Of a stretch of DNA of 64,000 nt, positions 1 through 64,000 are shown piece by piece. A program made the translations under genes and the position numbers. The DNA is from Methylobacterium sp. PvR107 (GTDB lineage: Bacteria; Pseudomonadota; Alphaproteobacteria; Rhizobiales; Beijerinckiaceae), in assembly GCF_017833295.1 (NCBI RefSeq), contig NZ_JAFIBW010000001.1:310001-374000 (forward strand), written 5' to 3'. How positions within the stretch are numbered: the first letter of the stretch is position 1; every line of letters begins with the position of its first letter. A model generated the notes under the pieces. It saw nothing but the letters and a program-made list of their open reading frames with translations. It ran no database searches and was not told the DNA's origin.

Positions 1-1
1 G

Positions 2-1186
2 GCCGAGCGCAAGGGGCTCGCGCTCGCCATCACGCGCGGGCCGGACCTGCCGGCCTGGATCGCGGGCGACGAGGACCGCCTGCGCCAGATCCTCCTCAAC
101 CTGCTCAACAACGCCGTGAAGTTCACCCCGATCGGGCGCATCCGCCTGACGGTCCTGGCGGGCCCCGGCAGCCGGGCCGGCGCGCGCACCCTGCGCTTCG
201 AGATCCGCGACACCGGGATCGGCATCCCTGCGGACAAGTGCGACCGCCTGTTCCGGCGCTTCTCGCAGGTCGACGGCTCTGTCAGCCGCGAGTACGGCGG
301 CACCGGGCTGGGCCTGGCCATCTCGAAATCCCTCGTCTCGCTCATGGGCGGGACGATCGGCGTCGCGAGCGTTGCGGGCGCGGGCTCGACCTTCTGGTTC
401 GAGGTCACGCTGCCGGAGACGGCCCCGGAGGCCGGCGCCGGGGCACCGGTCACCGCCACCACCCGGGCGACGGGCAGGCGCCTCCTGCTGGCCGAGGACG
501 TGCCGCTCAACCAGGAGCTCGCCCGGACGATCCTGGGACGGGCCGGGCACCTGGTGGACGTGGTCGGCGACGGCGCCGCCGCGGTGGCGGCAGTCCAGGC
601 TCGGCCCTACGACCTCGTCCTGATGGACGTCCAGATGCCGGTCATGGACGGCATCACGGCGACCCGGCGGATCCGCGCGCTGGGCGGGCCGCTGAGCCGT
701 CTGCCGATCGTCGCGATGACCGCCAATGTCCTGCCGCAGCAGGTGGCCGAGCTGCGCGCGGCCGGTCTCGACGACCATGTCGGCAAGCCGTTCCGGACGG
801 AGGCGCTGCTGGCGGCGATCGACCGCTGGGCCTGCCCGCGCGACGCGCATCCGCGCGCCGCCGCCGCGCTCGATCGCACCGTTCTCGACGAGATGACCGA
901 GATGGTCGGACGGGACCGCATGCGCGGCCTCCTGGCGATGCTCGCCCGGGAGCTCACGCAACGGTTCGGGGCCGACGCCGCCGATCATGGCCGCGAGCGG
1001 CTCATGCTGGACGCGCACGCGATGGTGTCGGCGGCCAGCATGGTGGGCTTCGTGACGCTCGCCGACACCTGCCGGGCGGTGGAAGCGGCCTGCCGGGCTG
1101 CAGAGGACGTCGCCCCCCTGCTCGGCCCGCTCCAGGCCCAGGTGGCCGCGACGATCGCCGAGATCGAGGCCCTGCGCGCGAACTGA
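2..1186 (+). CDS. Hybrid sensor histidine kinase, C-terminal part (HATPase-REC-Hpt)
   Basis: The gene begins before the window; the frame is open from base 2. The fragment starts in the ATPase domain with an N-box (DRLRQILLNLLNNAVKF, about fragment residues 25-42), then the G1 box DTGIGI and G2 box GGTGLGL. A receiver domain follows, with acidic pocket LLAED, phospho-acceptor Asp in VLMDVQMP and the Lys of GKPF. The last ~110 residues look like an Hpt domain with His in AHAMVSAASMVGF. Such proteins autophosphorylate and relay phosphate His-Asp-His. The sensor region is outside the window, so the signal is unknown. No cognate regulator is adjacent. Confidence 0.93.
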   Translation, partial: AERKGLALAITRGPDLPAWIAGDEDRLRQILLNLLNNAVKFTPIGRIRLTVLAGPGSRAGARTLRFEIRDTGIGIPADKCDRLFRRFSQVDGSVSREYGGTGLGLAISKSLVSLMGGTIGVASVAGAGSTFWFEVTLPETAPEAGAGAPVTATTRATGRRLLLAEDVPLNQELARTILGRAGHLVDVVGDGAAAVAAVQARPYDLVLMDVQMPVMDGITATRRIRALGGPLSRLPIVAMTANVLPQQVAELRAAGLDDHVGKPFRTEALLAAIDRWACPRDAHPRAAAALDRTVLDEMTEMVGRDRMRGLLAMLARELTQRFGADAADHGRERLMLDAHAMVSAASMVGFVTLADTCRAVEAACRAAEDVAPLLGPLQAQVAATIAEIEALRAN

Positions 1187-1201
1187 GCCGGAGCCGCCGT
1201 C

Positions 1202-1243
1202 GGCCGAGGACGCGACCGCGCTGGCCGAGGACGCGACCGCGCT
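1202..1243. repeat. Two tandem copies of a 21-bp unit
   Basis: Immediately after the kinase stop codon a 21-bp unit beginning GGCCGAGGACGCGACCGCGC is repeated twice head to tail (1202-1222 and 1223-1243). It lies in the gap before the PepSY gene. No function is apparent; slippage within formerly coding DNA is a simple explanation. Confidence 0.8.
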
Positions 1244-1397
1244 GGCGGAGACGGATCCGGATTCCGCTTCACGGGCCCGGGATGACGGGGCGGCCGGGCC
1301 CAGCGCCCTGCGCGGGCGGACAAGCACATCCGGCGCTTGCATTCTGGCCAGCGGCATCGTCACCCCGGCCGGACTCTGCTAGGCAGCCGCCACTGCC

Positions 1398-2612
1398 ATG
1401 CCGATGCCGATTCCCGCCCTCCGAACCGTGCTCTTCCGCCTGCACTGGGCGCTGGGCCTCACCGCCGGTCTCGTCCTCGCCGTGATGGGCCTGACCGGGG
1501 CGCTGATGAGCTACGAGGAGGCGGTCACCGCCTTCGCCAACCGCGACCGGCTGACGGTCCGGGCGGCCGAGCGCCCGGCCCTGACGCCCGCGGCCCTGGC
1601 CGCCCGGATCGGCGCGCAGGTGCATGGGCCCAAGGTCGACGCGCTGACCCTGTCGGACGATCCCGGCGCCAGCGTCCTCGTCCGCTTCGCCCGCGATCCC
1701 GCGACCCGCGCGCGGCCGCCCTCGGTCTATGCCGACCCGTATGACGGCACGGTGCTCGGCCCGATGCGGTTCGAGACGGCGTTCGCGACGGTGCGGGAGC
1801 TGCACCGCTGGCTGCTGCTCCCCGGCGGCTCCAAGGGCTGGGGCCGCACGATCACGGGTGCCTGCCTCTGGGCGCTCCTAGCCTTCCTGGCGACCGGCCT
1901 GTACCTGCGCTGGCCCCAGATCCACCGCTGGCGGATCTGGCTGAAGCCGCACCTGTCGCGGCCCGGCCGGGCGCGCTGGTGGTCACTGCACGCGGTGGCG
2001 GGGACGTGGCTCGTGCCGGTCTATCTCGTGATCGCGCTCACGGGCCTGACCTGGTCCTACCCCTGGTTCAAGGACGGCGCCACGGCGCTGCTGGCGGGCG
2101 ATCTCGAGGCGGCAAAACCCGCCCGCGCGGCGGGTCGTCCGGAGGGCCGTGGCAGGCCGGCCGACGCGGACGCCGCGGCATCCGGGACGTCCCTCGACCG
2201 CGCCTGGGCGGCCTTCCGCGCCGCCGAGGGCCGCGCGGCCGGGTCCGCGACCGCGATCCTCCCCGGGGCCGACGCGAAGGCGATCCGCATCCGCTGGCTG
2301 CCCCGCGGCGTCGACGCGCCGAGCGCCCGCAACGAGGCACGCTACGACGCCGCCACGGGCGCGCTGGTGTCGGCCGAGCACGCCGCCGACCTGCCGCTGG
2401 GGCGGCGTCTCGTCGAGAACATGCTGGAGGTGCATCGCGGCCGCTTCTTCGGCGGTGTCGTCGCCCTGCTGTTCTGCCTCGCGGCTCTGGCCATGCCGGG
2501 CTTCGCGGCCACCGGCCTGACCCTGTACGTCCTGCGCCGCCGCGCGGGTGCCCGCCGGAGAATCGTCGAGCCCGAGACCGCAGGCGCGACGGTCAGCCCG
2601 GTCAATCCCTGA
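1398..2612 (+). CDS. PepSY-associated transmembrane protein (PiuB-like)
   Basis: 404 residues. A first membrane helix at about residues 16-38 (LHWALGLTAGLVLAVMGLTGALM) is followed by a PepSY-like periplasmic segment, then the LHRWLLLPGGSKGWGR turn, further membrane helices (about 150-170 and 195-215) and a last helix near 350-372. This is the architecture of PepSY-TM proteins, often found beside TonB-dependent siderophore receptors and thought to reduce or release iron at the inner membrane. The adjacent convergent gene is such a receptor, which supports an iron-uptake role. The start is the first ATG of the frame; a second ATG lies two codons later. Confidence 0.85.
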   Translation: MPMPIPALRTVLFRLHWALGLTAGLVLAVMGLTGALMSYEEAVTAFANRDRLTVRAAERPALTPAALAARIGAQVHGPKVDALTLSDDPGASVLVRFARDPATRARPPSVYADPYDGTVLGPMRFETAFATVRELHRWLLLPGGSKGWGRTITGACLWALLAFLATGLYLRWPQIHRWRIWLKPHLSRPGRARWWSLHAVAGTWLVPVYLVIALTGLTWSYPWFKDGATALLAGDLEAAKPARAAGRPEGRGRPADADAAASGTSLDRAWAAFRAAEGRAAGSATAILPGADAKAIRIRWLPRGVDAPSARNEARYDAATGALVSAEHAADLPLGRRLVENMLEVHRGRFFGGVVALLFCLAALAMPGFAATGLTLYVLRRRAGARRRIVEPETAGATVSPVNP

Positions 2613-2770
2613 ACGCCTGTCCGAGCTGGGGATTCCGACCCGCGGCCTCGTCCTGTGACGCCCGCGCCAGCGGGACTCGACGGCCGGTTCCAGACGGCCG
2701 CGCGATCCCGGGATTTCTCCCGCGCGGCCTCCGCTGACGAGACCGTCGCCCTTGATGCGGCCGGTCCGGC

Positions 2771-4954
2771 TCAGAGCCGGGCGGTGATCGTGGCCAGCAC
2801 CGAGAACGGCGCGCCGGGCTGGTTGTTGGTCTGGTTGAAGGGCTGCTCGATGTAGCGCCGGTCGGTCAGGTTCCGCGCATTGATCGAGAACCGCGCGTGC
2901 TCGTTGAAATCGTAGAACACGGCGGCGTCGAGCCGGGCGTAGCCGCCCACCGAGTAGCTGTTGTTGAGGTCGCCCGTGCGCCGGCCGACATAGGTGACCC
3001 CGGCGCCGATGTTCCAGCCGAGCAGGAAGCCCTGCTGGAACTGGTAGGTCGACCAGATGCTGCCGCTGAAGGCCGGGGCGCCGACGAGGCGGTTGCCCAC
3101 CGCGAAGGTCGTATCCTTCGTGATCCGCGCGTCGAGGACGCTGACGCCGCCGATGACCTTCCAGCCCGGCAGGATCTGGCCGGCAAGGTCGGCCTCCACC
3201 CCTTCGGAGCGTTGCTGACCGGTGATCACCGCGTAGTTGGCGTTGTTCGGATCCGTGGCGGAGACGTTGTTGCGGGTGATCGAGAACGCCGCCGCCGACA
3301 GGGTCAGGTCCGGTGTCAGATCCAGCCGGCTGCCGATCTCGTATTGCTCCCCGGTCTCCGGAGGCGGGTTGGTGACGTTCAGGACGTTGTCGGTCTGCGG
3401 CTTGAACGAGGTCGTATAACTCGCATAAAGGGTCAGTGGCTCAACCGGCCGGTAGATCAGGCCGACGCGCGGCGAGGTGCCCGACAATTGCTGGTCGGGC
3501 GGGATCGTCCGCGCGGTCGGTGTCCGGCTGAAGTAATACTGCGTGCCAGTGTCGTAGCGGACACCGACGAGCAGTTGCAGCCCCAGCCCGAGGTCGATCT
3601 GGTCCTGCACGTAGAGGCCGTTCAGTTCGGTCTTCTGCTTGAGGTCCGACTGGAACTGGAGGCCGACCAGAGCCGCCCCGAAAACCGGGTTCTGGAAGCT
3701 CACCGACGGGAAGTTGGTGCTCTGCGTCTGGTAGGCGCGCCGGTAGCCGTTGGTGTATTCGACGCCGGCCAGCACCGTGTGGCGGAAGCCCAGCAGGTCG
3801 AACCGGGCCACCATCTCGGTCTGGCTGTCGACCGCCGCGTAGGTCGAGTAGACGCCGATCTCGCGCCGGCTGACCTGAGTCCCGGCCGCGTTGAGGCCGG
3901 TGGCGCGGGTCGCCAGGGTGTCGAACCCGCCCCATTGCACGTTCAGCACCTCGCGCAGGGTGATGTTGGCGTTGAGGTCGTGCTCGACTTTCAGCAGCCC
4001 GAAATTGGCGGTGCCGTTGTAGCGGGCGAAGGGCTCCCCGTAATAGCGCGCGCGATCGTCCAGCGGCACGCGGCCGTTCCGGGCGATGAGGCCCTCGTCG
4101 TACTGGGTGTCCACCCGGGTGAACTCGCCGAGGAACGTGACCCGCGTGTCCGGGCTCGGATTCCACGCGAAGGCCGGCGCCACGAAGGTTCGGGCATTGT
4201 CCCGGCCGCCGTAGTTGCGGAAGGTCGGGTCGGACTGGCTGGCGAAGCTGACGCGCCCGGACAGGCCCTCGACGCCCTCGATGGCGCTCGACACCGAACC
4301 CTGCACCCGCCGGAAGCCGAAACTGCCGCCCTGCACGCTGATGTCGCCGGACGGGACCAGCGTCGGCTGCCGGGTGACGATGTTGATCAGGCCGCCGGGA
4401 TCGCCGCGCCCGTAGAGCACCGAGGCCGGCCCCTTCAGCACCTCGATCCGCTCCACGTCGGCGAGATCGCGCGTCACCGGCGAGAAGGTGTTGGCCTGGT
4501 TCAGCAGCACGCCGTCGATGGCGTAAGTCTGGGTTCGGAAGCCGCGGATGATGAAGGTGTCGCTCCGGCCCTGGATCGTGCCGCCGGGCTGGACGCTGCT
4601 GACGTTCTGCAGCGCGTCGCTGAGGCGGATATCCTGCTGGTCGACCAGCACCTCCCGCGGCACCACCTGCACCGATTGCGGCGTGTCGCGCAGGGGCGTG
4701 TCGGTGCGGGTCGCGGTGGCGGAGCGGGTGGCGCGGTAGCCGACGACCGGACCGCCCGCGCGTTCGACGGCGGGACCGGTGCCGGTGACGGTCAGTTCGG
4801 AAAGGGCGACCTCTTCGGCCTCCGGTTGCGACTGCGCCTGAAGACACGTCGAGGACAGGAGCAGAGCCGTCGTGGCGAGTGCCGCAGGAGAGGCATTCAA
4901 GTACTTGCGGAGACGATACGTGCGATCGACATCGTCGATCCGATCCGAAGGCAT
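2771..4954 (-). CDS. TonB-dependent siderophore receptor
   Basis: 727 residues. A signal peptide covers about residues 15-41 (ALATTALLLSSTCLQAQ), followed by a TonB-box-like segment (LSELTVTGTG). The plug domain (about 75-185) carries DTPQSVQVVPREVLVDQQ, the conserved IIRGF and IEVLKGPASVLYGRGDPGGLINIVT. The rest is a 22-strand barrel typical of the FhuA/FpvA/FoxA siderophore family. The protein ends ATITARL instead of the usual terminal Phe. It should bind a ferric siderophore at the outer membrane and import it using TonB-ExbBD energy; the ligand cannot be told. The PepSY gene converges on it. The ribosome-binding site at this ATG is weak, but no later in-frame start keeps the signal peptide. 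Confidence 0.93.
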   Translation of the reverse strand: MPSDRIDDVDRTYRLRKYLNASPAALATTALLLSSTCLQAQSQPEAEEVALSELTVTGTGPAVERAGGPVVGYRATRSATATRTDTPLRDTPQSVQVVPREVLVDQQDIRLSDALQNVSSVQPGGTIQGRSDTFIIRGFRTQTYAIDGVLLNQANTFSPVTRDLADVERIEVLKGPASVLYGRGDPGGLINIVTRQPTLVPSGDISVQGGSFGFRRVQGSVSSAIEGVEGLSGRVSFASQSDPTFRNYGGRDNARTFVAPAFAWNPSPDTRVTFLGEFTRVDTQYDEGLIARNGRVPLDDRARYYGEPFARYNGTANFGLLKVEHDLNANITLREVLNVQWGGFDTLATRATGLNAAGTQVSRREIGVYSTYAAVDSQTEMVARFDLLGFRHTVLAGVEYTNGYRRAYQTQSTNFPSVSFQNPVFGAALVGLQFQSDLKQKTELNGLYVQDQIDLGLGLQLLVGVRYDTGTQYYFSRTPTARTIPPDQQLSGTSPRVGLIYRPVEPLTLYASYTTSFKPQTDNVLNVTNPPPETGEQYEIGSRLDLTPDLTLSAAAFSITRNNVSATDPNNANYAVITGQQRSEGVEADLAGQILPGWKVIGGVSVLDARITKDTTFAVGNRLVGAPAFSGSIWSTYQFQQGFLLGWNIGAGVTYVGRRTGDLNNSYSVGGYARLDAAVFYDFNEHARFSINARNLTDRRYIEQPFNQTNNQPGAPFSVLATITARL

Positions 4955-5379
4955 GGTTTAAAATCGTTCTCAGGAGCGGTGCATCAGCAGGATGCGCTCC
5001 TCCTAAGTGTATGGTGCGCGTCGTCTCAATGGCGGCGCGCGGCATCGGCGCGATAGGACCGCATATTTTCAGGTGCGGCATGTCCCATCGACCGGAATGT
5101 GGCCGATATGGCACGAATTCCGGGAGGATGTTTTTAAAACACTTCCAGACTGCCTACTTAGACGTGTACGCGCCGGGGAAGAGAACACCGAATCACGCGC
5201 GAACCCGAAGCGCGCGGGGCCCGGTCACGACCGGCCGGCCCGCATGAGGGGGGGATTGCGGACCGGCCGGCGTACCGCGCGCCGGTGTCGGCGCGCGATC
5301 GGAGGATGGGGTATCTCCAGGCGGGGCCTCGCTGCCGCCGGGCTTGCCGCGCCGAAGCATCGATCGCGCCGGGCGCGGA
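4955..5379. other. Intergenic region upstream of the siderophore receptor
   Basis: 425 bases with no credible gene. It must hold the receptor promoter. Visible elements are GCATC-AGCAG-GATGC at 4981-4995 (5-bp arms), a GTTTTTAAAAC palindrome near 5129-5139, and a relatively AT-rich stretch at about 5060-5165. I could not recognise a standard Fur or Irr box. Confidence 0.5.
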
Positions 5380-6006
5380 TCAGCGGCCCGCCTGCGGATC
5401 CGGATCCGCGGCGTGCGGCAGGCGGCCGTCGAGGCCCGCATCCAGCAGGGCGTGGAGCTGGGCCACGGTCGCGGTGACGTCGTAATCGGGCAGTGCGGCG
5501 CGGCCGACCACGATTCCCCGCATCAGCGGCGCAAGGAGCGCGTAGAGCGCCTTCGGATCGCAGGCCGGACTCGTGGCGAGCGCCGCGAGTATCGTCACGA
5601 ACCAGTCGCGGGTCTCGGCCTCGGTCCGCGCCGTCAGGGCGGCGATGGCCGGATTGCGCGTGGATTCCGACCAGACCTCCACCCGCAGGATCGCGGCCTC
5701 GCGGGTGATCGACACGAAGTAGCGGGCGATGATGCTGAGCAGCGCCCCACGCCGATTGCCGCTGCCCTCCATCTCCGCCACCAGGAGGGTGCCGCGCTCG
5801 CGCTCGCGCTCCACCAGCCCGACGACCAGGGCTTCCTTGGACTCGAAGTAGCGGTAGAAGTTCCCTGGACTCATCGCGGCCTCGCGGGCGAGGTCCTGCA
5901 TGGTGGTGCGATGGAAGCCGTTGCGCGCGAAGCAGGCTTCGGCCGCATCGAGAATGTGATCCCGCCGGACGGAGGGGCCGCCGCGCGCGTCGGCGGTGCC
6001 GGTCAC
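5380..6006 (-). CDS. TetR/AcrR-family transcriptional regulator
   Basis: 208 residues. The N-terminal DNA-binding domain (about residues 14-60) has the family pattern RRDHILDAAEACFARNGF, TTMQDLAREAAMSPGNFYRYF and SKEALV, with the recognition helix at AMSPGNFYRYF. The remainder is an all-helical ligand-binding domain. Translation starts at a GTG that overlaps the TGA of the upstream membrane-protein gene by four bases (GTGA, 6003-6006), so the two are translationally coupled. Two perfect 14-bp palindromes upstream of the operon are the obvious binding sites, implying autorepression. The inducer is unknown. Confidence 0.92.
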   Translation of the reverse strand: MTGTADARGGPSVRRDHILDAAEACFARNGFHRTTMQDLAREAAMSPGNFYRYFESKEALVVGLVERERERGTLLVAEMEGSGNRRGALLSIIARYFVSITREAAILRVEVWSESTRNPAIAALTARTEAETRDWFVTILAALATSPACDPKALYALLAPLMRGIVVGRAALPDYDVTATVAQLHALLDAGLDGRLPHAADPDPQAGR

Positions 6007-6302
6007 CGCGGCGGCCGGGTCGCGAAGGCGACGGGGATGACACGGCTCTGATCCTTGCCGGGGCTGGCGACCGCGCAGGATTGCGGCCTCTGGCCCAGGT
6101 CCGCACAGATCCGGGCCTGCCAGCCTTCCGGTCCGGCCCCGGTCCAGCCGATCAGCGCCAGCCAGGCGAGGGCCAGCACGGCGCCGAAGGTCAGGTTGGC
6201 GGGGGTGCAGACCGCGCGGGCGAGGGCGAGGATGCCCGGATCGCGGGCACCGAAGCGCTCCGCATCGAGATCGGACCAGCGGCCTTCGAACGTCAGGGCC
6301 AT
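6003..6302 (-). CDS. Small single-pass membrane protein co-transcribed with TetR
   Basis: 99 residues, no family recognised. One strong membrane helix lies at about residues 35-53 (ANLTFGAVLALAWLALIGW), with a soluble N-terminus and a C-terminal tail containing two Cys (ICADLGQRPQSC) that could form a periplasmic disulfide. The start ATG has a good ribosome-binding site (ACAGGAG, 7 nt spacing). It is the first gene of a two-gene operon with the TetR regulator and sits directly downstream of the tandem operators, so it is presumably the regulated target. Confidence 0.75.
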   Translation of the reverse strand: MALTFEGRWSDLDAERFGARDPGILALARAVCTPANLTFGAVLALAWLALIGWTGAGPEGWQARICADLGQRPQSCAVASPGKDQSRVIPVAFATRPPR

Positions 6303-6330
6303 CGCGCGCTCCTGTCTACCCCATTATCGT

Positions 6331-6366
6331 AATGAACGTTCATTCTCATGTCAATGAACGTTCATT
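6331..6366. promoter_or_regulatory. Tandem TetR-type operator, two identical palindromes
   Basis: AATGAACGTTCATT occurs twice, at 6331-6344 and 6353-6366. Each is a perfect 14-bp palindrome and their centres are 22 bp apart, about two helical turns. They lie 29-64 bases upstream of the start codon of the membrane-protein/TetR operon. TGAAC-GTTCA is a common core of AcrR/TetR operators. Autoregulation by the adjacent TetR protein is inferred. Confidence 0.88.
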
Positions 6367-6514
6367 CTCGTTCCGGGCACGGACGCATCCGGGTGCGGGA
6401 GGCGGTCGGATCTGCGCGCAGATTTGAAGGAGGCCGGGAGGATCCGGCCCGGGTGCCGACGCGACCTTCGAGGGCTGTCCAAGCCGGCTCAGGGCGTTTT
6501 CGGCAGCCCCTCCC

Positions 6515-6626
6515 GTCATCCCGAGGCGCTTGCGTCAGCGGGCCTCGAAGGAGGGCTCCAGGGATCGCGCGGCCGGCTGGAGGGCTCCTTCGAGGCCTCC
6601 GCTGCGCTCCGGCACCTCAGGATGAC
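6515..6626. repeat. Composite palindromic intergenic repeat
   Basis: Outer arms GTCATCCCGAGG (6515-6526) and CCTCAGGATGAC (6615-6626) pair with one mismatch. Inner arms at 6541-6561 and 6577-6597 (GGCCTCGAAGGAG / CTCCTTCGAGGCC core) pair with two mismatches around a GC-rich loop. The element sits in the 445-base gap between the TetR operon promoter and the 3' end of cysI, and resembles mobile palindromic units dispersed in alphaproteobacterial genomes. No coding sequence is credible in this gap. Confidence 0.75.
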
Positions 6627-6747
6627 GAGGCGGTTGGGATGTTCGCGGGGCGGGCATCCGGGTACCAATCCGTCCCCGGCACACCGCCGCCGCAGCGCTG
6701 CTCTCCGCACATCCGGGCGCCATGCCCTCGATGCGCGAAATCCGCGC

Positions 6748-8586
6748 TCAGCCGTGCACCGCCGGCTTGAGGGCGCCGGTCCGCTCGTGGAAGTCCGGGC
6801 CGTTGGTGGTCCGGGCCACGTGGCCGGCGCGGATCAGGTAGTCGCCGAAATGCTCGCCCGGCTGCCGGCCCTTCGCGTAGTCGGCGAAGAGCGGATCGAG
6901 GGTGTCGCGGATCTCGGAGGCCGCCACGTCCTCCCGGTAGAGCTTGCTCAGGCGCGAGCCGTCGTGGGCAGCGCCCAGGTAGAGGTGGTAGCGCTCGGGG
7001 CCGCGGCCCACGAGGCCGATCTCGGAGATGAACGGCCGGGCGCAGCCGTTCGGGCAGCCGGTGGAGCGGATCGTGATCTCCTCCTCGGCCAGCCCGTGGG
7101 ACGCGAGGCTCTCCTCCAGCTCGGTCATCAGGTCCGGCAGGTAGCGCTCGCTCTCGGCCAGCGCGAGGCCGCAGGTCGGCAGGGCGACGCAGGCGAGCGA
7201 GCTGCGCCGCAGCGCGCTCGCGCCCCGGGTCAGGCCGTACTCGTCGACCAGCGCGTCGATCTCGGCGCGCTTCTCCGCCGGCACGTTGGCGATGATGACG
7301 TTCTGGTTGCCGGTGAGGCGGAAATCGCCCTGATGCACCTCGGCGATGCGGCGCAGGCCCGAGAGGAATTGCGCGCCGCCCTCGATATCCTTGATCCGGC
7401 CCGCCGGCACGTAGAGGGTCAGGTGATGGCGGCCGTCGTCGCCCGCGACCCAGCCGTAGCGGTCGCCGTTGCCCGTGAAGGTGAACGGCTTGGGCGCGCC
7501 GAGCTTCTTGCCGATCCGCTTCTCCACCTCGGCCCGGAAGGCGTCGAGGCCGTAGCGCTCGATCGTGTACTTGAGCCGGGCGTTCTTGCGGTTCTTGCGG
7601 TTGCCCCAGTCGCGCTGGACGGTCATCACCGCCTCGGCGACCTTGATGGCGTCCTCAGGAGCCACGAAGCCCATCACGTCGGCGGTGCGCGGGAAGGTGT
7701 CGGGCTCGCCGTGGGTCATGCCCATGCCGCCGCCCACCGTGACGTTCCAGCCGGTGACCTGATTCTTCTTGTCGAGGATCGCGATGAAGCCGAGATCGTG
7801 GGCGAAGATGTCGACCTCGTTGGAGGGCGGCACCGCCACGACGGTCTTGAACTTCCGCGGCAGGTAGGTCCGGCCGTAGACCGGCTCGACCTCGGCCGCG
7901 TCCTCGCCGCCGACCACGCGCTCGCCGTCGAGCCAGATCTCGCGCCACGCGCTGGTCTTCGGCAGCAGCGAGTCGGAGATGTCCTTGGCGAGCTGGTAGG
8001 CGGCCTTGTGGGCGCCGACCTGGGCCGGGTTCGTCGCCGCCATGACGTTGCGGTTGACGTCGCCGCAGGCCGCGATCGTGTCGAGGAGCGCGCCGTCGAT
8101 CGCCGCCATCGTGCGCTTCAGGTTCGACTTGATCACGCCGTGGTACTGGAAGGTCTGGCGCGTGGTCGCGCGCAGCGCCCCGCCCGCGTAGGTCCGGGCG
8201 ATGTCGTCGAGGATCAGCCACTGCTTCGGGGTGATGACGCCGCCGGCGATGCGCAGGCGGATCATGAAGCTGTAGGCCTTGTCGAGCTTCTTCTTGGTCC
8301 GCTCGGGGCGCAGGTCGCGGTCGTCCTGCAGGTACATCCCGTGGAACTTCACGAGTTGCCCGTCATCCTCCGAGATCGCCCCGGAGGCGTGCTTGAGGAG
8401 GCCGTCCGCCAGCGTGCCGCGGAGGTAGCCGCTGGCGATCTTGATGTGCTCGTTCGCCGCGAGCTTCTCCGCGCGGGCAGCCTCGGCGTCCGTGATCGGG
8501 CGCGCCGTCGGCGGGGTCTCGTAGACGCGCTTGGCCGGGGCGGCGTTCGGGGTCTCGGCGGGGTCGCGGGGGCTGTGGTCGTCCAT
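6748..8586 (-). CDS. cysI: Sulfite reductase, hemoprotein beta subunit
   Basis: 612 residues, a normal length for CysI. It catalyses the six-electron reduction of sulfite to sulfide on a coupled siroheme/[4Fe-4S] centre. The cluster-binding motif is complete: CVALPTC (C-x5-C) and CPNGC (C-x3-C) in STGCPNGCARPF. The two ferredoxin-like half domains are recognisable (RTYAGGALRATTRQTFQYHGV and HQGDFRLTGNQNVII). It follows cysJ on the same strand; the 262-base gap contains a palindromic repeat, so the two genes may share the cysJ promoter or be partly separated by the repeat. The start ATG is the first of the frame. Confidence 0.95.
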   Translation of the reverse strand: MDDHSPRDPAETPNAAPAKRVYETPPTARPITDAEAARAEKLAANEHIKIASGYLRGTLADGLLKHASGAISEDDGQLVKFHGMYLQDDRDLRPERTKKKLDKAYSFMIRLRIAGGVITPKQWLILDDIARTYAGGALRATTRQTFQYHGVIKSNLKRTMAAIDGALLDTIAACGDVNRNVMAATNPAQVGAHKAAYQLAKDISDSLLPKTSAWREIWLDGERVVGGEDAAEVEPVYGRTYLPRKFKTVVAVPPSNEVDIFAHDLGFIAILDKKNQVTGWNVTVGGGMGMTHGEPDTFPRTADVMGFVAPEDAIKVAEAVMTVQRDWGNRKNRKNARLKYTIERYGLDAFRAEVEKRIGKKLGAPKPFTFTGNGDRYGWVAGDDGRHHLTLYVPAGRIKDIEGGAQFLSGLRRIAEVHQGDFRLTGNQNVIIANVPAEKRAEIDALVDEYGLTRGASALRRSSLACVALPTCGLALAESERYLPDLMTELEESLASHGLAEEEITIRSTGCPNGCARPFISEIGLVGRGPERYHLYLGAAHDGSRLSKLYREDVAASEIRDTLDPLFADYAKGRQPGEHFGDYLIRAGHVARTTNGPDFHERTGALKPAVHG

Positions 8587-8692
8587 GGGGTGAATCCGTC
8601 TGTCTGAACGCGTCTCCCACCCCGCGCGTCAGGGGTGAGTGCCGAGCGGAACGCGTGCCGGTTCACGGACTGGGCGGGATCCGCGACGGTCC

Positions 8693-8788
8693 CCCTCTCC
8701 CGTGCGGGAGAGGGTTGGGGTGAGGGATGCGCCCTCTCCGGAAAGACCTGGATCCCTCACCCTGCCCCTCTCCCGTACGGGAGAGGGG
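8693..8788. repeat. Palindromic repeat, family A (copy 1)
   Basis: Two palindromes face each other between cysJ and cysI. The first is CCCTCTCCCG-TG-CGGGAGAGGG (8693-8714); the second is a perfect 24-bp palindrome around CTCTCCCGTACGGGAGAG (8765-8788). Between them GGGTGAGGGAT and ATCCCTCACCC form a further inverted pair. The first palindrome recurs identically at 14738-14759. As a structured RNA it could modulate cysI expression relative to cysJ. Confidence 0.85.
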
Positions 8789-8848
8789 ACCCGCGCCCCA
8801 TCCTGCTCCGCTTCAATCTCGATCCTGCGGCCTCGGAAGGCCGGTCCG

Positions 8849-10618
8849 TTAGTAAACGTCCTGCTGGTAGCGGTGGCTGCGCTCCAGCGCCGCGACCTGC
8901 GTCTCGGCGTCGGCGGCGCTGAGGCCCTTCGCGGTCTGGTACGCGCCCACCACCGCCGCGCGCACGTCCTTGGCCATGTTCTTGGCATCGCCGCAGACGT
9001 AGAAATAGGCGCCCCCGTCCAGCCAGGAGACCAGCTCCGCGGCGTTATGGGTGATCCGGTCCTGCACGTAGACCTTCTCCGGCTGATCCCGCGAGAACGC
9101 CACGTCGATCTTCGTAAGCGACCGGTCCTCCAGGGCGTCCTGCCACTCGAGCTGGTACAGGAAGTCGTGGGTGAAGTGCCGGTCGCCGAAGAACAGCCAC
9201 GACCGCCCCGGAGCCTCGACGGCCCGGCGCTCCTGCACGAAGGCGCGGAACGGCGCGACGCCGGTGCCGGGGCCGACCATGATGATGTCGGTGGCCGGAT
9301 CCTGCGGCAGGCGGAAGTGGCGGTTCGGCTTCAGCCGCACCCGCAGCTTGGCGCCGTCGCGGATGCGGTCGGCGACGTGGACCGAGGCGACGCCCGAGCG
9401 GGCGCGGCCGTGGGTCTCGTAGCGCACCGCCGCGATGGCGAGGTGGACCTCGTCGCCCACCTCCTTGCGCGAGGAGGCGATCGAGTAGGCCCGCGGCGGC
9501 AGCGGCCGGGTGATCGTGGTGACGTGCTCGGCCGTGAGCTTGGCCGGGTAGGTCTCCAGCAGGTCGATCAGGTGCCGGCCCTCGATCCAGGCCTTGGCGG
9601 CGCCGCTGTCGATCAGCGTCTGCGCGTCCGCGTGGCCAGTGGCCTTCACGAACCGCTCGATCGTGGCAGCCGACAGCGTGGTGATGTCGCGCTCGGCGAG
9701 CAGCGCCCGGCGCAGGGCCTCGTCCCCCGAGAGCCCGGCGGCGTTGAGGATCTCGTCCACCAGCTGCGGGTCGTTCTCGGGGAAGATCTCCAGCGAATCG
9801 CCCGGCTCGTAGGCCGGGGCGCCATCCTCGAAGGCGAGCGCGAGGTGGATCGTCTCCTTGTCGGAGCGCGAGGAGTTGAGGTTCACGTGCTCGACGACCT
9901 CGACCACCACGGGCTCGCGGCTGGGCTCGGCATCGTCGTCCTCGCCGGACCCGGCGCGGGCGAAGTCCACCGCCACGACGTTGTCGGGCTGCTCGGCCGG
10001 GGCGAGCGCCTTCAGCGCGCCCTTGATCCAGCCGGCAGCGGGCGTCTCGAAGTCGAGGTCGAGGTCGGCCCGCTCGGCGGCGCGCTTGGCCCCCAGCGCC
10101 TCGAAGCGTTCGTCGAGCGCCTTCCCGATGGCGCAGAACTCCGCGTAGGAGGTGTCGCCGAGCGCCAGGACCGCGAACTCGACGCCGTCGAGGCGCGGGG
10201 CGCCCTCCCCCATCAATTCGCCGTAGGCCCGCACGGCCCGGGCCGGCGGCTCGCCCTCGCCCCAGGTGGCCGCGATCGCGATGAGCTTGCCGGCCTTGGG
10301 CAGGGTCGCGATGTCGAGGTCGGAGAAATCCACGACCTTCGGCTTGAAGCCCTGCTTGCGCGCGAGCTTCGCGACATTGCCGGCGAGCGCCTCGGAATTC
10401 CCCGATTCGCTGGCGTAGATCACCGTCAGCGGTTCGGCGGCCTTGGGCGGGGCAGCCGGCATGGCGGCCGGCTGGCCGCCCGCGGCGTCGAGGCCCGCCA
10501 GGAAGCCGGCGAGCCAGGCGCGCTGCGTGGGGCTCGCGGCGCCGAGCACCGCATCGAGGCTGGCGCGCTCGCCGTCCCCGAACGGGGCGGTGCGCGGGAG
10601 AAGATTCTGGCGTGACAT
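8849..10618 (-). CDS. cysJ: Sulfite reductase, flavoprotein alpha subunit
   Basis: 589 residues from the ATG at 10618 (a TTG sits one codon upstream). Domains in order: an N-terminal extension; a flavodoxin-like FMN domain with VIYASESGNSEALA (about 76-90); a linker; then a FAD domain with RAYSIASS and an NADPH domain with MVGPGTGVAPFRAF and YVCGDAKNMAKDV, ending in the family-typical QQDVY. It passes NADPH electrons through FAD and FMN to CysI. A GTTC-N8-GAAC inverted repeat lies 46 bases upstream of the ATG, suggesting direct control with the other sulfur genes. Confidence 0.95.
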   Translation of the reverse strand: MSRQNLLPRTAPFGDGERASLDAVLGAASPTQRAWLAGFLAGLDAAGGQPAAMPAAPPKAAEPLTVIYASESGNSEALAGNVAKLARKQGFKPKVVDFSDLDIATLPKAGKLIAIAATWGEGEPPARAVRAYGELMGEGAPRLDGVEFAVLALGDTSYAEFCAIGKALDERFEALGAKRAAERADLDLDFETPAAGWIKGALKALAPAEQPDNVVAVDFARAGSGEDDDAEPSREPVVVEVVEHVNLNSSRSDKETIHLALAFEDGAPAYEPGDSLEIFPENDPQLVDEILNAAGLSGDEALRRALLAERDITTLSAATIERFVKATGHADAQTLIDSGAAKAWIEGRHLIDLLETYPAKLTAEHVTTITRPLPPRAYSIASSRKEVGDEVHLAIAAVRYETHGRARSGVASVHVADRIRDGAKLRVRLKPNRHFRLPQDPATDIIMVGPGTGVAPFRAFVQERRAVEAPGRSWLFFGDRHFTHDFLYQLEWQDALEDRSLTKIDVAFSRDQPEKVYVQDRITHNAAELVSWLDGGAYFYVCGDAKNMAKDVRAAVVGAYQTAKGLSAADAETQVAALERSHRYQQDVY

Positions 10619-10663
10619 CAAGAGACCATGTCGTGGCCTGTGCGGCCGCTGTCAATCGAGAAA

Positions 10664-10681
10664 CGTTCTTTTTGCAGAACG
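10664..10681. promoter_or_regulatory. Candidate sulfur-regulon operator upstream of cysJ
   Basis: On the minus strand (the direction of cysJ) this reads CGTTCTGCAAAAAGAACG, an inverted repeat with 5-bp arms and an 8-bp AT-rich centre. It lies 46 bases before the cysJ ATG. It matches the site upstream of the sulfate-binding-protein gene (58332-58349) at 15 of 18 positions and shares GTTC-N8-GAAC with the site before cysH (11423-11440). The binding protein is not identified. Confidence 0.7.
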
Positions 10682-10729
10682 GGTGAAGATTAGGACATCA
10701 AGTTCGCTGCGTTGCGGAATAAGAGAAGA

Positions 10730-11257
10730 TCATTCTCCAACCACGGCCAGGACCGGACCGGTCCCGGGCAGATGCCGCCCGTTCTTCGGCGGCGCCGGCA
10801 GCGGCAGGGCGGTGGTGGATTTCACCTTCTCCATGGCGAAGCGGGACGTGACGTTCTTGAGCGGCAGCACGGCGATCAGGTGCTTGTAGAAGCTGTCGTA
10901 GGCCTGCATGTCGGCGACGACGACCCGCAGCATGTAATCCACGTCGCCGGCCATCCGGTAGAACTCCAGCACCTCCGGCATGGCCGAGACGGTTGCGGCG
11001 AAGCGCTGCAGCCAGTCCTGCGAGTGGTCGGCCGTCTCGATGGAGACGAACACGGTCAGGCCGAGGCCGAGCTTCACGGGGTCCAGCACCGCCACACGCC
11101 GGTCGATGACGCCATCAGCCTCCAGCTTCTGGATCCGCTTCCAGCAGGGGGTCTGCGACAGCCCGACGCGTTCGCCGATGGCCGCGATCGACAGGGTCGC
11201 GTCCGTCTGTAGCAGGGCGAGAATCTTCAGATCGATCGCGTCCAAAGCTGTCTCCAT
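10730..11257 (-). CDS. Lrp/AsnC-family transcriptional regulator
   Basis: 175 residues. An N-terminal helix-turn-helix (about 5-55: LDAIDLKILALLQTDATLSI, IGERVGLSQTPCWKRIQKLE, GVIDRRVAVLDP) precedes a RAM/AsnC ligand-binding domain (about 65-145, with VLEFYRMAGDVDYMLRVVV). The C-terminal tail of about 25 residues is Pro-rich and longer than usual. Family members sense amino acids or related metabolites as octamers. Lying between the divergent cysJI and cysHDN units, it may regulate cysteine or methionine-related genes, but Lrp sites are too degenerate to assign here and the shared GTTC-N8-GAAC site is not of typical Lrp form. Confidence 0.92.
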   Translation of the reverse strand: METALDAIDLKILALLQTDATLSIAAIGERVGLSQTPCWKRIQKLEADGVIDRRVAVLDPVKLGLGLTVFVSIETADHSQDWLQRFAATVSAMPEVLEFYRMAGDVDYMLRVVVADMQAYDSFYKHLIAVLPLKNVTSRFAMEKVKSTTALPLPAPPKNGRHLPGTGPVLAVVGE

Positions 11258-11422
11258 CGGCTTCTTCCGCGCGGGCCGGCGCGGGGTCGATATAGGGGCG
11301 TACCGGTGTCGATAAGAAGAATGTTTTATCCTGACCGCCGGCCGCCGGTGCGGGTCCCTGTGCGCAAACGCACAATCGACCCCATGTCCGAGCCCGGCAA
11401 TGGGGTCGAAGCACCTTGACTT

Positions 11423-11440
11423 CGTTCGTTATAGCGAACA
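11423..11440. promoter_or_regulatory. Candidate sulfur-regulon operator upstream of cysHDN
   Basis: CGTTCGTTATAGCGAACA contains GTTC-N8-GAAC with extended arms GTTCG/CGAAC. It is 74 bases upstream of the chosen cysH ATG and directly follows a TTGACT (11416-11421) that could serve as a -35 element. It agrees with the sbp-side site at 13 of 18 positions. Overlap with a promoter element would suit repression, but no transcription start is known. Confidence 0.65.
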
Positions 11441-11512
11441 TTTCGACCGTTCGACAACAGGGGCGGCGTGCGCCGTGCCCTTTCCATCACGCGAACCCCG
11501 GGACATGTCGCG

Positions 11513-12340
11513 ATGACCCGTCCGGACCGACAGACGGCTGAGTCTCTTGGGGAGCAGCTGTCCGGGCTCGACCTTCCAGGCCGCCTCCAGCGGATCGCCG
11601 CCGAGATCCCCGGCCGCCTCGTCTTCACCACGAGCCTGGGCGTCGAGGACCAAGCGCTCACCCACGCGCTGGCCATGGCGGGCCTCGCGAAGGGCAGAGT
11701 CGAGATCGCCACACTCGATACCGGACGCCTGTTCGCCGAGACCTACGACACCTGGGCGGAGACCGAATCGGCCTACGGCATCCGGATCGCCGCCTACGCG
11801 CCGGAGCGCGCGGCCGCGGAGGATTTCGTGCGGAGCGAGGGCATCAACGGCTTCCGCCGCTCGGTCGCCGCCCGGCAGGCCTGCTGCGGCTTCCGCAAGG
11901 TCGAGCCGCTGGGCCGGGCCCTGGAGGGGGCGAGCGGCTGGCTCACCGGCCTGCGGGCCGGCCAGTCGGCCAACCGCGCTGAGACGCCGCTCGCGGCCTT
12001 CGACGCGGAGCGCGGCCTGATCAAGCTGAACCCGCTCGCCGACTGGTCCCGGGCGCAGGTCGACAGCTTCGTGCGCGACAACTTCGTCCCCTACAACGTC
12101 CTGCACGACCAGGGCTTTCCCTCGATCGGCTGCGCCCCCTGCACCCGGGCCGTGAAGCTCGGCGAGCCGGAGCGCGCCGGCCGCTGGTGGTGGGAGCAGG
12201 AAGAGAAGAAGGAATGCGGCCTGCATGTCGGGCGCCCCGGGGCGTCGGTGCAGCCGGGCCAGGAGCCTGCAGTCCTTGAGGCCGCTGCGTTCGAAACCAT
12301 CCAGACCGAGACGAATCGCCAGCCGGAGTTCGCCCGATGA
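11513..12340 (+). CDS. cysH: Adenylyl-sulfate (APS) reductase, thioredoxin-dependent
   Basis: 275 residues from the ATG at 11513; an in-frame ATG 15 codons upstream (11468) adds a non-conserved leader. The PP-loop-like fold shows [13 protein letters not shown] (about 39-51) and the catalytic Cys lies in ECGLH (about 234-238). Cys pairs at 124-125 (QACCGF) and 207/210 (GCAPC) are the four ligands of the [4Fe-4S] cluster found in APS reductases and absent from PAPS reductases. With no APS kinase gene or fused CysC domain in the window, APS is the likely substrate. The stop codon overlaps the cysD start by four bases (ATGA). Confidence 0.93.
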
Positions 12341-13287
12341 GCGTAGCCCTCGCCGCTGCCGTGCAGCCGAGCGCCCCTACCCCCGCCGATCGCCTCAGCC
12401 ACCTCAAGCGGCTGGAGGCCGAGAGCATCCACATCTTCCGGGAGACGGTCGCCGAGACCGAGAACCCGGTGATGCTCTACTCGATCGGCAAGGATTCCTC
12501 GGTGCTGCTGCACCTCGCCCTCAAGGCCTTCGCGCCCGGGCGGCTGCCGTTCCCGCTGCTGCACGTCGACACGACGTGGAAGTTCCGCGAGATGATCGCC
12601 TTCCGCGACGCCCGCGCCAAGGAGCTCGGCCTCGACCTGCTGATCCACACCAACCCGGACGGGCTCGCCCGCGGCGTCGGGCCGGTGAGCCACGGCTCCG
12701 AGGTCCACACCGACGTGATGAAGACGCAGGCCCTGCGGCAGGCTCTCGACAAGCACAAGTTCGACGCGGCCTTCGGCGGCGCCCGCCGCGACGAGGAGGC
12801 AAGCCGCGCCAAGGAGCGGATCATCTCGCTCCGGACCGCGCAGCACCGCTGGGACCCGAAGCGCCAGCGCGCCGAGCCCTGGCATCTCTACAACGTTAAG
12901 AAGAAGCGCGGCGAGTCCCTGCGGGTCTTCCCGCTGTCCAACTGGACCGAGCTCGACATCTGGCTCTACATCGAGCAGGAAAACATTCCGATCGTGCCGC
13001 TCTACTTCGCCAAGGAGCGGCCGGTGGTGGAGCGCGACGGCCAGCTCATCATGGTGGATGACGAGCGCCTGCCTTTGGAGCCGGGTGAGACCCCGCAGCA
13101 GCGCCTCGTCCGCTTCCGCACGCTCGGCTGCTACCCGCTGACCGGCGCGGTCGAGAGCGATGCCGCGACGCTCCCCGAGATCATCGGCGAAACGCTCGCC
13201 GCCCGCACCTCGGAGCGCCAGGGCCGGGTGATCGACAAGGACGGGGCCGGCGCCATGGAGCGCAAGAAGCAGGAGGGCTACTTCTGA
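12337..13287 (+). CDS. cysD: Sulfate adenylyltransferase subunit 2
   Basis: 316 residues. CysD is the catalytic ATP-pyrophosphatase subunit that adenylates sulfate to APS, with GTP hydrolysis by CysN driving the reaction. The PP-loop is [17 protein letters not shown] (about 49-65); [18 protein letters not shown] and the C-terminal CYPLTGA and RKKQEGYF are family signatures. It is translationally coupled on both sides: a 4-base ATGA overlap with cysH and a 1-base TGATG overlap with cysN. Confidence 0.97.
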
Positions 13288-14693
13288 TGACCCTGCACCA
13301 GGCTCCCACGGCGTTTGCCGATCGCGTCGCCGGCTACGCGGCCTTCCTCACCGCCCACCGCAACAAGGCGGTGCTGCGCTTCATCGCCTGCGGCTCGGTG
13401 GATGACGGCAAGTCGACCCTGATCGGCCGCCTCCTGCACGACACCAAGCAGATCTTCGACGATCAGATCTCGGCGCTCCAGCGCGATTCGCGCAAGCACG
13501 GCACGCAGGGGCAGGAGGTGGATCTCGCGCTGCTCGTCGACGGCCTCCAAGCCGAGCGCGAGCAGGGCATCACCATCGACGTCGCCTACCGGTTCTTCTC
13601 GACCGACAAGCGCTCGTTCATCGTGGCCGACACCCCCGGCCACGAGCAGTACACCCGCAACATGGCCACCGGCGCCTCGACGGCCGACGTGGCGGTGATC
13701 CTGGTCGATGCCCGCCAGGGCCTGACCCGTCAGACCCGCCGCCACGCGCTGCTGGTCTCCAATCTCGGGATCCGCCGCGTCGTGCTGGCTGTGAACAAGA
13801 TGGATCTCGCCGGCTGGGCGCAGAGCACGTTCGACGGGATCGTGTCCGGGTTCTCGGAGTTCGCCCGGGGGCTGAACTTCTCCGAGGTCAAGGCGATCCC
13901 GCTCTCGGCCAAGAACGGCGACAACGTCGTGGACGCGGGCGTCGCGGCGCCCTGGTACACGGGCGGCACGCTGCTCAACTACCTGGAGACCGTGCCGGTC
14001 CACGCCGAGGCGCTCAACGCGCCGTTCCGGATGGCGGTGCAGTGGGTCAACCGGCCGAATTCCGAGTTCCGCGGCTATAGCGGCCGGATCGCCAGCGGCC
14101 GGGTGCGCCCGGGCGATGCCGTGACGGTCCAGCCCTCCGGTCGGACCTCGACGGTGGCACGGATCTACACCGCCGACGGCGACCTGCCCGAGGCCGGCGA
14201 GGACGAATCGGTCACCCTGGTACTGGCCGACCAGATCGACGTCTCCCGCGGTCAGGTGATCGTGGCGAGCGCCGCGCCGATGCGGGTCACCGAGACCCTG
14301 GACGCCCGCCTGTTCTGGGCAGCCGAGGCCGATCTGGCGCCGGGCGCGAGCCTGTTCGCCAAGATCGGCACCGCCACCGTCACCGCGACCGTGGAGCGGA
14401 TCGCCTCGCGCATCGATCCCGAGACCGGCAGGCCCGGCCCGGCCGAGCGCCTGTCGGCCAATGACATCGCCGACGTGTCCCTGCGCCTCGACCGGGCGGT
14501 GGCGGTCGACGCCTATGCGGAGAACCGCGAGACCGGCAGCCTGATCCTGATCGACCGCGAGACCACCGATACGGCAGCCCTCGGGCTGGTCCTGGCGCCG
14601 CAGGCGGCGCCCGCGCAGGCGGCGACGCCCGGCGTGAAGCCGGCGGACGGGGGCGGCTTCCTCGCCCGTCTCGGTCGCCTGTTCGGGCGCTGA
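13287..14693 (+). CDS. cysN: Sulfate adenylyltransferase subunit 1 (GTPase)
   Basis: 468 residues. The GTPase domain has G1 GSVDDGKSTLIGRLL, G3 DTPGHEQYTRNM and G4 NKMDL, followed by EF-Tu-like beta-barrel domains. The chain ends in a short tail (FLARLGRLFGR) with no C-terminal APS-kinase (CysC) domain, unlike the CysNC fusions of many relatives, which fits direct APS reduction by the CysH encoded upstream. It is the last gene of the cysHDN operon; a repeat-rich gap follows. Confidence 0.96.
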   Translation: MTLHQAPTAFADRVAGYAAFLTAHRNKAVLRFIACGSVDDGKSTLIGRLLHDTKQIFDDQISALQRDSRKHGTQGQEVDLALLVDGLQAEREQGITIDVAYRFFSTDKRSFIVADTPGHEQYTRNMATGASTADVAVILVDARQGLTRQTRRHALLVSNLGIRRVVLAVNKMDLAGWAQSTFDGIVSGFSEFARGLNFSEVKAIPLSAKNGDNVVDAGVAAPWYTGGTLLNYLETVPVHAEALNAPFRMAVQWVNRPNSEFRGYSGRIASGRVRPGDAVTVQPSGRTSTVARIYTADGDLPEAGEDESVTLVLADQIDVSRGQVIVASAAPMRVTETLDARLFWAAEADLAPGASLFAKIGTATVTATVERIASRIDPETGRPGPAERLSANDIADVSLRLDRAVAVDAYAENRETGSLILIDRETTDTAALGLVLAPQAAPAQAATPGVKPADGGGFLARLGRLFGR

Positions 14694-14737
14694 GGCCGGC
14701 GGGGCGCGCGACGCGGCTCAAGGATCGCGCGCGGGTC

Positions 14738-14877
14738 CCCTCTCCCGTGCGGGAGAGGGACAGGGTGAGGGATCAGGTCTGTCCGGAGAGGGCTCGACCT
14801 GGCTGCGCGGCAAGGATGGGCTCGATCCTGTAGCTTCTCGTCCCTTACCCCAACCCTCTCCCGCACGGGGGAGAGGG
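14738..14877. repeat. Palindromic repeat, family A (copy 2)
   Basis: The 22-bp palindrome CCCTCTCCCG-TG-CGGGAGAGGG at 14738-14759 is identical to that at 8693-8714. A facing degenerate copy, CCCTCTCCCG-CA-CGGGGGAGAGGG, ends the element at 14854-14877. GGGTGAGGGAT and TCCCTTACCC lie inside as in copy 1. It separates the convergent cysN and FAH-family genes and could act as a bidirectional transcription barrier. Confidence 0.85.
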
Positions 14878-14934
14878 GGCCGGTCGCGCGCCGGCCCGTG
14901 AAGACGCAGCGGACCGCGTCGGCCCGAAAAGCGA

Positions 14935-15963
14935 TCAGACCAGCCTGAAGCGCAGCTCACCGAGCCCTTCCAGCTCCGACACGACCTCGTCGCCGGGCTT
15001 CAGCCACGCCCGGTCCTTGCGCGGAGTCTTCTCGCCGAAGATCACCCCCTGCGGCGTGCCCGTGTAGAAGATGTCTCCCGGCTTGATCGTCATCACCTTG
15101 GACGCGAAGCTGATCAGCTGGCGGCAGTTGAAGATCATGTCGTTGGTGCTCCAGTCCTGGCGCACCTGCCCGTTGACCAGCGTCTTGAGCTTCAGGTTGT
15201 TCGGGTCCTTCACCCGGTCGGCGGTCACCAGGTAGGGGCCGAGCGGCGCGAACCCGTCCGAGGTCTTGCCGATCATGAATTGCGAGGTCAGCGTCTGGAG
15301 GTCCCGGGCGCTGAAATCGTTGCCCGTGCAGTAGCCGGCGAGATAGTCGAGGGCGTCCGCCTCGGACACGTTCCGGCATTCCCGTCCGAACACCATCACC
15401 AGTTCGGTCTCGTAGTCGAATTCCCGCGCGGCCTGGGTCGGCAGAGTGATCGTGCCGCCGTGGTGGTTCAGGGTGTTGTTGTACTTGTTGAACAGCGGCG
15501 GATCCTTGGGGATCGGCGTGCCGGTCTCCTCCGCGTGGTGGCGATAGTTGAAGCCCATCATGATGATCTTCTCGGGCCGCGTGACCACCGGCGCGTAGGC
15601 GATGCCGGATTCCGCCAGCACGAAGCGCCCGTCGGGGGCGGCCTCGACCGCGTCGATCAGGGCGCGCAGGGCCGGGCCGCGCCCGTTCTGGAGGAGGTCG
15701 TCCATGTCGGCTGGAACCGGCATCCCGAGGGCCCGGCCGGCGGCTTCGACGTCGAGGACGCCGTCCTTCGTCTTCACGCCCAGGGCGTAGCCGTCGCCGC
15801 GGCGCATGTTGAGGAGGACCATGTCCCGGGGCATGCCGAAGGGTGCTGCCCCCGCCGGCGTCGTCTTCGGCGCCGCCGTGCGCTCCTCGGCGGCCCGGGC
15901 CGGCGCCGCGGCGGCGGCGAGGCCCGCGGCCGTGGCGGTCAGGAATTCGCGTCGGTTGCCCAT
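14935..15963 (-). CDS. Fumarylacetoacetate hydrolase-family enzyme with Tat signal
   Basis: 342 residues from the ATG at 15963, chosen for its strong ribosome-binding site (CGGAGGAGAGG) and because it exposes a twin-arginine leader NRREFLTATAAGLAAAAAPARA; an earlier in-frame ATG 20 codons upstream lacks support. The catalytic domain (about 120-340) has family signatures MGFNYRHHAEE, PLFNKYNNTLNHHGG, DYETELVMVFGRE, GNDFSARDLQ and FYTGTPQGVIFG, with the metal-binding acidic residues present. Relatives act on 2-oxo or beta-dicarbonyl acids. Export of a FAH-family enzyme to the periplasm is unusual. It lies 108 bases downstream of the flavin monooxygenase gene, possibly in one operon. Confidence 0.88.
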   Translation of the reverse strand: MGNRREFLTATAAGLAAAAAPARAAEERTAAPKTTPAGAAPFGMPRDMVLLNMRRGDGYALGVKTKDGVLDVEAAGRALGMPVPADMDDLLQNGRGPALRALIDAVEAAPDGRFVLAESGIAYAPVVTRPEKIIMMGFNYRHHAEETGTPIPKDPPLFNKYNNTLNHHGGTITLPTQAAREFDYETELVMVFGRECRNVSEADALDYLAGYCTGNDFSARDLQTLTSQFMIGKTSDGFAPLGPYLVTADRVKDPNNLKLKTLVNGQVRQDWSTNDMIFNCRQLISFASKVMTIKPGDIFYTGTPQGVIFGEKTPRKDRAWLKPGDEVVSELEGLGELRFRLV

Positions 15964-16071
15964 GCTGCCTCTCCTCCGGTCGGCCCGTCTGGTCGCGGGC
16001 CTGATCCGAATGCGAGCCTGCACGGCCGGCGGCGGCGCCGCCAGGGCCCGCGACGGGTGCCGGGTGACGGC

Positions 16072-17094
16072 TCAGGCCGCCTGTGAGGCGGCGCCGAGCC
16101 CCCAGGCCCGCGCCAGCAGCGCGTAGGATTCGTGCCGCGCCGCCTGATCGGGGAGCGCCGAGACGATCATCAGCTCGTCGGCCTGCGTGCGCTGGACCAT
16201 CTCGGCGAGCCGGGCCCGCAGGGTCTCGGGGCCGCCCACGTGCAGGCGGTCGCGGCCGCGCGCGATCTGCATCCGCTCGGCGTCGGAATACGGGTAGGCC
16301 AGCGCCTCGGCGAGGCTCGGCAGCGGCCGGTACTCGCCCCGCTCCCGCCGCAGCGTCGCGAGCCGCGCGCTGGACGCCAGCCGCTCGGCCTCCGCGTCCG
16401 TGGCGGCGCAGATCGCCGCGACCGCCAGGATCGCGTGGGGCTTCGCGCCGAGGCGCGTCGGCTGGAACCGGTTCCGGTAGTCCAGCATCGGAGCCTCGGC
16501 GGGCATGCCGGAGAAATGCTGCGCGAAGCCGAAGCCGCAGCCGATCTCGGCGGAGAGCCGGGCGCTGTAGTCGGAGGAGCCGAGCAGGAAGATCGGCGGC
16601 AGCGGCACCCCCGCGGGGCTCGCCTCGATCCGCGCGAACGGATGCCCCTCCGGGAAGCCGCCGTCCCAGAACAGCAGCTCCTGCAGCCGGTCGAGGAAGT
16701 CGTCCCCGCCCTCCCCCGGCGCGTCCCGGCGCCGGAGCGCCCGGGCGGTGAGACCGTCCGTGCCGGGCGCCCGGCCGAGGCCGAGGTCGATCCGGCCGGG
16801 GAACAGGGCCTCCAGCACCCGGAAGCGCTCGGCCACCATCAGCGGCGCGTGGTTCGGCAGCATGATCCCGCCCGAGCCGACCCGGAGATTGCGGGTCGCG
16901 GCGGCGATCTGGCCGATCATGATCTCGGGCGCCGGGCTCGCCACGTTGGGCAGGGCGTGGTGCTCGGCGAGCCAGTAGCGCCGGTAGCCGAGGCCGTCGA
17001 CGTGGCGGGCGAGCGCCAGGGTGTCGTGCAGCGCCCGCGCCGGGGTCGAATCGGCGCTGACGAAGGAGAGGTCGAGGACGGAGAGCGGGGTCAT
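16072..17094 (-). CDS. LLM-class flavin-dependent monooxygenase (luciferase-like)
   Basis: 340 residues from the second ATG of the frame (17094), where homology begins: MTPLSVLDLSFVSADSTP. A TIM-barrel bacterial-luciferase fold is indicated by YRRYWLAEHHALPNVASPAPEIMIGQIAA, VGSGGIMLPNHAPLMVAERFRVLEALFPGRIDLGLGRAPGTD and the C-terminal VGGPETLRARLAEMVQRTQADELMI. These enzymes use reduced FMN (or F420) and O2 or related chemistry on varied substrates; the substrate is unknown. This branch resembles the widespread YhbW-type alkanal-monooxygenase-like proteins. An ATG ten codons upstream (17124) is the alternative start. Confidence 0.9.
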   Translation of the reverse strand: MTPLSVLDLSFVSADSTPARALHDTLALARHVDGLGYRRYWLAEHHALPNVASPAPEIMIGQIAAATRNLRVGSGGIMLPNHAPLMVAERFRVLEALFPGRIDLGLGRAPGTDGLTARALRRRDAPGEGGDDFLDRLQELLFWDGGFPEGHPFARIEASPAGVPLPPIFLLGSSDYSARLSAEIGCGFGFAQHFSGMPAEAPMLDYRNRFQPTRLGAKPHAILAVAAICAATDAEAERLASSARLATLRRERGEYRPLPSLAEALAYPYSDAERMQIARGRDRLHVGGPETLRARLAEMVQRTQADELMIVSALPDQAARHESYALLARAWGLGAASQAA

Positions 17095-17236
17095 GGACAG
17101 GATCTGGTATCGATGATCCCGCAAAGCGAGAGCGGCCGCGCAGGCGAGACAGCAGGCGAGACATGCGCCGCGCGCCGGGCGCGCGACCCGGCCTCGTGCC
17201 CCCCGCCGCCTTGCCGGCTCAGCGTCTCGGGCCTAG

Positions 17237-18499
<1,263 letters not shown>

Positions 18500-18657
18500 G
18501 CGCCCTGGACGGTCGCGCTTGACGATCCTCACCGGCGACCGCGGGTGGGGAGCCACAAACCAAGACGGCACGAGAACCTCTGGCTGCGGCTTCGAGACCG
18601 GGTTGCAGCTGCGAATGATAGGTCCGTCAACGACGCCAAGCTGTGCACGTGTCGCGG

Positions 18658-18695
18658 TTCTGGATTCCGGGCTCGCCTGCGGCGCTCCGGAATGA
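18658..18695. repeat. Interspersed repeat, family C (copy 1)
   Basis: Within the 344-base gene-free gap 18500-18843, the stretch beginning GATTCCGGGCTCGCCTGCGG and ending CTCCGGAATGA (33 bp, 18663-18695) matches the reverse complement of 29797-29829 with one mismatch. Its ends GATTCCGG and CCGGAATG are themselves inverted. The rest of this gap contains nothing recognisable except the promoter region of the next gene. Confidence 0.8.
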
Positions 18696-18843
18696 CGGTG
18701 TCGGTGTCGGGCGGCGATTGACACTCGGGATTGTCGGTGCGTCTTCCCTCAGCTTGGTCTGGGTCACGGTTGTGCGCCACCCTGGGCTTCGGTCAAGCCT
18801 CCGACGACCATAGGGCCGCCATCCGCTCTGCGGGAGACTCACC

Positions 18844-19686
18844 ATGGCCACCATCGCGGTGATCGCCCCCGGCGCCATGGGCAGCGCAGTCGGGGCCCGG
18901 CTCGCCGGGCACGGGGCCCGGGTGCTGACCTCCCTAGACGGGCGCCGGCCTGAGAGCCGCGCCCGGGCCGCGGCCGCCGGCATGGTCCACGCTGCGGATG
19001 CCGACCTCGTCGCCGCCGACCTCCTGCTCTCGATCGTCCCCCCCGCCGACGCAGAGGCGCTGGCCCGTCGGCTCGCCCCCGCCCTGGCGGCGGCCCCGCG
19101 CAAGCCGGTCTATATCGACGCCAATGCCGTCAGCCCGGAAACGGTCGGGCGCATCGCCGGGATCGTCGCGCCCACCGGCGCACCGTTCCTCGACGGCGCG
19201 ATCCTCGGCCTGCCGCCGAAGCCCGGCAGCCGGGGGCCGCGCGTCTACGTCTCGGGTCCGGACACGGGCCCGGCCCTGGTCCTGCGCGACCTCGGCCTCG
19301 ACCTGCGCGTCTGCCCCGGTGACGTCGGGGCCGCCTCCAGCCTGAAGATGAGCTATGCCGGCCTCAACAAGGGCCTGACGGCGCTGGCCGCGCTCATGAT
19401 CCTCGCCGCCGAGCGCGCCGGCGCCGGGGAGGCACTGCGCGCCGAACTCGCCGAGAACGAGCCGGCGCTTCTCGCCCGCTTCGCCAAGGGCCTGCCCGAC
19501 ATGGCGCCGAAGGCCTCTCGCTGGGCGCCCGAGATGGAGGAGATCGCCGGGTTCCTCGGGCTCGACGCGGCCGGGCGGCAGGTCTTCGCCGGCTATGCCG
19601 ACCTCTACCGGCGCCTCGCCGCGGAGGCCGGCGCGGCCGAGATCGCCGCGCTGATACGCTTCGCCGCGGCCGCGGCGGAGCGCTGA
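18844..19686 (+). CDS. NAD(P)-binding 6-phosphogluconate-dehydrogenase-like protein (DUF1932)
   Basis: 280 residues. An N-terminal Rossmann fold carries IAVIAPGAMGSAVGARL (about 4-20), then DLLLSIVPPADAEALARRL and YIDANAVSPETVGRIAGI as in beta-hydroxyacid dehydrogenases. The C-terminal half (KMSYAGLNKGLTALAALMILAAERAG) corresponds to DUF1932 and supplies the family's conserved Lys position. It likely oxidises or reduces a small hydroxyacid; the substrate is unknown. A good Shine-Dalgarno (GGGAG) precedes the ATG. Confidence 0.88.
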   Translation: MATIAVIAPGAMGSAVGARLAGHGARVLTSLDGRRPESRARAAAAGMVHAADADLVAADLLLSIVPPADAEALARRLAPALAAAPRKPVYIDANAVSPETVGRIAGIVAPTGAPFLDGAILGLPPKPGSRGPRVYVSGPDTGPALVLRDLGLDLRVCPGDVGAASSLKMSYAGLNKGLTALAALMILAAERAGAGEALRAELAENEPALLARFAKGLPDMAPKASRWAPEMEEIAGFLGLDAAGRQVFAGYADLYRRLAAEAGAAEIAALIRFAAAAAER

Positions 19687-20128
19687 CCGCCGCAGGACCC
19701 GCCGAAACGGTTCCGCCTCTGTTGCCGGCTCGGCTGTCACCCTCTACACGGGCTGTCCCCAGCGGCCGATGCGCCTGAAGGTTTCGCGAGCCCGCTCGGG
19801 CCTGCATGGCGGCGGGGTCGGCAGTGACGGGGTGGTCCGGACCAGTTCTCTGGGCCGTTCCTGTGAGGCTCAGTGGGCCGAGTCGCTGCAGGAGTGTCGG
19901 GAGCGCGGGGAACAGGAACCGCGGATTCGGCGCAGGGCCCACACAGATCCCGCTTCCCGACAAGCAGGCGGATCGGTCCGTCGCGGCGCTTCGGCGATCC
20001 GGATCTGCCCCGTTCCGGGACAGGCCGCACCGCGCGGCGGTTGCGGCTTCGTTCACGCTCCCGCGCGATGATGCGTCAGGGCCGGGGATCCGGTTCCGCG
20101 TAACTGCGTTCTCTCGGGCCTGACGACC
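19687..20128. other. Intergenic region, nothing recognised
   Basis: 442 bases with no ORF showing domain signatures, a good ribosome-binding site or normal codon use. Open frames on both strands here are Arg/Pro-rich artefacts of high GC. The distal part should contain the promoter of the small Ala/Pro-rich protein. Confidence 0.5.
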
Positions 20129-20497
20129 ATGCGAGCCCTGCTTACCGGCGGCATCAAGGCGATCCTCGGCATCGCCGCGCTCTCCACCGCCGCCCATTGG
20201 ACCCTGCGCGTGCAGCGCGAGTCCCCGGCGCCGATCCCGGTTGCCGCCAGCCTTCCCGAACCCGTCACGACCGGCTCGATCGAGCCGCGCCGTGTCGAGC
20301 GTACGGCCGCGGTCGCGCCGCTCCCCGTGGCGGCTCCGGTGGCGCCTGCCCGCACCGCATCGGGGCTCGATCAGTCGCACTTGGCTGCGCTGATCGCCGG
20401 CGCGGCGCCGCCGAAGCCGAAGCTCGCCAAGACGGCGACGAAAACCGCGTCTGCGGAGAAGACCGCCTCTGCGGAACGACCCACCGCCAAGCGTTGA
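20129..20497 (+). CDS. Small Ala/Pro-rich hypothetical protein with N-terminal anchor
   Basis: 122 residues, family not recognised. The N-terminus MRALLTGGIKAILGIAALSTAAHW looks like a signal anchor. A Pro/Ala-rich middle follows, with PVTTGSIEPRR, a phrase common in secreted Methylobacterium and Rhizobiales proteins, and a Lys/Ala/Thr-rich tail containing an internal duplication (KTASAEKTASAE). It is probably exported with an extended, disordered tail. It stands 112 bases before the transporter gene on the same strand. Confidence 0.6.
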   Translation: MRALLTGGIKAILGIAALSTAAHWTLRVQRESPAPIPVAASLPEPVTTGSIEPRRVERTAAVAPLPVAAPVAPARTASGLDQSHLAALIAGAAPPKPKLAKTATKTASAEKTASAERPTAKR

Positions 20498-20609
20498 GCT
20501 CGCCTTGGCCGGGTGACCGTGCCGGCTGCATGGTTCCCCTGCGCGGCGGCCGATACCACGGCGGCACGGGACGTGGCAGGAGTTCGGCCTCTACCGAGAT
20601 TGGTCAGGC

Positions 20610-21563
20610 ATGAGCACGCAGGTCGCGACCTCCGTCCCCGATGACAGCGGCCCCGCGCGTGCCGCTCCGGAAACGGACCTCGCCGGCCGCCGGCGGATCG
20701 TCGGCATCGCCCTGATGTGCGGGGCCGTCGCCTTCTTCGCGAGCCTCGATGCCTGCGGCAAGACCCTGGCGCGGGCCGGCGTCGACCCGCTGGTCACCAC
20801 CTTCATGCGCTACGCGGCGAGCGTCGCCATGATCTCGCTGTTCATCAACCCGGTGCGCACCCCGGGCGTCGTCAAAAGCCGGCGCCTGCCGCTGCAGATC
20901 GTCCGCTCCCTGCTGCTCTTCGCCTCAACGGCGCTGAACTTCCTGGCCCTGCGCTACCTGCAGCTCGCCGAGACGATCTCGATCCAGTTCGCCGCGCCGC
21001 TGACCGTGGCGCTGCTCGCCGGGCCGCTGCTCGGCGAATGGTCGTCGCGGGCGCGGCTGGCGGCGATCGGCGTCGGCTTCCTCGGCGTGCTGGTGATCGT
21101 GCGGCCGGGCGTCGGCGGCATGCATCCGGCCGCTTTGCTCTGCGTCGCCAACGTCGTGGTCTACGCCTTCTACGCGATCATCACGCGTAAGCTCGCGGCC
21201 TACGACTCGACCGCCACGACCATGTTCTACACGGGGCTCGCGGGGCTCGCGCTGATGGCCCCACTCCTGCCGTGGATCTGGACGAGCCCGGCGAGCCTGA
21301 GCCACTGGGCGCTGCTGTTCGGGGTCGCGCTGTTCGGGACGCTGGGCCACTGGCTGCTGGTGATGGCCCATGCCCGCGCCCCGGCCAACGTGCTGGCGCC
21401 GTTCATCTACACGCAGCTGCTCTGGTCGGTGACGCTGGGCTTCCTGCTGTTCGGCGACGTGCCGAGCCGCTGGACGGTCGCGGGCGCCATGATCGTGGTC
21501 GGCTCAGGGCTGTATCTCCTGGCGCAGGAGACGATCCGCCGGGAGACGCGGCCGGCCGCCTGA
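20610..21563 (+). CDS. DMT-superfamily transporter (EamA family)
   Basis: 317 residues with about ten membrane helices in two EamA repeats, each ending in the typical glycine-rich helix (IGVGFLGVLVIVRPG near residues 150-165, and VAGAMIVVGSGLYLLAQE near 290-307). The cytosolic N-terminus is about 28 residues long. Members export amino acids or other metabolites, or carry varied drug-like compounds; no substrate can be inferred. It converges on a small secreted-protein gene 19 bases beyond its stop. Confidence 0.9.
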   Translation: MSTQVATSVPDDSGPARAAPETDLAGRRRIVGIALMCGAVAFFASLDACGKTLARAGVDPLVTTFMRYAASVAMISLFINPVRTPGVVKSRRLPLQIVRSLLLFASTALNFLALRYLQLAETISIQFAAPLTVALLAGPLLGEWSSRARLAAIGVGFLGVLVIVRPGVGGMHPAALLCVANVVVYAFYAIITRKLAAYDSTATTMFYTGLAGLALMAPLLPWIWTSPASLSHWALLFGVALFGTLGHWLLVMAHARAPANVLAPFIYTQLLWSVTLGFLLFGDVPSRWTVAGAMIVVGSGLYLLAQETIRRETRPAA

Positions 21564-21582
21564 GGCGACCGGCCCGACAGGG

Positions 21583-21852
21583 TCAGCGGCCCAGGCGCTC
21601 CTGGCGATCCATCCGCTCCTCACGGCGCTCTTCGCGGGCACGGCGGGCCGGATCCGGATCGGTACCGAGCACGCCGCCGACCGTGCCGGTGGCCGCGCCC
21701 ACCGCGCCGCCGACGACACCGCCCACCGGGCCGGCCGCGGCCGAACCGTCCTCGACGCCGCGCTGGGCACCCCGGGCCGTGCCCTGGGCCTGCGCGGCCC
21801 CCGCGAAAGCGATGGGCGCGAGGGCGAGGGTGGCGATCAGAAGCTTCTTCAT
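21583..21852 (-). CDS. Small secreted glycine-rich protein
   Basis: 89 residues. A clear signal peptide (MKKLLIATLALAPIAFAGAAQAQG, cleavage near residue 23) is followed by a Gly/Ala/Val-rich stretch (AAGPVGGVVGGAVGAATGTVGGVLGTD, about 39-65) like glycine-zipper segments, then a highly charged tail (ARREERREERMDRQERLGR type). The strong ribosome-binding site GGGAG supports the ATG. Similar small proteins occur in numbers in Methylobacterium and their role is unknown. Confidence 0.75.
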   Translation of the reverse strand: MKKLLIATLALAPIAFAGAAQAQGTARGAQRGVEDGSAAAGPVGGVVGGAVGAATGTVGGVLGTDPDPARRAREERREERMDRQERLGR

Positions 21853-22186
21853 AGGGCTACTCCCGGATGTTGGGCTGGGTCGGCTCCGCGCCGCCGTGGC
21901 GGTGCGGAGGGTGTGTCGGTCAACGGTTCAGACGCCGATTGGTCCCATCCGCAGTCACGGGCGCGTGATCCCGGCTGCCGCTGGCCTCGGGCCGGGGCGG
22001 CTGGTAGAGAACGCGTCATGCACGCTTCGCGCGCCCTGCGCGGCTTCGGCCGCCCGATTCGAATTACCGGCCCGGCCTCCGCCTGAGGGCCCGCTTCGGC
22101 GTGGCCGCGCGGAGGTCCGGGATCTTCCTGCCGCCTGACCCGATTCCGCCGGCCTGCCGCCGGCCCGACCGCCGATGCGAGATCCG
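21853..22186. other. Intergenic region upstream of ileS
   Basis: About 330 bases between the divergent small secreted protein and ileS. No T-box-like structure, tRNA or ORF with support is visible. Confidence 0.5.
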
Positions 22187-25153
22187 ATGACCGCCCCCGA
22201 GACCGCGCCCGCCCGCGACCATTCCAAGACCCTGTTCCTGCCGCAGACCGAGTTCCCGATGCGCGCCGGCCTGCCGGTGCGGGAGCCGCTGCTCATCGCG
22301 CGCTGGAAGCAGATCGACCTCTACGGGACGCTGCGCGCCCGCGGCCGGAACCGGCCGAAATTCGTGCTCCACGACGGCCCGCCCTACGCCAACGGCAACA
22401 TCCATATCGGCACGGCGCTCAACAAGATCCTGAAGGACGTGGTGGTCCGCTCGCAGACCGCCCTCGGCTTCGACGCCAACTACGTCCCGGGCTGGGACTG
22501 CCACGGCCTGCCGATCGAATGGAAGATCGAGGAGCAGTACCGCGCCAAGGGCCGCAACAAGGACGACGTGCCGGTGATCGAGTTCCGGCAGGAATGCCGG
22601 ACCTTCGCGGCCCAGTGGCTCGACGTGCAGCGCGAGGAGTTCAAGCGCCTCGGCGTCACCGGCGACTGGGACCATCCCTACGCCACCATGGCGTTCCCGG
22701 CCGAGGCCGTGATCGCCGACGAGCTGATGAAGTTCTCGATGAGCGGCCAGCTCTATCGCGGCTCCAAGCCGGTGATGTGGTCGGTGGTCGAGAAGACCGC
22801 ACTCGCGGAAGCCGAGGTCGAGTACGAGGAGCACGTCAGCGACACGATCTTCTGTGCGTTTCCGATCCGGTCCGGCGCCGATGGCGACCTCGCCGAAGCC
22901 CGGGTGGTGATCTGGACGACGACCCCCTGGACCATCCCGGGTAACCGCGCGGTCGCCTACTCCAAGAAGATCGCTTACGGCCTGTACCGGGTCACCGAGG
23001 CGCCGGCCGACAATTGGGCGGTGCCCGGCCAGACCTACCTGCTCGCCGACAGTCTGGCCGCGACCGTGTTCAAGGCCGCCCGGGTCGCGGCGTTCGAGCG
23101 CGTCGGCGACGTGTGCCCGGAGGCGCTCGCCGGCCTCACCCTGGCACATCCCCTGGCCGATCGCGGCTACGGCTTCGCCGTGCCGATGCTCGACGGCGAC
23201 CACGTCACCGACGAGTCCGGCACCGGCTTCGTCCACACGGCGCCGAGCCACGGCCGCGAGGATTTCGAGCTCTGGATGGCGAGCGGCCGGCTGCTGCGTG
23301 AGCGCGGCATCGACCCGACCATCCCCTACACGGTCGACGCCGACAGCGTGCTTACGGAGGCCGCTCCGGGCTTCACCGGCACCCGCGTGCTCACCGCCAA
23401 GGGCGAGAAGGGCGACGCCAACAAGGCGGTCATCGCGGCGCTGACCGAGGCCGGGGCGCTCGTCGCCCGCGGGGTGCTGCGCCACCAGTACCCGCATTCC
23501 TGGCGCTCGAAGAAGCCGGTGATCTTCCGCAATACCCCGCAATGGTTCATCGCCATGGACCGGCCGGTGGAATCACTCGGCAACCGCTCCCTGCGCGAAG
23601 TCGCCCTCCAGGGCATCGACGACACCCAATGGGTGCCCACGCAGGGCAAGAACCGCATCACCGGCATGGTCGGCAACCGGCCGGACTGGGTGGTCTCGCG
23701 CCAGCGCGCCTGGGGCGTGCCGATCACCGTGTTCGTCCACCGGGAGACGGCCGAGATCCTGAAGGATGAGCGGGTCAACGCCCGCATCCGCGACGCCTTC
23801 GCCAAAGAGGGCGCCGACGCGTGGTTCCGCGACGATGCCGCCGAGCGCTTCCTGGCGCCCGACCACGACCCGGCCGCCTACGAGAAGGTCACCGACGTCC
23901 TCGACGTCTGGTTCGATTCGGGCTCGACCCACGCCTTCGTGCTGGACGATCCGGAGGCTTTTCCCGGGCTCGCCGAGGTCAAGCGGGTTCGCGACGGCGG
24001 CCAGGACCGGGTGATGTATCTTGAGGGCTCGGACCAGCATCGCGGCTGGTTCCAATCCTCGCTGCTCGAATCGTCCGGCACCCGCGGCCGGGCCCCCTAC
24101 GACATCGTCCTGACCCACGGCTTCGTGCTCGACGGCAAGGGCCTGAAGATGTCGAAGTCGAAGGGCAACGTCGTCGCGCCGCAGAGCATCATCAAGGATT
24201 CGGGCGCCGACATCCTGCGCCTCTGGGTCGCGGCCTCCGACTACACCGACGACCTGCGGATCGGCCCGGAGATCATCAAGACCTTCGCGGAGACCTACCG
24301 CAAGCTGCGCAATTCCCTGCGCTGGATGCTCGGCTCCCTGGCGCATCGCGTGCCGGGCGACGACGTGGCGTACGAAGACATGCCGGAGCTGGAGCGGCTG
24401 ATCCTGCACCGGCTGGCCGAGCTCGACGGCGAGATCCGCGAGGCCTACGCGACCTTCGACACCAAGCGGGTGGTGGCGCTGCTCAACGGCTTCATGACCG
24501 GCGACCTGTCGTCGTTCTACTTCGACGTGCGCAAGGACGCGCTGTACTGCGATCCGATCTCCTCGGTTCGCCGCCGGGCGGCCCTGCAGGTGATCGACGA
24601 GGCCTTCCGGCGGGTGACGGTCTGGCTCGCCCCGGTGCTCGCCTTCACGGCCGAGGAGGCGTGGCTCGACCGCTACCCGTCCGCGGACGGTTCGGTGCAT
24701 CTCCAGACCCTGCCGGAGACTCCGGCGGGCTGGCTCGACGACGTTCTCGCGGAGCGCTGGCAGAAAATCCGGCGGGTCCGGCGGGTGGTCACCGGTGCCC
24801 TGGAGATCGAGCGCGCGGCCAAGCGCATCGGGGCGAGCCTGGAGGCGGCGCCGACGGTCTATGTCGCGGATCCGGAGCTGCTCGCGGCGCTCGAAGGCTG
24901 CGACTTCGCCGATACCTGCATCACCTCCGCCATCACCGTGGTTGCGGGCGAGGGGCCGGCGGAGGCCTTCCGGCTCGACGAGGTGCGCGGCGTCGCCGTG
25001 GTGCCGAGCCCGGCCGAGGGCCGCAAATGCGCGCGCTCCTGGCGGGTCAGCCCGAGCGTGGGCAGCGATCCGGACTACCCGGACGTGACGCCCCGCGACG
25101 CCCAGGCCCTGCGCGAGTGGGACGCGGCGCACCCGGAGGCGAGCGCGGCGTGA
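22187..25153 (+). CDS. ileS: Isoleucyl-tRNA synthetase
   Basis: 988 residues from the second ATG (22187); the first ATG at 22175 adds four residues and has no ribosome-binding site. It charges tRNA-Ile in the cytosol. The class I HIGH motif is in [18 protein letters not shown] and the KMSKS motif in [10 protein letters not shown]; the CP1 editing domain has [15 protein letters not shown] and [15 protein letters not shown]. The C-terminal region is of the bacterial type without a long zinc tail. It is followed by lspA, a common arrangement in Proteobacteria. Confidence 0.97.
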
Positions 25154-25220
25154 TCAGACCCGCGGCATTGCCCCCTTTCCCCTGCGGGCTTTTGCTTCTC
25201 TCACGATGGACATGGCACGC

Positions 25221-25397
25221 ACCCTCCCTCTCCCCTCTGCCGGGGAGGGTGGCCCTTGCGTCAGCGAGGGCCGGGAGAGGGGAGCGCGGTTTCCGGAAGG
25301 GGCGCGGCCTTCACGCGGGGCGGAGCCTGGTTCTGCCCCGTCGTCCCCCCCTCCCCCCCTGCTTCGCAGGCTACCCGCCCCCGCAGAGGGGGGAGGG
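25221..25397. repeat. Palindromic repeat, family B (copy 1)
   Basis: The 268-base gap between ileS and lspA is filled by GC-rich inverted repeats: ACCCTCCC/GGGAGGGT at 25221-25228 and 25243-25250, and CCCCCGCAGAGGGGGGAGGG at 25378-25397. That 20-mer recurs exactly at 63845-63864 and in reverse at 63693-63712. The element lies inside a likely ileS-lspA transcript. Confidence 0.8.
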
Positions 25398-25421
25398 AGA
25401 CGCGCGCGGGGTCCATTGCCC

Positions 25422-25937
25422 ATGACCCCCTTCCGCGCCGGCCTTACGGCCCTCCTCCTCACCCTCCTCCTCGACCAGGCCTCCAAGCTCGGCCTCTATT
25501 TCGGCACCGACCTCGTCCTCACCCAGCCCTGGCGGCTGGCGCCGTTCGTCGACTTCGTGGTGGTCTGGAACCGGGGTGTCTCCTACGGCCTGTTCCAGCA
25601 GGAGAGCGGGCTGGGCCGCTGGCTCCTCGTGGCCCTGTCGCTGGCCGCCGCAATCGGCCTCGGCATCTGGATGCGCCGGGCCTCCTCACGGCTCCTCGCC
25701 GTCGCCCTCGGGCTCATCATCGGAGGCGCGCTCGGCAACGCCATCGACCGCGCCACCTACGGGGCGGTGCTCGATTTCGTCCACCTGCATGCCGGCGGCT
25801 GGTCCTGGTACGTGTTCAACGTCGCCGACGCGGCGATCGTGGCGGGCGTGATCGGCCTGATTCTCGACAGCCTGTCTCCCGACAGCCGCAAGGAACGGGG
25901 GCCTCAGCCGCAGGGCGACCCGGCGCCGCGCCTGTGA
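25422..25937 (+). CDS. lspA: Lipoprotein signal peptidase II
   Basis: 171 residues from the ATG at 25422; the frame is open further upstream but that part is only repeat DNA. This aspartic protease of the inner membrane cleaves prolipoprotein signal peptides after lipidation. Four membrane helices are present. The two catalytic aspartates lie in the conserved GNAIDR (Asp109) and FNVADA (Asp136); NRGVSYGLF is the other family signature. The typical length is 160-175. It follows ileS on the same strand, with a palindromic repeat between. Confidence 0.94.
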
Positions 25938-26097
25938 TCCGCGCAACACACAGGTCCCGCAGCATCCCCGCCCTGGCGCGACGTGGCCAAGGCGCCATAC
26001 GATCGCCGGAAACCGGCCTCAGGCCGGAACCATCGGATCAGGCCGCGCCGCGGCGATCCCTGAACCGGATATTCCGATCCGGACTCCGTGAGGCAGC

Positions 26098-26760
26098 ATG
26101 ACCGGGCATCGCAGGCTTCGTCTCCTCCTTCCCGCCGTGGTCGTCCTGGCTCCGCTCGCCGTAAGCGGCGCGCACGCGCAGGAGCGCGGCGAGTTCATGC
26201 GCGACGCGCTGTCGGGCATCGGTCTCCTGGAGAAGCGCCAGGATCCGATCGACTATCACGAGCGCCCGCCGCTGGTGATGCCGCCCAAGCTCGACGGCAA
26301 GGCCCTGCCTCAGCCGCGCGCCCGCTCCACCAGCACCGCGTGGCCGAAGGATCCCGAGATCGTCGAGCGCGAGCGGGCCGCCGCAGAGCGCCGCCGTCCC
26401 GTGGGCAACCAGGTCCGGGGCCGCTACGACGACAACAACGCCACGCTCTCGGTGGACGAGATCCGGGGCGGCCGCCGTGCCGGCGCGAGCGTGACCACCG
26501 AGGCCGAGCGCAAGCCCGGCGAAAACAACCGCGACGACAGCCTGCTCAGCCCCTTCGACCTGCTCAAGGGAAAGAGTGCCAACGCCGAGCCCTCGGACGT
26601 CGAGCCGAACCGCGATATCCTCACCGATCCGCCGACCGGGTATCGGCAATCGCCCAAGAAGCTGGCGCGCCCGCCGTCGAACGACCCGATCAACAACGCC
26701 AGCCGCGAGAAGGAGGAGTCCGATCCCGGAGCCTACCTCCGTCAGCGGGCGCAGCAGTAG
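26098..26760 (+). CDS. Secreted hypothetical protein
   Basis: 220 residues, family not recognised. A signal peptide is clear (LLLPAVVVLAPLAVSGAHAQ, cleavage near residue 28). The mature part is hydrophilic, rich in Pro, Arg, Asp and Asn, and probably largely disordered; DALSGIGLLEKRQDPIDYHERPPLVMPP is the most ordered-looking block. A position between lspA and the M16 peptidase genes, on the same strand, suggests a conserved envelope-associated neighbour. Confidence 0.78.
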   Translation: MTGHRRLRLLLPAVVVLAPLAVSGAHAQERGEFMRDALSGIGLLEKRQDPIDYHERPPLVMPPKLDGKALPQPRARSTSTAWPKDPEIVERERAAAERRRPVGNQVRGRYDDNNATLSVDEIRGGRRAGASVTTEAERKPGENNRDDSLLSPFDLLKGKSANAEPSDVEPNRDILTDPPTGYRQSPKKLARPPSNDPINNASREKEESDPGAYLRQRAQQ

Positions 26761-26918
26761 CGGAGTCGCTGTGTCGCCGTTGCAACGGCGACTCGGCGTG
26801 GCAACATGTGACGTTCGACCCGGCACGGCGCTTGCCGACCGGAGATCAGGACGGTCCCGATTCGCGCGCGCGTCCCGACGTGAGACGCCGAGTCCGGGGC
26901 CGGCAGAAGGAAAGCGGA

Positions 26919-28328
26919 ATGCACCTGTTCAGGACGGCGACGCCCCCCCTCTTCCCGCTGCGTCCGGGCTCGGCCTTCGGCGCCAGCGCCGGCCGGGGCG
27001 AGGCCGCGCCGTTCGGGCGGTCCGAGGCGGGTGGCCCGGAAGTAACGGCCTTCACCCTCGACAACGGCCTCGACGTCGTTGTCGTCCCCGATCACCGGGC
27101 CCCCGTCGCCACCCACATGATCTGGTACCGCAACGGCTCGGCCGATGATCCGCTCGGCCAGTCGGGCATCGCCCACTTCCTCGAGCACCTGATGTTCAAG
27201 GGGACCGAGAATCACCCGGTGGGCGCCTTCTCGAAGGCGGTGTCGGGCCTCGGCGGCCAGGAGAACGCCTTCACCAGCTACGACTACACGGCCTATTTCC
27301 AGCGGGTCGCCCGGGATCACCTCGGCACCATGATGGAATTCGAGGCTGATCGCATGAGCGGTCTCGTCCTCGACGACGCCGTCGTGGCGCCGGAGCGCGA
27401 CGTCGTGCTGGAGGAACGCCGCATGCGGGTCGAGACCGACCCGTCAGCCCAGCTCTCGGAGGCGATGGCCGCCTCCCTGTTCGTGCACCATCCCTACGGG
27501 ATCCCGATCATCGGCTGGATGCACGAGATCGAGGGCCTGAACCGCGAGCACGCGCTGGCCTATTACAAGCGCTTCTACACGCCGGAGAACGCCATCCTAG
27601 TGGTGGCCGGCGACGTCACGCCCGACGAGGTCCGGCGGCTTGCCGAGAACACCTATGGCCGCGTCGCGCCCCAGGGCGCCCGGCCCGAGCGCCTGCGGGC
27701 GCGGGAGCCGGAGCCGAAGGCCCTCCGCCGCGTCGCCGTCGCCGACCCGAAGGTCGAGCAGCCGACCCTGCAGCGGCTCTACCTGACCCCCTCCTGCATC
27801 ACCGCCCGCGATGGCGGCTGCCACGACCTCGAACTGCTCGCCGAGATCCTGGGCGGCGGCTCCACCTCCTACCTCTACCGGAAGCTGGTCATGGAGACCG
27901 GCCTCGCGGTGAATGCCGGCGCCTGGTACATGGGCTCGGCGATCGATGACACGCGCTTCTCCGTCTACGCGGTGCCCGCCGAGGGCGTGCCGCTGGAGAA
28001 GCTGGAGGAGGCCGTCGACAAGGTGCTGCGCCGCGCGCCTTCGGAGGCCCTGGATGCCGAGGCGATCGAGCGCGCCAAGACCCGCTTGGTCGCCGAGACC
28101 GTCTACTCGTCCGACAGCCAGTCGTCGCTCGCCCGCATCTACGGCTCGGCGCTGGCGATCGGCGAGACGATCGAAGAGGTCCGCCGCTGGCCGTTCGACA
28201 TCGAGGCGGTGACGCAGGACCGCCTCAAGAGCGCCGCCGAGCACTGGCTGACGCCGGCCCGCTCGGTCACCGGCTACCTGACGAAGGCCCAGGATTCCGA
28301 CGCCCCGGTCGCGATGGCCGCCGAGTAG
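26919..28328 (+). CDS. M16-family zinc metallopeptidase, catalytic member
   Basis: 469 residues from the ATG at 26919, which has the ribosome-binding site GAAGGAAA; the open frame upstream is not conserved. The inverted zinc motif HxxEH is intact as HFLEH (86-90) in GIAHFLEHLMFKGT, with the distal Glu in VVAPERDVVLEERR. The C-terminal half forms the second M16 domain (LAEILGGGSTSYLYRKLVMETGLA). Such proteins degrade or process peptides as heterodimers with an inactive partner, which is the next gene. There is no clear signal peptide. Confidence 0.92.
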   Translation: MHLFRTATPPLFPLRPGSAFGASAGRGEAAPFGRSEAGGPEVTAFTLDNGLDVVVVPDHRAPVATHMIWYRNGSADDPLGQSGIAHFLEHLMFKGTENHPVGAFSKAVSGLGGQENAFTSYDYTAYFQRVARDHLGTMMEFEADRMSGLVLDDAVVAPERDVVLEERRMRVETDPSAQLSEAMAASLFVHHPYGIPIIGWMHEIEGLNREHALAYYKRFYTPENAILVVAGDVTPDEVRRLAENTYGRVAPQGARPERLRAREPEPKALRRVAVADPKVEQPTLQRLYLTPSCITARDGGCHDLELLAEILGGGSTSYLYRKLVMETGLAVNAGAWYMGSAIDDTRFSVYAVPAEGVPLEKLEEAVDKVLRRAPSEALDAEAIERAKTRLVAETVYSSDSQSSLARIYGSALAIGETIEEVRRWPFDIEAVTQDRLKSAAEHWLTPARSVTGYLTKAQDSDAPVAMAAE

Positions 28329-28344
28329 CCCCGGTCGCGTCCCG

Positions 28345-28365
28345 GCGGGCCCGTTCCGGGCCCGC
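28345..28365 (+). terminator. GC-rich hairpin between the M16 genes
   Basis: GCGGGCCC-GTTCC-GGGCCCGC is a perfect 8-bp stem with a 5-nt loop, 16 bases after the stop of the first M16 gene. No T-run follows, so it may attenuate transcription or stabilise the upstream message rather than terminate fully. Confidence 0.5.
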
Positions 28366-28435
28366 GTTCGGGACATGCCGAACGGGAGCCTTGGCCTGCT
28401 CCACCGTCGCCCGAGAAAGTAGACACGAGGTTTCC

Positions 28436-29731
28436 ATGAGCTTGACCGAAACTCTGGTCGAGACCGCCGCCCCCGCCGCCAACTCGCCGACCACCGCGCT
28501 GCCGGTGACGACGGCCCCCGGCATCGAGGCGTGGCACGTCGAATCCCCCGTCGTGCCGATGATCGCCCTGGCCTTCACCTTCGAGGGCGGCGCCGCGCAG
28601 GATCCGGCCGGCAAGTCCGGCTGCGCGCAGATGCTGGCGCGGCTTCTCGACGAGGGCGCGGGCGACTTCACGTCCGACCTGTTCCAGGAGCGGCTCGCCG
28701 CCCGGGCCATCGAGCTGTCGTTCCATGCCGGGCCGGACGCGGTCGGCGGCTCGCTGAAGATGCTGGTCAAGCACGCCGACGAGGCGATCGGGCTCCTCGC
28801 CCTGGCCTTGGCCAAGCCCCGCCTCGACCCGGACGCGATCGAGCGCGTGCGCGGCCAGATCATCGCCGGCCTGCGCTACCAGCAGAACGACCCGGGCGTG
28901 CTGGCCTCCCGCCGCTTCTTCAAGGAGGCGTTCGTCGGCCACCCTTACGCCCGCCCGTCCTCCGGGACCGTGGAGAGCGTCGCGGCGATCACCCGGGACG
29001 ACCTCCTGGCGATGCATGCCCGGATCATCGGGCGCGGCCGGGTGAAGGTCGCGGCGGTCGGCGCCATCGGGGCCGAGCAACTCGCCGAGGGACTGAACCG
29101 GGCCTTCGGAGCCCTGCCGGAGGCCGGGGAGCTGAAGGCGGTGCCGCGCACGGAGGTGCACGATCTCGGGAAGCGTGTCGTGGTCGACCTGGACGTGCCC
29201 CAGTCGGTGATCCGGTTCGGCATGGCCGGCGTGCCCTGGCGCGACCCGGACTTCATCCCGGCCTACGTGCTGAACCACATTCTCGGCGGCGGCGCCTTCA
29301 CGTCCCGCTTGTTCCAGGAGGTGCGGGAGAAGCGCGGCCTCGCCTACTCGGTGGGAACCTCGCTCGTCAGCCACCGCTCGGCCGCGATGACCTGGGGCTA
29401 TACCGCCACCAAGAACGAGCGCGTCGGTGAGGCGCTCTCGGTGATCGGCGACGAGATCGGCCGGCTGATCACCGACGGGCCGGACGACGACGAGTTGCAG
29501 AAGGCCAAGGATTACCTGACCGGCTCCTACGCGCTGGGCTTCGATACCTCGACCAAGATCGCCCACCAGCTGGTGCAGATCGCCTTCGAGGAGCTAGGCA
29601 TGGACTACATCGCCCGGCGCAACGCCCTGGTCTCGTCCGTGACCCAGGCGGATATCCGCCGCGCCGCCGCCCGCACCTTCGCGGACGGCAAGATGCTGGT
29701 GGTTGCCGCCGGCCGGCCGGTCGGGCTCTGA
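28436..29731 (+). CDS. M16-family peptidase-like protein, non-catalytic partner
   Basis: 431 residues from the ATG at 28436. The position of the zinc motif reads GCAQMLARLLDEG, so both histidines are lost and the protein cannot hydrolyse peptides by the M16 mechanism. The C-terminal R/Y substrate-binding motif is kept (RLFQEVREKRGLAYSVGTSL). This is the usual split of duties in M16B heterodimers: this subunit binds and positions substrate for the HFLEH-containing partner encoded just upstream. Confidence 0.9.
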   Translation: MSLTETLVETAAPAANSPTTALPVTTAPGIEAWHVESPVVPMIALAFTFEGGAAQDPAGKSGCAQMLARLLDEGAGDFTSDLFQERLAARAIELSFHAGPDAVGGSLKMLVKHADEAIGLLALALAKPRLDPDAIERVRGQIIAGLRYQQNDPGVLASRRFFKEAFVGHPYARPSSGTVESVAAITRDDLLAMHARIIGRGRVKVAAVGAIGAEQLAEGLNRAFGALPEAGELKAVPRTEVHDLGKRVVVDLDVPQSVIRFGMAGVPWRDPDFIPAYVLNHILGGGAFTSRLFQEVREKRGLAYSVGTSLVSHRSAAMTWGYTATKNERVGEALSVIGDEIGRLITDGPDDDELQKAKDYLTGSYALGFDTSTKIAHQLVQIAFEELGMDYIARRNALVSSVTQADIRRAAARTFADGKMLVVAAGRPVGL

Positions 29732-29796
29732 GCGGCAGGGCTCGGAACGCGGGTCCCCCCGCGCCTGAATGTTGATCGCCCGGTGACATCCCGCCC

Positions 29797-29905
29797 TCAT
29801 TCCGGGGCGCCGCAGGCGAGCCCGGAATCGAGAGGCGCCGATGGTGCCCTGTTGGGCATCCGGTGCGTTCTGGATTCCGGGCCCTGCTGTCCAGTCCCGG
29901 AATGC
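29797..29905. repeat. Interspersed repeat, family C (copy 2, paired)
   Basis: In the gene-free gap 29732-30056, 29797-29829 matches the reverse complement of 18663-18695 with a single mismatch. A second, diverged copy (TTCTGGATTCCGGG ... CCCGGAATG) follows in the opposite orientation at about 29869-29903. The pair can fold into a long hairpin between the M16 and dioxygenase genes. Confidence 0.75.
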
Positions 29906-30056
29906 CGGGCTTGTCGCTTCGAGGTGCAGCCTTCTCCCGCGACCTTGGCCGTGGCCTTCCTCGGGAGGGACGCCGGCATCCTGTGAAATGCGGGCTGCTC
30001 GCATCGCCGGCGGTGATCCCCACTTCAGGCCGAGCAGAGTCAACCCCCGGACCGAC

Positions 30057-31007
30057 ATGCAGCTGACCGGCATCCACCATCTGACCGCGGTGACAGCCCA
30101 CGCGGCGGGGAACGTCGCCTTCTACACCGGGACGCTCGGCCTGCGCCTCGTGAAGAAGACGGTGAACCAGGACGACGTCTCGGCCTACCACCTGTTCTAC
30201 GCGGACGGGCTGGCGAGCCCGGGTACCGACATCACCTTCTTCGACTGGCCCGCGCCCCGGGAGCGGCGCGGCTCGAACAGCATCACCCGCACGCATCTGC
30301 GCGTGCCCGGCGAGGGCGCTGTGGCGTGGTGGCACGCGCGCCTGCGCGAGGCCGGGATCGTCGAGGCCGAGCCCGCCCTGCGCGATGGGCGCCTCACCCT
30401 GGATTTCGAGGATCCGGAGGGTCAGCGCCTCGCCCTCGTCGATGACGGGGGCAGCGGCCCGGAGCATCCCTGGGACGGATCCCCGGTGCCGGCCGCCTAC
30501 CAGATCCGCGGCCTCGGCCCGATCCGGCTCGCGGTGCCGGACCCGGCCCGCACCGCGGCGGTGCTGACCCAGATCCTCGGCATGCGCCGCGATCGCGCCT
30601 TCGAGACGAGCGACGGCCCGGTGGAGGTCTACGCCATGGGTCCCGGCGGCCCGGCCGCGGAGGTTCAGCTCCTGGCCGACCGCTCCGCGCCGGCCGGTCA
30701 GGGGGCGGGCGCAGTCCACCACGTCGCCTTCCGCATCCCGGATGCGGATTACGGCGCCTGGGCCGAGAGGCTGACAGCTGCTCGGGTGCCCACAAGCGGC
30801 CCGGTGGATCGCTACTACTTCCGCAGCCTCTACTTCCGCGAGCCCAACGGCATCCTGTTCGAGATCGCCACCGACGGGCCCGGCTTCACCGCCGACGAAC
30901 CACTCGAGACCCTGGGCGCGCGCCTCGCGCTGCCGCCCTTCCTGGAGCCCCGTCGCGCCGAGATCGAGGCCGGGTTGAAGCCGCTTCGACCCGGCAAACC
31001 CGACTGA
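30057..31007 (+). CDS. VOC-family ring-cleaving dioxygenase
   Basis: 316 residues from the ATG at 30057, where the family homology begins ([40 protein letters not shown]); the open frame upstream is repeat DNA. Two glyoxalase/vicinal-oxygen-chelate modules (about 1-145 and 150-300) carry metal-ligand candidates [17 protein letters not shown] and the Glu in [20 protein letters not shown]. Members cleave aromatic or quinone rings with Fe(II); MhqO-like proteins respond to hydroquinones. The specific substrate is not known. Confidence 0.88.
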
Positions 31008-31326
31008 GCGCACCGCACGAGACCGCGGATCGACGACAACCCTCCCATGTCGGCAGCGATGCTGCAGACATCCCGCGAAGGCGCTAAATATTCGAACGAT
31101 TCCAGACCGTTCACTTCTTCCGTGAGTGTGATCCCGGCACGCCTTGACGGGTGTGCTGCAACTGCGAAAGAAGCAGCGCGCGTGTGTTTATCATCCGGAT
31201 CCGGGCGAGTGCCCTCGCCGAGGATCCTCCCCCGCCCGAGGGGGGCGGCGGGATCCGCCGAACCATGGGCCCCGAATCGCCGGGGCCGTGAGCCGAGCAT
31301 CAGAGGATTCGAGGACTGATCCGTCG
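31008..31326. other. Intergenic region upstream of fpr
   Basis: 319 bases with no credible gene. The part at 31080-31200 is less GC-rich than its surroundings and probably holds the fpr promoter. CGAACGATTCCAGACCGTTC near 31095-31114 gives a loose inverted repeat with CGAACG/CGTTC ends. Confidence 0.45.
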
Positions 31327-32100
31327 ATGAGCAAGTTCTACGAGGAGCGCGTTCTGTCGGTCCATCACTGGACCGACAATCTGTTCTCGTTCCGCACGAC
31401 CCGCGACCCGGCGTTCCGGTTCCGCAACGGTGAGTTCACCATGATCGGCCTCGAGGTCGAGGGCCGGCCGCTGCTGCGCGCCTACTCGGTGGTCTCGGCC
31501 AATTACGAGGAGGAGCTGGAGTTCTTCTCGATCAAGGTTCAGGACGGTCCGCTGACCTCGAAGCTCCAGCATCTGAAGGTCGGCGATCCGATCATCGTCG
31601 GCAAGAAGCCCACCGGCACGCTGGTCCTCGACAACCTGCTGCCGGGCCGGCACCTCTACCTGCTCGGCACCGGCACGGGCCTCGCGCCGTTCCTGTCGAT
31701 CATCAAGGATCCGGAGACCTACGACCGGTTCGAGAAGGTCGTGCTGGTCCATGGCTGCCGTCAGGTGCAGGAACTGGCCTACGGCGAGACCATCACCGAG
31801 ACGCTGCCGCGCCACGAATTCCTGGGCGAGATGATCTCGAGCCAGCTGATCTACTACCCGACCGTCACCCGCGAGCCGTTCCGCAACCGCGGCCGGATCA
31901 CCGACCTGATGGTTTCGGGCAAGCTGTTCGAGGATATCGGCCTGCCGACGATGTCGATCGAGAACGACCGCTTCATGCTCTGCGGCAGCCCCGACATGAT
32001 CCGCGATACCCGTGAGCTCCTGACCTCGCGCGGCTACGAGGAGGGCAACCACGGCGAGGCCGCCCACTACGTGATCGAGAAAGCCTTCGTCGAGAAGTAG
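31327..32100 (+). CDS. fpr: Ferredoxin/flavodoxin-NADP(+) reductase
   Basis: 257 residues from the ATG at 31327, the usual length for the bacterial subclass. The FAD-binding motif is RAYSVVSANYEEELEF (about 50-65), the NADP pyrophosphate motif is GTGTGLAPFLS (about 117-127), and the C-terminus ends AFVEK, characteristic of bacterial FPR enzymes in which the terminal aromatic stacking residue is replaced. It exchanges electrons between NADPH and ferredoxin or flavodoxin, often in oxidative-stress or iron-sulfur biosynthesis settings. Confidence 0.93.
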   Translation: MSKFYEERVLSVHHWTDNLFSFRTTRDPAFRFRNGEFTMIGLEVEGRPLLRAYSVVSANYEEELEFFSIKVQDGPLTSKLQHLKVGDPIIVGKKPTGTLVLDNLLPGRHLYLLGTGTGLAPFLSIIKDPETYDRFEKVVLVHGCRQVQELAYGETITETLPRHEFLGEMISSQLIYYPTVTREPFRNRGRITDLMVSGKLFEDIGLPTMSIENDRFMLCGSPDMIRDTRELLTSRGYEEGNHGEAAHYVIEKAFVEK

Positions 32101-32251
32101 TTTTTTGGGACTTGGCTTCGGTCCGGTGCGGTCCGCTGCGCCGGGCTTTGGTGTGTCTTTTTCCGTCTGTGGAACAACAGTTTAAGACGCAGCGCCACCG
32201 TGCTTGCGCGCGGTGCGAAGCCATCGAGCCGATGCGCAGGCTCCGGACGGC

Positions 32252-32289
32252 CCGCTACCGCGGGTCACTCGCTTCGCCCGCGGTAGCGG
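32252..32289. terminator. Strong hairpin between convergent genes
   Basis: CCGCTACCGCGGG (32252-32264) and CCCGCGGTAGCGG (32277-32289) form a perfect 13-bp stem with a 12-nt loop. It stands between the convergent fpr and AsmA-like genes, so it can act on both transcripts. Neither side has a proper T-run. Confidence 0.65.
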
Positions 32290-32324
32290 CGAACGCGATG
32301 GTCCCCGATCGATCGGTGCCGGCC

Positions 32325-35300
32325 TTACTGCGGGGCCGGCATCCCATCCGCGAAGGGACCACCGCCGGCGCTGAACAACTTGCGCAGGAAGCCCGGGGCG
32401 ATGGCCGAGAGCGGGTTCACACTCACGTCCGGAGAGGCGAGCTTGCCGGAGACGCGGAAATTGACCGCGAACAGGCCCTCATTGTGCCCGCCGCCGAGGA
32501 GGGGCCCGAGCAGCGGCAGCTGCGACGCCACGTTGTTCAGCCCGTAGAGCGGCACGAACGTGCCGTCGATGAGGGTGCGCTCCTGCCCGGTATCGAGCCA
32601 GCCCGACAGGGTGAAGCCCATGGCGGCATTCGAGATCGCCGCATCGCTGAAGGCGACCCGCGTCCCGGTGCGAACGAAATTGGCGCGCATCCGGTCGAAG
32701 GTGACATCGCCGGCCCCGCGGCCCGGGGCGACCCGGCGGCCGCGGGCCGTGTCCGTGTCGCTCGTCTCCGGCCCCTGCGCCATGATGCTCGACAGCGCCG
32801 GCTCGTTGCGCAGGGTGAAGTCGCGGATCTGCACGACGCCGGCTTGCGGACCCTCGTTGAGGCCGATCCCGGCATTGAGCCGCCCCCCATGCATCCGCCG
32901 GTACACGTCGACGAAGCGCAGGGTCGCGCCGGCATCGGCGGAGTCGACGGCGAGCGTCGGCGCGCCGCGGTCGCCCCGCGTGACGGACGCGGCGAACGGC
33001 GCCGATCGGAAGCGTCCGGTGATGTTGGCGCCGCGTAGGGTCTTGCCGTGCAGCGACAGCCGCAGGTTGGCGTTGGTCAGCGCCTCGTCGTTGAATCCGG
33101 TGACGATCGGCACCTGAATATCGGCCTCGACATCCTTCGGATTGGACTCCTTGCCACCCTTCGCGTCCGGCGCACCGAGGGATTTCAGGAACGGCCGCGC
33201 GTCGACCACGGCGCCGCGGACCGCGACCTTGTAGCCGCTGCCGGTCCGGTCGAGGCTCACCCGCAGATCGTCACCGGGCGAGAGCTTGACGTTCGTCAGG
33301 TCCGCCCGCTCCAGGCCGCCGTCCGGTGTGATGGACACGCTTCCGCGCGCCGTCGCCGGCCCGGCGTCGAACGCGAAATCGCGCAGCTCCAGGGTCTGGC
33401 CGCTATCCACGAGCGTGAAGGTCAGCCGGCCCGGCTTGCCGGCGGATTTCGTCAGTCCCGGCAGCATCCCGTCGATCCCGGCCTTGGTGAGATCCGCCTC
33501 GACCCGGATCGGCGGCTTGGCCGTTCCCGGCCGCCCGATCGGCACCACGGCGCGGACCGGGATCGTGCCGGTGAGCTGCGGCGCGGTCGGCAGGCCCTTC
33601 CGGCCGCGCACCGCGTCGTCCAGGGAAAGGTTGACCACCGCCTCGCCCGGCTGCCCGACCTTCGACTGGCGCAGATCGACCGAGACCGGCGCGCCCGCGA
33701 CCCGTCCGTCGCCCTTCAGCGCGAAGGCGCCGCGATCGTACGAAAGGGAGAACCGGCCGGCCTCCAGCCGGTCCTTGCCCATCACCTTGTCGACCGAGAG
33801 GTCGCCCAGCGTGCCGGTCAGCGTCACCGGCAGGTCCGGCAGGTCGGGGATGTGCTTGAGGTCGAGGGGAAAATCGACGCGCAGGTCGGCGCTGCCCTTG
33901 ATCGTGGCGGGGTCGAGATCGACGCTCATCACGGTCTTGAACAGCTTCGCCTGGAGGACGGACGCCATCCCGTCGGCCCCCCCCGAGAGCCGCATGCCGA
34001 TCTGCGCCACCACCCGATCCGGGGTGATCTGCGGGATCACGAAGCTGCCGTCCGTGATCGCGAGCCCGCGCCCGTCCGGACCGTGCACCTCGGCGGTCAC
34101 GTTCCGCACCGTGGTCGAGCGTCCCGTGATGACGCCGACGACGTTGCCCTTGGTCACCGGCGGCGAATCGGCGCTGACGTCGATCGCCGCATTCGAGACG
34201 TGGAAATCGATATGGACCGCGTCGTCCGGTGCCGGATCGCCCCGGGTCGCGGCGGCCAGTACGGTCCCCGACATCTTCACCCGGATGTCGACGGAATCGA
34301 CCCGGCCGCGCCGCAACTGGTCCACCAGATAGGTCCGGGCCGGCGGCGCGATGTGCTCGGGCCAGAGGCGTAAGCCCGTCCGGACTTCGCCGTCATGGCC
34401 GACGATGTGGAGCGTGAGGCCGCCATCGTCGGCGATGGTCCCGATCGTCCCGGTGATCGCCCCCGTCACCCCCGGGGCGGACAGGTTCAGCGCGTCGATG
34501 GCGATACCGCCGTCCCGCCCTGAGAGCTGCGCATCTATCGCGTTGATCTTAACCGGCGCGTCCTGCGGCGTCGCGCCGCGTAAGGTGGCGTCGCGGCTTG
34601 TCAGGGTCGCGGTCCAGGCCGGGTTGGCGCCAGGCGGACTTCCCCTCCACGTGCCCGTCAGGTGCACGGCATTGCCGGCCCCGTGATAATCCATCCCGGT
34701 GAGCGACATGACACGGCCGGCCTCGTCCCAGTCCAGTGCGGCGTCGAGGCTCTCGACGGTGACCGGGTTGAAGTCCTTCTCCTCGATCAGGAATGTGCCG
34801 TCGCCGGTGTGGAGCTTGGCGCTCATCGTCTTGATGCGGCCTGCCGCCAGGCTGACGTCGGCGCGGGCCGAAACCTTCAGGTCCGTGGTCAGCGGCAGGC
34901 CGGACTGGCCTGAGAGCAGCAGGAGGTCGGTCACCGGCAGATCGTCCAGGGTGATGACGCCCGAGCGCTCCTGATTCGCGCCGCCGTCGCGCAGGGAGCC
35001 GCCGAAGCGCCATTCCCCATGCGGCCCGTCGAGTCGCAACTCGAAGTTGCGCGTCCCGTTGACGGGATCACGTCCGAACAGGCCGTTGACCCGCGCGAAG
35101 ACTGCGCGCTCGTGACCGTCCTCGTCGATCAGCCGCAGGCGCGCATCCGTGACCCGGGCGCGGTCGAGAGCGCCGACGACGCCACTCGAATCGAGGACGA
35201 CACCGAAGATCGACGCGATGGCGGCCGAGAGCGGCGAGACGCTGCCGCGCACCCCGTCTACGCTCGGCGGCGTGACCGGCTCGATGTCGACGGGATGGTT

Positions 35301-35759
35301 GGCCTCCGAGGCCGCAAACGCGATGGAGCCGTCCCGGTGCACCAGCGCGGTGGTCTGCGTCTCCCGGAACTCGATCGAGCGCGGCTGCAGATTGAGACGC
35401 AGGAGACTCCAGAGGTCGAGGCTGACCAGCGCCAACGGCGCCCGCACCACCAGGGCGCCCTGGGGATTGCGGATGTCGAGGCCGGAGAAACGCAGGCTGA
35501 GGGCGTTCTCGCGGTCGAGTTCGAGGCTGCTGCCGCGAATCCCGATGCTCCATCCGGGTCCGATCCGCTCGGCCACCGCGGCGGCGACGCGGCGCGACAG
35601 GCCGTCGATCTGCAGCGGCCCGTTCGACAGCCGCACGGCCACGAGGCCGATCCCGGCCCCGAGGAGCAGCATCAGGGCGAGGGCGCTCACGAGGCAGAAG
35701 CCCCCGACGCGACGTGCCCTCCCCCGAGGTCTGCATGCCGACGTTGTCTCGTCCGCCAT
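32325..35759 (-). CDS. AsmA/YhdP-like envelope protein (DUF3971 region)
   Basis: 1144 residues from the ATG at 35759; the frame is open 47 codons further upstream but the sequence there is not protein-like. One membrane anchor at about residues 20-43 (VGGFCLVSALALMLLLGAGIGLVAV) is followed by a very long periplasmic beta-rich chain with repeated short strands, as in YhdP, TamB and AsmA proteins, which form hydrophobic grooves that move phospholipids between membranes. The C-terminal domain (about 930-1130: GFTLSGWLDTGQERTLIDGTFVPLYGLNNV, NFRVSGKLASPDVSVNPLSAIAPGFLRKLF) is typical. It is divergent from the bcp-like gene. Confidence 0.85.
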   Translation of the reverse strand: MADETTSACRPRGRARRVGGFCLVSALALMLLLGAGIGLVAVRLSNGPLQIDGLSRRVAAAVAERIGPGWSIGIRGSSLELDRENALSLRFSGLDIRNPQGALVVRAPLALVSLDLWSLLRLNLQPRSIEFRETQTTALVHRDGSIAFAASEANHPVDIEPVTPPSVDGVRGSVSPLSAAIASIFGVVLDSSGVVGALDRARVTDARLRLIDEDGHERAVFARVNGLFGRDPVNGTRNFELRLDGPHGEWRFGGSLRDGGANQERSGVITLDDLPVTDLLLLSGQSGLPLTTDLKVSARADVSLAAGRIKTMSAKLHTGDGTFLIEEKDFNPVTVESLDAALDWDEAGRVMSLTGMDYHGAGNAVHLTGTWRGSPPGANPAWTATLTSRDATLRGATPQDAPVKINAIDAQLSGRDGGIAIDALNLSAPGVTGAITGTIGTIADDGGLTLHIVGHDGEVRTGLRLWPEHIAPPARTYLVDQLRRGRVDSVDIRVKMSGTVLAAATRGDPAPDDAVHIDFHVSNAAIDVSADSPPVTKGNVVGVITGRSTTVRNVTAEVHGPDGRGLAITDGSFVIPQITPDRVVAQIGMRLSGGADGMASVLQAKLFKTVMSVDLDPATIKGSADLRVDFPLDLKHIPDLPDLPVTLTGTLGDLSVDKVMGKDRLEAGRFSLSYDRGAFALKGDGRVAGAPVSVDLRQSKVGQPGEAVVNLSLDDAVRGRKGLPTAPQLTGTIPVRAVVPIGRPGTAKPPIRVEADLTKAGIDGMLPGLTKSAGKPGRLTFTLVDSGQTLELRDFAFDAGPATARGSVSITPDGGLERADLTNVKLSPGDDLRVSLDRTGSGYKVAVRGAVVDARPFLKSLGAPDAKGGKESNPKDVEADIQVPIVTGFNDEALTNANLRLSLHGKTLRGANITGRFRSAPFAASVTRGDRGAPTLAVDSADAGATLRFVDVYRRMHGGRLNAGIGLNEGPQAGVVQIRDFTLRNEPALSSIMAQGPETSDTDTARGRRVAPGRGAGDVTFDRMRANFVRTGTRVAFSDAAISNAAMGFTLSGWLDTGQERTLIDGTFVPLYGLNNVASQLPLLGPLLGGGHNEGLFAVNFRVSGKLASPDVSVNPLSAIAPGFLRKLFSAGGGPFADGMPAPQ

Positions 35760-35942
35760 CGGGACCCTTGTTCCGGGGGCTCTGCACGCGGAGCCGTCAG
35801 GCGCCGCGGCCGGTGGATCGAAGCGCGCCCACGCTTTACAGCGGTCGCGACTCCGGTTTTGGCTCGGACGTGCCGGGTGCAACCTCGTCATGCCCGGCAC
35901 GCAATCAATTGCACATCATCAATCGGCCGAAAGGAAGGCACG

Positions 35943-36410
35943 ATGTCCTTGTCCGAGGGTGACTTCGCCCCCGATTTCGACCTGCCCGCCTCTGCAGGAG
36001 GCCGGGTCGCGCTGTCCGCGCTCAAGGGTCACAAAGTCGTGCTCTACTTCTACCCGAAGGACGACACGAGCGGCTGCACCCTGGAGGCGCAGGATTTCAA
36101 CGGCCTCCTGCCGGCCTTCGCGGAGGCGGGAGCGCGGATCGTCGGCCTCTCGCCCGACCCGGTGAAGAGCCACGACAAGTTCTGCGGCAAGTACGGGCTG
36201 GCTTTCCCGCTCGCCTCCGACGAGGACAAGGGCGTGCTCGAGGCCTACGGTGTCTGGGTCGAGAAGAGCATGTACGGCCGCAAGTACATGGGCGTGGAGC
36301 GCACCACCGTGCTGGTCGATCGCGAGGGGCGCATCGCGAAGCTCTGGCCGAAGGTGAAGGTGCCGGGTCATGCCGAGACCGTGCTGGAGGCCGCCCGGGC
36401 GCTTCCCTGA
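35943..36410 (+). CDS. Peroxiredoxin, Bcp/PrxQ type
   Basis: 155 residues. The thioredoxin fold begins GDFAPDFDLPASAGG, and the peroxidatic Cys is Cys45 in YPKDDTSGCTLEAQDF. In most Bcp proteins a resolving Cys sits five residues later; here that position is Gln50, and the only other Cys is Cys81 (KFCGKYGL), which may serve instead as in atypical PrxQ enzymes. It reduces hydroperoxides using thioredoxin-like donors in the cytosol. Start ATG and length are standard. Confidence 0.92.
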   Translation: MSLSEGDFAPDFDLPASAGGRVALSALKGHKVVLYFYPKDDTSGCTLEAQDFNGLLPAFAEAGARIVGLSPDPVKSHDKFCGKYGLAFPLASDEDKGVLEAYGVWVEKSMYGRKYMGVERTTVLVDREGRIAKLWPKVKVPGHAETVLEAARALP

Positions 36411-36498
36411 GGCCAGCGGAGGGATCCGGGTCGACGGATCCTCGACGGATCCTTAACCTTACTGCGGATTGAATGACGGCTCCCGCAGGGCCGTCCGG

Positions 36499-37710
36499 AT
36501 GCACGCTCCGAAGATCCTCATGCCGCTTGCACAGGGCCGGGCCGCACCCTGGCTCGCCGCCGGCCTTGCCCTCGCCCTCCTCTGGGCGCTTGGCGCCTCC
36601 TACGTGATCGTGTTCCACGACGACGTGCTCGCCGGGTTCGTGGCCCGGCAGGGCGCGATGCGGGACGCCTACGAGGCGCGCATCGCGGAACTTCAGGACC
36701 TGATCGAGCGCGACCGGCGCGACCGGGCCGGCTCCGAAGAGGGCTTGGCGGACCGGGTCTCGGCGGCGCTGGAGCGCCAGGCGGATCTCGAGCGGCGCAC
36801 GGCGGCCCTCGCGGGTCTCGACCGGCAGAGTCCGACCGATCCGGCAATCACCGGCACGCTGCCGTCGCGCGCGGATGAGGCTGGCGCCGCGCCCGATGAC
36901 GGGCTCCTGCTGCGGCCGTCCGAAGGTCCCGTGCGGTCGCGACCTGACCGTCGCCCCCTGCCCCGCCGAAGCGCGCACGATGCCGAGACCGGACTGGTCC
37001 GCTTGGAGGCGCATCTCGAAGGTTTGCAGGCGGCCCAGGGTGAGCGCCTCGCCCGCCTGGCCGTCCGGATCGGTGACGAGGTCCGGCGCCTGCGCGGGAC
37101 GATCGGCCGTACCGGCCTCGATCTCGGGCGTTTCGAGGCGCCGACGCCGGCCGCCGGCATCGGCGGCCCGCTGGTTTCGCTCGATGCCCAGGCGCTGGAC
37201 GGCGCCGGGTTCGAGGCCGGCCTCGCTCTGGCCCGACGGGCGCTCGGCGACGGCGAGCGCCTGCGCCGGCTCGCCGCCGCGCTGCCCCTGGCGAGGCCGA
37301 TCCGGGGCGAGGCGCCGGTGTCGAGCCCGTTCGGCACGCGTCTCGATCCATTCACCCGCGGACTTGCCTTGCATACCGGCCTCGACCTCAAGGCGGAGTA
37401 CGGCGAGCCCGCCCGCGCCACCGCCGCGGGCCGGGTGACCACCGCGGAGGCCGCGGGGGGCTACGGCAACATGGTCGAGATCGACCACGGTCACGGCCTG
37501 GCCACCCGGTTCGGCCATCTCTCCCGCATCGCCGTGCGCCCGGGCCAGCGTGTCGCGGCCGGCGACGTGATCGGCTTCGTCGGCTCGACCGGGCGGTCCA
37601 CGGGGTCGCATCTGCATTACGAGACCCGCGTCGACGGCGAGCCGGTCGACCCGCAGCGCTTCCTGGAGGCTGGCGCCACGCTGGCGACGGCGCAGCTCGG
37701 GGCCGATTGA
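36499..37710 (+). CDS. M23-family (LytM) peptidase with coiled coil
   Basis: 403 residues from the ATG at 36499; an ATG ten codons earlier is possible. An N-terminal membrane anchor (about 15-40: LAAGLALALLWALGASYVIVF) precedes coiled-coil-like segments (about 55-100 and 160-210). The C-terminal LytM domain (about 275-390) holds the zinc residues in ALHTGLDLKAEYG (H..D) and GSHLHYETRVDGEPVDP (HxH). It is expected to cleave or regulate cleavage of peptidoglycan cross-bridges in the periplasm. Confidence 0.9.
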   Translation: MHAPKILMPLAQGRAAPWLAAGLALALLWALGASYVIVFHDDVLAGFVARQGAMRDAYEARIAELQDLIERDRRDRAGSEEGLADRVSAALERQADLERRTAALAGLDRQSPTDPAITGTLPSRADEAGAAPDDGLLLRPSEGPVRSRPDRRPLPRRSAHDAETGLVRLEAHLEGLQAAQGERLARLAVRIGDEVRRLRGTIGRTGLDLGRFEAPTPAAGIGGPLVSLDAQALDGAGFEAGLALARRALGDGERLRRLAAALPLARPIRGEAPVSSPFGTRLDPFTRGLALHTGLDLKAEYGEPARATAAGRVTTAEAAGGYGNMVEIDHGHGLATRFGHLSRIAVRPGQRVAAGDVIGFVGSTGRSTGSHLHYETRVDGEPVDPQRFLEAGATLATAQLGAD

Positions 37711-37766
37711 TCCCGTCGCCCCAACCCCCGCCCCGTGCTAACTTCGAGTCGCGATCGGAGGCCGCC

Positions 37767-38324
37767 ATGGCATTGGCCGTGAAGCGCGACGCGCGGATGA
37801 GCGTCGCCGAGTATAGGCGTTGGCTGGAGCCGCGCCCGGACGGGGAGCGTTGGGAGCTGCTCGACGGCGAGCCGGTGCTCATGCCGCCGCCGCGGGAGCG
37901 CCACCAGCGGATCGTGATGAATTTGGCGGGACGTCTCGATTCCCTGGCAGAGCCGCGGGGCTGCCGGGCCATGCCGGGCCTCGCGATCCTCAGCGCGGCG
38001 ATGGATGATCTCGCTCCGGTTCCCGACGTGGTGGTCCGGTGCGGGGCGCCCCTGCCGGACGGCTATGCGGCGGATCCGCTCCTCGTCGCCGAGGTGCTCT
38101 CGACCATGAGCCTGGACCGCGGCCGCAAGATCGACTTCTACCGGACCGTGCCGAGCCTCGCGGTGCTGCTGATCGTCTATTCCGACGAGGCCCGGGTCGA
38201 GGTCTGGCGGCGCGCGGACGCGGATTGGAGCGTGGCGGCGCCCGGGCTCGACGCGGCCGTGACGCTGCCGGAGCTTGATGGCGCCGTGCCGGTGCGCGAC
38301 ATCTATCGCGGCCTCACCTTCTGA
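37767..38324 (+). CDS. Uma2-family (DUF820) putative endonuclease
   Basis: 185 residues from the ATG at 37767, preceded by GGAGG. The PD-(D/E)xK-like fold is indicated by YRRWLEPRPDGERWELLDGEPVLMPPP, PVPDVVVRC (Asp), LLVAEVLSTMSLDRGRKIDFY (Glu and Lys) and LLIVYSDEARVEVWRR. This family is abundant in cyanobacteria and present in Methylobacterium; nuclease activity is predicted from the fold and its biological role is unknown. No toxin-antitoxin partner is adjacent. Confidence 0.87.
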   Translation: MALAVKRDARMSVAEYRRWLEPRPDGERWELLDGEPVLMPPPRERHQRIVMNLAGRLDSLAEPRGCRAMPGLAILSAAMDDLAPVPDVVVRCGAPLPDGYAADPLLVAEVLSTMSLDRGRKIDFYRTVPSLAVLLIVYSDEARVEVWRRADADWSVAAPGLDAAVTLPELDGAVPVRDIYRGLTF

Positions 38325-38382
38325 GCCGCACCCGATCTCAACGGCCGGCTTGCCCGGCCCGGCAGAGCATCAAGGCAACGAC

Positions 38383-38724
38383 TTGCCCCATTTCGAAGAT
38401 TTCTACGCCGCCAAGCTGCGCGGCTCCCTCGGCGTGACGGACGCGGAATCGGTGCTCGACCTGCGCGGCGCCAACCGGGCGACCGCGGAGGCCTCCCTCA
38501 AGGACATGCTGGAGCGCAGCCGCTTCGCCAAGGGCAAGACCGTGGCGATCCGCCTGGACCCGCCGCCGGAGGGCGGGGGCGAGACCCTGTTCCAGCCGGC
38601 CGGGCGCCTGCTCCTCGATGCCAAGCGCCGCGGGCTGATCGAGCGCCTGCAGACGCTGCCGGCCCAGGACGGCCTCGGGTTCTACGTGTCGCTGTCCGGC
38701 CGGGCCGAGCGGACGCCACCGTAG
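38383..38724 (+). CDS. Small conserved-looking hypothetical protein (weakly Smr-like)
   Basis: 113 residues if translation starts at the TTG at 38383, which has AAGG seven bases upstream; the only in-frame ATGs lie inside the previous gene. The sequence HFEDFYAAKLRG, SVLDLRGANRATAEASLKDML, KGKTVAIRLDP and GLGFYVSLSGR is loosely reminiscent of an Smr domain (LDLHG replaced by LDLRG), but this is not secure. It contains mixed alpha/beta character with normal codon use and no signal peptide. Confidence 0.55.
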   Translation: MPHFEDFYAAKLRGSLGVTDAESVLDLRGANRATAEASLKDMLERSRFAKGKTVAIRLDPPPEGGGETLFQPAGRLLLDAKRRGLIERLQTLPAQDGLGFYVSLSGRAERTPP

Positions 38725-38843
38725 CGGGACGGGATCGCGGTGACGGCAACGGATCGGGTCCGAGCCGACGGGCGTTGATCGGTCCCGCACGATCGGATCC
38801 CGCCTATGCCGACCATCGATCCTCTTGCCGTCCGGGTTCGCCG

Positions 38844-39695
38844 ATGAGGCCGCTTCCCGGTGGCCGCAACACGATCGAGCGCATCGCCCGCCTCGGCTAC
38901 GGCGCGCGCGGCGCGGTCTATATCGTGGTGGGCGCCCTGGCGCTGCTCGCGTCCGTCGGGCAGGGCGGGCGGGCCGGCGACAGCAAGGATGCGTTGCGCG
39001 CCGTGCTGGCCGGACCGTTCGGTGCGCTGGTGGTCGGCCTGATCGCGTTGGGGCTCCTCAGCTTCGCGTTCTGGCGCCTGGTCGAGGGCGTCACCGATGC
39101 GGACCGGCGCGGCACCTCGGCCAAAGGCCTCGCGGTCCGCGGGGCGCACCTGATCAGTGCCGGGCTCTATCTGGGACTCGCCGCCAGTGCGGCCTCGCTC
39201 AGCCTCGGCCTCGGGATGAGCGGCGGCGACGGCATGCACGATTGGACCGCTTGGCTCCTGGCTAAGCCCTTCGGACGCTGGCTCGTGGCCCTCGGCGGCC
39301 TTGCGGTGGTCGGCGGCGGATTCGGCTTCCTGGGCAAGGCGTGGCGGGGAGATGTCACCGACCGGCTCGCCCTCGATGCCCGCGCGCGCGAGCGCTGGGC
39401 CGGGCCGATCGGCCGTTTCGGCTACGCGGCGCGGGGCTTGGCCTTCCTGATCATCGGGGGCTTTCTCGTGGCGGCGGCTTGGCATCAGCGTTCCTCGGAC
39501 GCCAAGGGGTTGACCGACGCCTTCGCGCTGCTGCGCGCCCAGCCTTACGGCTGGATCCTGCTCGGGCTCGTCGCGGCGGGCCACGCGGCGTTCGGAGCCT
39601 TCGGGTTGATCCAGGCGCGCTACCGGCACATCGACGCCCCGGACATCGACAGGGTGGACGATGCGGCGGGTGCCGCGGTCCGTGCGCTGACCTGA
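38844..39695 (+). CDS. DUF1206 integral membrane protein
   Basis: 283 residues from the ATG at 38844. Six membrane helices are arranged as three repeated helical pairs; each repeat begins with an IARLGYGARGAVYIVVG-like motif (about 13-29, 90-106 and 193-209: IGRFGYAARGLAFLIIGGF) and ends in a hydrophobic helix with a following Arg/Tyr. The internal triplication is the hallmark of DUF1206. The function is unknown. Confidence 0.88.
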   Translation: MRPLPGGRNTIERIARLGYGARGAVYIVVGALALLASVGQGGRAGDSKDALRAVLAGPFGALVVGLIALGLLSFAFWRLVEGVTDADRRGTSAKGLAVRGAHLISAGLYLGLAASAASLSLGLGMSGGDGMHDWTAWLLAKPFGRWLVALGGLAVVGGGFGFLGKAWRGDVTDRLALDARARERWAGPIGRFGYAARGLAFLIIGGFLVAAAWHQRSSDAKGLTDAFALLRAQPYGWILLGLVAAGHAAFGAFGLIQARYRHIDAPDIDRVDDAAGAAVRALT

Positions 39696-39789
39696 TGCCG
39701 GTAGCGGCGCAGCGCCGGGCCGGTTTCCCGCCGCGTTGACAGGGCCGGTGCCGCGGCGGATACCCCGCGGCATCCCGATCCGGCACCCG

Positions 39790-41781
39790 ATGCAGCAGCG
39801 TTTCTACAAGACCGCGGTGATGGTGGCCCACGACCTCGCGGCGACCGCAGCCGCCGTGGTGCTCACCTTCCTGTTCCGCTTCCAGGGCGGCATGCTCGCC
39901 GAGCGCCTGCAGGCCCTGCCCCTTCTGCTGCCGCCGTTCCTGATCGTCGCAGGCCTCGTCTACGGCCGCTTCCGGCTCTACCGGACCAAGTGGCGCTTCG
40001 CGTCCCTGCAGGATCTCGCCGGGATCGTGCGCGCGGCCAGCGTGCTGGCCCTAGCGCTGCTGGTGACCGACTGGGTGCTGGTCTCGTCGGACCTCTACGG
40101 ATTCTACTTCTTCGGCAAGATCGCGATCCTGCTCTATTGGGTGCTGCAGATCTTCTTCCTGGGCGGCGCGCGGCTCGCGTTCCGCTACCTCAAGGACACA
40201 CGGTCCCGGCTTTCGAGCGCCCGGGCCGCCACGGTCCCGACGCTGCTCCTCGGGCGCGGGGCCGATATCGACGTGCTGATCCGCGCGATCGAGGCCGGTT
40301 CGGTGAAGAAGCTGGCGCCGCGGGGCATCCTCTCGCCCCGGGCGGACGAGCGCGGTCAGTTCATGCGCGGCGTGCCGGTCCTCGGCGGCTTCCCGGATCT
40401 CGAGCGGGTGGTGGCCGATCTCGCCGCCCGCGGCGAGCCGGTGCGGCGGTTGGTGGCCGCCCCGAGCGCCCTCGCCCCGGAGGCTGCGCCCGACGACCTC
40501 CTCGTCCGGGCCCGCCGCCTCGGCCTGCCGCTCGCCCGCGTGGCCGGCCTCGGCGAAGGCGCGCAGGGGCCGCAGCTGGCGCCGCTCGAGATCGAGGATC
40601 TGCTGCTGCGGCCGACCGTGGCCATCGACCGGCAGCGCCTCGAGGCATTCCTCACCGGCCGGGTGGTGGTCACGGGGGGCGGCGGCTCGATCGGCTCCGA
40701 GATCTGCCTGCGGGCCGTGGCCTTCGGGGCCGCCGCGGTGCTGGTTCTCGACTCGTCCGAGCCGGCACTCCACGGCATCCTCAGCCACCCCGCGATCCTG
40801 GCCGCGCAGGCCGAGGTGACCGGTGTCCTCGCCGACATCCGCGACCGCGAGCGGACGTTTCAGGTCATCACGGCGTTCCGGCCGGATTACGTGCTCCACG
40901 CCGCCGCCCTGAAGCAGGTGCCCTATCTGGAGCGGGACTGGCAGGAGGGGATCAAGACCAACGTGTTCGGCTCGATCAACGTCGCCGAGGCCGCGGTCGC
41001 GGCGGGCGCCCGGGCCCTGGTGATGATCTCCACCGACAAGGCGATCGAACCTGTCTCGCAGCTCGGCGTCACCAAGCGCTTCGCCGAGATGGTCGCCCAG
41101 GCCCTCGACGCCGAGCAATCCGTCCGGCCGGAGCACCCCACCCGACTGATCGCCGTGCGGTTCGGCAACGTCCTCGGCTCCGCCGGCTCGGTGGTGCCGG
41201 TGTTCAAGGCGCAGATCGCCCGCGGCGGTCCGGTCACCGTCACCCATCCGGAGATGGTCCGCTACTTCATGACCGTGCGCGAGGCCTGCGACCTCGTGCT
41301 CACGGCCGCCTCTCACGCCGACGGCGAGGCGCGCGCCGCTGCGGATTCGGCGCGCGCCGCGGTCTACGTGCTCAAGATGGGGCAGCCGGTGCGGATCGCG
41401 GATCTGGCCGAGCGCATGATCCGGCTCGCCGGATTCGAGCCCGGCGCAGAGATCGAGATCGCCTATACCGGGGCGCGGCCGGGCGAGCGGCTCAACGAGA
41501 TCCTGTTCGCCCGCGAGGAGCCGCGCGTCACGCTGCCGGGGATCGACGGGGTGATGGCGGCGCGGCCGGTTTTCGCCGACAGGGCGCGCCTTGAGGCCTG
41601 GGTCGCGCAGCTGCGCGGAGCCGTGGCGGCGGGCGATCGGGCGGCCGCGGAGGCGGTCTTCGAGGCGGCGGTGCCGCATTTCCGGGACCGCAATGCCCCG
41701 CGGGCCGGTCGGGTGCCGGCGACCGGCGATGGGATCCCGGAGGCGGCGCCGTTTGCCGGCGCGACCCCGGCCATCGGCTGA
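39790..41781 (+). CDS. Membrane nucleotide-sugar 4,6-dehydratase (CapD/WbpM family)
   Basis: 663 residues from the ATG at 39790. Four N-terminal membrane helices (about 10-135) and a CoA-binding-like middle domain precede an extended SDR domain with TGGGGSIGSE (295-304), DSSEPAL (321-327) and STDKAIEPVS (414-423). Family members convert UDP-GlcNAc to UDP-4-keto-6-deoxy-hexose at the inner membrane. The YxxxK position reads LGVTK (Leu425, Lys429), where soluble relatives have Tyr and WbpM-type proteins have Met; Asp416-Lys417 are kept. With the reductase and WecA-like transferase that converge on it, it likely makes a 6-deoxy-HexNAc for surface polysaccharide. Confidence 0.9.
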   Translation: MQQRFYKTAVMVAHDLAATAAAVVLTFLFRFQGGMLAERLQALPLLLPPFLIVAGLVYGRFRLYRTKWRFASLQDLAGIVRAASVLALALLVTDWVLVSSDLYGFYFFGKIAILLYWVLQIFFLGGARLAFRYLKDTRSRLSSARAATVPTLLLGRGADIDVLIRAIEAGSVKKLAPRGILSPRADERGQFMRGVPVLGGFPDLERVVADLAARGEPVRRLVAAPSALAPEAAPDDLLVRARRLGLPLARVAGLGEGAQGPQLAPLEIEDLLLRPTVAIDRQRLEAFLTGRVVVTGGGGSIGSEICLRAVAFGAAAVLVLDSSEPALHGILSHPAILAAQAEVTGVLADIRDRERTFQVITAFRPDYVLHAAALKQVPYLERDWQEGIKTNVFGSINVAEAAVAAGARALVMISTDKAIEPVSQLGVTKRFAEMVAQALDAEQSVRPEHPTRLIAVRFGNVLGSAGSVVPVFKAQIARGGPVTVTHPEMVRYFMTVREACDLVLTAASHADGEARAAADSARAAVYVLKMGQPVRIADLAERMIRLAGFEPGAEIEIAYTGARPGERLNEILFAREEPRVTLPGIDGVMAARPVFADRARLEAWVAQLRGAVAAGDRAAAEAVFEAAVPHFRDRNAPRAGRVPATGDGIPEAAPFAGATPAIG

Positions 41782-41918
41782 CGCATCCAGCCTTCGGAAG
41801 CGACACAGCGCGTCATGCCTTGTCCGGGGGATCGCTCCGGCATTCCCGGCTCTGCGAGCGGAGCGGGCCCGTCATCCGGGGGCTTCAGCCGGAAACCGTG
41901 TCATCCCGCCCGGAGCGT

Positions 41919-42839
41919 TCAACCGCCCGCCCGCGCGAGCTGCGCCAGCCCGTCCCGGGTCGCGCTGGCCGGATGCCAGCCGAGCGCCGCGAGGCCGTCG
42001 GCACGGGCCACCAGTCCTTCGGCGATGCGGGCGAACTGCGCCTCCCGCCCCGTCATCTGGCAGGCCAGCTTGAGGAAGCCGGCCGGGACCGGGACGAGTC
42101 CCGCGCTGCGGCCCAGGCCCGCGCGGAGCGCCGCGATCATTTCAGGCAGGCTGAGCGGATCCGGGTCGGCCGCGACGAGGGCTCGGTTCAGAGGCTGCGG
42201 TGCCCGCAGGACCGTCGCCACGGCACCCGACAGGCTGTCCAGGGAGATCAGCGAGCGCCGCGCCACGAGACCGCCGAGCGGCAAGGGATAGGGGCTGCGC
42301 GCCAACCGCAGGAGCGCGGCCATGTTGCCCTTCACGCCCGCGCCGTAGACGAGGACCGGGCGGAGCGCGACCCAATCGAGCCCGGCCTCGGCGAGCGCCC
42401 GCTCGGCCTCGAGCTTGGAGCGGCCATAGGCGTCGGTGGGCGTCGCGGGATCGCCCTCCCCGACCACGCCCGGCGCGCTCGCCCCGACCTGGGCGCGGAT
42501 CGAGGACAGGAACACGAACCGGCGCACCTTGGCGCGGGCCGCCGCCTCGGCGAGCTTGCGCGTCGCCTCGGTGTTGAGCGTGCGGTAATCGTCCTCGGGG
42601 GCACCCGACATGGCGTGCGCGAGGCCGGCCGAGTGCACCACCGCGTCGACGCCGCTGAGCGCTGCCGCCATGTTGATCGGGCGCGTCAGGTCGCCGACCA
42701 CCGCGCTCGCGGCACCCTCGGGCAGGGCCGTCGGCCGGCGCAGCAGGACCCGGACCCGGTAGCCGCGGGCCGTGAGATCGGCGAGCAGATGGCGGCCGAT
42801 GAACCCGGTTGCCCCGGTGAGCGCGATGAGTCCGGTCAA
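41919..42839 (-). CDS. NAD-dependent epimerase/reductase (extended SDR, WbpV/WreQ-like)
   Basis: 306 residues. The start is a TTG (42839-42837) overlapping the TGA of the upstream transferase gene; no ATG or GTG precedes the nucleotide-binding motif. The Rossmann motif is TGATGFIG (8-15), and the catalytic triad is recognisable as SS in FVFLSSIRA and YGRSK. The protein resembles 4-ketoreductases acting after CapD/WbpM dehydratases. Such an enzyme would form UDP-QuiNAc or UDP-FucNAc, the sugar then transferred by the coupled upstream gene product. Confidence 0.87.
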   Translation of the reverse strand: MTGLIALTGATGFIGRHLLADLTARGYRVRVLLRRPTALPEGAASAVVGDLTRPINMAAALSGVDAVVHSAGLAHAMSGAPEDDYRTLNTEATRKLAEAAARAKVRRFVFLSSIRAQVGASAPGVVGEGDPATPTDAYGRSKLEAERALAEAGLDWVALRPVLVYGAGVKGNMAALLRLARSPYPLPLGGLVARRSLISLDSLSGAVATVLRAPQPLNRALVAADPDPLSLPEMIAALRAGLGRSAGLVPVPAGFLKLACQMTGREAQFARIAEGLVARADGLAALGWHPASATRDGLAQLARAGG

Positions 42840-43873
42840 GGCTGAACGGCACCTTCGGCTGGGGCCGGCGCCGGGGCGCGGGCGAAGCGGCGGAGCAGGC
42901 CCGCGACCAGGACGAGCCCGGCCGCGAGCGCCCCGAGGGTGACCGGCCAGGACGGCCAAAGCAAGGTCGCGGCGGCGAGCGCCGCCAGGGCGAGGTTGAC
43001 GCCGAAGACGCGCGCCACGATGCCCGGAACGCGCAGGCCGTTCACGGTGGCCCGCTGGTAGTAGTGTCCGCGATGCGCCTCCCAGACCCGCTCGCCCCGG
43101 GCGGCCCGGGCCAGCAGCGTCAGGCTGGCATCGGCCAGGTAGGTGAGCGGCAGCAGCAAGGCGGCCGCGAGGCCGCCCGCCACGGCCAGCTGCCAGAGCA
43201 GCCAGGCGGTGACGAGCCCGATCGGCAGCGACCCGACATCGCCGAGGAAGAGTCTCGCGACCGGCCGGTTGAACGGCGCGAAGCCCAGTAATGCCCCGAG
43301 CAGGCTGGCCGCTACCAGGGCGGGCAACGGCGGCAGGGGCCCGGCGAGGCCGAGCAGCAGGAGGGCCCCGGCGATCGGGACGGCCTCGGCCACCGTCATC
43401 CAGTCGAGCCCGTCCATGAAGTTCGTGAGATTCACGAACCACAGGCCCGCGAGGAGCGTCAGGCCGCGCTCGAGCCAGAGGGGAGCCGCGGGCAGCAGCC
43501 GCCCGTCGAGATGCCAGACCAGCAGGCCGACCGTCGCCGCCTGCACGGCGAGCCGGAACGCGGCCGGCAGCGGGTGGATGTCGTCGACCGCACCCAGGAC
43601 CGCCAGCGCGAGCGTGCTGCCGGCGAGCCAGATCCAGTCCGGCCGGCCGCCGATCTCGGGGGCCGCGATGAAGAGGCCCGAGATCGTGACCAGAGCCGTG
43701 ACGACCGCGATCCCGCCGCCCTGCGGTGTCGGCACCGTGTGGCTCGAACGGGCATTCGGCCGCGCCAGGGCGTAGCGCTGCAGGAGCGGGAACAGGCGCA
43801 GGATCAGCCCGGCCGAGAGGGCGGCGGCGAGCGGGACGGCGAGAAGCAGGAGCGTGGGCAGCGCGGACGGCAT
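42836..43873 (-). CDS. Undecaprenyl-phosphate sugar-1-phosphate transferase (WecA/WbpL family)
   Basis: 345 residues with about ten membrane helices. Conserved polar motifs of the polyprenyl-phosphate HexNAc-1-phosphate transferases are present: DDIHPLP (Mg/catalytic Asp pair, about 97-103), NFMDGLDWM (about 150-158), the FLGDVGSLPIG loop and the cytosolic EAHRGHYYQRA motif, whose HRxHYYQR form is typical of WbpL-like enzymes. It starts a glycan on the lipid carrier at the inner membrane. The short GT4 designation used by databases for this fold should not be confused with retaining glycosyltransferases. Confidence 0.91.
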   Translation of the reverse strand: MPSALPTLLLLAVPLAAALSAGLILRLFPLLQRYALARPNARSSHTVPTPQGGGIAVVTALVTISGLFIAAPEIGGRPDWIWLAGSTLALAVLGAVDDIHPLPAAFRLAVQAATVGLLVWHLDGRLLPAAPLWLERGLTLLAGLWFVNLTNFMDGLDWMTVAEAVPIAGALLLLGLAGPLPPLPALVAASLLGALLGFAPFNRPVARLFLGDVGSLPIGLVTAWLLWQLAVAGGLAAALLLPLTYLADASLTLLARAARGERVWEAHRGHYYQRATVNGLRVPGIVARVFGVNLALAALAAATLLWPSWPVTLGALAAGLVLVAGLLRRFARAPAPAPAEGAVQP

Positions 43874-43917
43874 GGCGCCGTCCTACGCGATCCCGGGCGT
43901 AACCGTGAGGGGGCGGC

Positions 43918-45603
43918 TCACGCCGCCCGCACCGTGGCGAGGAACCGCCCGACCTCGGCGGTCAGATGCTCGGACTGGCGCGACATCTCGGAGGCCGCGC
44001 CGAGCACCTGGGCGGCGGCCGCGCCGGTCTCCTCGGCAGCCTGGGCGAGGCTCGCGATGGTGCCGGTGACCGCGCCGGTCCCGGCCGCCGCCTCGGCCAC
44101 GTTGCGGACGATCTCCTGGGTCGCGGCGCCCTGCTGCTCCACCGCGGCGGCGATCGAGGCCGCCACACCGTCGATCTCGCGGATACGCCGCCCGATCCCG
44201 TCGATCGAGGTCGCGGCCTGCCCGGTGGAGGCCTGGATCCGGGTGATCTGACCGGTGATCTCTTCGGTGGCCCGTGCCGTCTGGCTGGCCAGTTCCTTGA
44301 CCTCGGTGGCGACGACCGCGAAGCCGCGTCCCGCCTCACCGGCGCGGGCCGCCTCGATGGTGGCGTTCAGGGCCAGCAGGTTGGTCTGGGCCGCGATGGT
44401 GGAGATCAGGCCGACCACGTCGCCCACCTTCGCGGCGGCGGCGCTCAGATCCTGCACCAGGGCCACCGTATCGGCCGCCTCGGCGACGGCGATCCGCGCC
44501 AGCTCCGCCGAGCCGCTGACCTGCCGGCCGATCTCCTGGACCGACGAGCCCAGCTCCTCGGCCGCCGCCGCCACGGTGTTGACGTTGGCGGCGGCCTCGT
44601 TGGCGGCCGCCGCGACCGTGCCCGACTGGCCGGCCGAGTCGGTCGCGCTGCCGGTCAGGGACCGGGCCGTCGCCTCCAGCTCGGTTGCGGCCGCCGAGAC
44701 GCCGCCGACGATGCCGCCGACCGCCTGCTCGAAGGCGTCGGCCATGGCCCGGGTCGCGGCCCGGCGCTGGGTCTCGGCATCCGCGCGGGCGAGCGCCGTC
44801 TCGGCCTCGAGGGCGCGGCTCCGGATCAGGTTGTCGCGGAACACCACCACGGAACCGGCCAGCGCGCCGATCTCGTCCCGGCGGCTCTGGCCCGGGATCT
44901 CGGCCTCGGTGTCGCCCGCGGCGAGGCGCTGCGTCGCCGCGGAGATCGCCCGCAGCGGCCGGCTGACGCCGCGCAGCACCATCACCAGGGCGCCCAGCGC
45001 GACGATCAACGCGAGGCCGGCGAGCGCCAGCATGTCCCGGTTGGCGGCCGCGTACGTCTCCTCGATCCGCGTGCCGCTCGCCTTGGCGCCGGCGGCGTTC
45101 AGGTCGACCAGCCGGTCCCATTCCGAGAGTACGGCGTTGATGCCGGCCGACATCGCCGTGTTGTAGATCCGCAGGCCGCCGGCGACGTCGCCGGACGCGG
45201 CCTTGTCCACGGCCTGCCTCTGCAGGTCGGTGTAGGCGTCCAGGTTCCGACGCAGCGCCGCGTATGTGTCGCGCTCGGCCTGTGTGAGCGGCTCGGCCTC
45301 GTAGCGGGTGAACTGCGCGGCGAGCTGATCGCCGCGCTTGGCGATCATGGCCGCAACCTCGGCCCGCAGCTCCGGCGTGTCGGCGGTGATCAGGCGCCCT
45401 CCGTTGACCCGATGGCGCATGATCAGGACGCCGATCCGCCCGAGGGAATCTGTGGTGGGAACGCGCACGTCGCGCAGCTCTGCCGCGGTGGCGTTGACGC
45501 TGCGCAGCTCGGACAGCGAGAGGCCGCTCGTGGCGGCGATCAGGAGAAACAGCGCGGCGAGGCAGAACCCGAGCTTGGCCGCGATCGAGATACCGGTGCG
45601 CAT
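43918..45603 (-). CDS. Methyl-accepting chemotaxis protein
   Basis: 561 residues. A first membrane helix (about 9-30) and a second (about 190-212) bracket a periplasmic four-helix-bundle-like sensor (about 31-188). A HAMP domain follows (about 213-265: [26 protein letters not shown]). The signalling domain contains the hairpin tip [43 protein letters not shown], near canonical with Thr in place of Asp (VVATEV). It reports to CheA/CheW, which are not encoded here, so this is an orphan receptor. The ligand is unknown. There is no C-terminal CheR-binding pentapeptide. Confidence 0.94.
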
Positions 45604-45714
45604 GGGATGTCGCCCTCGGTCCCGGAGGGAAGGACCGAAGGCGTTATGGCGGCAGAACGGTTAAACTTGTTTGAGATGATCTAGCGGCTCGTTCAACCTG
45701 CGCGTGGTGGCCGT

Positions 45715-47757
45715 TCAGTAGACCTGGGCCTCCTCGCGCGGCCTGTCGGACAGGCCGTCCCGGCGATCCAGGCTCTTCTCCATCACCTTGGCCAGCCCGA
45801 CCATGATCTGATCGAGGGCGTAGTCCTTCGGCGTGTAGACGGCGCGCACGCCCATGTTCTTGAGGACCAGCTCGTCCTCCGGCGAGATGATGCCGCCGAC
45901 CACCACCGGGATATGGTCGAGCCCCGCCTCGCGCATCTTGGCCCGGACCTCCCGCACCAGCGGCACGTGGGAACCGGACAGGATCGACAGGCCGACCACG
46001 TGGGCGCCGGTCTCCTTGGCCTTCGCGACGATCTCGGCCGGGGTCTGGCGGATGCCGTCGTAGGTCACGTCGAAGCCGACGTCCCGGGCCCGCAACGCGA
46101 TCTGCTCGGCGCCGTTGGAATGGCCGTCGAGGCCCGGCTTGCCGACCACGAGCTTCGGCGTCTCGCCCAGCCGCTCGCCGAGGTCGGCGATCAGGAGCTT
46201 GGCTTCCTCGGCGGCGCCGGAGGAGACCGTCTCCACGGTCACGCCGGTGGGCGCCCGATACTCGCCGAAGACGTTTCGCAGGCGCGCGCCCCACTCACCG
46301 GTGGTGATTCCGGCCTTTGCGGCCGCGATCGAGGGCGGCATGATGTTGGCGCCGGAGCGTGCCGCCTGTTCCAGGGCGTCGAGGGCTTGGCCCACGGCGT
46401 TCTCGTCGCGGCGGCCGCGCCACTCGCGGATGCGGTTCTGCGCCTCCATCTCCACGGTCTCGGAGACGGAGAAGATCGCGCCCTCCCCGGCGGTGAGCGG
46501 CGACGGCTCGCCCTGCTGCCACTTGTTGACGCCGACGACGATCTGCTCGCCGGCCTCGATCGCCGAGATCCGGCGGGCGTTCGACTCCACCAGCGCGCGC
46601 TTGAGCGCCCCGGTCTCGACCGCCGCCACCGCGCCGCCGATGCCGCCGATCCGCTCCAGCTCGGCCCGGGTCTCGACCTTCAGCGCCTCGACCTTGGCGT
46701 CGATCACGTGGCTGCCGTCGAAGATGTCGTCGTATTCCAGCAGGTCGGTCTCGAAGGCCAGGATCTGCTGCATGCGCATGGACCATTGCTGGTCCCAGGG
46801 CCGGGGCAGGCCGAGCGCCTCGTTCCAGGCCGGCAGCTGCACCGCCCGGGCGCGGGCGCGCTTGGAGAGCGTCACCGCCAGCATCTCGATCAGGATGCGG
46901 TGGACGTTGTTTTCCGGTTGCTGCTCCGTCAGGCCGAGTGAATTGACCTGCACCCCATACCGAAAAATGCGCTTCTTCGGGTCGTCGATGCCGTAGCGCT
47001 CCTGGGCGATCTCGTCCCAGAGTTCGGAGAACGCCCGCATCTTGCAGATCTCGGTGACGAACCGCAGGCCCGCGTTCACGAAGAACGAAATCCGGCCGAA
47101 GACGTCGGAAAAACTCGCGGCGTCGAATTCCGGATCGTCGCGCACGGTGTCGAGGACCGCGATGGCGATGGCCAGCGCGTAGGAGAGTTCCTGGACCGGC
47201 GTCGCCCCCGCCTCCTGCAGGTGGTAGGAGCAGACGTTCATCGGGTTCCACTTCGGCACGTTCTTGGTCGTGAACAGGATCACGTCCTTGGTGAGCCGGA
47301 GGGACGGCGCGGGCGGGAACACGTAGGTGCCGCGCGACAGGTATTCCTTGATGATGTCGTTCTGGGTCGTGCCCTGGAGGGCGGCGAGCGGCGCCCCCTG
47401 CTCCTCGGCCACCGCCAGATAGAGCGCCAGCAGCCACGGGGCCGTGGCGTTGATCGTCATGGAGGTGTTCATCTGGGCGAGCGGGATGTCCTGGAACAGG
47501 GTCCGCATGTCGCCGAGATGGGCGATCGAGACGCCGACCTTGCCGACCTCGCCGCGGGCCAGCTCGTGGTCGGGGTCGTAGCCGGTCTGGGTCGGCAGAT
47601 CGAAGGCGACCGACAGGCCGGTCTGGCCCTTGGCGAGGTTTCCGCGATAGAGCTTGTTCGACTCCGCCGCCGTCGAGTGCCCCGCATAGGTGCGGATGAT
47701 CCAGGGCTTGTCGCGGCTCGACTTGTCGCTCTTGGTCTCCGCGACGCTTGCGGCCAT
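45715..47757 (-). CDS. ecm: Ethylmalonyl-CoA mutase, B12-dependent
   Basis: 680 residues. It rearranges (2R)-ethylmalonyl-CoA to methylsuccinyl-CoA in the ethylmalonyl-CoA pathway; the Methylobacterium gene was first named meaA. A methylmalonyl-CoA-mutase-like TIM barrel (about 15-500: RTYAGHSTAAESNKLYRGNLAKGQTGLSVAFDLPTQTGYD) is followed by a cobalamin domain with DGHSNG (His546, the cobalt ligand), SILSGSHVPL and VVVGGIISPED. It is divergent from ccr across a truncated catalase. A strong ribosome-binding site (GGAGGCGAGGG) precedes the ATG. Confidence 0.96.
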   Translation of the reverse strand: MAASVAETKSDKSSRDKPWIIRTYAGHSTAAESNKLYRGNLAKGQTGLSVAFDLPTQTGYDPDHELARGEVGKVGVSIAHLGDMRTLFQDIPLAQMNTSMTINATAPWLLALYLAVAEEQGAPLAALQGTTQNDIIKEYLSRGTYVFPPAPSLRLTKDVILFTTKNVPKWNPMNVCSYHLQEAGATPVQELSYALAIAIAVLDTVRDDPEFDAASFSDVFGRISFFVNAGLRFVTEICKMRAFSELWDEIAQERYGIDDPKKRIFRYGVQVNSLGLTEQQPENNVHRILIEMLAVTLSKRARARAVQLPAWNEALGLPRPWDQQWSMRMQQILAFETDLLEYDDIFDGSHVIDAKVEALKVETRAELERIGGIGGAVAAVETGALKRALVESNARRISAIEAGEQIVVGVNKWQQGEPSPLTAGEGAIFSVSETVEMEAQNRIREWRGRRDENAVGQALDALEQAARSGANIMPPSIAAAKAGITTGEWGARLRNVFGEYRAPTGVTVETVSSGAAEEAKLLIADLGERLGETPKLVVGKPGLDGHSNGAEQIALRARDVGFDVTYDGIRQTPAEIVAKAKETGAHVVGLSILSGSHVPLVREVRAKMREAGLDHIPVVVGGIISPEDELVLKNMGVRAVYTPKDYALDQIMVGLAKVMEKSLDRRDGLSDRPREEAQVY

Positions 47758-48075
47758 CCCTCGCCTCCGTGTGATCTTTAGTATCCGCGCGCGGGGCGCC
47801 GACTTGCGGCCACCGTAGCGAAGGCCGGGCGGCCCGTCATCCGGGACAGAAGGGCAAGGGGCCCCCGCAGCGCCCGGCCGGCCTTTAAAAAACTTGTCCG
47901 CCGGGACAGCCCGATTTGAGGCTTGTCGCGCGGCCGCATCGTCGCCCCGGGATTGTCAGCTCTGATCCACTTCACGAGGGCGCCAATCGGGAGCCCGCGC
48001 GTTGGGCCGCCAGCGAATGCATCGCGCGCAACACGATTCGCGCCTGCGCCCGCCCGTCCTCCACACGGGCGCCGG
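47758..48075. other. Intergenic region between ecm and the catalase remnant
   Basis: 318 bases. It must contain the ecm promoter. The three forward frames show no match to the missing N-terminal part of catalase, and no mobile-element end is visible at the junction near 48076. Confidence 0.5.
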
Positions 48076-49059
48076 TGGGATTTCTGGGGCCTGTCGCCGG
48101 AGGCGATCCACCAGGTCATGATCCGGTACAGCGACCGCGGCACGCCGAAATCGGCGCGCTTCACGAACGGCTACGGCTCGCACACCGTCTCGCTCTGGAA
48201 CGAGAAGGGTGAGCGCTCCTGGGTGAAGTTCCACTTCCACACCAGGCAGGGGATCCAGAACCTGTCCGCCGACGAGGCCGACGAAATCGCCGGCAAGGAT
48301 CCGGACTACTCGTCCGCCGACCTGTCCTCGGCGATCGAGGCGGCCGACTTCCCGGAATGGGCGGTGAAGGTCCAGATCATGCCCGAGCTGGACGCCGACA
48401 CGTACCGCATCAATCCGCTCGCTCTCGCCAGGGTCTGGCCGCACGGCGCCTACCCGCTGATCGAGATCGGCGCGATGGCGCTGAACCGGAACCCGGAGAA
48501 CGACTTCGCGGAGATCGGGCAATCGGCCTTCGAACCATCGAACGTCGTGCCCGGCATCGGCTCCTCGCCGGACAAGATGCTCCAGAACCGCATCCTGTCG
48601 TACGCGGACGCCCACCGGTACCGGCTCGGGGCGAACTACCACCAGATCCCGGTGGACCAAGCCCGGAACGCCAGGGTCCAGACCTACCACCGCGACGGTG
48701 CGATGCGCACCGACGGCAACCACGGCGCGCAGGTCGATTGTCAGCCGAACTCGTTCGGCGGGCCCGTCGAGGCTCCGTCCTTCGCCGAGCCGCCGCTCCG
48801 GATCCGGGGCGACGCCGCCCGGTACGGCTGGCCCAACGACGACGCGGACCTCTACGGCCAGCCGCGTGACCTGTGGTCGATGGGGCTCGACGAGGGCGCC
48901 CGCCAGCGGCTCGTTCAGAACATCGTCACCGCGATGGGCGACTCGCCGCGTCTTATCCAGGCGCGGATGATCGGCCACTGGTATAAAGTCTACCCGGACT
49001 TCGGGCGGGGCGTCGCGGAAGGTCTCGGGATCGAGGCCGGCAAGGCGGCGGCCGAATAA
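48076..49059 (+). pseudogene. katA: Catalase remnant, N-terminal third missing
   Basis: The conserved sequence begins abruptly at WDFWGLSPEAIHQVMIRYSDRG and runs to the end of a small-subunit monofunctional catalase, 327 codons. About 150-170 N-terminal residues are absent, including the distal heme His and Asn, so H2O2 dismutation should be impossible. The proximal heme-ligand Tyr is present in RILSYADAHRYRLG. The open frame extends upstream through unrelated Pro/Arg-rich sequence, and the first internal ATG is at 48118. The frame is otherwise undamaged, suggesting recent truncation or a retained partial role. It is followed by a good terminator. Confidence 0.85.
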
Positions 49060-49095
49060 TACTTGGTCGTTCGAAAAACCGAATTTGAATACGTG

Positions 49096-49123
49096 GGCGC
49101 CGGCCCTGTGCCGGCGCCTTTTT
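49096..49123 (+). terminator. Rho-independent terminator after the catalase remnant
   Basis: GGCGCCGGC-CCTGT-GCCGGCGCC is a perfect 9-bp stem with a 5-nt loop, directly followed by TTTTT. It is the clearest intrinsic terminator in the window and insulates ccr from upstream transcription. Confidence 0.92.
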
Positions 49124-49240
49124 CATGCCGGAAACCACCGGCTTTCGACTTTCGACCCACTTGGAGGCCTCAGGCATCACCGCTATAGCCCGATTGAGAA
49201 CCGCGGCCGTGAGCAACACGCGGGACGAGAGGAGAGCGAG

Positions 49241-50527
49241 ATGGCGGCGAGCGCTGCGATCAGTCCGACGGGCGGGGAGGTCAAGGACCTCTACGAGATG
49301 GGTGAAATCCCGCCGCTGGGTCATGTGCCGGCCAAGATGTATGCCTGGGCGATCCGGCGCGAGCGGCACGGCCCCCCGGAGCAGTCCCACCAGCTCGAGG
49401 TGCTGCCGGTCTGGGAGATCGGCGACGACGAGGTGCTGGTCTACGTCATGGCGGCGGGCGTGAACTACAACGGCGTCTGGGCCGGCCTCGGCGAGCCGAT
49501 CTCGCCGTTCGACGTCCACAAGGGCGAGTACCACATCGCGGGCTCGGACGCCTCCGGCATCGTCTGGAAGGTCGGCTCCAAGGTGAAGCGCTGGAAGGTC
49601 GGCGACGAGGTCATCGTCCACTGTAACCGCGACGACGGCGACGACGAGGAGTGCAACGGCGGCGACCCGATGCTCTCGCCCTCGCAGCGCATCTGGGGCT
49701 ACGAGACCGGCGACGGCTCCTTCGCGCAGTTCTGCCGGGTGCAGTCGCGCCAGCTGATGACGCGGCCCAAGCACCTCACCTGGGAGGAGGCCGCCTGCTA
49801 CACGCTGACGCTCGCCACCGCCTACCGCATGCTGTTCGGCCACGCCCCGCACACGGTCAAGCCGGGCCAGAACGTGCTGATCTGGGGTGCCTCCGGCGGC
49901 CTCGGCGTGTTCGGCGTGCAGCTCTGCGCGGCGAGTGGCGCCAACGCGATCGCGGTGATCTCCGACGAGTCGAAGCGCGACTACGTGATGAGCCTCGGCG
50001 CCAAGGGCGTCATCAACCGCAAGGACTTCGACTGCTGGGGCCAGCTGCCGAAGGTCAACAGCCCCGAGTTCCACGCCTGGACCAAGGAGGCGCGGAAGTT
50101 CGGCAAGGCGATCTGGGACATCACCGGCAAGCAGGATGTCGACATCGTGTTCGAGCATCCCGGCGAGGCGACCTTCCCGGTCTCGGCGCTGGTGGTGAAG
50201 CGCGGCGGCATGGTGGTGTTCTGCGCCGGCACGACCGGCTTCAACATCACCTTCGACGCCCGCTACGTCTGGATGCGGCAGAAACGCATCCAGGGTTCGC
50301 ACTTCGCCCACCTCAAGCAGGCCTCGGCGGCGAACCAGTTCGTGCTCGACCAGCGGATCGACCCGTGCATGAGCGAGGTCTTCCCCTGGGACAAGATCCC
50401 CCAGGCCCACACCAAGATGTGGAAGAACCAGCACCCGCCGGGCAACATGGCCTGTTTGGTCAACTCCCCGCGCGCCGGCCTGCGCACGGTCGAGGACGTG
50501 ATCGAGGCCGGCCCGCTGAAGCGGTAA
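49241..50527 (+). CDS. ccr: Crotonyl-CoA carboxylase/reductase
   Basis: 428 residues from the ATG at 49241 (ribosome-binding site GAGAGGAGAG); the upstream open frame crosses the terminator. An MDR-superfamily enzyme, it carboxylates crotonyl-CoA with NADPH and CO2 to (2S)-ethylmalonyl-CoA, the key step of the ethylmalonyl-CoA pathway. Signatures include VMAAGVNYNGVWAGLGEP, GYETGDGSFAQFCRVQ, ILWGASGGLGVFGVQL-type nucleotide motif (IWGASGGLGVFGVQL) and FEHPGEATFPVSALVVKRGG. Its product feeds the epimerase and Ecm, the latter encoded 1.5 kb away. Confidence 0.97.
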   Translation: MAASAAISPTGGEVKDLYEMGEIPPLGHVPAKMYAWAIRRERHGPPEQSHQLEVLPVWEIGDDEVLVYVMAAGVNYNGVWAGLGEPISPFDVHKGEYHIAGSDASGIVWKVGSKVKRWKVGDEVIVHCNRDDGDDEECNGGDPMLSPSQRIWGYETGDGSFAQFCRVQSRQLMTRPKHLTWEEAACYTLTLATAYRMLFGHAPHTVKPGQNVLIWGASGGLGVFGVQLCAASGANAIAVISDESKRDYVMSLGAKGVINRKDFDCWGQLPKVNSPEFHAWTKEARKFGKAIWDITGKQDVDIVFEHPGEATFPVSALVVKRGGMVVFCAGTTGFNITFDARYVWMRQKRIQGSHFAHLKQASAANQFVLDQRIDPCMSEVFPWDKIPQAHTKMWKNQHPPGNMACLVNSPRAGLRTVEDVIEAGPLKR

Positions 50528-50537
50528 GGCGTCCCGT

Positions 50538-50574
50538 CGGGCCGGCCCCGCCGCTCTCGCGCGGGGCCGGCCCG
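50538..50574 (+). terminator. Hairpin terminator after ccr
   Basis: CGGGCCGGCCCCGC (50538-50551) pairs perfectly with GCGGGGCCGGCCCG (50561-50574) around a 9-nt loop, 10 bases after the ccr stop. No T-run follows, as is frequent in high-GC genomes. Confidence 0.75.
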
Positions 50575-50699
50575 ATCGGCTAAGCTCCCGGCGTCCCGCG
50601 CCGACTCGGCGACCGGTTCGGTGTGCCGGGACGCGCGCGGATGACGGGCCCACGAGATCCTGACAGGACCCGGCCCCGATCCGAACAGGGGGCACGGAT

Positions 50700-50999
50700 T
50701 TGAGCGCCGACGACGAGGCTTACGTCTACGACGAGGCGACGGGCGAATGGCTCCCGCCCGGGACCGCGGCCAAGCTCCCTGAGACGGCGGCCGTCCGCGA
50801 CGCGGCCGGCAACGTCCTGGCCGACGGCGATTCGGTCACGCTGATCAAGGACCTCAAGGTCAAGGGCGCCAACCAGACCCTGAAGCAAGGCACCGTCATC
50901 CGGTCGATCCGGCTCACGGACGATCCGGAGGAGATCGACTGCCGCCACGACACGATCAAGGGCTTGGTCCTGCGCACCGAATTCGTCCGGAAGCGCTGA
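50700..50999 (+). CDS. PhnA/YjdM-family protein lacking the zinc-ribbon cysteines
   Basis: 99 residues, starting at a TTG with a GGGGG ribosome-binding site. The C-terminal 70 residues are an almost canonical PhnA domain: VRDAAGNVLADGDSVTLIKDLKVKG, TLKQGTVIRSIRLTDDPEEIDCRHDTIKGLVLRTEFVRKR. The usual N-terminal four-Cys zinc ribbon is replaced by DEAYVYDEATGEWLPPG without cysteines. Despite the name, the family has no proven role in phosphonate breakdown. The function is unknown. Confidence 0.88.
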   Translation: MSADDEAYVYDEATGEWLPPGTAAKLPETAAVRDAAGNVLADGDSVTLIKDLKVKGANQTLKQGTVIRSIRLTDDPEEIDCRHDTIKGLVLRTEFVRKR

Positions 51000-51177
51000 A
51001 CGGACGGCCCTGCCGGGACGATCGCCGGCTGTCGGTGCGATCCCGATCACGCGACGGGACCGCGCGCCGCGTCAGGGCGCGCAGCGCGGCGTCTTCGACC
51101 GCGTCGCCGACGGGATGGCTTCGCGCCGCCCGCGAGGACGATGCGCGGCGAGGCCGCGTGCTTTCGCGGGCCGCCGG

Positions 51178-51354
51178 CTACCGCCGGCGCGACTCGTCCT
51201 GCGGCAGGTGGCGGCCATAGACCTCCTCCTTGTCCGCGCGCTGCTGGATCAGGTCGGCATAGGCCTGCCGCATCTCCGGAGAGACGCTGATGCTCTTGCC
51301 CTTGGTGGGCTTGCGCTTGGGCGCCTTCTTGAAGGTGTTGTTCGGGTCGCTCAT
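51178..51354 (-). CDS. Small basic hypothetical protein
   Basis: 58 residues from the ATG at 51354 (an ATG 11 codons upstream is possible). A Lys-rich N-terminal half (NNTFKKAPKRKPTKGKSISV) precedes a predicted helix (SPEMRQAYADLIQQRADKEEVYG). No family recognised. It converges on the PhnA-like gene. Confidence 0.5.
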   Translation of the reverse strand: MSDPNNTFKKAPKRKPTKGKSISVSPEMRQAYADLIQQRADKEEVYGRHLPQDESRRR

Positions 51355-51549
51355 GCCGGGCTCCGCGTCGAACCGTGGCGGCCTCACGTGGCCGGTCGAA
51401 CGATCCGGCGATCCGGCCGCCGCCCAGAGCCGGACATCCGCCCTCTAGCGCATTGCCGGCCCGGGCGCACCGGGGCGGAGAGACGGTTTGATCTGGCCTG
51501 CCGCTGCGGCCTCTGCCAGGATCGGGACGGCGACGGTCGGGGGACGAAG

Positions 51550-53028
51550 ATGGATTCGGGTGTCTCGTCGCGGTGTCGGCCCCCGGGCGCGTCGCGCGGC
51601 CGCTCCCGGTGCGGGGCATCGCTCGCGATCCTGATCGCCTTCGGCGGCCTGCCGGTTCTGGCTCAGGATCGGCCGGTTCCGGCCCGGGCCGCACCGAGGC
51701 CGGCGCCGGCGGCGGGGGCGCCGGCCGACCCCGCCTTCGAGTCCGCGAAGGTGACCTTCGAGGCGCTGCCGGAGGCCGACCGCAAGGCGGTCCAGGATGC
51801 CCTGGTCTGGACCGGCGACTTCAACGCCGTGGTGTCGGGGGCCTTCGGGCGCCGGACCTTCGAGGCGCTCAACGCCTACGGCGCCCGGACCGGCGGGGCC
51901 GATCCCCTCGATCCGCGCGTCCGGGCGGCGTTGCTCTCCGCCGGCGCGGCGGCGCGGAACGCGGCGCGCTTCCGCGTCTCGGTCGATCCCGGCACAGGTG
52001 CCCTGATGGGGGTGCCCGAGCGCCTGCTGGCGAAGCGCACCGCCCTGCCCTCCGGAACCCGCTGGCAGAGCCAGGACGGCCGCGTGACCCTGGAATCCCG
52101 CGTCTTCCCGCCCGGGACCGAGACCCTGGACACCCTGTTCGAGAAGGCCACCGCGCCGCTTCCCGGCCGCAAGGTGACCTACAAGCTGCGGCGGCCCGAC
52201 ACCGTGGTGGTCACCGCCGAGACCGGGACGGGATTGTCCTATATCCGTTACGCGTCCGGACCGGAGGGCGTGCGCGGCTTCCTGCTCGGCTACGACCGCG
52301 CCCTGGCGCCAGAGGTCGACCGGCTCGTCATCGCCGTAGCCAACGCCTTCGTGCCGTTTCCGGACCCCGCTACGGTACCGGTCGCTCAGATCCCGGCGGG
52401 CTCGGGGTCAGCACCGGCGGCCGGCGCTGCCGGCAAACCGGCATCCCCGCCGCAAGCCGCCGTGCCCCTGAGGCCGGCGAGCCTGTCATCCGCTCCGGTA
52501 TCGGGCGCGGGTCTCACGGTGGCGCCGGGACGCGTGCTGACTGCCGCCGCCGTGCTGGAGGGATGCGCCCAGCCTCGCATCGGCTCGGTGCCGGCGCGGG
52601 TGCTCGCCACCGATCCCGCCGGCCTTACCCTCCTCGACGTGCCCGGCGCCCCTGCCCCGCTCCAGCTCGCAATCCGGACCGAGCCCGTCGGCGCCGAGGA
52701 CAGCCTGATCGCCCTTGCCCCGTCCCCGGACGGCGTCCAGGCCGCTCCCGGCGAGTCGCGCGGCGGGGACGTGATCGCGGCGCTCCAACCGGGATCCGGC
52801 GGCGCGCCGGTGCTCGACCGGTCGGGGGCCCTCGTCGGACTCGTCGCCCGCTATCCCGCGGCGCCGCGCCGGGTCGCCGGGGTGGTGCCGCCTTCGCGCC
52901 TGCCGCTTGTGCCGGCGCGGGCCGTCACGGCTTTCCTGGCCGCCCAGGGCCTCTCCGCGACGACGCCGCGCCGGGATGGCGGTCCCGGCGCGGTCGCGCC
53001 CGCCGTCGTGGCGATCACCTGCCGCTGA
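51550..53028 (+). CDS. Secreted protein: peptidoglycan-binding-like plus degenerate trypsin-like domain
   Basis: 492 residues from the ATG at 51550; the open frame before it is an artefact. A signal peptide lies at about residues 20-39 (ASLAILIAFGGLPVLAQ). Residues 65-105 resemble a peptidoglycan-binding repeat (VQDALVWTGDFNAVVSGAFGRRTFEALNAY). A Pro/Ala linker (about 285-320) leads to a chymotrypsin-fold domain (about 325-475) where the catalytic His motif reads LTAAAVLEG instead of LTAAHV; LLDV and GSGGAPVLDRSGALVGL keep the general shape. It is probably an inactive protease homologue acting as a periplasmic binding module. Confidence 0.78.
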   Translation: MDSGVSSRCRPPGASRGRSRCGASLAILIAFGGLPVLAQDRPVPARAAPRPAPAAGAPADPAFESAKVTFEALPEADRKAVQDALVWTGDFNAVVSGAFGRRTFEALNAYGARTGGADPLDPRVRAALLSAGAAARNAARFRVSVDPGTGALMGVPERLLAKRTALPSGTRWQSQDGRVTLESRVFPPGTETLDTLFEKATAPLPGRKVTYKLRRPDTVVVTAETGTGLSYIRYASGPEGVRGFLLGYDRALAPEVDRLVIAVANAFVPFPDPATVPVAQIPAGSGSAPAAGAAGKPASPPQAAVPLRPASLSSAPVSGAGLTVAPGRVLTAAAVLEGCAQPRIGSVPARVLATDPAGLTLLDVPGAPAPLQLAIRTEPVGAEDSLIALAPSPDGVQAAPGESRGGDVIAALQPGSGGAPVLDRSGALVGLVARYPAAPRRVAGVVPPSRLPLVPARAVTAFLAAQGLSATTPRRDGGPGAVAPAVVAITCR

Positions 53029-53080
53029 GCGAACCTGCGCCGGCCAGCCGACGCGCATCCGCTCAGGCTTGGGCTCGGGC

Positions 53081-53236
53081 TTACAGCCGGCCGGTGACCA
53101 GCAGCACGATCAGAACGATCAGCAGGATGCCACCGAGGCCGAAGCCGGGACCGCGATATGCACCGCCGCCGAGGAAGCCGCCGCCGCCGAAGGCCAGGAT
53201 GATCAGGATGATGAGAAGGATGGTGACGAGGGACAT
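53081..53236 (-). CDS. DUF3309-family small membrane protein
   Basis: 51 residues. The ATG at 53236 begins MSLVTILLIILIILAFGGGG, followed by a Gly-rich turn (FLGGGAYRGPGFGLGG) and a second membrane helix ILLIVLIVLLVTGRL. This two-helix, glycine-hinge pattern is the DUF3309 signature, common in Rhizobiales. The function is unknown. Confidence 0.85.
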   Translation of the reverse strand: MSLVTILLIILIILAFGGGGFLGGGAYRGPGFGLGGILLIVLIVLLVTGRL

Positions 53237-53356
53237 GGTCGGGCTCTCCGAACGGCTGCGCTAATGCGAGCGTGACCGTTCAAACGCTGCGACAATCCGT
53301 TCCGTTCAACGGCCGGCCAAGCTTTTGTGTGAAAAGTCGGGATGCGGCCGCCAGCC

Positions 53357-54406
53357 TCAAGCGTGCCAGTCCGGCAGGGCCGCCTCCGGCGCGTCCAGCC
53401 AGCCCGGCACCGGCAGGTCGCGCTCGGTGAGGAAAGCCGGATTGAACAGCTTGGAGGCGTAGCGCGCCGCCCCGTCGCACAGGATGGTCACGATCGTGTG
53501 GCCGGGCCCGAGGTCCCGCGCCAGCCGGATCGCGCCGGCGACGTTGATGCCCGACGAGCCGCCCAGCGACAGCCCTTCCTCACGCATCAGGCCGAAGACG
53601 ATGTCGAGGGCCTCACGGTCCGGGATCCGGAAGGCGCGATCGGGGGTGAAGCCCTCGAGGTTGCGGGTGATGCGGCCCTGACCGATGCCTTCGGTGATCG
53701 AGGAGCCCTCGGCCTTCAGCGTTCCGGTCGTGTAATGCGCGTAGAGGGCCGAACCCTCCGGATCGGAGAGCGCGATCCGCACCTGCGGATTCCGGACGCG
53801 GAGGGCCTCGGCGGTGCCGGCGAGCGTGCCGCCGGTTCCGGCCGCGCAGACGAAGCCGTCGACCTGGCCGCCGGTCTGCGCCCAGATCTCCGGGCCGGTG
53901 CCGTCCACATGCGCCTGCCGGTTGGCGATGTTGTCGAACTGGTCGGCGAAGAAGGCGCCGGCCGGCTCCGTCGCGGAGAGCTTCTCGGCGAGCCGCCTGG
54001 CCACGTGGACGTAGTTGTTCGGGTTGGCGAAGGGCACGGCCGGCACCTCGACGAGGCGCGCGCCCGCGAGCCGCAGGGTCTGCTTCTTCTCCTCGGACTG
54101 GGTGACCGGGATGACGATCAGCGTCCGGTAGCCGCGCACCGAGGCCACCAGCGCGAGGCCGATGCCGGTGTTGCCGGCGGTGCCCTCGACGATCGTGCCG
54201 CCCGGCCGGATCAGCCCCTTCGCCTCCGCGTCCCGCACGATGGAGAGCGCCGCGCGGTCCTTCACCGACAGCCCGGGATTGAGGAACTCGGCCTTCCCGT
54301 AGATGGCGCAGCCCGTCTCCTCGGAGGCGCGGCGCAGGCGGATCAGCGGCGTCTGGCCGATGGCGGCGAGGACATCGGCGGCGGGTTCGCGACTGGGTGC
54401 GGTCAT
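53357..54406 (-). CDS. cysK: Cysteine synthase family, PLP-dependent
   Basis: 349 residues, somewhat longer than typical CysK. It should replace the acetyl group of O-acetylserine with sulfide to form cysteine. The PLP lysine lies in NPGLSVKDRAA (about 42-52); TAGNTGIGLA (75-84) binds the substrate carboxylate; GTGGTLAG (about 190-197) binds phosphate. The sequence near the end, LGGSSGINVAGAIRLA, is also conserved. It starts 40 bases after cysA on the same strand, placing cysteine synthesis in the sulfate-uptake operon. Some paralogues of this length act on other acceptors. Confidence 0.92.
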   Translation of the reverse strand: MTAPSREPAADVLAAIGQTPLIRLRRASEETGCAIYGKAEFLNPGLSVKDRAALSIVRDAEAKGLIRPGGTIVEGTAGNTGIGLALVASVRGYRTLIVIPVTQSEEKKQTLRLAGARLVEVPAVPFANPNNYVHVARRLAEKLSATEPAGAFFADQFDNIANRQAHVDGTGPEIWAQTGGQVDGFVCAAGTGGTLAGTAEALRVRNPQVRIALSDPEGSALYAHYTTGTLKAEGSSITEGIGQGRITRNLEGFTPDRAFRIPDREALDIVFGLMREEGLSLGGSSGINVAGAIRLARDLGPGHTIVTILCDGAARYASKLFNPAFLTERDLPVPGWLDAPEAALPDWHA

Positions 54407-54445
54407 GGATAGGAGCCTAGGATGCAGCGCTGCCGCTGGCGAGCC

Positions 54446-55618
54446 TCACCCGAAAACGTGCCCGCCGTTGATCCGCAGTCCGACCGGGTGCCCGGCTGGG
54501 TAGCGGATGCCGTCGAAAGCCTCCACGGCCAGCACACGCCCCTCGGCATCGACCACCTCGATCCGTTGACGGCCCTGGGTTCGATACGAGCTGCGCACGG
54601 TGCCGGACAGGTGCGCGGATTCGGGCTCGGCGAGCTGCAGCTGCCAGGGCCGCACGTAGAGCTTCACCGGGCCGATGATCCCGGCCGGCGCGACGATCGG
54701 CGTCTCGCGACCCCGCACCAGGACGCGTCCGCCCTCGGCGATCGCCTCGACCTCGACGGAATCGCCGAGGAACTTCATGACCGTGGCCGAGGCCGGGTTC
54801 TCCTGGACCTCGTCGGGGGTACCGACCTGCTCCAGGCGGCCCCGGTCGAGCACGGCCACGCGGTCCGACAGCTCCAGCGCCTCGTCCTGGTCGTGTGTCA
54901 CGAAGATCGTGGTCTGGCCGGTACGATCATGGATCTCGCGCAGCCAGCGGCGCAAGTCCTTGCGGACCTGGGCGTCCAGCGCCCCGAACGGCTCGTCCAG
55001 CAGCAGGACCCGCGGCTCGACGGCCAGCGCCCGGGCCAGCGCCACCCGCTGCCGCTGGCCGCCGGAGAGCTGCGACGGGTAGCGGTCGCCGAAGCCCGAG
55101 AGCCGGATCAGGTCGAGCAGGTCGCCGACCCGGCGCTTGATCTCGGCCTTGGCCGGCCGGTCCGCCCGGCGGCGCGCGTTCAGCCCGTAGGCGATGTTGT
55201 CGGCGACGCTCATGTGCTTGAACAGGGCGTAGTGCTGGAACACGAAGCCGACCGCCCGCTCCTGCACGGGCAGGCCTGTGGCGTCGTCGCCCCCGAACAG
55301 GATCCGGCCCCGGTCCGGCGCGTCGAGCCCGGCGATGATCCGCAGCAGCGTCGTCTTGCCCGAGCCCGACGGGCCCAGGAGCCCGATCAGCTCGCCGGCC
55401 CGCACGTCCAGAGACAGGTCGTGCAGCACGGCGGCCGTGTCGAAGGTCTTCGAGACGCCCTCGACGCGGATCGCCGTGGAGACCCGGTCAGTCAGCTCGG
55501 CCGTGCGCGAGCTCGCCTGCGAAGCGCCATTCGAGGACGGATTTGAGGACGAGGGTGATGAGGGCAAGGACGGCGAGGAGCGAAGCGACGGCGAATGCGG
55601 CGACGAAGTTATACTCAT
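54446..55618 (-). CDS. cysA: Sulfate ABC transporter, ATP-binding subunit
   Basis: 390 residues if started at the ATG 55618. Walker A is GPSGSGKTT, signature [15 protein letters not shown], Walker [12 protein letters not shown], and the H-loop [10 protein letters not shown]-terminal regulatory barrel of the CysA/MalK type follows. Homology begins only at about residue 46 ([13 protein letters not shown]). The first 44 residues are Ser/Pro-rich and are read from DNA inside the 3' end of cysW in another frame; the only alternatives are a TTG at 55567. No start codon exists nearer the conserved domain, so the true start is uncertain. Confidence 0.93.
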
Positions 55619-56369
55619 TGTAGAGGATCTCCACGTGGAGTGGGATGGTGTTGGTCAGGCCGCGGATGTGGCCCGACACCACCGACACCGCCCCGAATTC
55701 ACCCATCGCCCGGGCATTGCAGAGGAGCACGCTGTAGAGCAGGCCCCAGCGGATATTGGGCAGCGTCACCGTGCGGAACGCGTGCAGGCCCGATGCGCCC
55801 AGCGTCAGCGCCGCCTCCTCCTCGGCGGTACCCTGTTCCTGCATCAGCGGGATCAGCTCGCGGGCGACGAACGGGAAGGTCACGAACACCGTCGCCAGCA
55901 CGATCCCCGGCAGCGCGAACAGGATCTGGATGCCGTGATTGATGAGCCAGGTGCCGAACAGGCCCTGGGACCCGAACAGCAGCACGTAGATCATTCCCGA
56001 GACCACCGGCGAGACCGAGAACGGCAGGTCGATCAGGGTGATCAGCAGCGACTTGCCGGGAAACTCGAACTTGGCGATCGCCCAGGAGGCGGCCAGCCCG
56101 AACACGACGTTGAACGGCACCGCGATCGCCGCCACGGTCAGCGTCAGGCGGATCGCGCTCCAGGCGTCGGGCTCCCGGAACGCGCTCAGGAAGGCGTCGA
56201 GCCCCTTCGAGAAGGCCTGGGTGAAGACCGCGAAGAGCGGCAGCACCAGGAACAGCGCCAGGAACGCCACGGCGATCCCGATCAGAATCACGCGGACGCG
56301 GGTCCCCTCCGAGGCGACCGGGGCCGGCGTCGCGGCCGGCACGAAGGCGGGGGAGAAGATCTCAGACAT
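55488..56369 (-). CDS. cysW: Sulfate ABC transporter permease
   Basis: 293 residues with six membrane helices. The EAA-type cytosolic loop that contacts the ATPase reads [29 protein letters not shown] (about 187-215). It pairs with CysT to form the sulfate/thiosulfate channel. The start overlaps the end of cysT by eight bases, and its 3' part overlaps the chosen cysA start by 131 bases. Confidence 0.94.
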
Positions 56370-57216
56370 AGCCGAACCGCCGCCGTGACCAGGCCTGGAT
56401 CAGATTGATGGCGAGCAGCGTCAGGAACGAGATCCCGAGCATGATCGTCGCGATGGCCGCCGCGCCGCCGTAGTCGAACTCGGACAGCTTGATGATGATC
56501 AGGAGCGGCGCGATCTCCGACACGTAGGGCAGGTTGCCGGCGATGAAGATGATCGAGCCGTACTCGCCCACGCCCCGGGCGAAGGCGAGCGCGAAGCCGG
56601 TGAGCACCGCCGGGATCAGCGGCGGCAGCACCACCCTGGTGAGGGTGACGAGGCGCGTCGCCCCGAGGGTGGCGGAGGCCTCTTCGATCTCCTTGTCGAT
56701 CTCGGCGATCAGCGGTTGCACGGTCCGGACCGCGAAGGGCAGGCCGATGAACACCATGGCGATGAAGATGCCGACCGGCGTGTAGGCCGCCTGGATGCCC
56801 AGGCGGGCGAGCGGTGCGCCGAGCAGCCCGTCCGGCGCGTAGAGCGAGGCGAGCGCGATGCCGGCGACTGCGGTCGGCAGGGCGAAGGGCAGGTCCACCG
56901 CCGCGTCGACGAGCTTGCGGCCCGGGAAGCGGTAGCGGGTCAGCACCCAGGCCACAAGAAAGCCGAACACGGAGGCGACGAGCGCCGCGATCGCCGAGAC
57001 GCCGAAGCTGATCCGCAGGGCACTCGCCACCCGCGGATCGGTGGCGACGTCCCAGATCCCGGAGAGACCGAGCCCCGACGCCTTCACCACCAGCCCGGCG
57101 AGCGGCAGCAGGACGATCAGGCCGAGGCAGGTCAGGGTGTAGCCGAAGCTGATCCCGAAACCCGGGATCACGCTCGGCCGTCGGAAGGTCCAACGGGGGC
57201 GGGGCGTCTCGACCAT
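56362..57216 (-). CDS. cysT: Sulfate ABC transporter permease
   Basis: 284 residues with six membrane helices. The EAA loop is [31 protein letters not shown] (about 180-210), followed by [19 protein letters not shown], typical of CysT (also called CysU). It starts 11 bases after the binding-protein gene and overlaps cysW by eight bases, indicating a single operon. Confidence 0.94.
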
Positions 57217-57227
57217 GGTCTCAAGCC

Positions 57228-58265
57228 TCAGCGGCCGGCCCGGCTCAAACGGTCGAACAGGCCGCCGGCGTCGAAGTTCCGCTTCTGGATCTCGTCCCAG
57301 GAGCCCTGCAGATCCTCGATCTTGAACAGCTTGATGTCGGAGAGCTGCGCGAGGTCGGCCGGCGCCGCGGCCTCACGCTTGATCGGCCGGTAATGGTGCT
57401 TGGCGAAGATCGCCTGCGCCTGGTCGGTGTAAAGGAAGTCGAGATAGGCCTGCGCGGCCTTCGTCGTCCCCTTGCGCTCGGCATTGGCCGCCACGAGGGC
57501 GACCGGCGGCTCGGCGTAGATCGAGCTCGGCGGCGAGACGATGTCGAACTTGTCGGCCCCGAATTCCTGAAGCACCAAGTAGGCCTCGTTCTCCCAGGTC
57601 GGGAGCACGTCGCCGAGGCCGCGCTGCGCGAAGGTCACCGTGGAGCCGCGGGCGCCGGTGTCGAGCACCGGCACGTTCTTGTAGACCTGCCCGACAAAGG
57701 CGTCGGCCGCGTCGGAATTCTTGTCCTGATTGTAGGCGTAGCCCCAGGCGGCGAGGAAGTTCCAGCGCCCGCCCGCCGAGGTCTTCGGGTTCGGGGTGAT
57801 CACCTTCACGTCCGGCTTGATCAGGTCGGCCCAGTCCTTGATGCCCTTCGGGTTGCCCTTGCGGACGAGGAACACCACCGTGGAGGTGTAGGGCGTCGCC
57901 GTATTCGGCAGCTTGCTGCGCCAGTCCTCAGGGATCTTGCGGGTGAGCTTGGCGATGGCGTCGATGTCGGACGGAATGCCGAGGGTGACCACATCGGCGT
58001 CGACGCCGTCGATCACGGTGCGCGCCTGCGCGCCCGAGCCGCCATGCGACGCCCGCACCGTGATGGCCTCGCCGGTCTTCGCCTTCCACTGCTCCGCGAA
58101 GGCCGCGTTGATGTCCCGATAGAGCTCGCGGGTCGGATCGTACGAGACGTTTAGGAGCGCGGTCTCCGCCGCTGCCGGCAGCGCGCAGGTCCATAGGCCG
58201 GCCCCGGCGAGTAGGGAGAGCCCGATGGTCCGAGCCATCCGCCCCCGAGTTGAAGCGTTCTTCAT
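57228..58265 (-). CDS. sbp: Periplasmic sulfate-binding protein
   Basis: 345 residues from the ATG at 58265, chosen because it gives a compact signal peptide (ARTIGLSLLAGAGLWTCALPAAAE); the ATG ten codons upstream is the alternative. The mature protein has the sulfate-binding signatures LLNVSYDPTRELYRDIN, ASHGGSGAQARTVIDGVDADVVTL, NPKTSAGGRWNFLAAWGY and TFAQRGLGDVLPTWENEA. It delivers sulfate or thiosulfate to CysTWA. It is the first gene of the operon; the GTTC-N8-GAAC site is 67 bases upstream of its start. Confidence 0.95.
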   Translation of the reverse strand: MKNASTRGRMARTIGLSLLAGAGLWTCALPAAAETALLNVSYDPTRELYRDINAAFAEQWKAKTGEAITVRASHGGSGAQARTVIDGVDADVVTLGIPSDIDAIAKLTRKIPEDWRSKLPNTATPYTSTVVFLVRKGNPKGIKDWADLIKPDVKVITPNPKTSAGGRWNFLAAWGYAYNQDKNSDAADAFVGQVYKNVPVLDTGARGSTVTFAQRGLGDVLPTWENEAYLVLQEFGADKFDIVSPPSSIYAEPPVALVAANAERKGTTKAAQAYLDFLYTDQAQAIFAKHHYRPIKREAAAPADLAQLSDIKLFKIEDLQGSWDEIQKRNFDAGGLFDRLSRAGR

Positions 58266-58331
58266 CCCGTCCGATTCCCAGCCTGGCGCCTGCAACCCCA
58301 GGACAGCGCGCCCCGAGATTGCCCAGCAAGT

Positions 58332-58349
58332 CGTTCTTTTTATCGAACG
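58332..58349. promoter_or_regulatory. Candidate sulfur-regulon operator upstream of sbp
   Basis: In the direction of the sbp operon this reads CGTTCGATAAAAAGAACG, with 5-bp inverted arms CGTTC/GAACG. It matches the cysJ-side site in 15 of 18 positions, with the same AAAAAGAACG half on the gene-proximal side in both. It is 67 bases before the sbp ATG. Confidence 0.7.
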
Positions 58350-58777
58350 AAGTCAAGCCAGGACGGCGCGGGATCTTGATCCCATCGCGCCGGCAAGATC
58401 GCCCATCCGCACCATAAGGCAAGCGTCTTCAGCGCATTAGCGGGTCAGAAGGCATGGATCTTCTCTGAAGAAGAGATGCTGGGGAAGAAAATCAGCCCCG
58501 CGGTGGGTTTTTTAGAACGGACGATCTCATGTGCGCTGGCACACGTCGGCTGCGCCTTCGCCTGTCGCGTGGGCATGGCGCGCCGGCTCCATGGTGCGAT
58601 GGGACGGTCCGATGCGGGTCACGCAAGGCCCACGGGCGGCAGGATTCCGCTTCCGGCGCCGGGCCTGAGCAGGCCGGTTTGAAGCCTGCTTCGCTCGCAA
58701 GGATGCGCGGTAATCCTGTTGCGGCGACGCGTTCAAGGCCGCGAGGCGCCAATCTCGTTTCCGCAGCGCGCGGTCGC
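58350..58777. other. Intergenic region upstream of the sbp operon
   Basis: About 430 bases without a supported gene, between the sbp promoter and the 3' end of the nepR-like gene. A GGGTTTTTT run at 58505-58513 follows a short CCC/GGG stem and could be a weak terminator. The open frames here have atypical codon use and no domain signatures. Confidence 0.45.
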
Positions 58778-58963
58778 TCAGCGCTTCGGATTGTTGAGCC
58801 TGGCGATCAGCGCTTCGAGCCGCTGGTCGACCGGTGCGGAGAGCGTATCGGTGAAGAGCGTGCGCAGGTGCTGGCCGAGATGACGACGGATATTGGGGCT
58901 CAGCGGTGCCGCCTCGGCGTTCCGTTCCGTCTCGCAGGAGCGCTCTGGACGCGGCTTCGACAT
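58778..58963 (-). CDS. nepR: NepR-family anti-sigma factor
   Basis: 61 residues. Residues 24-58 (NIRRHLGQHLRTLFTDTLSAPVDQRLEALIARL) fit the NepR core pattern of two helices: a first with HLGQHLRxxF and a second after the conserved PVDQR turn. NepR proteins sequester the ECF sigma factor EcfG and release it when phosphorylated PhyR mimics the sigma factor in the alphaproteobacterial general stress response. Neither phyR nor ecfG is adjacent, so this may be a paralogue. Start ATG with GAGGAT upstream. Confidence 0.78.
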   Translation of the reverse strand: MSKPRPERSCETERNAEAAPLSPNIRRHLGQHLRTLFTDTLSAPVDQRLEALIARLNNPKR

Positions 58964-59152
58964 GACCGGGGGATCCTCGCACCTGACGGGACGTACGGTT
59001 GCAAGGTTTGGTTAAGGAGCCGTCACCGTGCCGCGGCGACTGGCCGGCGCGCCCGGTCGGGCGCCTGTCGTCGGAGCGGCGTCGCAGGCCGGAACTGAGG
59101 CGGCGAAGGGCACGTTGCCGGCGCATCCTCCTTGAGCATCCGGAGCCGCCCT

Positions 59153-59494
59153 GTGTCCCGTGCAATTCCCTTCATGATGGTGCTGGTCCTCGGGACGGTG
59201 ACGGCCGGCGTGCCCTGCGTCGCGCAGACGAAACCCGGCGAGATCAAGGGCATCGACGCGATGGGTGACAAGTCGCGCAGCGCCCAGGACGGCTGGAGCC
59301 AAGCGCCCGTGCCACGGGAGCAATCAGCCGCTAAGGACGCGCCCGATCCCGGCGGCAACTCGACCAAGGAGAACGCGGACCGTCCCGTTCCGTCAGCCAA
59401 GCCCGGCGGCACCTCGGGCACCGAGCCGCAGGCCCCCCTGGAGCACCGGACGGCGAGCCCGTCTGGGACTAATCCTGCCAATCCGAGCAAGTAA
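59153..59494 (+). CDS. Small secreted hydrophilic protein
   Basis: 113 residues from the GTG at 59153, chosen for GGAG seven bases upstream; a TTG seven codons earlier is possible. A signal peptide (FMMVLVLGTVTAGVPCVAQ) is followed by a polar, Pro/Gly/Ser-rich and probably disordered region. No family recognised. It precedes the formate dehydrogenase operon on the same strand, 152 bases away, but a functional link is not evident. Confidence 0.6.
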   Translation: MSRAIPFMMVLVLGTVTAGVPCVAQTKPGEIKGIDAMGDKSRSAQDGWSQAPVPREQSAAKDAPDPGGNSTKENADRPVPSAKPGGTSGTEPQAPLEHRTASPSGTNPANPSK

Positions 59495-59646
59495 AAAAAG
59501 TGTTTCCTGCAGGATTATGCCGAAGCGCGTAACGTGCAGCTTCGGCTGATACAGTACGACTTGCTGTGTCATGCGACCGCACTTGCCCCGTACACGCTTT
59601 TTTGGGACACCCTGGAATTATACCAGATCGCCTTTACGGAGCGGAG

Positions 59647-62600
59647 ATGACGGTCCAGGTCTCAAGGCGTGGCCTGCTCAAGGGGGCCGGTGCCGGCCTC
59701 GCGGGCGGCTCGCTGGGCGCACTCGGATTCGGCGGACTCGAGCCCGCCATGGCCGCCGCGGTGCGGCCCTTCAAGCTCGCGCAGATGCGCGAGACCCGCA
59801 ACACCTGCCCGTACTGTTCGGTCGCGTGCGGCGTGATCCTGTACAGCCTGGGCGACCGTTCGAAGAACGCGCGCTCCTCGGTGATGCACATCGAGGGCGA
59901 TCCGGATCACCCGGTCAACCGTGGCACGCTCTGCCCGAAGGGTTCGGCGCTGCTCGACTTCGTGCATGCCGAGACCCGCACCAAGTACCCGCTCCATCGC
60001 GCCCCGGGCTCCTCGGAGTTCAAGCGCGTGTCCTGGGATTTCGCCCTCGACCGGATCGCCCAGCTCCTGAAGGAGGATCGGGACAAGAACTTCGTGGCCA
60101 AGAACGGCGACCTCACGGTCAACCGCTGGACCACGATGGGCTTCCTCGGGGCCTCGGCCACCACCAACGAGACGGCGTGGCTGACCTACAAGACAGTCCG
60201 AAGCATGGGGGCCCTGGTCTTCGATAACCAGGCTCGAGTTTGACACGGTCCGTCGGTCGCCAGTTTGGCGCCCTCCTTCGGACGCGGTGCGATGACCAAC
60301 CTCTGGATGGACATCAAGCACGCGGACGTGATCACCGTGATGGGCGGCAATGCCGCCGAGGCTCACCCCTGCGGCTTCAAATGGGTCGTCGAGGCGAAAG
60401 CCCATAACAACGCCAAGCTGATCGTCGTCGATCCGCGCTTCACCCGCACGGCCTCGGTGGCCGATCTCTACTGCCCGATCCGGCAGGGGACCGACATCGC
60501 GTTCCTGTCGGGCGTGGCCAAGTACCTGCTCGACAACGACAAGCTGCAGCACCGCTACGTTTCCGCCTACACCAACGCCGGGTACGTGGTCCGCGAGGGC
60601 TACGACTTCAGCGAGGGACTGTTCACGGGCTACGACGCGGACAAGCGCGATTACGACAAGACCACCTGGGACTACGAGATCGGCCCCGATGGCTACGCCG
60701 TGGTCGACGAGACGATGCAGCACCCGCGCTGCGTGATGCAGCTCTTGAAGAAGCACATCGCGATCTACACGCCCGAGATGGTCGAGAAGATCTGCGGCTC
60801 GCCCAAGGAGACCTTCCTGAAGGTCTGCGAGATGATGGCGACCACGGCTTCCCCCGAGAAGTCGATGGCCTCGCTGTACGCGCTCGGCTGGACGCACCAC
60901 TCCAAGGGCTCGCAGAACATCCGCTCGATGTGCATCGTGCAGACGCTGCTCGGGAACATCGGCGTGCTCGGCGGCGGCATGCAGGCTTTGCGCGGCCACT
61001 CCAACATCCAGGGGCTGACCGATATCGGGCTGATGAGCAATCTCATCCCCGGCTATCTGAGCATCCCGGTGGAGAAGGAGCCCGACTACGCGAGCTACAT
61101 CGCCAAGCGGCAGTTCAAGCCGCTGCGTCCCGGACAGACGAGCTACTGGCAGAACTACAACAAGTTCTTCGTCTCGTTCCAGAAGGCGATGTGGGGCGAT
61201 TACGCCACCAAGGACAACGATTGGGCCTACGATTACCTGCCCAAGCTCGACGTGCCGACCTACGACGTGCTGCGCGGGTTCGAGCTCGCCAAGCAGGGCA
61301 AGATGACCGGCTACGTCATCCAGGGCTTCAACCCCCTGCTGTCGTTCCCGAATCGCGCCAAGATGACGGAAGCCTTCTCCAAGATGAAGTTCATCGTGGT
61401 GATGGATCCGCTCAAGACCGAGACGGCCCGGTTCTGGGAGAATCACGGCGAGTACAACGACGTCGATCCGACCAAGATCCAGACCGAGGTGTTCGAGCTT
61501 CCGACCACCCTGTTCGTGGAGGAGGAAGGCTCGCTGTCGAACTCCAGCCGCTGGCTGCAGTGGCACTGGCAGGCGCAGGAAGCGCCGGGCGAGTGCCGCT
61601 CGGACATCGAGATCATGTCGGAGATCTTCCTCCGCGTGAAGGCGGCCTACAAGAAGGACGGCGGAGCCTTCCCGGACCCGATCGTCAATCTGAAGTGGGA
61701 CTACGCGATGGCCGAGTCGCCGACGCCGGTGGAGCTCGCCCGCGAGCTCAACGGTTACACGGTGGCGCCGACGCCGGACCTCAACGGGACGATCATCCCG
61801 GCGGGCAAGCAGGTCGACGGCTTCGCCCAGCTCAAGGACGACGGCACCACGGCCTGCGGCTGCTGGATCTACTCGGGCTGCTACACCGAGAAGGGCAACA
61901 CCATGGCCCGCCGGGACAATACGGATCCCGGCGACCGCGGCATCGCCCCGAACTGGGCCTTCGCGTGGCCGGCCAACCGGCGCGTCCTCTACAACCGCGC
62001 CTCGTGCGACCCCGAGGGGCGTCCGTGGTCGGAGAAGAAGAAGCTCATCGAGTGGAACGGCAAGCAGTGGATCGGCTTCGACGTGCCGGATTACGGCGTC
62101 ACCGTCGCCCCCGATAAGGGCGTCGGCCCGTTCATCCTGAACCAGGAGGGCGTCGCCCGCCTGTGGACCCGCGGTCTCATGCGCGACGGGCCGTTCCCGA
62201 CGCATTACGAGCCCTTCGAGTCCCCGGTGGCCAACCTCGCCTTCCCGAAGATCAAGGGCGCGCCCGCGTCCCGCATCTTCAAGGACGATCTGGCCGACCT
62301 CGGCGACGCAAAGGAGTTCCCCTACGCGGCGACGAGCTACCGCCTGACCGAGCACTTCCACGGGTGGACCAAGCACGCCCGGATCAACGCGATCCTCCAG
62401 CCGGAGGCCTTCGTGGAGATTTCGGAGGAGCTCGCCAGGGAGAAGGGCATCGCCAAGGGCGGCTGGGTCCGCGTCTGGTCGAAGCGCGGCTCGCTCAAGG
62501 CCAAGGCCGTGGTGACGAAGCGCATCAAGCCGCTGATCTGCGACGGCAAGCCCGTCCACGTCGTCGGCATCCCGCAGCACTGGGGCTTCATGGGCCACAC

Positions 62601-62727
62601 CAAGAAAGGATGGCACCCGAACTCGCTGACGCCCGTCGTCGGCGACGCGAACACCGAGACGCCGGAGTTCAAGGCCTGGCTCGTGAATATCGAGCCGACC
62701 ACGCCTCCGTCGGACGCGGTCGCGTAA
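59647..62727 (+). CDS. fdnG: Formate dehydrogenase alpha subunit, selenocysteine-containing (FdnG type)
   Basis: 1026 residues when the in-frame TGA at 60241-60243 is read as selenocysteine (Sec199). The start ATG 59647 has GGAG upstream and gives a Tat leader VSRRGLLKGAG. The [4Fe-4S] ligands are Cys54, Cys57, Cys61 and Cys96 (NTCPYCSVACG, LCPKGS). Sequence before and after the TGA is continuous with FdnG: VFDNQARV-U-HGPSVASLAPSFGRGAMTN, then MGGNAAEAHPCGFKW. The bis-MGD molybdenum or tungsten enzyme oxidises formate in the periplasm and passes electrons to the beta subunit. Two ORFs of a 'split gene' are therefore one gene. A SECIS-like hairpin follows the TGA. Confidence 0.96.
60241..60280 (+). 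promoter_or_regulatory. Selenocysteine TGA codon and bacterial SECIS hairpin
   Basis: Counting T of TGA as 1, the hairpin spans 15-32 (60255-60272): GG-U-CGCC-AGUUU-GGCG-CC, with stem pairs GG/CC and CGCC/GGCG. U17 is bulged and the loop carries G23 and U24, the three nucleotides SelB recognises in the E. coli fdhF and fdnG elements, at the same distances from the UGA. It also encodes the conserved residues SVASLA of the protein. Confidence 0.9.
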
Positions 62728-62741
62728 GGGGGAGCTGACAG

Positions 62742-63677
62742 ATGGCCGACTACAGCTCCCTCGACATCCGCCAGCGCTCCGCCTCCACGGAGACGCCGCC
62801 GGAGATCCGCCGCCAGGTGGAGGTCGCCAAACTCATCGACGTGTCGAAGTGCATCGGCTGCAAGGCCTGCCAGTCGGCCTGCGAGGAGTGGAACGACCTG
62901 CGCGACGACATCGGTGTCAACACGGGCACCTACCAGAACCCCCACGACCTCACGCCGAAGTCGTGGACCCTGATGCGGTTCACCGAGTACGAGAACCCGG
63001 AGACCAACAACCTCGAATGGCTGATCCGCAAGGACGGCTGCATGCACTGCACCGAGCCGGGCTGCCTGAAGGCCTGTCCGTCGCCCGGCGCGATCGTGCA
63101 GTACTCCAACGGCATCGTCGACTTCATCGAGGAGAACTGCATCGGCTGCGGCTATTGCGTGAAGGGCTGCCCGTTCAACATCCCGCGGATCAGCCAGACC
63201 GACCACAAGGCGTACAAGTGCACCCTGTGCTCGGACCGGGTGGCGGTGGGTCAGGCTCCGGCCTGCGCCAAGGCCTGCCCGACTGGCTCGATCATGTTCG
63301 GCACCAAGCAGGCGATGATCGAGCAGGCCGAGACCCGCGTCGTCGACCTGAAGTCGCGCGGCTTCGCCCATGCCGGCCTCTACGACCCGGCCGGGGTCGG
63401 CGGCACGCACGTCATGTACGTGCTGCACCATGCCGATCAGCCGAGCCTCTATGCCGGCCTGCCGAACGACCCGAAGATCTCCCCGCTGGTCGCCTTCTGG
63501 AAGGGCGGGGCCAAGGTGTTCGGTCTCGCCGCGATGGGTTTTGCAGCCGTGGCGGGCTTCTTCCACTACGTGACGGCCGGCCCCAACGAGGTCGTGCCCG
63601 AGGAGGAGGAAGAAGCGGTCGAGTACGACGAGGCCAAGCGCCGCGAGACCGGCGGCGACGCGGCACGGCCGCATTGA
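62742..63677 (+). CDS. fdnH: Formate dehydrogenase iron-sulfur beta subunit
   Basis: 311 residues. Four ferredoxin-type Cys clusters are present: [45 protein letters not shown] and [19 protein letters not shown], giving four [4Fe-4S] clusters that carry electrons from the alpha subunit toward the membrane. A single membrane helix near the C-terminus ([22 protein letters not shown], about 262-283) anchors it, as in FdnH. The tail is strongly acidic ([13 protein letters not shown]). It begins 14 bases after fdnG with a GGGGGAG ribosome-binding site. Confidence 0.96.
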
Positions 63678-63692
63678 GAAACGCGACGGTAT

Positions 63693-63864
63693 CCCTCCCC
63701 CCTCTGCGGGGGCGGGTGGCCCCCGGAGGGGGTCGGGAGGGGGGAGCGACGGTGCAGAATTAAGCTCCGCCCTTTATGCCGGTCGCACCACATTCGGACG
63801 CGGCGTTCCCCTCTCCCGACCCATGCTGACACAGGGGCCACCCTCCCCCGCAGAGGGGGGAGGG
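63693..63864. repeat. Palindromic repeat, family B (copy 2)
   Basis: The gene-free gap 63678-63981 between the beta subunit and the next start codon is bounded by perfect 20-bp inverted arms at 63693-63712 and 63845-63864 (the latter CCCCCGCAGAGGGGGGAGGG). Inside are GGCCCCCGGAGGGGGTCGGG-like GC-rich stems. The same 20-mer is found at 25378-25397. The element lies within the presumed fdh operon. Confidence 0.85.
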
Positions 63865-63981
63865 AGAGAGGCGGAGCGGACAGCGACAGGATGGAGACGG
63901 CACAGCCGCTCCACCCTATCTTGAATAACAGAGCCGCCTCCGCCGCCCCGCGGAGCCAGCCCGTCAGGCGCGAGAAGGCCG

Positions 63982-64000
63982 ATGACGATCCACAGCGACA
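63982..64000 (+). CDS. Start of a gene, possibly the formate dehydrogenase gamma subunit
   Basis: ATG at 63982 with GAGAAGG upstream begins MTIHSD and is cut by the window end. The position directly after fdnG-fdnH is where the cytochrome b gamma subunit (FdnI) is expected, but six codons cannot confirm it. Confidence 0.4.

Follow-up and report, generated by a model that had tools for sequence, protein, structure and literature searches.

A predicted selenocysteine codon in an FdnG-type formate dehydrogenase of Methylobacterium sp. PvR107, a genome with dispersed sel genes and a divergent SelB

Introduction

Clusters of the form fdoGHI-selABC, in which formate dehydrogenase genes stand together with genes for selenocysteine (Sec) synthesis and insertion, have been described (PMC8124441, available portion). 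The well-studied formate dehydrogenase FDH1 of M. extorquens is an enzyme without Sec according to the accessible part of PMC13197769, and M. nodulans, listed as an 'orphan SelD' organism, is the only Methylobacterium named in the available portions of PMC5029168 and PMC5322559. Among ABC-transporter binding proteins, SaoX and SaoB are predicted selenoproteins with the motifs UxP and CUxxT (PMC13188914, in excerpt). In the partly available open-access literature we found no report of an FdnG selenoprotein in Methylobacterium, which is weak evidence of absence, and likewise no report of two SelB types in this genus or of any Sec-containing SBP_bac_5 protein, which is again weak evidence.

The window analysed here is a stretch of 64,000 nucleotides (positions 310,001-374,000) of the Methylobacterium sp. 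PvR107 genome, a single contig of 6,358,934 bases with a completeness of 99.97. It carries an fdnG gene in which the TGA at 60241 is very probably a selenocysteine codon, decoded by a SECIS element and SelB; the enzyme would be a membrane-bound, periplasmic formate dehydrogenase of the usual FdnG type. Enzymes of this kind are known; what seems less ordinary is the genus, where they appear to have been little noticed, together with the dispersed gene order and the divergent SelB.

Results

The fdnG gene and its operon

The fdnG gene lies on the forward strand at 59647..62727, with an ATG at 59647 and a TAA at 62725-62727, and encodes 1026 residues counting Sec199. The sole in-frame stop before 62725 is the TGA at 60241-60243, codon 199. 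By its matches to the TIGR01553 equivalog (1409 bits, cut-off 814; residues 4-1016 on profile positions 1-1008 of 1009), to the E. coli FdnG chain 1kqf_A (1365 bits, residues 4-1017) and to three molybdopterin oxidoreductase Pfam domains, the product is identified as a formate dehydrogenase-N alpha subunit of the ordinary FdnG type. The residues SRRGLLK near the N-terminus are consistent with a twin-arginine signal. In the 1kqf alignment the TGA falls in the column of the non-standard residue X (Sec), between the flanks DNQARV and HGP[ST]VASLAP[ST]FGRGAMTN, and the ligand position, where Sec or Cys is expected, reads as predicted Sec199 followed by H200. The frame and this alignment bear out the single in-frame TGA, placed as in FdnG, from which the initial annotation had started.

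Downstream on the same strand are fdnH for the iron-sulphur beta subunit (62742..63677; TIGR01582, 464 bits, cut-off 335) and the start of fdnI for the cytochrome b gamma subunit (63982..64000), which continues past the window end (L010:7983-8705; TIGR01583, 179 bits, over the cut-off). Both partner subunits are present in the operon, and the next gene after fdnI, outside the window, is fdhE (L010:8709-9704; TIGR01562, 263 bits). The divergent neighbour of fdnGHI, on the reverse strand at 53357..58295, comprises the sulphate ABC transporter genes cysP, cysT, cysW and cysA with a cysteine synthase gene; cysPTWA stands upstream of fdnG in 19 of the 27 named Methylobacterium or Methylobacteriaceae loci, the arrangement of the window's group. 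Sulphate transporters can carry selenate (PMC9312934, in excerpt), and a putative link to selenate uptake is possible.

It had also been expected that automated gene calling would split such a gene or call it broken, and this held in part. Among 15 plasmid relatives (of 148 records matched), 10 have no listed feature in a gene table that leaves out pseudogenes, three carry an fdnG annotation, and the remaining two records are without annotation.

The SECIS element

Directly 3' of the UGA, the Rfam covariance model SECIS_3 (RF01989) matched the forward strand at 60238..60296 over its full length (59 of 59 positions), scoring 63.9 bits where the cut-off is 63 (a margin of 0.9), with an E-value of 1.3e-12 for the window. 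No other Rfam match in the 64-kb window reached the gathering threshold, and in the whole genome this was the one SECIS_3 match over the cut-off, the runner-up reaching 19.6 bits (E 0.29). In the Rfam alignment the paired region spans 60244-60286 and the upper stem-loop 60255-60272. Counted from the TGA, U17 (60257) is an unpaired bulge and G23 (60263) and U24 (60264) lie in the loop.

Elements were recovered from 84 of 86 sequences (the window, all but one of the 80 named loci and four further genome stretches) and gave 37 distinct ones; the two sequences without an element are L068, which has an N in the codon, and L156, which is cut before the codon. U17, G23 and U24 (columns 20, 26 and 27) were invariant in all 37, in agreement with the bulged and loop bases named in the initial annotation. 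The search pattern contained the TGA and none of these three bases, and the invariance of the TGA itself in this set is uninformative.

The upper helix (helix 2) was paired in 100% of cells in the 37 sequences, and three of its seven pairs had changed on both sides (GC, CG and AU at columns 21-33; CG, AU and GC at 24-30; GC and UG at 22-32). The lower helix (helix 1) was paired in 78.7% of cells, with both-sided changes in one of nine pairs and with some pairs non-standard. For the whole structure, 28 cells were changed on both sides versus 8.3 in shuffles, and the covariation score was 0.199 versus 0.026-0.059 for slid structures. Two of the five pair measures were at shuffle level, namely the double-changed pairs (4 versus 3.3, with values as high in 208 of the 500 shuffles) and the further pair types (12 versus 10.2; 40/500). 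The shuffles ignore relatedness, so the comparisons count as support and not as a probability; they support a hairpin apparently maintained by compensatory change, although not every measure lay above the shuffles. The folding energy of the hairpin gave no support (z -0.48, 59 of 200 shuffles at least as good), although stability beyond chance is not taken here as a defining property of such elements.

Conservation and selection at codon 199

Codon 199 reads TGA in 79 of the 80 named relatives (the best 80 of 150) and TNA in the other, and the records of the relatives with TGA span several proteobacterial classes. Over all 123 rows that cover the codon, 119 read TGA, three TNA and one TGN; here the same gene is counted under different locus identifiers, and a second formate dehydrogenase accounts for five of the TGA rows and for the single TGN row. 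In the comparison of orthologues for Sec versus Cys at residue 199, TGA was kept and no Cys codon was found among the FdnG relatives (best 80 of 150 loci), nor did any relative read have an unambiguous sense codon there.

In Methylobacterium sp. 2A (G068), both formate dehydrogenase genes have a single N in the Sec codon, the fdnG rows (L049, L068 and L146) reading TNA and the second enzyme (L153) TGN. A natural loss of the TGA in this strain, a first impression, was set aside, the TNA and TGN codons being evidence neither way. The second formate dehydrogenase shares about 40% identity with FdnG and was seen in G013, G051, G033, G047, G048 and G068 (L148-L153), with TGA at the aligned codon in five genomes and TGN in the sixth; three further genomes (G027, G029 and G032) gave matches to it.

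Codon 199 is the only in-frame stop in 34 Methylobacterium fdnG sequences including the window's own, a set made up of 29 of 30 loci (the window's among them, L049 left out for its N) and five more, with the other named loci left out. In seven pairs formed with the window's fdnG, dN/dS was 0.08-0.16 before codon 199 and 0.14-0.17 after it, which argues for purifying selection on both halves of the gene. Mean synonymous variation over codons 200-214 was 0.084, versus 0.23 upstream and 0.17 downstream, and 78 of 1011 equal windows were lower.

Since the G+C-rich window holds 46 in-frame pairs of open stretches (at least 150 codons each) across one stop of any kind, fdnG's included, an open frame past a stop is a weak sign when taken alone. 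With the frame and the folding energy both within chance, the case for Sec rests on homology, the covariance model, covariation and the sel genes. A chance open frame was rejected, homology and the SECIS element carrying the case.

Sec machinery and its arrangement

The genome contains selA at 4,363,579 (554 bits), selD at 1,428,862 (412 bits) and the tRNA-Sec gene selC at 6,050,366 (75.8 bits; anticodon tca by ARAGORN), all over their cut-offs, as well as selB at 4,715,748 (263 bits), whose score is only about 20 bits above the cut-off of the family. RF01852 also matched at a second place over the cut-off (51.5 bits), which ARAGORN reads as a tRNA-Ser. With selA, selB, selC and selD in one genome, the organism has the Sec-decoding trait by gene content. 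The initial annotation had proposed that Sec is inserted at codon 199 and that this organism makes selenoproteins, and had named absence of the sel genes as the result that would speak against it; the presence of all four supports the proposal. Two short selD-like pieces (positions 235-308 and 1-49; G000:C1:4450676-4451073, reverse strand, L035) look, beside the whole selD, like a broken second copy.

The fdnG gene and the four sel genes are dispersed by hundreds of kilobases, the closest pair, selA and selB, being about 350 kb apart. Of the 53 named loci from other genera, 34 have both selA and selB no more than 10 kb from fdnG, and some of the other 19 loci end at contig ends. In some Methylobacterium genomes sel genes are also found near the fdn operon: selA, selD and selB occur there in G040 (L155) and G025 (L156), the latter on a contig equal in length to that of M. 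jeotgali (L088), in which selB and selD are seen; M. haplocladii (L081) has selB there, and strain BTF04 (L083) has selA together with a conventional SelB. Because sel genes are close to fdnG elsewhere, some Methylobacterium included, the dispersed state looks derived.

Across the genus, selA was found over its cut-off in 47 of 111 genomes, selB at E 1e-60 in 47 of 110 and tRNA-Sec at E 1e-10 in 47 of 110; G108 has selA and selB and no tRNA-Sec match, and G010 has a tRNA-Sec match alone. An fdnG of the window type occurs in 38 of 110 genomes, 37 of them with selA, while selA was found in 10 of the 72 genomes without fdnG, and these searches found neither gene in 62 of 110. The exception, G038, has an fdnG with the TGA and no selA, selB or tRNA-Sec match at the thresholds used. 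Its fdnG (L147:6088-8865) breaks off after codon 926, no fdnH was found in the 15 kb examined, and the first 926 codons are still conserved (dN 0.025, dS 0.21 versus G040). This gene looks like a recent relic: a cut fdnG is what loss of the machinery predicts, and the loss would be recent since the first 926 codons look conserved.

Two types of SelB

The SelB tree (39 rows of length at least 600, with 15 similar rows left out and a midpoint root for drawing only) separated three sets, a Methylobacterium B clade (100/100), a Methylobacterium A clade (100/99) and, weakly, the other Proteobacteria (53/36). The window's genome has a single SelB, which is of the B type, in the Methylobacterium clade on a very long branch of 1.92 changes per site, and the FdnG-linked SelB of strain BTF04 (L083) groups with the other Proteobacteria, outside the B clade. 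The B-type protein still has Pfam matches for the GTPase, for domain 2 and for the winged-helix domains. Its relationship to the solved E. coli SelB chain 5lzb_z is distant (166 bits by phmmer); where E. coli SelB has R181 and R236, presumably part of the Sec pocket, the aligned residues are likewise Arg. Every genome of the genus with an fdnG or second formate dehydrogenase match has a B-type SelB, except G069 and G038.

The A type was found in 20 of 110 Methylobacterium genomes (331 bits or more), 17 of which also have the B type, and was not found in the window's genome. The genus thus has two SelB types, with both in 17 genomes, only B in 27 (the window's included) and no B in three; the SelB loci concerned include L033:8704-10665 (reverse strand).

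A candidate selenoprotein in sister genomes

A TGA-interrupted gene for an ABC-transporter binding protein was observed in sister Methylobacterium genomes (L164-L175, L178, L179-L200 and L201:8001-9482). Among 13 A-type SelB loci compared, this single-TGA gene adjoins SelB in 11, and in the other two (L166 and L167) it lies about 2.4 kb from SelB with selA between them. Read through, it gives an SBP_bac_5 protein (Pfam) of about 495 residues. The gene occurs in 21 genomes, namely all 20 A-type genomes and G083, which has only a piece matching residues 1-202, and it was not found in the window's genome at E 1e-60. On the M. radiotolerans plasmid NZ_CP090580, the one match in 72,556 plasmid records, it adjoins an annotated selB and has no feature listed under it, in a gene table that leaves out pseudogenes. 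Outside the genus it was found in 0 of 385 class genomes (E 1e-60), a search with at most four candidates scored in the 20 listed genomes and with no positive control, which shows little.

The flanks SAEG[HN]W and VIDA of the motif SAEG[HN]WU-VIDA were kept in all 15 aligned sequences. The best 120 of 774 database matches were all 295-356 residues long, a C-terminal size, with no full-length Cys relative among them, in a search that scored only sequences of 0.55-1.75 times the query length among the 7997 candidates with most shared words; ten relatives inspected start either right where the sequence resumes after the TGA or no more than about 16 residues away. The predicted hairpin after the TGA has G24 and U25 in its loop at all 22 loci, and its upper stem is preceded by a U or a C that is sometimes paired, in contrast to the invariant U17 of fdnG. 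NikA/OppA-type models matched below their cut-offs, no Sao model matched at E 0.001, and the structure prediction was poor (mean pLDDT 55.8, below 50 in the Sec region). We put this protein forward as a candidate for a new selenoprotein, one accompanied by a SelB of its own. The co-occurrence of SelB type and selenoprotein is what suggests separate channels, and we tentatively propose, at somewhat under an even chance, that two Sec channels run in parallel on one SelA and one tRNA(Sec), in which the B-type SelB would serve the formate dehydrogenases and the A-type SelB the binding protein, each reading only its own hairpin.

G012 and G097 (L176 and L177) have selA, a B-type SelB and tRNA-Sec, and none of the three selenoproteins at the thresholds used; these two genomes may hide a further selenoprotein.

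Discussion

The DNA itself shows the codon, the operon, the four sel genes, and the hairpin and how it is conserved; Sec insertion, the metal, catalysis and the route of electrons are drawn by inference or from knowledge of the E. coli system. SelA and SelD would make Sec on tRNA(Sec). When the ribosome arrives at UGA199 of the fdnG mRNA, SelB with Sec-tRNA(Sec) would grip the 3' hairpin through the bulged U17 and the loop bases G23/U24 and would deliver selenocysteine, in place of termination by release factor 2 at this codon. By analogy with E. coli FdnG, Sec199 would be a ligand of the Mo/W centre, and FdnH and FdnI would carry the electrons from formate on to the quinone pool.

Were the TGA a true stop, fdnG would be broken or would encode two separate short proteins, and the 46 pairs in the window show how common chance open frames on either side of a stop are. 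We consider this very improbable, as 79 of the 80 named relatives (best 80 of 150), from several proteobacterial classes, share the TGA, both halves of fdnG appear to be under purifying selection, U17, G23 and U24 are invariant with a compensated upper stem, and the full Sec machinery is in the genome. Near-cognate read-through of UGA occurs, and Trp, Cys or another standard residue might be inserted in place of Sec; but none of the relatives read shows an unambiguous sense codon at 199, the solved E. coli enzyme has Sec at this site, and a SECIS element and tRNA-Sec are present, which leaves this explanation barely credible.

The trait might also be decaying, with a divergent SelB that inserts Sec poorly and an FdnG that is rarely made. 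The long SelB branch (1.92 changes per site), the dispersed sel genes, the sister genome G038 with its cut fdnG and no selA, selB or tRNA-Sec match, and the 62 of 110 genus genomes with neither fdnG nor selA would all fit such a course. However, the B-type SelB keeps its winged-helix domains and is found in all genus genomes with an fdnG or second formate dehydrogenase match except G069 and G038, and fdnG itself appears to be under purifying selection, so that we regard decay as unlikely.

Reading the codon as Sec would place the methylotrophic genus Methylobacterium, usually discussed for Cys or tungsten formate dehydrogenases, among the selenoprotein makers, and models of its formate oxidation should include a selenium-dependent route; a Sec version may matter physiologically, as the initial annotation proposed. 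The lopsided distribution of SelB offers natural pairs for studying the choice of hairpin by SelB. The pairing of an A-type SelB with a candidate selenoprotein, seen in sister genomes, is a more novel lead than the FdnG of the window.

Compared with known systems, the binding protein of Methylobacterium resembles SaoX/SaoB in being a predicted Sec-containing substrate-binding protein, and differs in that SAEG[HN]WU-VIDA is unlike the UxP and CUxxT given in the available part of the source. The hairpin matches the whole of Rfam SECIS_3 (RF01989; 59 of 59 positions), although the score is barely over the cut-off and some lower-helix pairs are non-standard. The compact fdn/fdo-sel clusters, such as the Hyphomicrobium, Bradyrhizobium and Achromobacter loci, share the same enzyme and the same Sec trait, whereas their sel genes are near fdnG and their SelBs fall outside the Methylobacterium B clade in the tree. 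In E. coli FdnGHI (1kqf) the whole alpha subunit aligns with the protein described here, with Sec in the same column, and the beta, gamma and FdhE families match; the present system differs from it in its Methylobacterium host, its dispersed sel genes and its distantly related SelB.
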